This document shows positions 1 to 35,215 of a stretch of DNA of 35,215 bases, one piece after another; the stretch's first letter is position 1, and every line of letters begins with the position of its first letter. This stretch comes from an uncultured Pseudomonadales bacterium (GTDB taxonomy: Bacteria > Pseudomonadota > Gammaproteobacteria > Pseudomonadales > UBA7434): NCBI GenBank assembly GCA_905478995.1, contig CAJQKT010000010.1, positions 1 to 35,215 of the forward strand, written 5' to 3'. The notes below the pieces were generated by a model, which saw nothing but the letters and a program-made list of their open reading frames with translations, was not told the DNA's origin and ran no database searches. Position numbers and translations under genes: made by a program.

Positions 1-15
1 GTAGCCCATTTATGC

Positions 16-1941
16 TTATGGTTGATTTTTATAAGCACTTATATCAATTCTATATTTCTTTATTCGTGACGCGAGCGTCGTGGGTTTTATCCCCATAAAT
101 TGCGCGGCGCCATCTTGACCATAAATTTTGCCGCCGGTCGCTTTTAACACATCAATAATATCGCTTTTTAATTGTTGCTTGCGGTCAAGTTCGGTCACTA
201 TGGCTTGCGGTTGATTGCGTCGTTTCTCAACAACTACTGTTCTCTGATTAATAGGCAGGTTATCAAATACTAAGTTCTCACCGGGAGACACTATCACTTG
301 GCGCTCAATGATGTTTTCAAGTTCGCGAATATTGCCCGGCCAGTCGTAATTCATCAGTTGGTTGGTTTGAGCTAATGAAATTTTCATTGGACCTTTGTTA
401 AATTTTTTGACCGATTTTTCTATAAAGTGTATGGCCAGTAGCGGTATATCTTCTCGTCTTTCGCGCAAGGGTACCGATACAATAGGAAACACATTTAAAC
501 GAAAATAAAGATCTTCGCGAAACAGTTTTTGCTCTACTAGCGTTTTTAGCGCTTGGTTCGTTGCTGCAATTACACGAATATCTACTTTGCGGGTCGTTGC
601 CTCTCCCACGCGTTCAAACTGTTGCTCTTGTAGTACGCGAAGTAACTTACTCTGTAGTTCTATGGGTATTTCGCCGACCTCATCAAGAAATATAGTCCCG
701 CCATCGGCCAGCTCAAACCGCCCTAAGCGATTATTAATGGCTCCGGTGAAGGCGCCTTTTACATGGCCAAAAAATTCACTTTCAAATAAGTCACGAGGAA
801 TAGCTGCACAATTTACTCGGATTAGCGGCCGGTGAGAGCGCTCACTGGCCTCGTGAATGGCGCGGGCGATTAATTCTTTGCCCGTGCCCGATTCCCCGCA
901 GATTAATACAGTGGCATTTGTGGGACTGACCAGCTCAATTTGATTGACTAGGTGCTGCACCGCAGAGCTTTTTCCCACAATGTTTTGATAATTAGAATTG
1001 TCGCTAATCTCTTCTTTTAAATATTCATTTTCTTGCTCAAGGCGCTGTTTGAGTGATTCGATTTCACGCAAGGCCCCCAGCAACTTTTTTTGCGAATGTT
1101 TTTGCTCAGTGACATCGCGAAAAATAACCACAGCGCCGACTAAATGGCCGTTATCTTTGATGGGGGTGCTGGTGTATTCCACTGGAAATGACGTTCCATC
1201 TCGTCGCCAAAATACTTCATCGACCACGCGATGAACTTCGCCGTCACAAAACGCAGCATAAATAGGGCACTCTACGCTGTTATAGGCATCACCCGATGAA
1301 TGCGAGTGATGTATTGTTGTATGAATGTTTTTTCCAAATAAGTCTTCCTTTGACCAGCCTAGTAATTCTTCTGCAATAGGGTTGAGAAATGTGGTTCGTC
1401 CCTCGCTATCAACGCCATAAATGCCTTCGCCGGCAGCATTCAAAATGAGTTGATTATCTTGCTCTATTTCCTGAAAAACTTTTTCAACCCGGCGCCACTG
1501 GCTGATCCCCGATAGATAATGCTCATTGGCCTGCGCCGCGGCGCGATTTCGATCAATCACCTCCTTATCTTGAAAACAAAAAACAATATGTCTGTCGGGT
1601 TGGTCATTTTCATCTTCACGAAAACTCGGCTCATGCTTAGCAAAATCCCCCGCTATATATCCCGTCACCTCTACCTTTCGATGATGCTTATCCTCTGGTG
1701 AGCGCAACATCATTTCGGCACGCCAAGCTTTGCCTTTGGTTAAGATTTCTTGAGTGAGTACCACCAAGTCAGGAAATAACCCAGCAAAAAACTGGCTAAA
1801 TGGCTGGTTGATTAAGGCTTTATTCTGGCACCAAAAAGTATTTTGGGCGCTTATGTTTGCGAGCAAAATGGTGTCGGTCATCGGATCGACCAGCACCTGA
1901 GCAAGCGGTGAGGACATAAATATTTTTTGTTCAGTGGTCAT
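16..1941 (-). CDS. PAS-domain sigma-54-dependent transcriptional activator
   Basis: Enhancer-binding protein of 641 aa that would activate sigma-54 RNA polymerase by ATP hydrolysis. An N-terminal PAS-like region (about 1-125) is followed by a clear PAS/PAC domain (about 160-280), a short coiled coil (about 282-310) and the AAA+ domain (about 320-555). The AAA+ domain has Walker A GESGTGKE at 349-356, the sigma-54 contact loop GAFTGA at 396-401 and Walker B GGTIFLDE at 414-421. A Fis-type helix-turn-helix lies at about 593-632. All catalytic motifs are intact. It is transcribed away from the cyanate operon, whose sigma-54 promoter lies about 200 bp beyond its start, so it is the obvious local activator. 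The PAS pair suggests a small-molecule or redox signal, but the ligand cannot be read from sequence. Family certain; target operon inferred from position. Confidence 0.95.
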   Translation of the reverse strand: MTTEQKIFMSSPLAQVLVDPMTDTILLANISAQNTFWCQNKALINQPFSQFFAGLFPDLVVLTQEILTKGKAWRAEMMLRSPEDKHHRKVEVTGYIAGDFAKHEPSFREDENDQPDRHIVFCFQDKEVIDRNRAAAQANEHYLSGISQWRRVEKVFQEIEQDNQLILNAAGEGIYGVDSEGRTTFLNPIAEELLGWSKEDLFGKNIHTTIHHSHSSGDAYNSVECPIYAAFCDGEVHRVVDEVFWRRDGTSFPVEYTSTPIKDNGHLVGAVVIFRDVTEQKHSQKKLLGALREIESLKQRLEQENEYLKEEISDNSNYQNIVGKSSAVQHLVNQIELVSPTNATVLICGESGTGKELIARAIHEASERSHRPLIRVNCAAIPRDLFESEFFGHVKGAFTGAINNRLGRFELADGGTIFLDEVGEIPIELQSKLLRVLQEQQFERVGEATTRKVDIRVIAATNQALKTLVEQKLFREDLYFRLNVFPIVSVPLRERREDIPLLAIHFIEKSVKKFNKGPMKISLAQTNQLMNYDWPGNIRELENIIERQVIVSPGENLVFDNLPINQRTVVVEKRRNQPQAIVTELDRKQQLKSDIIDVLKATGGKIYGQDGAAQFMGIKPTTLASRIKKYRIDISAYKNQP

Positions 1942-2025
1942 ACGTAAAGAAATCTCATGGCTTGGAAGTGTTAGTGCGTTTACTTGGCGTTAAGTACTTC
2001 AATAATTATGCCAAATCTCAATTTT

Positions 2026-2043
2026 TCGTTGTTTAGGCAACGA
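2026..2043. promoter_or_regulatory. Candidate upstream activator site (inverted repeat)
   Basis: TCGTTG and CAACGA are perfect 6-bp arms around TTTAGG. The site lies about 100 bp upstream of the -24 element, the usual distance for an enhancer site. It differs from the GACAATGTC motif of the second locus, which would fit a different activator. The assignment rests on symmetry and position only. Confidence 0.4.
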
Positions 2044-2109
2044 GAATTCGTGCATAACGATTTTTCGTGGCTTTTTTTCGCGACTGAATAAAAGCACATA
2101 AGTTATTTA

Positions 2110-2122
2110 ATTCAATGACTTA
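2110..2122 (+). promoter_or_regulatory. Possible IHF binding site
   Basis: ATTCAATGACTTA matches the IHF consensus WATCAANNNNTTR at all but one specified position and lies between the candidate enhancer and the sigma-54 promoter. AT-rich DNA gives such matches by chance, so this is weak. Confidence 0.3.
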
Positions 2123-2139
2123 AAAATATTTTTGTGGGT

Positions 2140-2155
2140 TGGCACAGTTCTGGCA
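2140..2155 (+). promoter_or_regulatory. Sigma-54 (-24/-12) promoter of the cyanate operon
   Basis: TGGCACAGTTCTGGCA has GG at 2141-2142 and GC at 2153-2154 with exactly 10 bases between, as sigma-54 requires. The -24 half matches TGGCAC fully; the -12 half is TGGCA instead of TTGCA. Transcription should start near 2166, leaving a leader of about 120 bases. A sigma-54 activator gene is directly divergent. Confidence 0.82.
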
Positions 2156-2243
2156 AAGAGGAGGGTGTGAAGCTTAATTTTATCGTTATAGCCGTTGTCA
2201 ATAGGTTTCACGGTGATCCGCTAGCAACCCAATCAGCAAACCT

Positions 2244-2260
2244 TGCACTTTAATAGTGCA
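2244..2260 (+). other. Small hairpin in the cynA leader
   Basis: TGCACT and AGTGCA pair as a 6-bp stem around TTAAT, within the predicted 5' leader and 24 bases before the start codon. It has no following T-run, so it is not a terminator. A role in translation or mRNA stability is possible. Confidence 0.35.
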
Positions 2261-2271
2261 GTTAAATTTTA

Positions 2272-2281
2272 AGAGGCCTCT
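2272..2281 (+). promoter_or_regulatory. Palindrome containing the cynA ribosome binding site
   Basis: AGAGGCCTCT is a perfect 10-bp palindrome that includes the AGAGG ribosome binding sequence and ends three bases before the ATG. Pairing in cis needs a loop, so masking would more likely involve partner strands or alternative folding. It does fix the start at 2285. Confidence 0.45.
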
Positions 2282-2284
2282 AAA

Positions 2285-3745
2285 ATGACCATTAATAGTT
2301 TGAACAATCCCTACGACGGTGATGCTTCGTTAAAGCACAACCAGCGCTGCGAATGCGCGGTCTGCGCCGCGCAAAAGCAGTCACCAATTATGTTAAGCGA
2401 TGCTGAACGCACCCGCCTAATGGAGCAGCAAGCTGATCAAATGCAGGTAAGTAGTGTGACCGATACTACTCACAAAAAGCAGTTTGACTCTAGTGAAGAC
2501 ATGCTCGATCAGGCGGTTGAAAACGCGATTGTTCGCGGTATTTTTGGTCACAATGATATGCATCGCCGCACCTTTATGAAAGCAGTTGGCGGCGGCACCA
2601 TGGCTTCTGTATTGGGCACGATGTTACCAATGGATTCCATCAAGGCCGCAGTGAAAGAGTCTGCTGGCCAGCTAGAAAAAACCAAGTTGAAAGTCGGTTT
2701 TGTACCCATCACGTGTGCAACCCCCATCATCATGGCGCACCCGCTGGGCTTTTATGAAAAGTATGGTCTAGATGTAGAAGTGATTAAAACGGCGGGGTGG
2801 GCAGTTGCTCGCGATAAATCGCTCAATAAAGAATACGACGCGTCGCATATGTTAACGCCCATGCCATTGGCAATGACGATGGGGGCGGGTTCTTCAGCTA
2901 AGCCTTACATTATGCCCGCGGTTGAGAACATCAATGGCCAGGCCATTGTATTAGCCAACAAGCACAAAGATAAGCGTGACCCGAAACAGTGGAAGGGCTT
3001 TAAATTTGGTGTGCCGTTCGAATATTCCATGCACAACTTTTTGTTGCGCTACTACGTGGCTGAATTTGGCATCGACCCTGATAAAGATATTCAAATTCGA
3101 GTCGTTCCACCGCCAGAAATGGTGGCCAACTTGCGCGCCGGTAACCTCGACGGTTACTTATCGCCAGACCCCTTTAATCAGCGCGCTGTGTGGGAAAAAA
3201 TTGGTTTCCTTCACATGCTGACTAAAGATATTTGGGAAGGGCACCCGTGCTGTGCGTTTGCCTGCAGCCAAGAGTTTGCTGTGACCAACCCTAACACCTA
3301 CAGCGCTTTGTTGAAATCTATTGTAGATGCCACGCAGTTTTCTTCAGACCCCGCTAACCGAAAAGATATTGCCAAAGCAATAGCGCCAAAAAATTATTTG
3401 AATCAGCCGATTCCAGTAATCGAGCAGGTGCTTACCGGTACCTATGCCGACGGTTTAGGTGCGGTTAAAAAAGTTCCCGATCGTATCGACTTCGACCCGT
3501 TCCCATGGCACTCAATGGCCGTGTGGATCCTCACGCAAATGAAGCGATGGGGCTATGTGGAAGGCAGTATCGATTACAAGAAAATTGCTGAGCAGGTGTA
3601 TCTGGCTTCTGATGCTAAGAAGATGCTAACGGAGTTGGGTTACGGTGCGCCGGACAAAACCTATGAGAACTACACCATCATGGGTAAAGAGTTCGACTAC
3701 AACAAGCCCGAAGAATATATCGCCAGTTTCGATATTAAGAGATAG
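2285..3745 (+). CDS. cynA: NrtA/CmpA/CynA-family ABC substrate-binding protein, probable cyanate binder
   Basis: Periplasmic solute-binding protein (486 aa) of the NrtA/CmpA family, which binds nitrate, bicarbonate or cyanate. A twin-arginine motif HRRTFMKAV (RR at 94-95) precedes a hydrophobic stretch, so export should be Tat-dependent. The binding fold follows from about residue 134, with family motifs PITCATPIIMAHPLGFY, YSMHNF and GHPCCAF (near 320). The leader before RR is very long (93 aa) and carries a cysteine cluster (Cys22, Cys24, Cys27). It is the first gene of the sigma-54 operon, followed by permease, ATPase and cyanase, the order of the cyanobacterial cynABDS operon. That order supports cyanate as ligand over nitrate, since no nitrate reductase is present. 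The ATG follows AGAGG. Family near certain; ligand inferred from context. Confidence 0.9.
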   Translation: MTINSLNNPYDGDASLKHNQRCECAVCAAQKQSPIMLSDAERTRLMEQQADQMQVSSVTDTTHKKQFDSSEDMLDQAVENAIVRGIFGHNDMHRRTFMKAVGGGTMASVLGTMLPMDSIKAAVKESAGQLEKTKLKVGFVPITCATPIIMAHPLGFYEKYGLDVEVIKTAGWAVARDKSLNKEYDASHMLTPMPLAMTMGAGSSAKPYIMPAVENINGQAIVLANKHKDKRDPKQWKGFKFGVPFEYSMHNFLLRYYVAEFGIDPDKDIQIRVVPPPEMVANLRAGNLDGYLSPDPFNQRAVWEKIGFLHMLTKDIWEGHPCCAFACSQEFAVTNPNTYSALLKSIVDATQFSSDPANRKDIAKAIAPKNYLNQPIPVIEQVLTGTYADGLGAVKKVPDRIDFDPFPWHSMAVWILTQMKRWGYVEGSIDYKKIAEQVYLASDAKKMLTELGYGAPDKTYENYTIMGKEFDYNKPEEYIASFDIKR

Positions 3746-3750
3746 AGACC

Positions 3751-4587
3751 ATGCCGTTAAATATGTCGTTACGCATGAAATCGATGCTGCTCACAGTAGT
3801 GTTCAGCATCGTACTCTTGGGCCTCTGGGAGCTGGTAGTTCAGCCCCCAGAGAGTACCGAGCCACTTACCGAGTATGAGATGTTGTTGGGGGCTTCCGAT
3901 CAGGAGGCGCGAGTGCCCCCACCATCGAAGGTTATCACTTTGGCATTTAAGGAGCTTAGCGACCCCTTTTACGATGCCGGCCCTAACGATAAGGGTATTG
4001 GTATTCAGTTGGGTTATTCACTCTATAGAGTATTAACCGGTTTTTTCATGGCTTTTTTGATTGCCATACCGGCAGGTTTTTTGATTGGCATGTCACCGCT
4101 GATGTACCAAACACTTAACCCCTTCATTCAGCTGTTGCGGCCCATCTCTCCGCTGGCTTGGATGCCGCTGGCCCTATTTGTTATCAGGGACTCCGAAGCA
4201 TCTGCCATCTTTGTCATTTTCATTTGCTCCATTTGGCCCATGTTGGTTAATACAGCTTTTGGTGTGGCAGGCGTGCGTGAAGATTGGTTGAAAGTTGCAA
4301 GTACACATGAACTGAGTCACTTGCGCACGGCCTTTACAGTGATTTTACCAGCAGCGGCACCAACCATTCTTACAGGGATGCGCATTTCAATTGGTATTGC
4401 TTGGCTTGTCATTGTTGCGGCCGAAATGTTGGTAGGAGGTACGGGTATTGGTTACTACGTTTGGAATGAGTGGAACAATTTAGATTTAACCGCTGTGATT
4501 TTTTCCATCTTAATGATCGGCTTGGTGGGCATGATTTTAGATTTACTACTGTCTAGTGCCCTGAAATTCGTTGAATACAAAGAGTAA
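3751..4587 (+). CDS. cynB: NrtB/CynB-type ABC transporter permease
   Basis: Inner-membrane permease (278 aa) for the NrtA-type system. It has an N-terminal membrane segment (about 10-30), a periplasmic stretch, and further membrane helices from about residue 88 to the end. The cytoplasmic EAA loop that docks the ATPase is visible around HLRTAFTVILPAAAPTILTG (near 190-210). Length and layout match the SsuC/NrtB group of the BPD_transp_1 family. It starts five bases after the binding-protein stop and ends six bases before the ATPase, so the three are translated as one unit. Substrate assigned from the neighbouring cyanase. Confidence 0.9.
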   Translation: MPLNMSLRMKSMLLTVVFSIVLLGLWELVVQPPESTEPLTEYEMLLGASDQEARVPPPSKVITLAFKELSDPFYDAGPNDKGIGIQLGYSLYRVLTGFFMAFLIAIPAGFLIGMSPLMYQTLNPFIQLLRPISPLAWMPLALFVIRDSEASAIFVIFICSIWPMLVNTAFGVAGVREDWLKVASTHELSHLRTAFTVILPAAAPTILTGMRISIGIAWLVIVAAEMLVGGTGIGYYVWNEWNNLDLTAVIFSILMIGLVGMILDLLLSSALKFVEYKE

Positions 4588-4593
4588 GAGAAA

Positions 4594-5514
4594 ATGTCGC
4601 AATATTTTGTTCACGTTCAAAACTTAGCTAAACGCTACCCGGTGAAAGGCGAGAAGGAGCCCACCACAATTTATGAGAACGCCAATTTTGGTATCCATAA
4701 AGGCGAGTTCGTTTGCATTATCGGTCATTCCGGCTGTGGTAAGTCCACTATCTTGAATGCTCTGGCAGGCTTAGATGAGCCTACCGAGGGTGGCGTGATT
4801 ATGGATGGCCAAGAGGTCGTTGGCCCAAGCCTCGATCGCGGTATTGTTTTTCAAAACTACAGCCTTCTACCGTGGCTGACGGTCTTTCAAAATGTTTATT
4901 TTGGTGTGCGCGCGCGCTGGCCTGGTTGGACTAAAGAAAAGCTCGACGACCACTGTAATAAATATTTAGAAATGGTGGGCTTGGGCGGTAAAGGCAAGCT
5001 CAAGCCTTCAGAGCTTTCGGGCGGTATGCGTCAGCGAGTCAGTATCGCGCGGGCTTTTGCCACCGAGCCCAAACTATTGCTGCTTGATGAGCCTTTCGGT
5101 GCACTAGATGCGCTCACAAGGGGGTTGATTCAAGAGGAGCTGGTGAAGATTTGGGAGGAAACCCAGCAAACAGTGTTCATGATTACGCACGATGTTGATG
5201 AAGCTATATTGCTGGCCGATCGCATCATAGTGATGTCTAACGGTCCTAAAGCCCGCGTGGCGGAGTCAGTTGTTGTTGATATTCCGCGCCCGCGTAAACG
5301 CAGCACCATTATTGACGACCCCGGCTATTACAAAATCCGAAATTATCTGGTCGACTTTCTTGTTAATCGCTCGGAGGAATTATCGGGCCAATCACCCCAG
5401 CCCAACGAATATCCCGTAACGGTCAATCCCGTGGCCATTAATCCGCCAGGGGATGCTGAGCAACCGATTGTAATTGATCAGGCGCCAGAAAAATTGGCTG
5501 TACCGGCCGCTTAG
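4594..5514 (+). CDS. cynD: NrtD/CynD-type ABC transporter ATP-binding protein
   Basis: Cytoplasmic ATPase (306 aa) energising the upstream permease. It has Walker A GHSGCGKST, Q-loop FQNYSLLPW, signature LSGGMRQR, Walker B LLLLDEPFGALD and switch histidine in MITHDVDEA, all intact. After about residue 255 there is a Pro/Val-rich tail of roughly 50 aa beyond the core domain, longer than the 265-aa ATPase of the second locus; its function is unknown. It lacks the fused binding domain seen in NrtC. It is six bases after the permease and 50 bases before cyanase. Confidence 0.9.
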   Translation: MSQYFVHVQNLAKRYPVKGEKEPTTIYENANFGIHKGEFVCIIGHSGCGKSTILNALAGLDEPTEGGVIMDGQEVVGPSLDRGIVFQNYSLLPWLTVFQNVYFGVRARWPGWTKEKLDDHCNKYLEMVGLGGKGKLKPSELSGGMRQRVSIARAFATEPKLLLLDEPFGALDALTRGLIQEELVKIWEETQQTVFMITHDVDEAILLADRIIVMSNGPKARVAESVVVDIPRPRKRSTIIDDPGYYKIRNYLVDFLVNRSEELSGQSPQPNEYPVTVNPVAINPPGDAEQPIVIDQAPEKLAVPAA

Positions 5515-5564
5515 ATTTATAAATTTCACATCTAACTTTTTGTATCGAACGAGAGGAAATTATT

Positions 5565-6005
5565 ATGACAAAAATTGAAATGACCGAAATGATTATGGTT
5601 GCTAAAGCAGCCAAAGGTCTGAGCTGGGAAGCCATTGCTGCGGCTGCAGATATGTCCCCGGTATTTATTACCTCTTGCTGCTTAGGCATGAATAGCACAC
5701 CTGTACCAGCGGCAGCGGCTATTTGCGAAATATTGGGCCTTGATGCAGAGGTGAACGCAGCTCTCGAGGCGTTCCCCACCAAAATATGGGACCAGGCTGT
5801 GCCTACCGATCCGTGTATATACCGCTTGTACGAAGTGGTGGGCGTTTACGGCGATACTTTAAAAGAAATCATCCAAGAGAAATTTGGTGACGGCATCATG
5901 AGTGCTATTGATTTCACTATGGAAGTTGAGAAAAAAGAAAATCCTAAGGGTGACCGCGTGATCATCACCATGGATGGAAAGTTTCTTAAATACAACGCTT
6001 GGTAA
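5565..6005 (+). CDS. cynS: Cyanase (cyanate hydratase)
   Basis: Converts cyanate and bicarbonate to carbamate (then ammonia) and CO2 in the cytoplasm, as a decamer in the E. coli enzyme. At 146 aa it is slightly shorter than the 156-aa E. coli protein. The catalytic triad Arg96-Glu99-Ser122 of E. coli is matched by Arg87, Glu90 and Ser113 with identical spacing, in the conserved block YRLYEVVGVYGDTLKEII. The N-terminal half is the family's helix-turn-helix-like domain. The ribosome site GAGAGGAAAT precedes ATG. It follows its transporter genes in the same operon, which identifies the imported anion as cyanate. No carbonic anhydrase (CynT) is in the window, so bicarbonate must come from elsewhere. 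Confidence 0.96.
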   Translation: MTKIEMTEMIMVAKAAKGLSWEAIAAAADMSPVFITSCCLGMNSTPVPAAAAICEILGLDAEVNAALEAFPTKIWDQAVPTDPCIYRLYEVVGVYGDTLKEIIQEKFGDGIMSAIDFTMEVEKKENPKGDRVIITMDGKFLKYNAW

Positions 6006-6090
6006 GCACAGTGCTTGGTGAGCTCAATTTAAACATGAGCAAAACGTAGGCCGATTGGCCGGGAAGCTAAAGAAATAATTGGTGTTGACC

Positions 6091-6501
6091 ATGGAACTCA
6101 AGCCACCTTTACCGCCTTTTACTGAGGCAACGGCTAAACAAAAGGTTCAAGCAGCGGAGGACGCCTGGAATACCCGCGACGCCGAGCGTGTTTGTATGGC
6201 TTACACCGAGGACTCAACTTGGCGTAATCGAGGCGAGTTCTTAAATGGCCGTGAAGCAATCAAAGCGTTTCTTATACGTAAATGGGCAAAAGAGCATGAG
6301 TACAAACTCAAAAAGTGGCTATGGAGTTTTACCGACAATCACATCTCGGCCAAGTTTGAGTATGAGTGGCACGATGACGCAGGGCAGTGGTACCGCTCTT
6401 ACGGTAACGAACAGTGGGAGTTTGCGAGTAACGGTCAAATGCAACGGCGCGAAGCCAGCATCAACGATGTCCCCATTGATGTGAGTGACCGTCGTCTTTA
6501 G
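6091..6501 (+). CDS. DUF1348 / NTF2-like (SnoaL-fold) protein
   Basis: Small protein of 136 aa with the NTF2-like cone fold, recognisable from [14 protein letters not shown], the [17 protein letters not shown] block and the C-terminal [11 protein letters not shown] that marks DUF1348. No signal peptide or membrane segment is visible, so it is cytoplasmic. The biochemical role of this family is not established; NTF2 folds usually bind or isomerise small molecules. It sits 85 bases after cyanase and is probably co-transcribed. An upstream in-frame TTG at 6079 would add four residues, but the ATG is the simpler start. Confidence 0.8.
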
Positions 6502-6511
6502 TGATTTTATT

Positions 6512-6611
6512 AGTTGGCTGTGATCTCAGCCAAGCACGTTGGTATAGCTTAGAGCCAACTGCGTTGGTATAGGCCAGAGCCAGCTAGGTTGGCACAGAAA
6601 GTTTAGAGCAT
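6512..6611 (+). repeat. Four imperfect 25-bp repeats with an embedded hairpin
   Basis: Units start at 6512, 6537, 6562 and 6587 with an exact 25-base period; each begins with a GTTGG core and most have GAGCCA or AGCCA in the second half. The first unit forms a perfect 7-bp hairpin (TTGGCTG at 6514-6520, CAGCCAA at 6527-6533). The array fills most of the 145-bp gap between the DUF1348 gene and tatA. It could be a processing or mRNA stability element, or a protein-binding array. No T-run follows the hairpin. Confidence 0.6.
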
Positions 6612-6646
6612 TCGCAATTAACAACAAACAAGTTTAGGAGAGCGTT

Positions 6647-6847
6647 ATGGGATTTGGTGGAATTAGTATTTGGCAGCTGTTGATTGTCCTTGCCATCGTG
6701 GTGCTGTTATTTGGCACCAAGCGATTAAAGGGCATTGGCGGTGATTTAGGCGGAGCTATTAAAGGTTTTAAAAAAGCGATTGGTGATGACTCTGCTGCTG
6801 GCGAACAAGCAGTGGTGGCGGAAGCCAGCCAGGCCGAGACCAAGTAG
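6647..6847 (+). CDS. tatA: Sec-independent translocase subunit TatA
   Basis: Pore-forming subunit of the twin-arginine pathway, 66 aa. One N-terminal membrane helix (about 5-21) is followed by the [20 protein letters not shown] hinge and amphipathic helix, then a short acidic tail. Strong AGGAG ribosome site. It starts a tightly packed tatABC set three bases before tatB. Its position inside a transport operon whose binding protein has a Tat leader suggests a locus-specific Tat apparatus. Confidence 0.96.
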
Positions 6848-6850
6848 CTT

Positions 6851-7273
6851 ATGGGCTTTTTTGAGATATTACTGATTGCGGTTGTGGCTCTGCTGGTAGT
6901 GGGGCCCGAGCGAATGCCTGAGGCTGTTCGCTCGGCGGCGCTCACCTTCGGTAAAGTTAAACGAAGCCTAAGTAGTGCGCGCAGTGAAATAGAAAAGCAA
7001 ATAGGGATGGACGATATTCGACGTCAAATCCATAACGAAGATGTAATGGATAACCTCAGTAAAATTAAGGCCGGTTTATCTGACATCGACAGGCAAATTG
7101 ACTCGGGCGAAGTAGCCATGCCTTATGATCAAGACGCCTACGATAATTTACACAACCAAGCCGAGGTTGCTGTGCCCGATAAGGACCAAGAGCCATTGGT
7201 GTGTGAAGACGCAGCCGAGCAAATCGCGCAAACCAACATTAACCAAGCACTACCCGGCGGTGCAGCGTTATGA
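6851..7273 (+). CDS. tatB: Sec-independent translocase subunit TatB
   Basis: Receptor subunit that partners TatC in binding twin-arginine leaders; 140 aa. The N-terminal helix MGFFEILLIAVVALLVVGPE with the Glu-Arg-Met-Pro hinge (VGPERMPE) is diagnostic of TatB. A long charged amphipathic region follows to about residue 95, then an acidic, poorly conserved tail. Its stop overlaps the tatC start (ATGA, 7270-7273). Confidence 0.95.
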   Translation: MGFFEILLIAVVALLVVGPERMPEAVRSAALTFGKVKRSLSSARSEIEKQIGMDDIRRQIHNEDVMDNLSKIKAGLSDIDRQIDSGEVAMPYDQDAYDNLHNQAEVAVPDKDQEPLVCEDAAEQIAQTNINQALPGGAAL

Positions 7274-8049
7274 ATGCACACGTTGAACACTCAACTAAGC
7301 AGGGTGCAACGGCGTGGGTCAGTCATCTTCTCGAGCTGCGCAACCGTTTGCTGTATGTACTGCTTGCCGTTGGTCTGGTTTTTTTGGCGTTGGTAGGCTT
7401 CGCTAACGAAATTTATACGTTTATCGCCAACCCGTTAATGGTTTTTTTGCCTGAAAATGCTTCGATGATTGCAACTGAAGTGGCAACGCCTTTCCTTACC
7501 CCCTTCAAGTTAACTTTTTTTGTGGCTTTTGTAGCATCCTTGCCCGTGGTGCTCTACCAAGGTTGGGCTTTTTTAGCGCCTGGTTTATACAACAATGAGA
7601 AGTCATTAATTCTGCCTTTAATCGCCTCAAGCGTGTTGCTTTTTTATAGTGGCATCGCCTTTTGCTATTTTGTCGTTCTGCCTTTGGTGTTTGGTTTTTT
7701 TACTTCTATGGCACCAGAAGGCGTCACTGTGATGACCGACATCTCCAGCTATTTAGACTTTGTTGTAAAGCTGTTTATGGCTTTCGGCGTAGTTTTTGAA
7801 ATACCCATTGCAATTATTTTACTCATTCGATCGGGCGCGGTAAGCCCGGAGTCACTCGAAAACAAGAGGGCCTACGTGGTTGTAGGCTGCTTTGTTCTGG
7901 GCATGTTTCTCACGCCTCCCGACGTTATCTCGCAGATGTTATTAGCACTACCCATGTGGCTGCTCTATGAATTGGGAGTATTTATTGGGCGCAGGCTAGT
8001 CCTTAACAAAAAAGAAGGTGGCGATAATGTCACTGACGCTGTGGCATAA
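7270..8049 (+). CDS. tatC: Sec-independent translocase subunit TatC
   Basis: Polytopic core of the Tat translocase (259 aa, normal length). Conserved features are the cytoplasmic N-terminal HLLELRNRLL, the first periplasmic region, FLAPGLYNNEK before the third helix, and six predicted membrane helices ending near residue 245. It overlaps tatB by 4 bp, so translation is coupled. The set is complete and unbroken, hence likely functional. It may be an extra copy beside a housekeeping tat operon, which the window cannot show. Confidence 0.96.
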   Translation: MNAHVEHSTKQGATAWVSHLLELRNRLLYVLLAVGLVFLALVGFANEIYTFIANPLMVFLPENASMIATEVATPFLTPFKLTFFVAFVASLPVVLYQGWAFLAPGLYNNEKSLILPLIASSVLLFYSGIAFCYFVVLPLVFGFFTSMAPEGVTVMTDISSYLDFVVKLFMAFGVVFEIPIAIILLIRSGAVSPESLENKRAYVVVGCFVLGMFLTPPDVISQMLLALPMWLLYELGVFIGRRLVLNKKEGGDNVTDAVA

Positions 8050-8163
8050 GGGGTGAGCGCTTAATTCTTTTTTTTAAAAGCTGCATCAACGGCAGCAGCT
8101 CTATCAACGTACCGTTAAATGGTTAACGCCATCAATCAACCTAAGTCAATCGAGGATTATTTT

Positions 8164-9402
8164 ATGAAAAGTTATATGTCACATCGCACGCGACCTCTTG
8201 GACTTCGTCCAAAAACTATGGCAGCCGCGTGCCTAGCTGTTATGACATCGTCTGTTACAGCCACGGCCACTGCAGCCGATTCAATTACTGAGGCGCTAAC
8301 TAGCGGCAAGGGTTTTGCTGATATTCGCATGCGTTATGAAACTGTTGAGCAGGACAATGCAGAAAAAGATGCAACCGCAGCAACGATTAGAACCCGTGTA
8401 GGCTATAAAACGGGTAGTTATAACGGCTTTTCAGCGCTGGTTGAAATGGAAGATAGCCGCGCTATTGCCGGCCAAGATGAATATTCTGTACCCCCAACAG
8501 GCTTTAACACTGGCGTCTATTCAGTGATTGCTGATCCAGGGACAACTGAAATTGATCAGGCGTTTATTCAATATAGCAACGAGTCAGTGACTGCTAAAGT
8601 CGGCGCTCAGGTAATCGCTTTGGATGGTCAGCGTTTTATCGGTCATGTTGGCTGGCGTCAGGATCGGGCAACGTATGATGCGGTGTCGGCTAAGTTCGAG
8701 CCTATGGATAAACTATCGGTTACCTTAGCGCACATTTATGGCCGCAATAGAATTTTTGCGGAAGTGCAGGATCAAGATTCAAAAGATAACCTTTTGAATG
8801 CAGCTTACACCACTGATTTTGGAAAAATAGTAGGCTATGCGTATCTGTTAGAAGATGATTTCGGCTTCAATACTGTGCGAGACACTTATGGCATTAGCTT
8901 AACGGGCAGCACTAAAATTGATGACATCAAAGTTATGTACGCGGCAGAGTATGCCAGCCAAAGTTTAGAGAATGATGCGGGCGTTGATAATTCAATGGAC
9001 TACATGTTTTTAGAAGCAGGTGCAGTAGTTAGTGGCATTACCGCTAAAATTGGTTATGAAGTGTTGGGCTCCGATGATGGTGAGGTAGGTTTCGCTACGC
9101 CATTGGCGACGGTACATAAGTTCAATGGTTGGGCCGACACGTTCATCAGCACCCCAGCCAACGGTTTGGTCGACACTTACATAAGCGTAGGTACGAAAGT
9201 CGGCCCTGGTAAGCTAGCGGCGATTTATCATGATTTTGCAGCCGACAATGGCAGTGATGATTATGGTTCAGAGCTGGATGTTGTGTACGGTATGAAGTTT
9301 GGTAAAGCCTATACTGCAGGTATTAAATATGCCGATTACAGTAGCGATGGGTATGCCGTTGACACACAGAAATTGTGGGTGTGGTTTGGTGTGAAAATCT
9401 AA
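8164..9402 (+). CDS. Outer-membrane porin, alginate-export-like beta-barrel family
   Basis: Probable outer-membrane channel of 412 aa. A signal peptide ends near TATATAADS (cleavage about residue 38). The mature protein opens with a conserved block (GFADIRMRYETVEQDN, then TIRTRVGYKTG) seen in the Alginate_exp/porin group and includes DGQRFIGHVGWRQD. It ends with an aromatic strand WVWFGVKI typical of a barrel terminus. An in-frame ATG at 8119 exists, but the ATG at 8164 has a GAGG site and gives a proper leader. It is 114 bases after tatC. By position it could admit the anion taken up by the two ABC systems. Function as a porin likely; substrate unknown. Confidence 0.8.
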   Translation: MKSYMSHRTRPLGLRPKTMAAACLAVMTSSVTATATAADSITEALTSGKGFADIRMRYETVEQDNAEKDATAATIRTRVGYKTGSYNGFSALVEMEDSRAIAGQDEYSVPPTGFNTGVYSVIADPGTTEIDQAFIQYSNESVTAKVGAQVIALDGQRFIGHVGWRQDRATYDAVSAKFEPMDKLSVTLAHIYGRNRIFAEVQDQDSKDNLLNAAYTTDFGKIVGYAYLLEDDFGFNTVRDTYGISLTGSTKIDDIKVMYAAEYASQSLENDAGVDNSMDYMFLEAGAVVSGITAKIGYEVLGSDDGEVGFATPLATVHKFNGWADTFISTPANGLVDTYISVGTKVGPGKLAAIYHDFAADNGSDDYGSELDVVYGMKFGKAYTAGIKYADYSSDGYAVDTQKLWVWFGVKI

Positions 9403-9427
9403 AACGGTATATTGTTGTAAGATTGAT

Positions 9428-9459
9428 GCGGCTGGTCGCTGCGTAACTGGACCAGCCGC
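9428..9459 (+). terminator. Stem-loop after the porin, probable transcript end
   Basis: GCGGCTGGTC (9428-9437) and GACCAGCCGC (9450-9459) form a perfect 10-bp GC-rich stem with a 12-base loop, 26 bases after the porin stop. No U-tract follows, so it may act with Rho or protect the 3' end rather than terminate alone. Confidence 0.5.
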
Positions 9460-9861
9460 TCATTCAAAGTTATGTAGATAATTTTTGATGCGTTAATTGG
9501 CCTCGTTTGTAGATAATCAGAGGGAGATAATAAGATTTAGATAAAGTCCACTTGAAATTCTATGTCATACGGCGTGAAGATATAAAATCCATTAGCAGTG
9601 GCGGGTACTTTTCTACCTTTGCTAGTGTCTTTTGCTTGATTAATTCAAAGATTAAATAAAACCTATCCCTATATAAAAAACCCTTCCTTCTTTCCCTCCT
9701 TAATTTTTATTTGTTTTTTAGGCCTGTCATTTCTTGCCTTGGCTGGCTTTATCGCAGGACTCTGACCTTACTGACCAGGCGTCAAGTGGTTTGCCATAAA
9801 TATTTAATGAGCGATTATCGCTCGACAATACCCCACTTTTTTTCGCACATAGATTGCCAAT

Positions 9862-9874
9862 GTTGGACAATGAC
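9862..9874 (+). promoter_or_regulatory. Candidate activator site with GACAATG core
   Basis: GTTGGACAATGAC resembles the GACAATGTC motif found at 13172, within the 14969-14987 palindrome and at 15121. It lies about 80-90 bp upstream of the sigma-54 promoter at 9953, a normal enhancer distance. Its symmetry is imperfect. Confidence 0.4.
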
Positions 9875-9952
9875 TGGAGCCAGCTAACAGTTTTAATCAG
9901 CTGTTTTTCTTATTTTTTTACAACGGCATGATTTGCATGAAGATTTCATTTA

Positions 9953-9968
9953 TGGCCTGTTAATTGCT
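9953..9968 (+). promoter_or_regulatory. Sigma-54 promoter of the second ABC transporter operon
   Basis: TGGCCTGTTAATTGCT has GG at 9954-9955 and GC at 9966-9967, exactly 10 bases apart, with a perfect TTGCT -12 half. The predicted start near 9979 gives a leader of about 53 bases to the ATPase ATG. Confidence 0.8.
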
Positions 9969-10031
9969 TTATAAAAGGTAGATTCTGCTTTAATTTTTTG
10001 CGACAAATTTTCATTTTCAGGAGCAGCCCTT

Positions 10032-10829
10032 ATGGGTGCAACGATTTCACTTGATTATATTTCTCACCGCTATCAGGCGGCGGGACCCAACACCTTGGTA
10101 GGCATTAATAATTGCATCAAGCCGGGCGAGTTGTGCGCTCTTATAGGGCGCAGTGGTTGCGGTAAATCAACACTTTTACACATGATGGCTGGTCTTTTAA
10201 TCCCTTCGGAGGGATGCGTGCGAATCAACAACAAGCAAGTGCAAAAGCCCAGTGCCAAATGGAACATGATGTTTCAAAAGGCTTCGTTATACCCGTGGAT
10301 GTCGGTAAAAGAAAATGCTGCGCTGGGTTTGTTGTTTGCTGGCGTTTCGCCTACCCAAGCGAGCGAAAAAATTGACGGCTTGTTAGATATGGTTGGGTTG
10401 CATGACAAAAAAGATGCCCGTGTACAGAGCTTGTCGGGCGGCCAGCAGCAGCGCGTGGCGCTGGCACGGTCACTGGCAACCGAGCCGGAGGTGCTTTTAT
10501 TAGATGAGCCTTTCTCGGCTCTGGATGCGTTTACTCGCAGCGCCTTGCAAGAAGAGGTGCCCGCTATTTGCCGCAAACTCAATATCACCATGGTGACTGT
10601 AACCCATGACATTGATGAGGCCATTACGATGGCCGACCGCGTGTTGATTATGTCGCAAAATCCCGGCCGTATTGTCGACGAACTGAGCGTAGATCTTCCA
10701 TGGCCTCGTCGGCATATGGATCATAAGTTTCAGCATTTGCGAGATGAATTAATGCAGATGTTTGTGCAAACAGAAACCCCTGACAGTCAACCAACAGATA
10801 CTTCGATCAGCAAAACCGTTGCAGCCTAA
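10032..10829 (+). CDS. ABC transporter ATP-binding protein (NrtD/SsuB/TauB type)
   Basis: Cytoplasmic ATPase (265 aa) of the second anion/sulfonate-type importer. It has Walker A GRSGCGKST, Q-loop FQKASLYPWMSV, signature LSGGQQQR, Walker B VLLLDEPFSALD and switch region VTHDIDEA, all intact. It lacks the long Pro-rich tail of the first-locus ATPase. First gene of its operon, 25 bases before the binding protein, with a GGAG ribosome site. The gene order ATPase, binding protein, permease differs from the first locus, so this is not a simple recent duplication. Substrate unknown; this ATPase family serves nitrate, cyanate, taurine and sulfonates. Confidence 0.9.
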   Translation: MGATISLDYISHRYQAAGPNTLVGINNCIKPGELCALIGRSGCGKSTLLHMMAGLLIPSEGCVRINNKQVQKPSAKWNMMFQKASLYPWMSVKENAALGLLFAGVSPTQASEKIDGLLDMVGLHDKKDARVQSLSGGQQQRVALARSLATEPEVLLLDEPFSALDAFTRSALQEEVPAICRKLNITMVTVTHDIDEAITMADRVLIMSQNPGRIVDELSVDLPWPRRHMDHKFQHLRDELMQMFVQTETPDSQPTDTSISKTVAA

Positions 10830-10854
10830 TTCACTTACACAAAAGGAAAGCATT

Positions 10855-12147
10855 ATGAAAAAAACCACCACACCAGGCATCGCTACAAGCACCAATGAGC
10901 CAAACGAAGAGGCTATGAGTCAAGCCGATCTTGATTACCTTCAAGAGCATGAAATGAATCGCCGCGATTTTGTGATGGATTCGCTCGCTATGGGTGGCTT
11001 AGCAGCAACATTTGGCTTAACCGGCAGCGCAGCTTCTTGGGCAAGTATTCAGCCGCCGGAAGATGAGGTGCTGCGTATCGGCTATTTGCCCATTACCGAT
11101 GCGACGGTTTTGTTGGTTGCCCATGCGAAGGGGTTTTTTGAGGAAGAGGGTATTAAGACCGAGAGACCAACACTAATTCGTGGTTGGTCGCCACTCATTG
11201 AAGGTTTTGCGGCGGGTAAATTCAATCTAGTGCATTTTTTAAAACCCATTCCTATTTGGATGCGTTACAACAATGGCTTTCCAGTAAAAATTATGTCTTG
11301 GGCCCACCTCAATGGTTCAGGGGTGGTGGTAGGCAAGCATACCGGTGTAGAAAGTTTTGAGGGTTTAGGCGGTAAGCAGGTGGCGGTGCCTTATTGGTAT
11401 TCAATGCACAACATCGTATTACAAATGGCTCTGAAGAATGTTGGATTAAAGCCAGTTATAAAAGGTTATGGAGAAGAGCTGGCAGCCGATGAAGTGAACT
11501 TACAAATTATGCCCCCGCCAGATATGCCACCGGCCCTTGCGGCGAAAAAAATCGACGCCTTCATTGTTGCTGAGCCCTTTAACGCAGCAGGCGAGTTGTT
11601 AGCAGGCGGCAAGATGCTGCGCTTTACTGGCGACATGTGGAAAAACCACCCATGTTGTGTGGTGTGTATGAATGAGGACAAGGTCAAGGCTAATCCTGAG
11701 TGGACGCAGAAAGTGATGAACGCGATTGTTAAGGCTCAAATTTACTCGCAGCAAAACAAAAAAGAGGTTGCGTATCTGCTGTCTAAAGATGGTGAGGGAT
11801 ACTTGCCCATGAAGGCAAATGTAGTTGAGCGTGCCATGACACTTTATGACGAGGAAAGTTATGCAGAGCCCGATGCGATACAAAATCCTGACTGGAAGAG
11901 TGGGCGAATCGATTTTCAACCATGGCCTTTCCCATCAGCCACGAAGTTAATTGTGAACGAGCTCAAAAGTACGTTAGTGGGTGGCGATGCTACATTTTTG
12001 AATGATTTAGACCCTAACTTTGTGGTTGAAGACTTAGTCGACTATCAATTTGTTAAGGCTGCCATGGAGAAGCACAGCGGCTGGGAAGATGTGCCAGGTT
12101 TCAATGCTGAAAATCCCTTTGAGCGCGAAGAGATTATCAATCTATGA
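10855..12147 (+). CDS. NrtA/CmpA-family ABC substrate-binding protein, Tat-exported, unknown ligand
   Basis: Second solute-binding protein of the NrtA/CmpA group, 430 aa from the ATG at 10855 (ribosome site AAAGGAAAG). A twin-arginine motif MNRRDFVMDSL (RR at 36-37) and hydrophobic segment to about residue 62 indicate Tat export. Family motifs are shared with the first-locus protein: YLPITDAT, YSMHN, IMPPPDMPPALAA and NHPCC (near 264). Divergence outside these motifs is large, so a different ligand is plausible. It overlaps the permease by ATGA. The linked flavoprotein and sulfur genes suggest a small sulfur- or nitrogen-containing anion; this is inference. Confidence 0.88.
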   Translation: MKKTTTPGIATSTNEPNEEAMSQADLDYLQEHEMNRRDFVMDSLAMGGLAATFGLTGSAASWASIQPPEDEVLRIGYLPITDATVLLVAHAKGFFEEEGIKTERPTLIRGWSPLIEGFAAGKFNLVHFLKPIPIWMRYNNGFPVKIMSWAHLNGSGVVVGKHTGVESFEGLGGKQVAVPYWYSMHNIVLQMALKNVGLKPVIKGYGEELAADEVNLQIMPPPDMPPALAAKKIDAFIVAEPFNAAGELLAGGKMLRFTGDMWKNHPCCVVCMNEDKVKANPEWTQKVMNAIVKAQIYSQQNKKEVAYLLSKDGEGYLPMKANVVERAMTLYDEESYAEPDAIQNPDWKSGRIDFQPWPFPSATKLIVNELKSTLVGGDATFLNDLDPNFVVEDLVDYQFVKAAMEKHSGWEDVPGFNAENPFEREEIINL

Positions 12148-12977
12148 CCTCCGCCAGTGCAAGCTTGGGAAAAAACCACACTGATATGTCGTCCCTAGTG
12201 GGCGGCGTTCTGTGGTTGGCTAACCAGCTCAAATATCCGGTGTTGGGTTGTTTGTGTCTCTTGGCGCTTTGGTGGTTTGGCGGTTACTTGATTAAAAATG
12301 ACCCCGATTTGTCGGCCTTTGCGGCGTTTGCGCCGGGGCCGACATTTTCGGCGTTGTATGCCTTGGTTCTCAGCGGTGAATTAGTACAAGCCATTACATC
12401 CAGTTTGTACCGTATTTTGGTGGGTTTGTTGTGGGGCGTAGCCATTGGTGTGCCTGTTGGGGTATTGATTGGCTATGTTGGTATAGCCATGAAAATTGCT
12501 AACGTGCCTTTTCAAGTATTACGAATGATAAGTCCGTTGGCTTGGATGCCGATTGCGGTGCTGGCTTTTGCGAGTTGGGATGCAGCGATAATATTCTTAA
12601 TTGTCATGGCATCTGTTTGGCCCATTATGTTTTCAACCGCACATGGAGTTCGCAAGATCGACCCAAATTGGTTCAAGGTTGCACGTAACTTGGGCGCTTC
12701 GGGTCCGCAAATGTTGAGTCGGATTATCTTGCCCGCCATTATGATGGATGTGGTGGCTGGTATTCGCTTGGCTGTGGGTGTGGCTTGGGTAGTCTTAGTT
12801 CCTGCCGAGTATCTGGGTGTAACTAGTGGCTTGGGCTATGCAATTAACGACGCGCGAGACACCTTGTCTTACGATACACTGGCGGCAATCGTATTGGTTA
12901 TAGGCGTGATTGGTTACTGTCTAGATTGGCTATGCGGCCTGCTAGTTAAGCGATTTAACTGGCACTTGGAAGATTAG
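12144..12977 (+). CDS. ABC transporter permease (NrtB/SsuC type)
   Basis: Inner-membrane permease of 277 aa with about six membrane helices and an EAA docking loop around ARNLGASGPQMLSRIILPA. Its start overlaps the binding-protein stop (ATGA at 12144-12147), showing translational coupling. It completes the second importer. The next gene is the GAF activator, 223 bases downstream on the same strand. Confidence 0.9.
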   Translation: MTSASASLGKNHTDMSSLVGGVLWLANQLKYPVLGCLCLLALWWFGGYLIKNDPDLSAFAAFAPGPTFSALYALVLSGELVQAITSSLYRILVGLLWGVAIGVPVGVLIGYVGIAMKIANVPFQVLRMISPLAWMPIAVLAFASWDAAIIFLIVMASVWPIMFSTAHGVRKIDPNWFKVARNLGASGPQMLSRIILPAIMMDVVAGIRLAVGVAWVVLVPAEYLGVTSGLGYAINDARDTLSYDTLAAIVLVIGVIGYCLDWLCGLLVKRFNWHLED

Positions 12978-13166
12978 CTGGAGTTTGTTTTCCGCGGAGC
13001 GTGGCGCTAGCCTTCAGGTCGCATTAATTGAGCGGACTTAGCACGTGAGCAGCTTGCGTATTCTGTGGTGGTACGGGAGTGCGATTCTAGTATTAATAGA
13101 CTATCGAAAATTCCGGCCGGCTCGTATTAAAGCATTTTGGGCACGGATTTTGCCAACAGAAAAGTA

Positions 13167-13186
13167 TTGTTGACAATGTCTAACAA
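13167..13186. promoter_or_regulatory. Inverted-repeat site with GACAATGTC core before the GAF activator
   Basis: Outer arms TTGTT and AACAA surround GACAATGTC (13172-13180), itself a 9-bp palindrome. It ends 14 bases before the activator's ATG. The position suits autoregulation, as repressor-like binding or as an enhancer, but this rests on sequence similarity to the other sites only. Confidence 0.45.
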
Positions 13187-13200
13187 AATGAGCGAGTGGC

Positions 13201-14910
13201 ATGAGTACTTCGAACAAAGCTGATCAATCTAATTCGGATAACACTTCCTCAAGTAACACCCGTTTTCTGCAGCAGCCGGCGCCAATGATGGAAGAGGCTG
13301 GTGACTTCGATCTGGGGGTGATTCACGAGGCGGCCAAACTGATCGGTAATTCGGATGCGCCCGAATTAGCCATCACTGGTATTTTACGTTTAATCTCAGA
13401 ATTTTTAGGTTTAAATCGCGGTAGAGTGCTGCTGCCGTCAGTTACCCAAGATAAATTGCAAATTCGCTATAGCTATGGTTTGCAAAAGTCAGAGCAGGCG
13501 CGCGGCATTTATGCCATTGATGATGGTATTACCGGTAAGGTTATGCGTACCGGTTTACAGTCTGTGGTGCAAAATATTGATGAAGAACCCGACTTTTTAT
13601 GCCGGGCAATTGATAGAGAGACGTTGCCTCAAGAAGTAGTCTCCTTTCTGGCCGTGCCTATTTTAGATGGTAGCAACACCATTGGCGTATTGGGTGTGCA
13701 TCGTTTACGGCAGCGCTCACGTTCATTTGATGCCGACTTAGTCGTACTAAGAGTTGTGGCAACGTTTGTTGCGCAAATTATAAAAATTAATCATTTAATT
13801 GATCTTCGCACCGAGCAATTAACGCAAGAAAATAAAGAGCTTAAGGGGGCCTTGCACAATCAGCAAGCCGACCATGGCATTTTGGGCGAGAGCCGAGCCA
13901 TTCGTAATGCGCTAAAACAAATAATGATGGTTTCTGAAACAGCCGTTACCGTTTTTTTGAATGGCGAATCGGGTACGGGCAAGGAGCGCTTCTCACAGGT
14001 GCTTCATCTCAACAGCCCGCGCAAAGACAAGCCATTTTTAGTCATTAACTGTGCTGCTATTCCCGAGCAGTTGCTCGAATCGGAATTGTTTGGCCACGAG
14101 CGTGGAGCCTTTACTGGAGCGGTGAAGCAAAAGCAGGGTAAGTTGGAATTGGCCGACGGTGGCACTTTGTTTTTGGACGAAATAGGTGATTTAAACTTTG
14201 AGTTGCAATCGAAATTATTGCGTGTTTTAGAGGGGCAGGTGATCCAGCGCGTGGGCGGAATCCAAGATATTCCCATTGACGTCAGAATCATTACAGCGAC
14301 CCACAAAAATCTTCAAGAAGCGGTTAATAAGGGTGATTTTCGTTTAGATTTATTTTACCGACTCAATGTATTTCCTATTTATCTGCCTGCGCTTCGCGAT
14401 CGCGATGGCGATATCCGAATTTTAGCTCGGCACTTCTTACTCAGGGCTAATCAAGAGTATCGGTCCAGCACTATATTAGAGTCAGGCGTTCTGGAGCGAC
14501 TGGAAAGTTATAATTGGCCTGGCAACATTCGGCAGTTAGAAAATGTCATCAAGCGCGCGGTACTCATCTCGCTCGATGGGAGTATTAAAAGCAGTGACAT
14601 TGAGCTTATCCTTAATCAAGAATCAGTCATTAATAGCCACCTTGCGTCGGAGATAACCACGCAGCCAGTTGCAGCTCTGCCGGTTCGCTCGGCAGTGAGT
14701 GCACCCCTGTCGGCTCATTCTGAGCCAGCAGGCGTGGCCGAGCATGCGCCCAGCGGTCGTCTTTACAATCGCGTTCGAGTGGATCAGGCCGACGAAATTA
14801 TTAACGCATTAAAGCGTACGGGTGGGAATAAAACTCGCGCCGCGGGTTTGCTGGGTATGACGACGCGGCAATTACGTTATCGATTAGAAAAGCTTGCAAT
14901 TGAAAGCTAG
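13201..14910 (+). CDS. GAF-domain sigma-54-dependent transcriptional activator (NifA-like architecture)
   Basis: Enhancer-binding protein of 569 aa. An N-terminal GAF domain (about 40-195) with a short linker helix precedes the AAA+ domain (about 228-455). The AAA+ domain has Walker A GESGTGKE at 255-262, sigma-54 loop GAFTGA at 302-307 and Walker B GGTLFLDE at 320-327. An Ala/Ser-rich linker and a Fis-type helix-turn-helix (about 532-565, GGNKTRAAGLLGMTTRQLRYRL) end the protein. The architecture resembles NifA and NorR-type activators; GAF domains sense small ligands. It lies between two sigma-54 promoters (9953 and 15076), both near GACAATG motifs, so it probably drives both the transporter and the catabolic operon. 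It is not nifA by context: no nif genes are present. Confidence 0.94.
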   Translation: MSTSNKADQSNSDNTSSSNTRFLQQPAPMMEEAGDFDLGVIHEAAKLIGNSDAPELAITGILRLISEFLGLNRGRVLLPSVTQDKLQIRYSYGLQKSEQARGIYAIDDGITGKVMRTGLQSVVQNIDEEPDFLCRAIDRETLPQEVVSFLAVPILDGSNTIGVLGVHRLRQRSRSFDADLVVLRVVATFVAQIIKINHLIDLRTEQLTQENKELKGALHNQQADHGILGESRAIRNALKQIMMVSETAVTVFLNGESGTGKERFSQVLHLNSPRKDKPFLVINCAAIPEQLLESELFGHERGAFTGAVKQKQGKLELADGGTLFLDEIGDLNFELQSKLLRVLEGQVIQRVGGIQDIPIDVRIITATHKNLQEAVNKGDFRLDLFYRLNVFPIYLPALRDRDGDIRILARHFLLRANQEYRSSTILESGVLERLESYNWPGNIRQLENVIKRAVLISLDGSIKSSDIELILNQESVINSHLASEITTQPVAALPVRSAVSAPLSAHSEPAGVAEHAPSGRLYNRVRVDQADEIINALKRTGGNKTRAAGLLGMTTRQLRYRLEKLAIES

Positions 14911-14968
14911 CGGCTAGCGGCGTTATTACTTTTTTTTGTCGCTGTAATGTGCTCTGCCAAAAATGTAT

Positions 14969-14987
14969 AACAATGTCAGACATTGTT
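14969..14987. promoter_or_regulatory. Perfect 19-bp palindrome, probable enhancer site of the GAF activator
   Basis: AACAATGTCAGACATTGTT has 9-bp perfect arms around a central A. It is about 90 bp upstream of the -24 element at 15077, the classic place for a sigma-54 activator dimer. The half-site ACAATGTC recurs at 13172 and 15121. Confidence 0.75.
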
Positions 14988-15075
14988 TTGATTGGGGCTG
15001 GGTCAAAGCGTGCTGGTATGAACAATAATATTTTAAGTGAATGATTTTAATAAAATAAAAAATAAATTTTATAGT

Positions 15076-15091
15076 TGGCATAGCCTCTGCA
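15076..15091 (+). promoter_or_regulatory. Sigma-54 promoter of the osmC-like/flavoprotein operon
   Basis: TGGCATAGCCTCTGCA has GG at 15077-15078 and GC at 15089-15090 with exactly 10 bases between. The expected start is near 15102, giving a leader of about 59 bases. A very AT-rich stretch (about 15030-15075) lies between the enhancer palindrome and the promoter and would help looping. Confidence 0.82.
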
Positions 15092-15120
15092 TTAAGCCAT
15101 AGAGAAGGCATTATCCTTGT

Positions 15121-15129
15121 GACAATGTC
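15121..15129. promoter_or_regulatory. GACAATGTC copy in the osmC leader
   Basis: An exact copy of the 9-bp core seen before the activator gene, located just downstream of the predicted transcription start. It could act as a feedback site or a secondary binding site. Confidence 0.35.
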
Positions 15130-15160
15130 CACCTTAGGCAATTTTAATCGGAGACGCACC

Positions 15161-15706
15161 ATGAGTGTTGAAGCACCTACCACTATTACTTCCTACCTTC
15201 GCCCTATCGATCGCGATGGTCTAGCGACGTTTGCAGAAAAAGGCCGCAATAATCCTGAAATGCGTGGCACTAATAAAGTCCATACCGTCACCGACGGTCA
15301 GTATCGCACTGTCAGCCATATCAACCAGCACGAAGTTGTGGTCGACGAGCCACTGCATCTCTTTGGCGAAGACACGGCGCCTGCGCCTGGTGAAATTGTT
15401 TTATCTGGTTTGGGTGGCTGCTTAGCGGTTGGTATTACTGCGGTAGCGACTTGGAAAAATATCAAACTGTCGAAATTGGAGATCTTCATGGAAGGCGATA
15501 TCGGTAATCCTGCAGCATGGGGTGCCGGTGGTGCCGACAAGCAACCAGCAGATATGGGTTTCCAAGACATCCGCGTGAAAGTGAATGTGGAAGGCGATGC
15601 TAGCCCAGAAGAGCTAGATGAAGTGGTGAAGCATGCTAACCATTTCTCGCCAGTGGCGAACACGATGCGTAATCCTATTGCATTCGATATTAGCCGAATG
15701 GACTAA
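15161..15706 (+). CDS. OsmC/Ohr-family protein with one catalytic cysteine replaced
   Basis: Protein of 181 aa with the OsmC fold, a family of thiol-dependent hydroperoxide reductases and related proteins. The first active-site cysteine is present in GLGGCLAVG. At the position of the second cysteine, usually seen as CP before a conserved Val, this protein has serine (HFSPVANTMRNP). It may therefore not be a classical two-cysteine peroxidase; a thiol- or persulfide-handling role is conceivable. Start is ATG 15161 with a GGAG site; an upstream GTG at 15119 lies too close to the predicted transcription start. First gene of the sigma-54 operon, 44 bases before the flavoprotein. Confidence 0.85.
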   Translation: MSVEAPTTITSYLRPIDRDGLATFAEKGRNNPEMRGTNKVHTVTDGQYRTVSHINQHEVVVDEPLHLFGEDTAPAPGEIVLSGLGGCLAVGITAVATWKNIKLSKLEIFMEGDIGNPAAWGAGGADKQPADMGFQDIRVKVNVEGDASPEELDEVVKHANHFSPVANTMRNPIAFDISRMD

Positions 15707-15750
15707 CGTGTGCCTTGCCTGCTTAAGCCTATCAATTGGAGCGAAAACAT

Positions 15751-16881
15751 ATGAACAATACTGCTTTGTCTAATGAAGATGAAAGCTTTTGGGACGATGA
15801 TGCACGCATTTTATGCGATGTCGAAAGGGTGGCCTCTGTGCGACTGTCGGCCGTCGCCAATAGCATAGATCAAGATGGCTATTACCCGGCCGACATTATG
15901 GGTGAGTTGGGGCAGGCCGGTGCTTTTTTGCCACATTTGAAAGCTTATGGTGAGCGCTTCGATGCTGCCATCAACAACATGAGTGCCATTAGCCGCCATT
16001 GCGGTTCAACGGGTTTTATCACATGGTGCCAAGATGTCTGCGGTTTATATATGGAGCTGTCGGGTAATCCTGCTTTGGTCAATCGCATGACAGACCACGC
16101 CACGGGAATAACTTTTGGTGGCACGGCTCTGTCTAACCCAATGAAGGCATTTACTAACATTGAAGCTATGGCGCTAAAGGCCAGTAAAGTAGAGGGCGGC
16201 TATGTTGTTTCGGGTACGCTGCCTTGGGTAAGTCATATTGCTGATGGCCAGTGTTGTGGAGCGATTGCGGCTATTGACAATACCGATGGCAGCCGTTCGC
16301 ACGAAGTGATGTTTATGCTAGACATCAATGAGGAGGTCAAGCTCACTAAGTGTCCAGAGTTTTCAGGTATGGAGGGCACCAGCACTTGGGCGCTTAATTT
16401 AAATGAATACTTTGTAAGTGATGCGCAAATTATTGCCGACCCGGCCCGACCTTTTATTAAAAAAATTCGCGGTGCCTTCATCCTTTTGCAAACAGGATGG
16501 GCGATGGGTGTTACTCAAGCTTCAATTGATGCTTGTCGTGAGGTGGAGGTTTCGCTGGGGCACGTGAATCAGTTTCTTCATAATCGGCCTGATGAATTAG
16601 AGGCCGAATTAAAAGATCTTCACGCGCGTATTATGCAATTGGCTAAAAATCCTTACGACACGAGTAAGGAACATATGTTGGACGTGCTAGATACCCGGGC
16701 TCAGTGCTCTGAATTATCATTAAAGGCCTCACAATCAGCGCTGCTGCATCAGGGCGCTCGTGGCTATTTGATGAAATCTAAGCCGCAACGCCTTATTCGA
16801 GAGGCGCATTTTGTTGGCATCGTCACGCCCGCTATTAAACATCTGCGCTGGGAAATGGCCAAACTGATGAGTGAGGGTTAG
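15751..16881 (+). CDS. Acyl-CoA-dehydrogenase-fold flavoprotein, probable non-CoA oxidase or monooxygenase
   Basis: Protein of 376 aa with the acyl-CoA dehydrogenase layout: alpha domain (about 10-120), beta domain (about 120-225, including [12 protein letters not shown]) and C-terminal helical domain. The C-terminal block [20 protein letters not shown] aligns with the flavin-binding region, but the YEGT segment holding the usual catalytic glutamate is replaced by GIVTP (356-360). That fits the DszC/monooxygenase-like side of the fold rather than fatty-acid oxidation, and no thiolase or CoA ligase is nearby. Start ATG 15751 with a GGAGCG site; an in-frame TTG at 15736 is less likely. Its stop overlaps the next gene's GTG by one base. 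Substrate unknown; electrons may pass to or from the fused rubredoxin reductase. Confidence 0.8.
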
Positions 16882-18230
16882 TGGGTGTGACTCATTCCAC
16901 TGAACCGTGGCGCCTTTTTATCTGTCGAGCCTGTGGTCTCATTTATGACGAGGCCGAAGGAGATCCGGACAGCGGTCTCGCGCCGGGCACACGCTTTGAA
17001 GACATCCCCGTTGATTGGGAATGCCCGCTGTGTGGAGTGACCAAAACCGACTTTGAACCGTTTGAACGGCCGCAAATCAGTGCTGCTCCGCAGACCGTGG
17101 CTTTTTCAAAAAAACCAGGCATTGTTGTGATTGGCGCTGGTCTAGCGGGCTGGTCAGTTATTGAAGCCCTTCGCAAAGATGATGCCGATATACCCATCAC
17201 GCTGTTAAGTGCGTGCAAGGGGGATCGCTATCACAAGCCGGAGCTGTCGGTTGCTATGAGTCGCGGGGTTTCTGCCGAGCAACTGGTTCGAGAATCGGCC
17301 GAGGATGCCGGCAGGCGCTTACGCGTCAAGCTTATCACTAATGCCTTTGCCGTTGGACTTAACACGGCTCGGCATGAGTTGCGGACCACGCGTGGCACTA
17401 TCGAGTACACACATTTAGTTCTTGCGCAGGGTTCCAAGCCTTATTTACCTAAACAGTTGGCGGCTGATACTTGCTGGCACGTCAACCATCTTAAATCTTG
17501 GGGAGGGTTGGAGAAAACGCTGCGTGCTGGGCCTCAGCGTGTGGCTATCATTGGCGCGGGCATGATTGGTTGTGAGCTGGCAGAGGACCTTAACAAGGCC
17601 GGTCATCACGTCAGTCTCATCAACCGCGATGCGCATCCGCTTTTAGCATTGCTACCTCCATTGGCAGCGAGCTGTTTAGTCGATTCTATGGTGCAGCAGG
17701 GCATTGAACATCATGCCAATGCACATATTGCAGGTTTGGAAAAGGCCGCCTCTGGTGAGTCATATATCGTGCTTGAAGATGGTTCTAAGCTCGCGTATGA
17801 CCAGCTTATTGCTGCAACGGGTTTGCAAACAGACAACCGCTTAGCCAAGCAGGCGGGTTTGGCTTTTGATAATGGTATTGCGGTGAATGCGCGCAGCTTA
17901 CAAACCAGTGAGAAAAATATTTATGCGCTGGGAGACTGCATCAGTATCGATGGTGTTGCGTGCCGTTTTATTGAGCCGATTGCCCATCAAGCAAGGTCTA
18001 TTGCCAGCAGTATTTTGTGCGGTGATCAGCAGAGTTACGAGCATGTCGATCCGGTTATCCGTTTAAAAACACGCGCCATGCCAATCGTTCTGCGCGGCAT
18101 CCCAAAGCCAGTAGGTATATGGAAAACCGTTACACAAAACCAGCAGCAGCTTGTCATGGAGCAATACGTTGAGGGCGAAAAAATGGCGGTTTTAACCATG
18201 GGCTTGTCGTCAGGCAGCGAGGCGGCTTAA
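16881..18230 (+). CDS. Rubredoxin fused to a rubredoxin-reductase-like FAD/NAD(P)H oxidoreductase
   Basis: Electron-transfer fusion of 449 aa. Residues about 12-58 form a rubredoxin with four iron ligands: Cys15 and Cys18 (CRAC), Cys48 and Cys51 (CPLC). From about residue 80 follows an FAD domain ([17 protein letters not shown]), an NAD(P)H-binding domain ([17 protein letters not shown], near 212) and the closing FAD motif YALGDC. In alkane hydroxylation systems rubredoxin and its reductase are separate proteins (AlkG and AlkT); here both are joined, with the rubredoxin first. Start is GTG at 16881, overlapping the flavoprotein stop (TAGTG). Coupling to the flavoprotein is suggested by this overlap, but whether it feeds a monooxygenase or accepts electrons is unknown. 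Confidence 0.88.
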
Positions 18231-18393
18231 TTCAGCGCGCAATCCTCGCGGCTGATAAAAGTGGCAGCTGATAAAAAAGCTTCGTCAAAAGATGCCGTTG
18301 TTTAAGGATGCAAGGGCAGGAGCGAGTTCTGGTGGCTTGATGAAAAATCTTTACTCGCCGAATTATTTTTTATAGCAGAGATAAATTAACCGC

Positions 18394-19212
18394 ATGATTT
18401 TTGAAGTTCTCTTAGGCGTGGGTGTTGGCTTGGCTCTTGGGTTAACGGGCAGTGGTGGCATACTCGCGGTTCCTGCGCTTGCGTTGGGTCTGCACATGAG
18501 TATCCCAGAGGCTATGCCGATTGCTTTAATCGCAATTGGTGTGGCTGCTTTTATCGGCGCTATTGACGGGCTGCGTAAAAAAACTGTGCGTTACAAGGCG
18601 GCGCTTTTAATGGCCATTGCGGGGGTCATGTTGGCGCCGCTGGGTATTAAGCTGGCTCTGCTGTTTCCCGCTGCGGTACTTGTGGGTATCTTTTCGGCGC
18701 TGCTGGTTTTTATTAGTTTGCGCATAATGATTCAAATGCTCTACCGCCCAAGCCGAGCAGATTTACAGGGATTTTTTGAAAAAAATTGCGTAACTAATCC
18801 GGCAACCGGAAAGTTTCGTTGGAGCCAGCGCTGTTTTTTAACGCTAGGTAGTATTGGCGGTGTCTCGGGTTTATTGACCGGTATGCTGGGTGTGGGTGGC
18901 GGATTTTTTCTTGTGCCTGCAATTCGCCAATACAGCGATTTAAATGCAAAGAGTACGATTTCTACATCGCTTGCAGTTATCGCGCTGGTTTCCGCTGGAA
19001 CGGTTTTGCAGGTGTTAAGTGCAGGCGCAGTGATTCCTCAGGCCGGCGTTTGGTTTATTGCCGCTGCTATTGTAGGTATGTTTTTCGCTCGGCTATGGTC
19101 GTCGTGGTTAAGTGATGATTTTTTGCAAATGAGTTTTGCTATGCTGGCTTTGGTTGCCGCTGGGTTGCTGCTGCATGGCCAGTTCTTTTCGATGCCGAGT
19201 GATACTTTATGA
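18394..19212 (+). CDS. TauE/SafE-family membrane transporter, probable sulfite or sulfur-compound exporter
   Basis: Integral membrane protein of 272 aa, about 7-8 helices, with the two repeated family motifs GLTGSGGILAVPAL near the N-terminus and GLLTGMLGVGGGFFLVPAI in the middle. TauE/SafE proteins move sulfite, sulfoacetate or related anions. It overlaps the persulfide dioxygenase gene by ATGA (19209-19212), which argues for export of sulfite made by that enzyme. It is 163 bases after the rubredoxin fusion on the same strand, so it may belong to the same operon; I see no terminator between. Confidence 0.88.
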   Translation: MIFEVLLGVGVGLALGLTGSGGILAVPALALGLHMSIPEAMPIALIAIGVAAFIGAIDGLRKKTVRYKAALLMAIAGVMLAPLGIKLALLFPAAVLVGIFSALLVFISLRIMIQMLYRPSRADLQGFFEKNCVTNPATGKFRWSQRCFLTLGSIGGVSGLLTGMLGVGGGFFLVPAIRQYSDLNAKSTISTSLAVIALVSAGTVLQVLSAGAVIPQAGVWFIAAAIVGMFFARLWSSWLSDDFLQMSFAMLALVAAGLLLHGQFFSMPSDTL

Positions 19213-20072
19213 CTGCGCTGGTGCAACATTTTTTCGATCCCGTGACATCTACCTTTAGCTATGTGCTGCATGCAGGGCCACATTCGGCTTGCGCAGTGAT
19301 AGATGCAGTGTGTGATTATAATGATAACAACGCCAGAACAGGTACTACCTTAGCCGATGAAATCATTGCTTTTATTCAACGCAATCAGCTGTCATTGGAG
19401 TGGATATTAGAAACGCATATTCACGCCGACCATTTGAGTGCGGCAAGCTATATCAAGCAACATCTTGGCGGCAAAATAGGCGCCAGTATTGAAATCAACG
19501 ATGTCAGTAATATTTTTAGTAAAGCCCTTAGCATCTGCGAAGTGAATGCGCGACCGAATGTTTTTTTTGATCATCTCTTTGCGCCGGATGAAACGTTCAA
19601 GGTAGGTGCTCTTAACGTAAGAGCTTTGCATGTGCCTGGGCATACCTCGGCCGACATGGCTTTCTACGTTGAGCGCGCCATTATTTTTGTGGGCGATACG
19701 TTATTTGCGCCTGATGTTGGAACCGCGCGCTGTGATTTTCCCGGTGGTAGTGCCAAACAACTGTGGTTGTCTATTCAGAAAATACTGGCATTACCACGGG
19801 CAACACGAATGTTCATATGTCACGATTACCCCCCCGATAATCGCAGGCCTCAATGTGAATTCACCATAGACGAGCAGCTCACAAGTAATATTCATGTGCA
19901 GGAGGGCACGGCTGAAGAGAAATTTATAGCCTTGCGTGAAGCGCGTGACCAACAACTGGCTTTGCCTCAATTGTTGGTGCCATCGTTACAAACAAATTTG
20001 CGAGCAGGGCAACTACCTTTGGCTGAAAAAAACGGCATTAGCTATATTAAAGTGCCGCTGAACTTTTTTTAA
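19209..20072 (+). CDS. Persulfide dioxygenase-type metallo-beta-lactamase-fold protein (ETHE1/Blh family)
   Basis: Mononuclear iron enzyme family that oxidises glutathione persulfide to sulfite. The 287-aa protein has the metal motif HIHADH (His70, His72, Asp74, His75), His145 in VPGHTSADM, Asp163 in FVGDTLF and His205 in CHDY. The segment GTARCDFPGGSAKQLWLSI is typical of bacterial persulfide dioxygenases rather than glyoxalase II. Translation is coupled to the upstream TauE/SafE exporter. Together they form a sulfane-sulfur oxidation and sulfite export pair, implying that the linked pathway releases persulfide sulfur. No rhodanese domain is fused and no sulfide:quinone reductase is nearby. 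Confidence 0.88.
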   Translation: MTALVQHFFDPVTSTFSYVLHAGPHSACAVIDAVCDYNDNNARTGTTLADEIIAFIQRNQLSLEWILETHIHADHLSAASYIKQHLGGKIGASIEINDVSNIFSKALSICEVNARPNVFFDHLFAPDETFKVGALNVRALHVPGHTSADMAFYVERAIIFVGDTLFAPDVGTARCDFPGGSAKQLWLSIQKILALPRATRMFICHDYPPDNRRPQCEFTIDEQLTSNIHVQEGTAEEKFIALREARDQQLALPQLLVPSLQTNLRAGQLPLAEKNGISYIKVPLNFF

Positions 20073-20170
20073 GGGACGCAAAAAAGCACCGGCATGGCTG
20101 GGTAGGTTTTTTTGGCATATCAGTCGCGGTATTTGCATGGCAAAATCGCGAATGGTTTACCTATCTATTC

Positions 20171-20194
20171 AAAGGGTTAGAGCCCTTTTTTATT
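20171..20194 (+). terminator. Rho-independent terminator after the persulfide dioxygenase
   Basis: AAAGGG (20171-20176) pairs with CCCTTT (20183-20188) around TTAGAG, followed by further T residues. The stem is short, but the U-run and the location about 100 bases after the operon's last gene fit a terminator. Confidence 0.5.
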
Positions 20195-20299
20195 ATAATA
20201 CCGAGACTTAAATTTTGGTGCCTTCGCTTATACTGGCAGTTGTATGAAAGTTAAGCGATACTTAAAGCCTCCGCTACCTAACTTAGCAAGAGGTGCCCC

Positions 20300-20872
20300 A
20301 TGCCTACTAACCCACTTAATTCAGCATCGGCTTCAACACCATCGGCTTCAACCCCATCGACTTCAACACCATCGGTAGGCAGTGCGTCTACACCGGCACC
20401 GTTGTCAGAATCGCAAATTAGCCAGCGCCAATTCAACAAAGCTATTTTAGAGTCGCAGCAAAGTGTAAGCATTGGCACCAAAGACCAGCCGCAAGCATTA
20501 CTGTTAAAAGCAGCCATAGAGGCTATCAACGAGCAGTTGGCACCGTATTTAGGTGAAGACAGCTTGTCGGTGACGCTTGATAACAACACTGACGTATCGC
20601 CTGAAGCGACGGCCTCAAGAATTGTTAGTCAATCAACGGCCTTTTTTGGGGCTTTTCAAAATAGTAACGACACCCTCGGTTTTGAACAGCAGCTAGAAAA
20701 ATTTTTGCAGGTGATAGGTGGTGGTATCGATCAAGGTTTTAGTGAGGCTCGTGATATTCTCGATAGTTTGCAAGTGCTCGAAGGAGATGTGGCCAGTAAC
20801 ATCAATAAAACCTACGATTTAGTGCAAGCAGGTTTAGCATCGTTTCAAGAACAACAGTTGCTCAATGCTTAG
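20300..20872 (+). CDS. DUF5610 domain-containing protein
   Basis: Protein of 190 aa. Residues 1-30 are a low-complexity Ser/Thr/Ala/Pro stretch encoded by 15-bp DNA repeats. The rest (about 40-185) matches my recollection of DUF5610: QFNKAILESQ, YLGEDSL, SPEATASRIVSQSTAFF and IGGGIDQGFSEARDIL. No signal peptide or membrane helix is seen. The family's role is unknown. Good AGAGGTG ribosome site. It stands alone between terminator-like DNA and the GH3 gene. Confidence 0.75.
   Translation: MPTNPLNSASASTPSASTPSTSTPSVGSASTPAPLSESQISQRQFNKAILESQQSVSIGTKDQPQALLLKAAIEAINEQLAPYLGEDSLSVTLDNNTDVSPEATASRIVSQSTAFFGAFQNSNDTLGFEQQLEKFLQVIGGGIDQGFSEARDILDSLQVLEGDVASNINKTYDLVQAGLASFQEQQLLNA
20326..20370 (+). 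repeat. Three tandem 15-bp repeats inside the DUF5610 gene
   Basis: Units at 20326, 20341 and 20356 are ATCGGCTTCAACACC and near copies. The period is a multiple of three, so copy-number changes would alter the Ser/Thr/Pro linker length without a frameshift. Confidence 0.75.
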
Positions 20873-21091
20873 CGGCGTCTTAATGGCTTGGGTCGCTTAA
20901 CTGCTATACTAATCAGCATGGTTAGCTGTTTAACTAGCCTCTCTGTCGCAACTCCTATCCTTTTTGTCATTGTAAGTTCAGCTCTGACTTATACTAAGGC
21001 TAATACCAGCGCCTTTGGTTAATTCCTGTTAATTGTGCAGGTCTTTAATAGATCAATTCACCATTGCAAAAAAATTTTAAAAATAATGATT

Positions 21092-24000
21092 ATGACCAAT
21101 CTAGCAAACAGCATTGCCGCTATTTTCAGCCTTGTCCACCCGCGTTTGGATCGGAGGTTTTTGCCGTGCGCTCTTGCGCTGTTGCTGTGTTCAGTTTTTT
21201 CATCGGTAGCGGCTTATGCCTACGATGTAGAAGCTGACAGTCAAAATAATACAATTTATATTTTACTGAGTAACTCGAACAGCAGCAGTTATAACGCCGT
21301 GAGTCTTAGTCATAGTTCGCCTGCCATTATCAGTTCGGTAAGTATTGAGCTACTGCCTGATAGCATTTTGGCCAATAGCAGTGATTTATTAGCCGTCAAT
21401 ATTGATATCCCCAATGGCATCTCATTAGGCGCCGTTGGTGAACTTGATCTGACGATCTCAGGTGAGGTCAATGGTCTGTCGGTGGATATCGACATTGTTG
21501 TGCCGCTAGCGGTGGTTGCTAGCGCTAATTTAGCGCAAGGCTTTGTAGGTTCAACGGTGCCTGCGCCAGACCCAGGTGGTATCGATTCAGATAGCGATGG
21601 CGTTAGTGATGCTTTAGAGCTGGCCTTTGGTTCTGACCCTAATAACGGGGCATCGTTGCCGGGGCAGCCCGACGCGGTGAGCGTTAACGTTCCTTTAACC
21701 GGTGTAGCCGGGCTTATTATGCTTGCGTTAATGGTTGCATTTATTGGCAAGGGGCGGTTAGCACAAATTAGTTCGGGGTCAGTAGTTTTAGTGTGTGCGT
21801 TTATTTCGGTCGACATATTGTCGGGCGTTGCAACCCGTATGCATCTAGTGGCCCAAGTACCTGCGCCACCGGTTTTAGTATCGGCCACAGCTAGTGCCAG
21901 TAGCTCTGGCGCATCAGGCGGCGCAAGTTTTGCTGTAGATGGCGATAACACCACGCGCTGGGAATCGTCGCATGGTATTGATCCAAGCTGGCTGACGCTC
22001 GACTTGGGTCAGAGCTATGCGCTCTCACATTTGGATATTTATTGGGAAGCCGCTAATGCCGCTACTTATGAGGTGCAGGGCTCTACCGATAATGTCACGT
22101 GGGCCGCGCTAGCCAATGAAACCGGCGGCACTTTCGGCGATCGCACCGACCAAGTGGATTTGTCGGGCACTTATCGTTACCTGCGTATTTATGGTGTAAG
22201 CCGCACGAGTGTTTATGGCTATTCTATTTGGGAGGCGAACGTCTATGCGTTTACCAGCGGTGATACACAGCCCCCCGAACCTCCGCCTGAGATAACGTGG
22301 CCCGTCATTAATAGCGCGGTAAATAGTGATGTTGATCAAGAGATTGCATTAATTTTGAATCAAATGACGCTTGATGAAAAAGTGGGCCAGATGATCATGG
22401 CCGAGATCCATGCGGTATCCCCCAATGATCTGCGCAATTATCACCTGGGGGCTGTTCTCAATGCGGGTGGGTCTTGGCCTAATGGCAATAAATCGTCTAG
22501 CGTGGCTGACTGGGTTAGTCTTGCCGATAGTTTTTATTTGGCCAGTATTGATCCAGCTAACAACCGAATTGCAGTGCCAATTCTTTGGGGAACCGATGCG
22601 GTCCACGGCCACAATAATGTCATGGGCGCGACTATTTTTCCGCACAATATTGGTTTGGGCGCCATGAACAATCCAAGTTTAATTAAGCAAATAGGCCAAG
22701 CAACCGCTTTAGAAGTGGCGGCCACGGGTATCGACTGGGTTTTTGCACCCACGCTTGCGGTGGTGCGTGATGACCGATGGGGTCGAACGTATGAAGGGTA
22801 TTCGGAAGATCCGGAAATTGTCAATCAATATGCCGGTGAAATGGTTGAGGGTTTGCAGGGCGAAACAAGTAGCGGAGATTTATTTAATGACGCTCATGTT
22901 GTGGCCACAGCCAAACATTTTGTGGGTGATGGAGGCACGAGTAACGGTGTGGATCAAGGCAATACCATCAGCAGCGAAGAAAACCTGCGCGATGTGCACG
23001 GGCAAGGCTATTTTTCGGCGTTAGATGCCGGTGCGCAAACCATAATGGCATCGTATAACAGTTGGAATGGCAGCAAGTTGCACGGCAATGAGTACTTGTT
23101 GACGACGGTTTTGAAAGAGCAGATGGGTTTTGATGGTTTTGTATTGGGCGACTGGAATGGCCATGCGCAAGTGCTGGGTTGTTCAAACAACTCGTGTGCT
23201 CAGGCTATCAATGCCGGTGTTGATATGATTATGGTGCCTTTTGACTGGCAGGCGTTTGCGGCGAACACTAAGGCGCAAGTGCTTAGTGGTGATATATCAA
23301 TGGCGCGTATTAATGATGCGGTGACGCGCATATTGCGCGTAAAAATTCGCAGTGGCTTGTTTGATACGAGTAGGCCTTCGCTGCGAACGTATGCAAATGA
23401 CCTGACTCGGTTTAATTCTGCTGAGCACAAAAGTGTGGCGCGTCAGTCGGTGCGCGAGTCGTTGGTGTTGTTAAAAAATAGCAGTGGCCTGCTGCCACTC
23501 AGCCCAAGCGCCAATGTGTTAGTGGCGGGCAGCGGGGCTAACAATATTCCTATGCAGTGCGGAGGTTGGACGGTGACTTGGCAGGGTACAGGTACCAGCA
23601 ATGCTGATTTTCCACAGGCTACATCTATTTGGAGCGGTATTGAAGCCGCTGTTACTGCTGCCGGCGGTACGGTTAATTTGAGTACTGCCGGTGTTTTTGA
23701 TGTCAACGCGCCGCCGGACGTTGCTGTCGTAGTGTTTGGCGAAAGCCCCTATGCTGAGTCCGGCGGAGACCTCAGTGGTATTGAATATCAGGCGGGCAAT
23801 AAATCTGACCTTGCATTATTACAAAGTCTCAAAGCGCAAAATATTCCCGTTGTATCTATTTTCTTATCTGGCAGACCCTTTTGGATGAATAAAGAGCTCA
23901 ATGCCTCTACCGCTTTTGTCATGGCGTGGTTGCCCGGCAGTGAAGGGGCAGGTGTGGCCGATGTTATTTTTAGAACCTCTTTAGGGGCTGTGAACCATGA

Positions 24001-24151
24001 TTTTACTGGTACGCTATCGTACTCATGGCCTGCCAGCGATGCCCAATTTGAGTTAAATCGCAATGATGCCAACTATGCGCCGCTGTTTGCCTATGGGTTT
24101 GGTCTAACTTATCAAGATAGCGATACACTGGGCGATAATTTAGCTGAATAG
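21092..24151 (+). CDS. GH3 beta-glucosidase/exo-glucanase-like enzyme with N-terminal anchor-like and discoidin domains
   Basis: Large exported glycoside hydrolase family 3 protein, about 1019 aa. Order: signal peptide ending near VAAYA; a beta-rich domain of about 130 aa; an acidic calcium-type motif DSDSDGVSDALELAFGSDPN; a hydrophobic region with two possible membrane segments (PLTGVAGLIMLALMVAFIGKG and GSVVLVCAFISVDIL); an F5/8-type discoidin domain (FAVDGDNTTRWES to YSIWEANVY); then GH3 N- and C-domains. The nucleophile Asp lies in GFVLGDWNGHAQ, as in ExoP-like exo-glucanases that cut beta-glucosyl ends. The extra C-terminal domain of ExoP relatives appears absent. The start is uncertain: GTG 21035, ATG 21086 and ATG 21092 are in frame and none has a good ribosome site. 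Monocistronic. Confidence 0.88.
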   Translation: MTNLANSIAAIFSLVHPRLDRRFLPCALALLLCSVFSSVAAYAYDVEADSQNNTIYILLSNSNSSSYNAVSLSHSSPAIISSVSIELLPDSILANSSDLLAVNIDIPNGISLGAVGELDLTISGEVNGLSVDIDIVVPLAVVASANLAQGFVGSTVPAPDPGGIDSDSDGVSDALELAFGSDPNNGASLPGQPDAVSVNVPLTGVAGLIMLALMVAFIGKGRLAQISSGSVVLVCAFISVDILSGVATRMHLVAQVPAPPVLVSATASASSSGASGGASFAVDGDNTTRWESSHGIDPSWLTLDLGQSYALSHLDIYWEAANAATYEVQGSTDNVTWAALANETGGTFGDRTDQVDLSGTYRYLRIYGVSRTSVYGYSIWEANVYAFTSGDTQPPEPPPEITWPVINSAVNSDVDQEIALILNQMTLDEKVGQMIMAEIHAVSPNDLRNYHLGAVLNAGGSWPNGNKSSSVADWVSLADSFYLASIDPANNRIAVPILWGTDAVHGHNNVMGATIFPHNIGLGAMNNPSLIKQIGQATALEVAATGIDWVFAPTLAVVRDDRWGRTYEGYSEDPEIVNQYAGEMVEGLQGETSSGDLFNDAHVVATAKHFVGDGGTSNGVDQGNTISSEENLRDVHGQGYFSALDAGAQTIMASYNSWNGSKLHGNEYLLTTVLKEQMGFDGFVLGDWNGHAQVLGCSNNSCAQAINAGVDMIMVPFDWQAFAANTKAQVLSGDISMARINDAVTRILRVKIRSGLFDTSRPSLRTYANDLTRFNSAEHKSVARQSVRESLVLLKNSSGLLPLSPSANVLVAGSGANNIPMQCGGWTVTWQGTGTSNADFPQATSIWSGIEAAVTAAGGTVNLSTAGVFDVNAPPDVAVVVFGESPYAESGGDLSGIEYQAGNKSDLALLQSLKAQNIPVVSIFLSGRPFWMNKELNASTAFVMAWLPGSEGAGVADVIFRTSLGAVNHDFTGTLSYSWPASDAQFELNRNDANYAPLFAYGFGLTYQDSDTLGDNLAE

Positions 24152-24485
24152 CTTACAATAACAACGCATCAAGAGTAGGTTGGTGCATGTGCCCAGCGCA
24201 CGGTATGGCGACGGCTGGGTAAGCACACCCAATACGTTGATCTTGGCATACAACCGTAGCGTATGGCTACCATGTCACTTTACAGGCAGACTTTTTGTCT
24301 TCAGGCTTAGCGCTCATGGGAGATTCTTGTAATCCACCGAGGTAGTGGGGTGGCATCGGCTGAGCGACATGAGTTATGGTTGCATCGGGTGCGCGATAAT
24401 CCTGTAATATCGCGACTGAGAGATATTGCGCCTGTTACGCTGTTCAATTGCCCATTGATCAAAATCACACATTAGGACTTTTTAC
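24152..24485. other. Intergenic region without recognisable gene
   Basis: 334 bases between the GH3 gene and the flavoprotein. I find no convincing ORF, RNA gene or terminator. A TGGC-N10-GC string at 24351 resembles a sigma-54 promoter but its -12 half is poor. Confidence 0.4.
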
Positions 24486-25943
24486 ATGGCTCAGATCGAC
24501 ACCGACTATTTAATTGTGGGGGCTGGTGCGCTAGGTTTATCCTTTGCCGACTCACTACTCGATCATAGCGATGCGCATATTACATTCGTCGACCAGCACC
24601 CTAAACCGGGTGGGCATTGGAATGTCGCTTATCCGTTTGTAACGCTTCATCAACCCAGCGCAACCTATGGGCTTAATTCGATGGACATGGGCGATGACAG
24701 GATTGACATCGCTGGGCCTAATGAAGGTTTTTACGAGCTGGCTACAGGTACGCAGGTGCTCAGTTATTTTGAGCGTGCTATGCGCGAGCGGTTTATTCCC
24801 AGTGGGCGCGTAAGTTACTACCCCATGTCTAAGTATCAACAAAGTGAAAGTGGCGAGCATAGTTTCGTGTCTAGTTTATCGGGTAAGGAAACGCAGGTTA
24901 ATGTGCGGCGTAAGCTGGTTGATTGCCGCACGTTTACGGCTTCAGTACCCGCCACGCACAAGCGCAAGTTTGATATTACCGATGGCGTGCAGCTAACCAC
25001 GCCGGGCAAGCTGCCCGAAGCCTGGATGGGCGGCGCCAACCCACCCGAGCATTACGTGATTATGGGTGCGGGAAAAACCGCTATGGACGTGGGTGTTTGG
25101 CTGATGAATATGGGCGTTGATGCCGCTAAAATTTGCTGGGTTCGCCCACGTGAAGCATGGTTAATTAATCGAGCATCAACGCAGCCAGGTGCCAAATACG
25201 CCGCCAATACTACCGGCTGGCAGCTCGAGCAAATGCGCATTGCGGCAACGGCGAGTAACGCCGACGAGATTTTTCTGCATCTTGAAAAGCACGGCCATAT
25301 GCTGCGCATCGACCCAACTAGCTTGCCCGGCACATTTCACTTTCCGACAATCTCTCAAGGCGAGGTGGATTTGCTACGGCAGATCGAGCACGTCATCAAA
25401 ATTGGCCGCGTTAATTTGATTGAGCCTGGGTTACTCCATGGCGTAGCCGGCACGGCCACGGTTCCGGTTAATTCTTTATTTATCGACTGCACAGCTGTTG
25501 CCGCACCGCGTCTTGAGGTCACTCCAATCTGGCAGGACGACGTAATTATTCCGGGTCTGCTTCAGGCACCGTTGGTATCGCTGAGCGCCTCTGTGGTTGG
25601 CTTTATTGAGGCTGAATTTAACACTGACGAAGAAAAGAATGCTCTGGCCGTGCCTATGCAATTTACCGACACGCCAGCGGATTATCCACAGGTATTGCTG
25701 GGCAATGCGTTGAATCGCTTGCTCTGGTCTCAAAACGAAAAGGTTATGGGCTTTCTCAAAACGGCTCGTCTTGATCCGGCGGCCCGCATGCGAGCGGTTA
25801 TGGCCGATGTAAGTGATCAGGTTCGGGACGATGCGAGTCAAATCCGTGATGCTACTATTGCGGCTGTAGAAAATTTACAAAAGCTGTCAGCCGATAACCT
25901 TGCTGGCGACAATAACAGGCAGCAAACTGCGGCGGCTGGTTAA
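24486..25943 (+). CDS. FAD/NAD(P)-binding oxidoreductase, unknown substrate
   Basis: Flavoprotein of 485 aa. The N-terminal Rossmann motif IVGAGALGLSFADSL (about 9-23) and PGGHW (about 42-46) bind FAD as in flavin monooxygenase-like proteins. A second nucleotide motif, VIMGAGKTAMDVGVWL (about 192-207), should bind NAD(P). No signal peptide or membrane helix is present, and the last 40 aa are a charged Ala/Asp-rich helix. AGGA ribosome site before the ATG. Followed by small envelope-protein genes on the same strand, though gaps are large. Substrate not inferable. Confidence 0.75.
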   Translation: MAQIDTDYLIVGAGALGLSFADSLLDHSDAHITFVDQHPKPGGHWNVAYPFVTLHQPSATYGLNSMDMGDDRIDIAGPNEGFYELATGTQVLSYFERAMRERFIPSGRVSYYPMSKYQQSESGEHSFVSSLSGKETQVNVRRKLVDCRTFTASVPATHKRKFDITDGVQLTTPGKLPEAWMGGANPPEHYVIMGAGKTAMDVGVWLMNMGVDAAKICWVRPREAWLINRASTQPGAKYAANTTGWQLEQMRIAATASNADEIFLHLEKHGHMLRIDPTSLPGTFHFPTISQGEVDLLRQIEHVIKIGRVNLIEPGLLHGVAGTATVPVNSLFIDCTAVAAPRLEVTPIWQDDVIIPGLLQAPLVSLSASVVGFIEAEFNTDEEKNALAVPMQFTDTPADYPQVLLGNALNRLLWSQNEKVMGFLKTARLDPAARMRAVMADVSDQVRDDASQIRDATIAAVENLQKLSADNLAGDNNRQQTAAAG

Positions 25944-26012
25944 TTGAGCCGACTAACAGGCGTTGCTAACAACCGACTTCACGCTTAACAATTGTCTTTA
26001 CGGGATCAAATT

Positions 26013-26444
26013 ATGTTTAATCTATTGCTTGTCATGGTACTGCTGCCATCGTTCGCCGCCGCCGATGAATCAATCAACATAATAGGAACATGGCAAGGGG
26101 TCACTAATGCGGCAGTGATGGGCGTCGATAAGCACTACACAACGATTAACGCTGAGAATATTCGCTTTGTTAATGTCAAAATGGAATTGGTTTTTGATAG
26201 ACAACAAGGGCAGAACTTTTCCGGTTACAACCTAACGAATAATCACAAAGAGCCTGTGATTGGGGCTTTTCGCTCGAATATGAAAAGTGGTGTTCTTGTT
26301 GATTCTAACGGCACCACTATTTTCGATATGGTCGGCAACAATAAAATGGATGTTTGTTATGCTCATGTTATGAGCCATGGTGAGGCCAGTGCAGTCGCTT
26401 CATGCGCAGAGTTTGAGCGTCAAAGTATTCAGCCCGAGGATTAG
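26013..26444 (+). CDS. Hypothetical secreted protein
   Basis: 143 aa with a clear signal peptide (MFNLLLVMVLLPSFAAA, cleavage before DES). The mature part is beta-rich (GTWQGVTNAAVMG, GQNFSGYNL, MDVCYAHVMSHGE) and has two cysteines that could pair. Unrecognised family; periplasmic by leader. An in-frame TTG at 25992 would put seven polar residues before the leader, so ATG is preferred. Confidence 0.6.
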   Translation: MFNLLLVMVLLPSFAAADESINIIGTWQGVTNAAVMGVDKHYTTINAENIRFVNVKMELVFDRQQGQNFSGYNLTNNHKEPVIGAFRSNMKSGVLVDSNGTTIFDMVGNNKMDVCYAHVMSHGEASAVASCAEFERQSIQPED

Positions 26445-26792
26445 AAGGTCGATTTGTAGGCAGGTTGTCTCTTTTTTTCTAGTCCTGTTTTGCTTATTCT
26501 TGGTTAAGAAAAAAGCAACTAGCTGGCAGACTATCCCTCGACAATCTTCATCGCTAATTCCTCGCATTGCCAAATGCATAACGCTTACAGGGAACTTCTT
26601 CCCTCACGAACCACTCCAAACGCTAGCGGTCTTTATTACCTATCTATGGCACTACAAATCCACAGGCTAATAATCGTCCCTAAGCCCCCGTTGTGTCTTT
26701 TTTAAGTGGCATACGTAGTATTATAAAAGGCTATGGGCAGCCGTAGTGCGTTTAATGGGTTATTGATTAGGCTATTGAGAGGAAAACCTACA
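26445..26792. other. Intergenic region, no supported gene
   Basis: 348 bases with skewed, pyrimidine-rich composition. A small hairpin AGGGAA-CTTC-TTCCCT lies at 26589-26604 without a T-run. An open frame through it has no family signal and overlaps the previous gene in another frame, so I do not call it. Confidence 0.4.
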
Positions 26793-27497
26793 ATGAAATT
26801 TTGCTTCGCTACGCTTCTTTTCTTATTCACCGCTAATGCCAGCGCCAGCTTGCCGCAGCAGTCGCAATGGCAGTTTAAGGTGTTGCTCGACAGTCGTGAA
26901 ATCGGCAGCCATCAGTTTACTGTGAGTCAGGTTAATGGGCAGCAAACAATTCAAACCGACGCTAGTTTCGATGTGAAAGTTTTATTCGTCAATTTGTATC
27001 GTTATAGGCATCAAAATACTGAGGTATGGCAAGGCAATTGTTTGCGTTCAATCAATGCAGAAACCGACGCTAACGGCAAGCAGTTTTCGGTGGCGGGGCA
27101 GGCTAACGATAGCTACTTTCAAGTCAATACAGCCAGCACCGAAACAGAATTGCCGGCTTGCATTATGACTTTTGCCTATTGGAACCCGGCATTTTTGACT
27201 GAAGATAAGCTACTCAATAGTCAAACCGGGGAGTACGAAGATGTCACCATTACGCGGGTGGGCGAGGAGTCGTTGCGGGTCAACGATGAGGCTGTTGCAG
27301 CAGTAAGATATCTTATTGATTTAAAGGCTGGGCCCATAACGTTGTGGTATGGTGCCAGCGATTTTCGTTGGTTGGCACTGGAGTCGGTAGCAGCCGGTGG
27401 TCGCGCGCTGCGCTATGAGCCACTAACGATTCCGCTGAGCGGTAGTGGTCAGGCCTTGTCTGCTGACTCGACAGTCAGTAAAATTGGCGGCCAGTAG
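26793..27497 (+). CDS. DUF6134 family secreted protein
   Basis: 234 aa with a signal peptide (MKFCFATLLFLFTANASA). The mature sequence shows the DUF6134 pattern: QWQFKVLLDSREIGSHQF, FDVKVLFVNLYRYRHQNTEVW and LWYGASDFRWLALES. It is probably a periplasmic beta-sheet protein of unknown function. Start ATG 26793 follows GAGAGG; an upstream ATG at 26733 would place a basic extension before the leader. The lipocalin gene lies 79 bases downstream on the same strand. Confidence 0.75.
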   Translation: MKFCFATLLFLFTANASASLPQQSQWQFKVLLDSREIGSHQFTVSQVNGQQTIQTDASFDVKVLFVNLYRYRHQNTEVWQGNCLRSINAETDANGKQFSVAGQANDSYFQVNTASTETELPACIMTFAYWNPAFLTEDKLLNSQTGEYEDVTITRVGEESLRVNDEAVAAVRYLIDLKAGPITLWYGASDFRWLALESVAAGGRALRYEPLTIPLSGSGQALSADSTVSKIGGQ

Positions 27498-27576
27498 AGA
27501 TTGCTAAGGCAATGTTTGAAAAAGATCAGCGCGGCGCATAAATACAACTTAGGTAAAAGCAACTCGGGTACAAATA

Positions 27577-28116
27577 ATGTCATTAACTAAAGTTTTACTG
27601 CTATACACATTGGTGTTGGTCGGCGCCTGCCAATCAACGTCTACGCAGCTACCGCTCCGCACCGAAGCGTTTGTTGACTTAAACCGTTTTGCTGGAGACT
27701 GGTATGTTATTGCCAATATCCCTACCTTTATCGAAACCGATGCATACAATGCAATAGAGAGTTATGAAAAACCCGTAGACGGAAAAATTGCCACCACTTT
27801 TACATTTAACAAAGGCGATTTTGAAGGCGAAAAAAAGACTTATAAACCCATGGGGTTTGTGCGCGAAAATACGGGCAACGCCGTGTGGGGCATGCAGTTT
27901 ATCTGGCCAATTAAAGCGGAGTATCGCGTTGTTTATGTCGACGACGACTACGCGTTTACGATTATCGGCAGAACTAAGCGTGACTACGTGTGGTTAATGG
28001 CGCGGCAACCGATTATTGCCGATGCTGATTATCAGCGGCTTCTGAGTATCATTAAAGAAGAGGGCTACGATCTAGCCAAATTACGCCGTGTGCCTCAGCA
28101 GGCTAAATCACAATAA
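27577..28116 (+). CDS. blc: Lipocalin-family lipoprotein (Blc-like)
   Basis: Outer-membrane-type lipoprotein of 179 aa. The lipobox LVGAC places the lipidated cysteine at residue 18. The lipocalin signature appears as RFAGDWYVIANIPTF, with the later YRVVYVDDDYAFTIIGR strands and C-terminal RLLSIIKEEGYD of the bacterial Blc group. It probably binds lipids or fatty acids at the envelope. The ribosome site is weak. Family confident, ligand unknown. Confidence 0.88.
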   Translation: MSLTKVLLLYTLVLVGACQSTSTQLPLRTEAFVDLNRFAGDWYVIANIPTFIETDAYNAIESYEKPVDGKIATTFTFNKGDFEGEKKTYKPMGFVRENTGNAVWGMQFIWPIKAEYRVVYVDDDYAFTIIGRTKRDYVWLMARQPIIADADYQRLLSIIKEEGYDLAKLRRVPQQAKSQ

Positions 28117-28204
28117 TGGCGGGCCGCTTGAAAGCGTGTAGTGCAGACGTTACCTATCAAGAGCGGGTCGTTAAAAATATAGCAAGTTACACGGAAGCGG
28201 GCTC

Positions 28205-28711
28205 GTGATTGGTGATGTGTTTTTAGAGTGGGTCGAGGCTTATCGCGATTACGCATTATTTATTATCCCTGCCGTTGCCTTTCTTGAGGCCAGCGTGGGT
28301 ATAGGTCTGTTTGTTTCGGGCGCTATTTTGCTGAGTATTTGCACGGTTTTGTATGCCCAAGGCATTGCTACACTATGGCAAATGTTACCGCTGGCTTTTT
28401 TGGGGGCGACCACGGCCGACCATGTCGGCTATTTTTTGGGGCGTAAGCTGGGCCCAGGCTTTCATCACACGCGCTTTGCGCAAAAGTATAAAAATAATTT
28501 GGGCAAGGCTGAAGCGTTGCTGTTAAAACATGGCGAGCTGTCAATTATCATTGGCCGGCTTGTGCCGGCAGTGCGTAGTATTGTGCCTTTGCTCTCCGGC
28601 GTGAGTGGTTTGCCCGCGGCTAAGTACATGCGTTATGACATCATTGCCTGCGCTATTTGGGTTTCTGGGCTGGGGTTACTGGTGGCGGGTTTTGGCGGCT
28701 TATTGAGTTAG
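28205..28711 (+). CDS. DedA-family (VTT domain) membrane protein
   Basis: Polytopic inner-membrane protein of 168 aa. It has the DedA core: FLEASVGIGLFVSGAILL, GATTADHVGYFLGRKLG, and the GRLVPAVRSIVPLLSGVSGL region with conserved Arg and Pro. DedA proteins act in membrane homeostasis, in some cases as undecaprenyl-phosphate or lipid flippases. The start is GTG at 28205 after GGAAGCGG. Its last 81 bases and 59 bases beyond are repeated at 31355-31494 in diverged form, so a second related copy once existed nearby. Confidence 0.88.
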   Translation: MIGDVFLEWVEAYRDYALFIIPAVAFLEASVGIGLFVSGAILLSICTVLYAQGIATLWQMLPLAFLGATTADHVGYFLGRKLGPGFHHTRFAQKYKNNLGKAEALLLKHGELSIIIGRLVPAVRSIVPLLSGVSGLPAAKYMRYDIIACAIWVSGLGLLVAGFGGLLS

Positions 28712-28770
28712 GGCTCGGTGGGAAGGGATGCCTGAGGCGCAGAGATGATGTAAAGTAGGTTCTATCTGGC
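28631..28770 (+). repeat. Direct repeat, copy 1 (dedA 3' end and flank)
   Basis: 140 bases covering the last codons of dedA and the following DNA. They align without gaps to 31355-31494; I count 121 of 140 identical by eye (about 86%). The two copies flank the minus-strand ATP-grasp/dehydrogenase pair. Confidence 0.85.
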
Positions 28771-28869
28771 GTGTGCCAGAGGGGAAGGCTATACGTGACC
28801 GTCTTCTAAAACCACTCGCTATTGCTCGGCGTCACCTGTCTACCCATTTAATTATTTGTATGACCTGCC

Positions 28870-29889
28870 TCATACAATTCTATTTTTGATTTCTCGTCCT
28901 TCAGTCAAATTTATCAAACCTGAGCAAAACTGCTGAAAAGCAACCCTGTGCTTCTTTCTCAAATTGGCGTCTGAATAATGAGTAATAAGTAAATTGGGCA
29001 ATCGATTGGCGAGAATTCTTTGGACTCGAGATACATTTTGCAGACCAGAAACATAGGCGGTGGCGAGTTGATTGCTTTTTAAGGCTAAGAGCAATGCATT
29101 TTCATCAACTAGCTGCGGTCTAGCCAAGTTTATCAAACAAGCAGTTTCGCTTAATTTAGCCAGCTTGGCTTTATCAATAAATCCTTTGGTTTGCTCGGTT
29201 AACGGTAATGTTAAAATCAAATAATCAATGCTAGGTAAAACCGTATCGATATCGTTGACATCGTATACCTCATCATAGTCGGTGCCACCAAGATCCAGTT
29301 CCTGACGGTGCTTGCTGACACCAATGACCTTCATGCCTAGGGCACTGCACATCGCGGCTGTTTGATTGCCAATATTACCCGTTCCGACAATAGCCACGCG
29401 CAAATCCGAGATATCTTTACAAAAGCTTGGTTCGCTACGAAAAGCTCTTTGTTTGATTAGATGCGTAGGTAACATTTTTGAATCAGACAACATACATGCA
29501 AGGTTCATTTGAGCAACCCAAGCAGCGACTAAATCACCTGTCGTACTAACTTTAATACCTCGGTTTTGAAAGCTAGATAAGGCTAAATGATCAATACCGG
29601 TGCGTTGGCTGTATGCCCACTGTAGCGCAGTCATATGCTCCAGAAACTGCTCTGTTTCCGCTTGGGAAAGTACCGTTGCTGCGGAAAGCCATAGCGCTTC
29701 AACATCTTTCAGTTCAAGGCGATTTTTAACAATGATCTTATATTTAAATACATCGGGTTTATTTTTTGACAGCTTATGCTTTACCCGTTCAAAAAAACTC
29801 GGACTGCGATGAGCATAATAAAGGGCATCAAAACCTGCAGGTAAAGACGCGGTCTCCTTCATTGCTATTGGCATTAATACTCGAGTCAT
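28870..29889 (-). CDS. D-isomer-specific 2-hydroxyacid dehydrogenase-family protein
   Basis: 339 aa from the ATG at 29889, whose overlap with the ATP-grasp stop (ATGA) supports this start over 29907. The nucleotide-binding motif VAIVGTGNIGNQ has GTGNIG at 169-174. Substrate-side Arg257 (INLARPQLVDENAL) and a C-terminal His304 (ITHYSDAN) match the usual catalytic Arg and His. The catalytic Glu expected in the DVFE-type segment is absent: the region reads AYVSGLQNVSRVQ. The coenzyme loop VSKHRQ has basic residues rather than Asp, suggesting NADP. It may reduce a keto acid made or used with the adjacent ligase, or may be catalytically altered. Confidence 0.82.
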   Translation of the reverse strand: MTRVLMPIAMKETASLPAGFDALYYAHRSPSFFERVKHKLSKNKPDVFKYKIIVKNRLELKDVEALWLSAATVLSQAETEQFLEHMTALQWAYSQRTGIDHLALSSFQNRGIKVSTTGDLVAAWVAQMNLACMLSDSKMLPTHLIKQRAFRSEPSFCKDISDLRVAIVGTGNIGNQTAAMCSALGMKVIGVSKHRQELDLGGTDYDEVYDVNDIDTVLPSIDYLILTLPLTEQTKGFIDKAKLAKLSETACLINLARPQLVDENALLLALKSNQLATAYVSGLQNVSRVQRILANRLPNLLITHYSDANLRKKHRVAFQQFCSGLINLTEGREIKNRIV

Positions 29890-31097
29890 TTCGCCACGTT
29901 TTTCCATGCTTTATCTATTAGAAGTTTGATAATTATCAAGGAACGGTAAAACCCGGGACCGGGATCTTTCCATGAGCAATAAGCGCAACTCCGGCAGCGT
30001 AAAATAGTTTTCAGCCATGCTCTTATGCTAATAGTGCGGGCGTCCAATTTATCTTGCAAGGACCATAAATCAAGCAATAAATCAATCCAATATTTATGTC
30101 TCAACTGCGGCTCAATTTCCACATGAGATAAATTTTCGCCAACCAAATCTTGATAAGCCAGTAGAGGCAGGTTCAAGCCGCAGGCATGCAAATGCCCCAC
30201 AGATGTAAATGGCCTGGCATTAAAGTCAATCACATAATACACGCCCGTATTTTTATCTAAGAGCCATTCAATACCAAAAATGCCATGGTACTTAATCGAT
30301 GATAATAAACGTTGGGTTTGTTCAAACATCAGCGCTTCAGCTGCTGCATCCTGAGTACCCGGTATCTCGCCAAAGCTGGTGGTTCCTCTGTCGGGGGGGT
30401 ACTGGCGCCACCGTCGATGGCTGGCGATAGTGATAAGCTCACCTTTTTCATCGCATAAACCATAGGTGTCAAAAATATAACCGTCACCGCCTTGAATTAG
30501 CCGCTGGATTATCAACGCCTGGGCACCATTGTTTTTTACGTAATCGATCAGCTCATCTTCTGAAGCTAAAACCAGATTTTTTTTTGTAAGCTTACATTCT
30601 CGATTACCTTCATAAAACGGCTTGATAAAATAAGGAGCTGGGTTAGATGCTGCCCATGTAGTAACTTCTTCAAGACTGGGCTCATTAATTGCGGGAATAA
30701 CAGGCACACCAACTTTTTCTGCCAGCAGATAGAGTCTATTTTTGTTGATTATCTGCGTCAAAGTAGGGTGATCATTTTGCCACATTAGGTAATATGATTT
30801 TAGTTGCTCACGATTTTTGGCGAGCAATAAGGCATGTTCATCGCTGGAGGCAATAAGAACTAAAGGCTCAACCTGTTGCTTTCCATGACTGATCAACCAA
30901 TCCATTAATTCTTGGTCAGTATCAATTTTGGAAAGATCAATCACATCACAACAAAATGAATACCTTACTGGTTCACTTTTTTTAAAAACAGCGGCGGTAA
31001 TTTGTGCTCCGCCGACGGCTAGCGCTCGAATTGTCGCCAGCCCAGTCCCCGCTCGGCTTAGCACAAGCACTTTAGGTTTTTGCAGGGTTTCCTTCAT
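29886..31097 (-). CDS. ATP-grasp domain protein, probable carboxylate-amine ligase
   Basis: 403 aa. The N-terminal pre-ATP-grasp fold (KVLVLSRAGTGLATIRAL) is followed by the central domain, with PYFIKPFYEGNRE and ALIIQRLIQGGDGYIFD as ATP-binding strands. GIFGIEWLLDKNTGVYYVIDFNARP is the metal-binding Glu...Asn core typical of the family. A C-terminal region of about 80 aa includes three Cys in RCRSCAYCSW. ATP-grasp enzymes form amide or thioester bonds through an acyl phosphate; the partner dehydrogenase suggests a small biosynthetic module, product unknown. First gene of a minus-strand pair; no good ribosome site is visible. Placement between repeats suggests it was inserted. Confidence 0.82.
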   Translation of the reverse strand: MKETLQKPKVLVLSRAGTGLATIRALAVGGAQITAAVFKKSEPVRYSFCCDVIDLSKIDTDQELMDWLISHGKQQVEPLVLIASSDEHALLLAKNREQLKSYYLMWQNDHPTLTQIINKNRLYLLAEKVGVPVIPAINEPSLEEVTTWAASNPAPYFIKPFYEGNRECKLTKKNLVLASEDELIDYVKNNGAQALIIQRLIQGGDGYIFDTYGLCDEKGELITIASHRRWRQYPPDRGTTSFGEIPGTQDAAAEALMFEQTQRLLSSIKYHGIFGIEWLLDKNTGVYYVIDFNARPFTSVGHLHACGLNLPLLAYQDLVGENLSHVEIEPQLRHKYWIDLLLDLWSLQDKLDARTISIRAWLKTILRCRSCAYCSWKDPGPGFYRSLIIIKLLIDKAWKNVAK

Positions 31098-31576
31098 AAA
31101 ATTCGATTACGCTAAAGATTTCAGTTAAGTTTTATAGGTTGCCCAAACCACATGCGTAAGCTAACTACTAACAGGGCATTTGCTTCGCTTATATTCTAAG
31201 ACACTGGGGGGCTACATATGCCACTCTCTAGATTATTTTGAGATGTATCATACACAAAAAAGCAGAGTCATTGCTGATCCTGCCAATCTGTGAAGAAAAA
31301 GCTTTATTGAAACTGGGGCCATGAAACTGAAGCTGGTGTCAGATTACAGATTCTCGTTACGACCGCATTGCCGGTGCAATTTGGGTTTCTGGGCTAGGGT
31401 TGCTGATGGCGGGTTTTGGCGGCTTGTTGAGTTAAGGCTTGGTGGGTCGGCATGCCTGAGACGCGGAGATGATGTAAAGTAGGTTTCATCTGGCGATTAA
31501 GCTTTGTACACTCTGGGTGTCTTTCTGCGTATTTTCAAGTATATTAAGGCGAAATCATTTTACGGAAAACTAAATC
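31098..31576. other. Intergenic region containing a dedA remnant
   Basis: 479 bases. The main content is the second copy of the dedA 3' end (31355-31494). Upstream DNA has no recognised gene; GAAACTG is repeated around 31306-31333. Downstream sequence to the PsiE start is AT-rich and probably carries its promoter, which I cannot place. Confidence 0.5.
31355..31494 (+). pseudogene. dedA 3'-end remnant (direct repeat copy 2)
   Basis: Reading from 31355 gives RYDRIAGAIWVSGLGLLM and then AGFGGLLS followed by a stop, closely matching the last 26 codons of the intact DedA at 28205-28711. The 59 bases after the stop also match. No start codon or upstream dedA sequence remains. Either a diverged dedA paralogue lost its 5' part, or a duplicated segment drifted after insertion of the intervening genes. 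Confidence 0.8.
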
Positions 31577-32050
31577 ATGCCCAACGAGCCCAGCGATTCC
31601 GAGCAACAAAAGCCCTCTGCCATCGATCGCGTGCTCGAGGTGGTTCTTGAGCGAAACCGATTAAATCGACGCTTGCATTGGACTACCATCATCAGCGAGA
31701 AAACCTTGCTTGGGGTTATCGGGCTGTTGACGGTCGTAGCATCAGCGGACGCAATCTTCGAAATTTTTATGGCCCGCGAGGTAACACTCCCTGATCTGTT
31801 TCTTTTATTTATCTATGTTGAAATCATTGGCATGATTGGAGCGTTCTACTCAACCAATCGGATCCCTGTGACATTGCCTATCATCATTGCCATCACGGCG
31901 CTCTGTCGGCTGATTGTGATGCAGAGTAAGGAAATGGACGCCCTGACGCTGCTCGCAGAGGCTGGTGCGATATTTATACTCAGTGGTGCCGCTTATTTAA
32001 TGAGCCTCAAGGATAAAATGAGCTTAGAAAAACTAGAAAATAGAGATTAA
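31577..32050 (+). CDS. psiE: PsiE-family membrane protein
   Basis: 157 aa with a charged cytoplasmic N-terminus (about 40 aa) and four predicted membrane helices. The stretch LPDLFLLFIYVEIIGMIGAF, followed by ITALCRLIV, matches the phosphate-starvation-inducible PsiE family. Molecular function is unknown in the family, and no pho box could be confirmed here. A modest GGA site precedes the ATG. Confidence 0.75.
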   Translation: MPNEPSDSEQQKPSAIDRVLEVVLERNRLNRRLHWTTIISEKTLLGVIGLLTVVASADAIFEIFMAREVTLPDLFLLFIYVEIIGMIGAFYSTNRIPVTLPIIIAITALCRLIVMQSKEMDALTLLAEAGAIFILSGAAYLMSLKDKMSLEKLENRD

Positions 32051-32109
32051 AAGTAGGCGGCGGTAGGTTGCAGCAGACTTACTGAAAAAATTAGAGTTCG
32101 TGTTCGTGA

Positions 32110-32643
32110 CTAGAAACGATAAGCCGCACCGAGAGTGAAAATATTAAAATCCGCGTCTGTATCGGCTTGAGAGTTCTTGCCGAACAAAGACCATTGGCCG
32201 ATATTATATTTAACGCCAAAACCATAAAAGAAACTGCTGTCGCGTCCATCTGACAAAGTTTCTAAGCCTTGCGTATCGACTGTGGTAGTCGACTCATCAA
32301 TTGCCAGATCAAGCGAAACGCCACCAAACTCTGCGAACAATTGCCAGTCATCATTAATAGGGTACTTGCCCACAACACTCAGACTTACGCCCTCGGCTTT
32401 CATGCCAAGATCATTGTGGTCCCCAGCATCAAATACAGAGGCTTCTAGGTCGATATATCTGTTAAAAGTGTACCCAGCAATAATACCGAGGCCGGTTTCT
32501 GAACTGCTAATGCCTTGCTCTTCAGCTTCAAATTGACTAATTGTTAAACCACCGTAGAAACCCCTCTCGCTGGCAGCAGCCGGTAGGCTCAACATAAGAA
32601 GTGTAGAAAATGTAGTAGCAAAGTTTAACGTTTTATAAATCAT
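32110..32643 (-). CDS. Small outer-membrane beta-barrel protein (OmpA/porin-like)
   Basis: 177 aa with a signal peptide ending PAAASERGF. The mature protein is an eight-strand-type barrel: RGFYGGLTISQF, GLGIIAGYTFNRYIDLEASVF, WQLFAEFGGVSLDL, FFYGFGVKYNIGQWSLFG and a final FTLGAAYRF with terminal Phe, the outer-membrane assembly signal. No peptidoglycan-binding domain follows. GGGATG lies upstream of the ATG. Convergent with psiE; function unknown. Confidence 0.8.
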   Translation of the reverse strand: MIYKTLNFATTFSTLLMLSLPAAASERGFYGGLTISQFEAEEQGISSSETGLGIIAGYTFNRYIDLEASVFDAGDHNDLGMKAEGVSLSVVGKYPINDDWQLFAEFGGVSLDLAIDESTTTVDTQGLETLSDGRDSSFFYGFGVKYNIGQWSLFGKNSQADTDADFNIFTLGAAYRF

Positions 32644-33124
32644 TGGGCATCCCGTTATTGAATTAAGTGGCTAGCAAATTAAGTGAAGGGATAGACTAAG
32701 TAAGATTAAAAAAGTTCAAGATGATTTTTATTAGTTTATTTTTGACAATACAATGAAGATTTAAGCAGTTGAGTTCACTTTTCAGGTTGCGAGGTCAGTA
32801 TCTGCAATTGCCATTTACTCCGCTTGATTATCGAACTGCCGTCTCAACCGCGACAACTGATTGCAGCACTTCGAATGCTAAGAGTCGAGTGCGCCGGAAA
32901 AGGGAGTGGCGTAGGAGTGATGTTTTTAACGTATTTAGCTACATTTTTAAATCACCAGTAAGTCATTGGCTAAAAAGCATTCCTGCTGACGCCCTTTACC
33001 GTTGGGCTCGCATGCTTTACTTGCAGTTCAGCTACCAACGCGTACATAATTCTGTAAAGTACGGCCTAGCCTTGCACATGCGTTAGCAAGTGTTCGTTAT
33101 TGACCTGACAGTGGAACAGTAAAG
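32644..33124. other. Intergenic region before the sulfatase, no supported gene
   Basis: 481 bases between divergent genes. An open frame at 32769-33086 starts with TTG, lacks a ribosome site and shows no family signal. I find no clear promoter or binding site, though promoters for both flanking genes must lie here. Confidence 0.4.
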
Positions 33125-34777
33125 ATGATCAACACCAAATTTTCTAAAAGTATACTGAATACACTCCGCGCGTCTTTGGCGGCAAACTTTTGCATCTTTC
33201 TGGCAAGCCCGGCTGCACTGGCGGCTAGCGACAAACCCAACATCCTCATTATTTGGGGGGACGATATTGGTCAGACCAATATAAGCGCATATAGCCATGG
33301 GGTAATGGGCTACCAAACGCCTAATATTGATAGCATTGCCCGAGATGGCATTATGTTCACCGACTATTACGCTGAACAAAGCTGCACCGCTGGGCGCTCT
33401 GCGTTTATTACCGGCCAGCACCCGGTGCGCACGGGTTTGACCAAAGTAGGCACGCCCGGGGTGGCGACTGGGATTCAGGCTGAGGATCCTACGCTGGCTG
33501 AAATGCTCAAACCGCTGGGCTATGTCACGGGTCAGTTTGGTAAAAACCACCTTGGTGATCTCGATGAACACCTGCCGACCAACCATGGCTTCGATGAATT
33601 TTTGGGTAATCTCTACCACCTCAATGCGGAAGAGCTGCCAGAGCGTCCTGACTATCCGAAAGAGGCCTGGTTCCAGTCTATGGCCAATCCCCGTGGCGTT
33701 ATTCACAGCTATGCGAAAGCGAATGTGGAGGGCGCTGCCGCCAATGGCAGCCAGCAGGTGGGAGCATTGTCAGGTCCATTTATCAACAAAAACGCAGGGA
33801 CCATAGTCGACTCGGGCCCACTGACCCGCAAGCGTATGGAAACAGTGGATGAAGAATTTGCCGCCGCCGCCAAAAAGTTTATAAAAAGTGCGCACAAGGC
33901 TGACAAACCATTTTTTGTCTGGCTGAATACTACCGGTATGCACTTTTGGACTCACCCTGCGAAAAAACATTTGGGCAAATCGGGTCAGGGTTTTTATAAC
34001 GATGTTATGGTGGCGCACGACGAACTGGTTGGTGAAATGCTTCAGCAGCTCAAGGACTTGAATATCGATGATAATACCATCGTGATGTATAGCACCGACA
34101 ACGGTCCGCACTACAATACCTGGCCAGACGCGGCTATCTCGCCATTTCGCAGCGAGAAAAACTCTAACTGGGAGGGTGGGTTCAGAGTGCCCGCGATGGT
34201 GCGCTGGCCGAGAAGAATACCCGCGGGTCGAGTTTCCAATAGTGTTATGTCCCACCTCGACTGGGTGCCGACCCTGATGGCTGCCGTTGGCGAAGACAAG
34301 GTGGTAAGCCAGTTGAAAGAGGGTCGCAGCTTTGGTGATAAAAAGTTTAAGGTTCATCTCGACGGCCACAACTTTCTGCCCTATCTGAAAGGCGACGAGC
34401 CTGCAGGGCCTCGCAAAGAGTTCTTTTATTTTAGTGATGATGGCCAATTACTCGGTTTACGTACCGGCGACTGGAAAGTGGTCTACGCCGAGCAGCGTGC
34501 CAAGCAGTTTGATGTGTGGCGAGAACCTTTTGTATCCCTACGCATACCCAAACTGTTTAATTTACGACGCGATCCCTACGAGCGTGCCGACACCGACTCT
34601 AATGGCTACAATACGTGGTGGGAAAATAACAGCGCGTGGATTTTTTATGGTTCCGCAAAGGCGCTCCAGTTTGGTCAGTCCTTTAAGCAGTTTCCCTCGC
34701 GACAAAAGCCTAACAGTTTTGCAATTGATGAGGCCATGAAGCAGCTTACGCAATACCAGCCATTTAGACCCGATTAA
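33125..34777 (+). CDS. Arylsulfatase-family (type I, formylglycine) sulfatase
   Basis: Exported sulfatase of 550 aa hydrolysing sulfate esters. A signal peptide ends near PAALAASDK. The metal site begins at NILIIWGDDIGQ (DD). The modification motif is SCTAGRSAFITGQHP, whose Cys would become formylglycine; the third position is Ala instead of the common Pro (CxAxR form, a known variant). The downstream GKNHLGD and STDNGPHYNTWPD motifs supply further metal and sulfate ligands. The C-terminal domain is complete (FNLRRDPYERAD). No maturase is in the window. It stands alone, so the substrate is unknown; it may release sulfate from algal or other organic sulfates. Confidence 0.9.
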   Translation: MINTKFSKSILNTLRASLAANFCIFLASPAALAASDKPNILIIWGDDIGQTNISAYSHGVMGYQTPNIDSIARDGIMFTDYYAEQSCTAGRSAFITGQHPVRTGLTKVGTPGVATGIQAEDPTLAEMLKPLGYVTGQFGKNHLGDLDEHLPTNHGFDEFLGNLYHLNAEELPERPDYPKEAWFQSMANPRGVIHSYAKANVEGAAANGSQQVGALSGPFINKNAGTIVDSGPLTRKRMETVDEEFAAAAKKFIKSAHKADKPFFVWLNTTGMHFWTHPAKKHLGKSGQGFYNDVMVAHDELVGEMLQQLKDLNIDDNTIVMYSTDNGPHYNTWPDAAISPFRSEKNSNWEGGFRVPAMVRWPRRIPAGRVSNSVMSHLDWVPTLMAAVGEDKVVSQLKEGRSFGDKKFKVHLDGHNFLPYLKGDEPAGPRKEFFYFSDDGQLLGLRTGDWKVVYAEQRAKQFDVWREPFVSLRIPKLFNLRRDPYERADTDSNGYNTWWENNSAWIFYGSAKALQFGQSFKQFPSRQKPNSFAIDEAMKQLTQYQPFRPD

Positions 34778-34797
34778 AAGTTGTTGATTTAATCGGG
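34769..34797 (+). terminator. Inverted repeat spanning the sulfatase stop codon
   Basis: CCCGATTAAA (34769-34778) and TTTAATCGGG (34788-34797) are perfect 10-bp arms with a 9-base loop; the TAA stop lies inside the first arm. No T-run follows, so it could be a Rho-aided end or an mRNA-protecting hairpin. Confidence 0.45.
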
Positions 34798-35130
34798 CTG
34801 CTGTATGGAGTGGCGCATACTTATCACGGGTTATGTCACAGCTACTTTGGCAATGCAGCAAACTGGCGGTTAGTGTTTAGGGAGAATACGAAGACGAAAA
34901 TTCTGTGATCTAGCTAGGCAATTATAAATAGATAGAGGGGGTTTTCTAGACTATACAAAGTCAAAAAATTACGTCGGTAAGTTTATTAAACCCAGTAAGT
35001 TTCAGGTCGCAGTATCACAGGTAATTAAGCTCTTTGAGTCGCCTAGCGTGGTTCTATTGGGCTTGGGGCTTGGGGCTTGCGGTTCTTGGTGCTTGAAACG
35101 CAAGAAAGCGTAATCAGCACTGCGGTTTAT

Positions 35131-35153
35131 AGCCCTCCAGGCGAGGGCTTTTT
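35131..35153 (+). terminator. Rho-independent terminator
   Basis: AGCCCTC (35131-35137) and GAGGGCT (35143-35149) form a 7-bp GC-rich stem around CAGGC, followed by four T residues. It is about 350 bases beyond the sulfatase, so it may end a small RNA or transcript whose start I cannot see. Confidence 0.75.
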
Positions 35154-35188
35154 GTTATCTGGGGTTTAGTGGTTGATTGCCTGTCCTT

Positions 35189-35215
35189 AGATCTGTTTTC
35201 TAAGATCTGTTTTCT
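35189..35215 (+). repeat. 13-bp direct repeat at window end
   Basis: AGATCTGTTTTCT occurs at 35189-35201 and again at 35203-35215, separated by one base. The array may continue past the window. Confidence 0.6.

Follow-up and report, generated by a model that had tools for sequence, protein, structure and literature searches.

Introduction

Homology-facilitated illegitimate recombination, in which insertion is coupled to deletion and microhomology of 3-10 bp is found at the junctions, has been reported in Acinetobacter, Streptococcus and Pseudomonas stutzeri (PMC3240628). In E. coli, circularised linear DNA entering by one crossover left 109-950 bp duplications of the homologous end (PMC3240628), and homology-facilitated illegitimate recombination has also been proposed for the T6SS effector arrays of Vibrio cholerae, where displaced 3'-end remnants occur (PMC5361080).

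The window, i.e., the whole stretch of 35,215 nucleotides analyzed here, carries between dedA and psiE an operon for an ATP-grasp ligase-like and a D-2-hydroxyacid-dehydrogenase-like protein. The locus resembles the events compiled in PMC3240628 in that foreign DNA appears to have replaced resident DNA, a short identity marks a junction and mobility genes are lacking. It differs from them by the additional 141-base copy of the end of the neighboring gene at the far junction, and its donor was not traced. With the V. cholerae arrays (PMC5361080) it shares an apparently acquired module behind which the 3' end of a gene remains, whereas here dedA stays whole, the remnant is a duplicate and there is no array. 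The locus offers a readable case of a gene pair apparently gained without a visible mobile element, in which the scar persists and an empty site is available for comparison.

Organization of the Locus and of the Direct Repeat

The features of the locus are the following (window coordinates):

28205..28711, plus strand: intact dedA-family gene, VTT domain, 168 aa (PF09335, E 2e-16)
28631..28771, plus strand: repeat copy 1, native dedA 3' end and 60 bases downstream
28772..28869: left flank of the operon, which probably begins with native sequence from downstream of dedA; left junction placed only approximately
28870..29907, minus strand: D-2-hydroxyacid-dehydrogenase-like protein, 345 aa (PF02826, 2-Hacid_dh_C, NAD-binding domain, E 2e-32)
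29886..31097, minus strand: ATP-grasp ligase-like protein of 403 aa, encoded by the upstream one of the two operon genes (Pfam CPSase_L_D2, barely over the cut-off)
31098..31354: region upstream of the operon, with 39% GC; relatives showed no homologue
31355..31495, plus strand: repeat copy 2, dedA 3'-end fragment with both ends abrupt and a decaying reading frame
31489..31495: right junction, where copy 2 joins psiE upstream sequence that G007 also has; GGCG on both sides
31577..32050, plus strand: psiE-family gene, native right neighbor (PF06146; 97% aa identity to G007)

Both minus-strand open reading frames are intact and overlap by 22 bases. They are bracketed by a direct repeat, 28631-28771 and 31355-31495, whose copies lie 2724 bases apart and align without gaps over 141 nt with 122/141 identical positions (87%), confirming the original prediction of ungapped copies of about 140 bp, about 86% identical by hand count. 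That prediction had described the repeat as the dedA 3' end; the end of dedA is indeed present, its last 81 bases (27 codons including the stop) falling inside copy 1, but the repeat also runs 60 bases past the dedA stop, and is therefore better described as the dedA 3' end together with downstream spacer sequence. Elsewhere in the window, on both strands, the best ungapped match to the 141-nt stretch reached 64/141, and in the whole 2.5 Mb assembly the stretch occurs only as copies 1 and 2.

The two copies are identical at 70/81 positions of the coding part and at 52/60 of the downstream part, while in the coding part they agree with the sister genome G007 at 67/81 (copy 1) and 62/81 (copy 2), the downstream part matching G007 with gaps and clearly more poorly. 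Since the copies are closer to each other, they either split after the divergence from G007 or copy 2 derives from a lineage nearer than G007. Private coding changes number two in copy 1 and seven in copy 2, and the latter, which include the amino-acid changes I-R, C-G and V-M, suggest that copy 2 evolves like dead sequence. Beyond 28771 the flank of copy 1 matches that one genome at 26/60 positions, a value reached by 0.2% of random pairs, but the right flank of copy 2 matches the dedA downstream sequence of the same single genome at 11/60 only. Copy 1, but not copy 2, thus continues like G007, which makes copy 2 a fragment with two abrupt ends. No dedA remains were found upstream of copy 2 in any frame, and this, with its abrupt right end, indicates a small fragment and excludes the remains of a full second dedA left in place. 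We read copy 2 as a non-functional scar, a decaying piece of dedA at the right edge of the insert.

Empty Site and Distribution of the Gene Pair

The search for an uninterrupted junction in relatives, proposed together with the original prediction, gave a positive result in G007, the only one of the 11 other genomes of the genus to have both dedA (94% aa identity to the window protein) and psiE. In G007 dedA ends at C4:106694 and psiE starts at C4:107146; the two genes are adjacent, 452 bases apart, and the pair is absent. Homology between the window and G007 reaches about 28781, breaks, and restarts at 31489, and the interval that G007 has in place of the insert consists of 294 bases unrelated to the window, with no match in the other genomes searched. 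Of the proposal that a cassette was inserted between two dedA-related copies or replaced the 5' part of one, the insertion is supported, as one specific to this lineage, but not its placement between two dedA-related copies or the 5' replacement. Recombination between the repeats had also been envisaged as a way of removing the pair; because its 294 bases are unrelated to the window, G007 is ruled out as such an excision product. The empty site is known from this one genome, and the G007 spacer may itself have changed.

The pair is missing from every one of the 11 other genomes searched in the genus, the ATP-grasp gene being found in 0/11, with weak matches only in G010 (24-31% identical). At E<=1e-30 a relative of the ATP-grasp gene was present in one other genome among 390 of the order, and at E<=1e-35 the dehydrogenase gene had a relative in none of the other genomes among 369 of the class; relatives of the ATP-grasp gene on plasmids are only about 25% identical. 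The distant bin L063 has the same two genes in the same order, also overlapping, with identities of 43% and 33%, and this repeated order of ATP-grasp and dehydrogenase genes argues that the pair is a real unit. The other seven loci from the search of genome contigs have the ATP-grasp gene without such a dehydrogenase beside it. L063 also has, close to the pair, another ATP-grasp gene of a different kind, D-Ala-D-Ala-ligase-like (3614-4834).

Among the 30 genes of the window the pair has the lowest GC content (41.5 and 42.9%) and GC3 (0.37 and 0.40), and its relative codon use falls within the range of the host. The comparison of codon use suggested earlier thus shows a shifted base composition but an ordinary relative codon use. 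Taken together, the empty site, the patchy distribution and the low GC and GC3, the ordinary codon use notwithstanding, support a horizontal gain in this lineage.

The Encoded Enzymes

The ATP-grasp protein has a predicted ATP-grasp fold (model pLDDT 82), for which Foldseek returned 497 PDB matches at E<=0.001, about equally distant from biotin carboxylases, PurK and L-amino-acid ligases. It has the predicted fold in common with the ATP-grasp carboxylate-amine ligases and related enzymes (BacD/YwfE, PurK, biotin carboxylase), but is only about 15% identical to them, and no close solved relative was found. Its own relatives are 38-46% identical, and the motifs HGIFGIEWL and DFNARPF are invariant in an alignment of nine members; to judge from this alignment, the protein represents a distinct subfamily in which both are conserved. 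The dehydrogenase-like protein, whose predicted structure was too poor for use, has the NAD-binding domain and the conserved Arg and His of D-isomer-specific 2-hydroxyacid dehydrogenases, but it lacks their usual catalytic Glu (positions assigned by sequence alignment only) and scores well under every NCBIfam cut-off. In the L063 dehydrogenase the Glu is likewise missing and the Arg position is occupied by His, again as placed by sequence alignment only.

A VanHA-like D-lactate pathway was rejected, since the dehydrogenase is weak on all VanH models (60 bits vs. a cut-off of 540) and the ATP-grasp protein has no match to any Ddl-type Pfam model. The operon gave no PADLOC match as a defense system, and a literature search for a pair of ATP-grasp and dehydrogenase enzymes returned no match. 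As far as the fold families permit a commitment, the ATP-grasp protein would ligate two partners, a carboxylate and a nucleophile, one of which the dehydrogenase-like protein would prepare or alter. Tentatively, the operon could encode an undescribed two-enzyme pathway occurring in distant bacteria, composed of a dehydrogenase-fold protein with an altered active site and of a new subfamily of ATP-grasp ligases. About 5% of the single substitutions in the two genes create a stop, and had the operon been resident throughout the 13% divergence of the repeat copies, several stops should have accumulated in the absence of selection; the reading frames have stayed stop-free, and the operon is therefore probably functional. 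It is probably maintained stably, with coupled expression of its two genes, and would make or modify a small molecule or a surface component. The operon directs attention to an uncharacterized ATP-grasp subfamily, the partner of which is also kept in at least one bacterium that is only distantly related.

Origin of the Insertion

The reading that we favor, with a probability of about 0.55, is the horizontal gain of the operon after the split from G007, replacing most of the dedA-psiE spacer through illegitimate-looking junctions. According to this reading, the two-gene operon would have entered by horizontal transfer once the lineage had separated from its sister, and the foreign DNA would have taken the place of most of the spacer by illegitimate, perhaps homology-facilitated, recombination. 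The 141-base piece of the dedA 3' end may have arrived with the donor DNA or have been copied from the resident dedA during the same event, and would have been fused to the sequence upstream of psiE across the short GGCG identity, dedA itself remaining whole. These four bases are a weak sign of microhomology. Observed directly are the empty site, the rarity of the pair, the two copies of the repeat, the abrupt limits of copy 2 and an intact operon; the route of recombination, the history as one event and the role of the enzymes are inferred. No donor genome in which the operon adjoins dedA was found, and the source of copy 2 was not traced. Overall, the locus looks like an ordinary horizontal gene acquisition by messy recombination.

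The main rival, possible though clearly less probable, is integration by a Campbell-type single crossover. The incoming DNA, circular from the start or circularised, would have brought the operon together with a stretch of the dedA 3' end, and this stretch would then be present in duplicate, once on each side. The length of 141 bases fits the range of duplications reported in E. coli (PMC3240628), and the left sides of the copies are as expected, copy 1 running into dedA and copy 2 starting abruptly after foreign DNA. Such a crossover, however, predicts native dedA downstream sequence to the right of copy 2, while it is the sequence downstream of copy 1 that, in the comparison with the one genome G007, resembles the relative; copy 2 stops exactly where homology to the psiE region of G007 restarts, and an independent change of the G007 spacer at the same point would be required. 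The operon might instead have come as part of a block of dedA, cassette and fragment, formed elsewhere and received whole from another lineage of the genus by homologous recombination anchored in dedA and psiE. The mosaic dedA, which differs from that of G007 at 13/350 positions in the 5' part and 28/157 in the 3' part (P = 4e-7) and therefore points to recombination breakpoints within the gene, speaks for a block transfer of this kind, but the odd part may be the near-identical tract at 27970-28400, identities of 80-90% being common elsewhere in the window, and the genus yielded no donor genome; we consider it unlikely. Slightly less probable still is a history that began with a small duplication of the dedA end in tandem, the operon entering between the copies in a later, independent step: the 13% divergence of the copies indicates an old duplication, yet both edges of copy 2 coincide with the edges of the replaced region, for which one event is simplest.

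A site-specific element using the dedA 3' end as attachment site, with the repeats as attL and attR, would explain why they flank a foreign segment and why the gene end is intact in one copy. This reading is disfavored and very improbable, since the segment holds only the two enzyme genes and no integrase or transposase, nor was any seen in the window, in line with what the original prediction had noticed; a second copy of the element is missing from the genome, the repeats, 13% diverged, are not near-identical, and there was no match in phages or IMG/VR contigs. At the junctions searched there was no tRNA, no Rfam family and no repeated element. The sequence 31335-31362, suspected to be a REP/IS-like end, was present only here when searched with 3 mismatches allowed in the genome itself and in ten related ones. 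A mobile element was rejected for the lack of an integrase, a tRNA, an Rfam match, further copies of the junctions, and matches in phages and viral contigs. The preferred reading remains that of a gain by illegitimate recombination.

The interval 25900-26780 (ORFs 25992-26444 and 26377-26670) has no homologue at the matching G007 locus, so that the neighborhood is variable at more than one point. The tract 27970-28400, covering the 3' part of a lipocalin gene and the 5' part of dedA, is 99-100% identical to G007 with flanks mostly at 80-94%, and judging by these identities is likely a recent recombination tract. The sulfatase gene of the window (33125-34777) resembles one in L066 (11565-13169, Pseudohalioglobus), and in both cases a few genes separate it from the ATP-grasp gene; as G007 has the sulfatase region of the window without the operon, this co-occurrence is probably a coincidence. 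In G009 the contigs L040 and L041 both break off within dedA and carry different versions of it, a lipocalin lying upstream in one and an unrelated neighbor downstream in the other, which would correspond to either two dedA copies or a mixture of strains.
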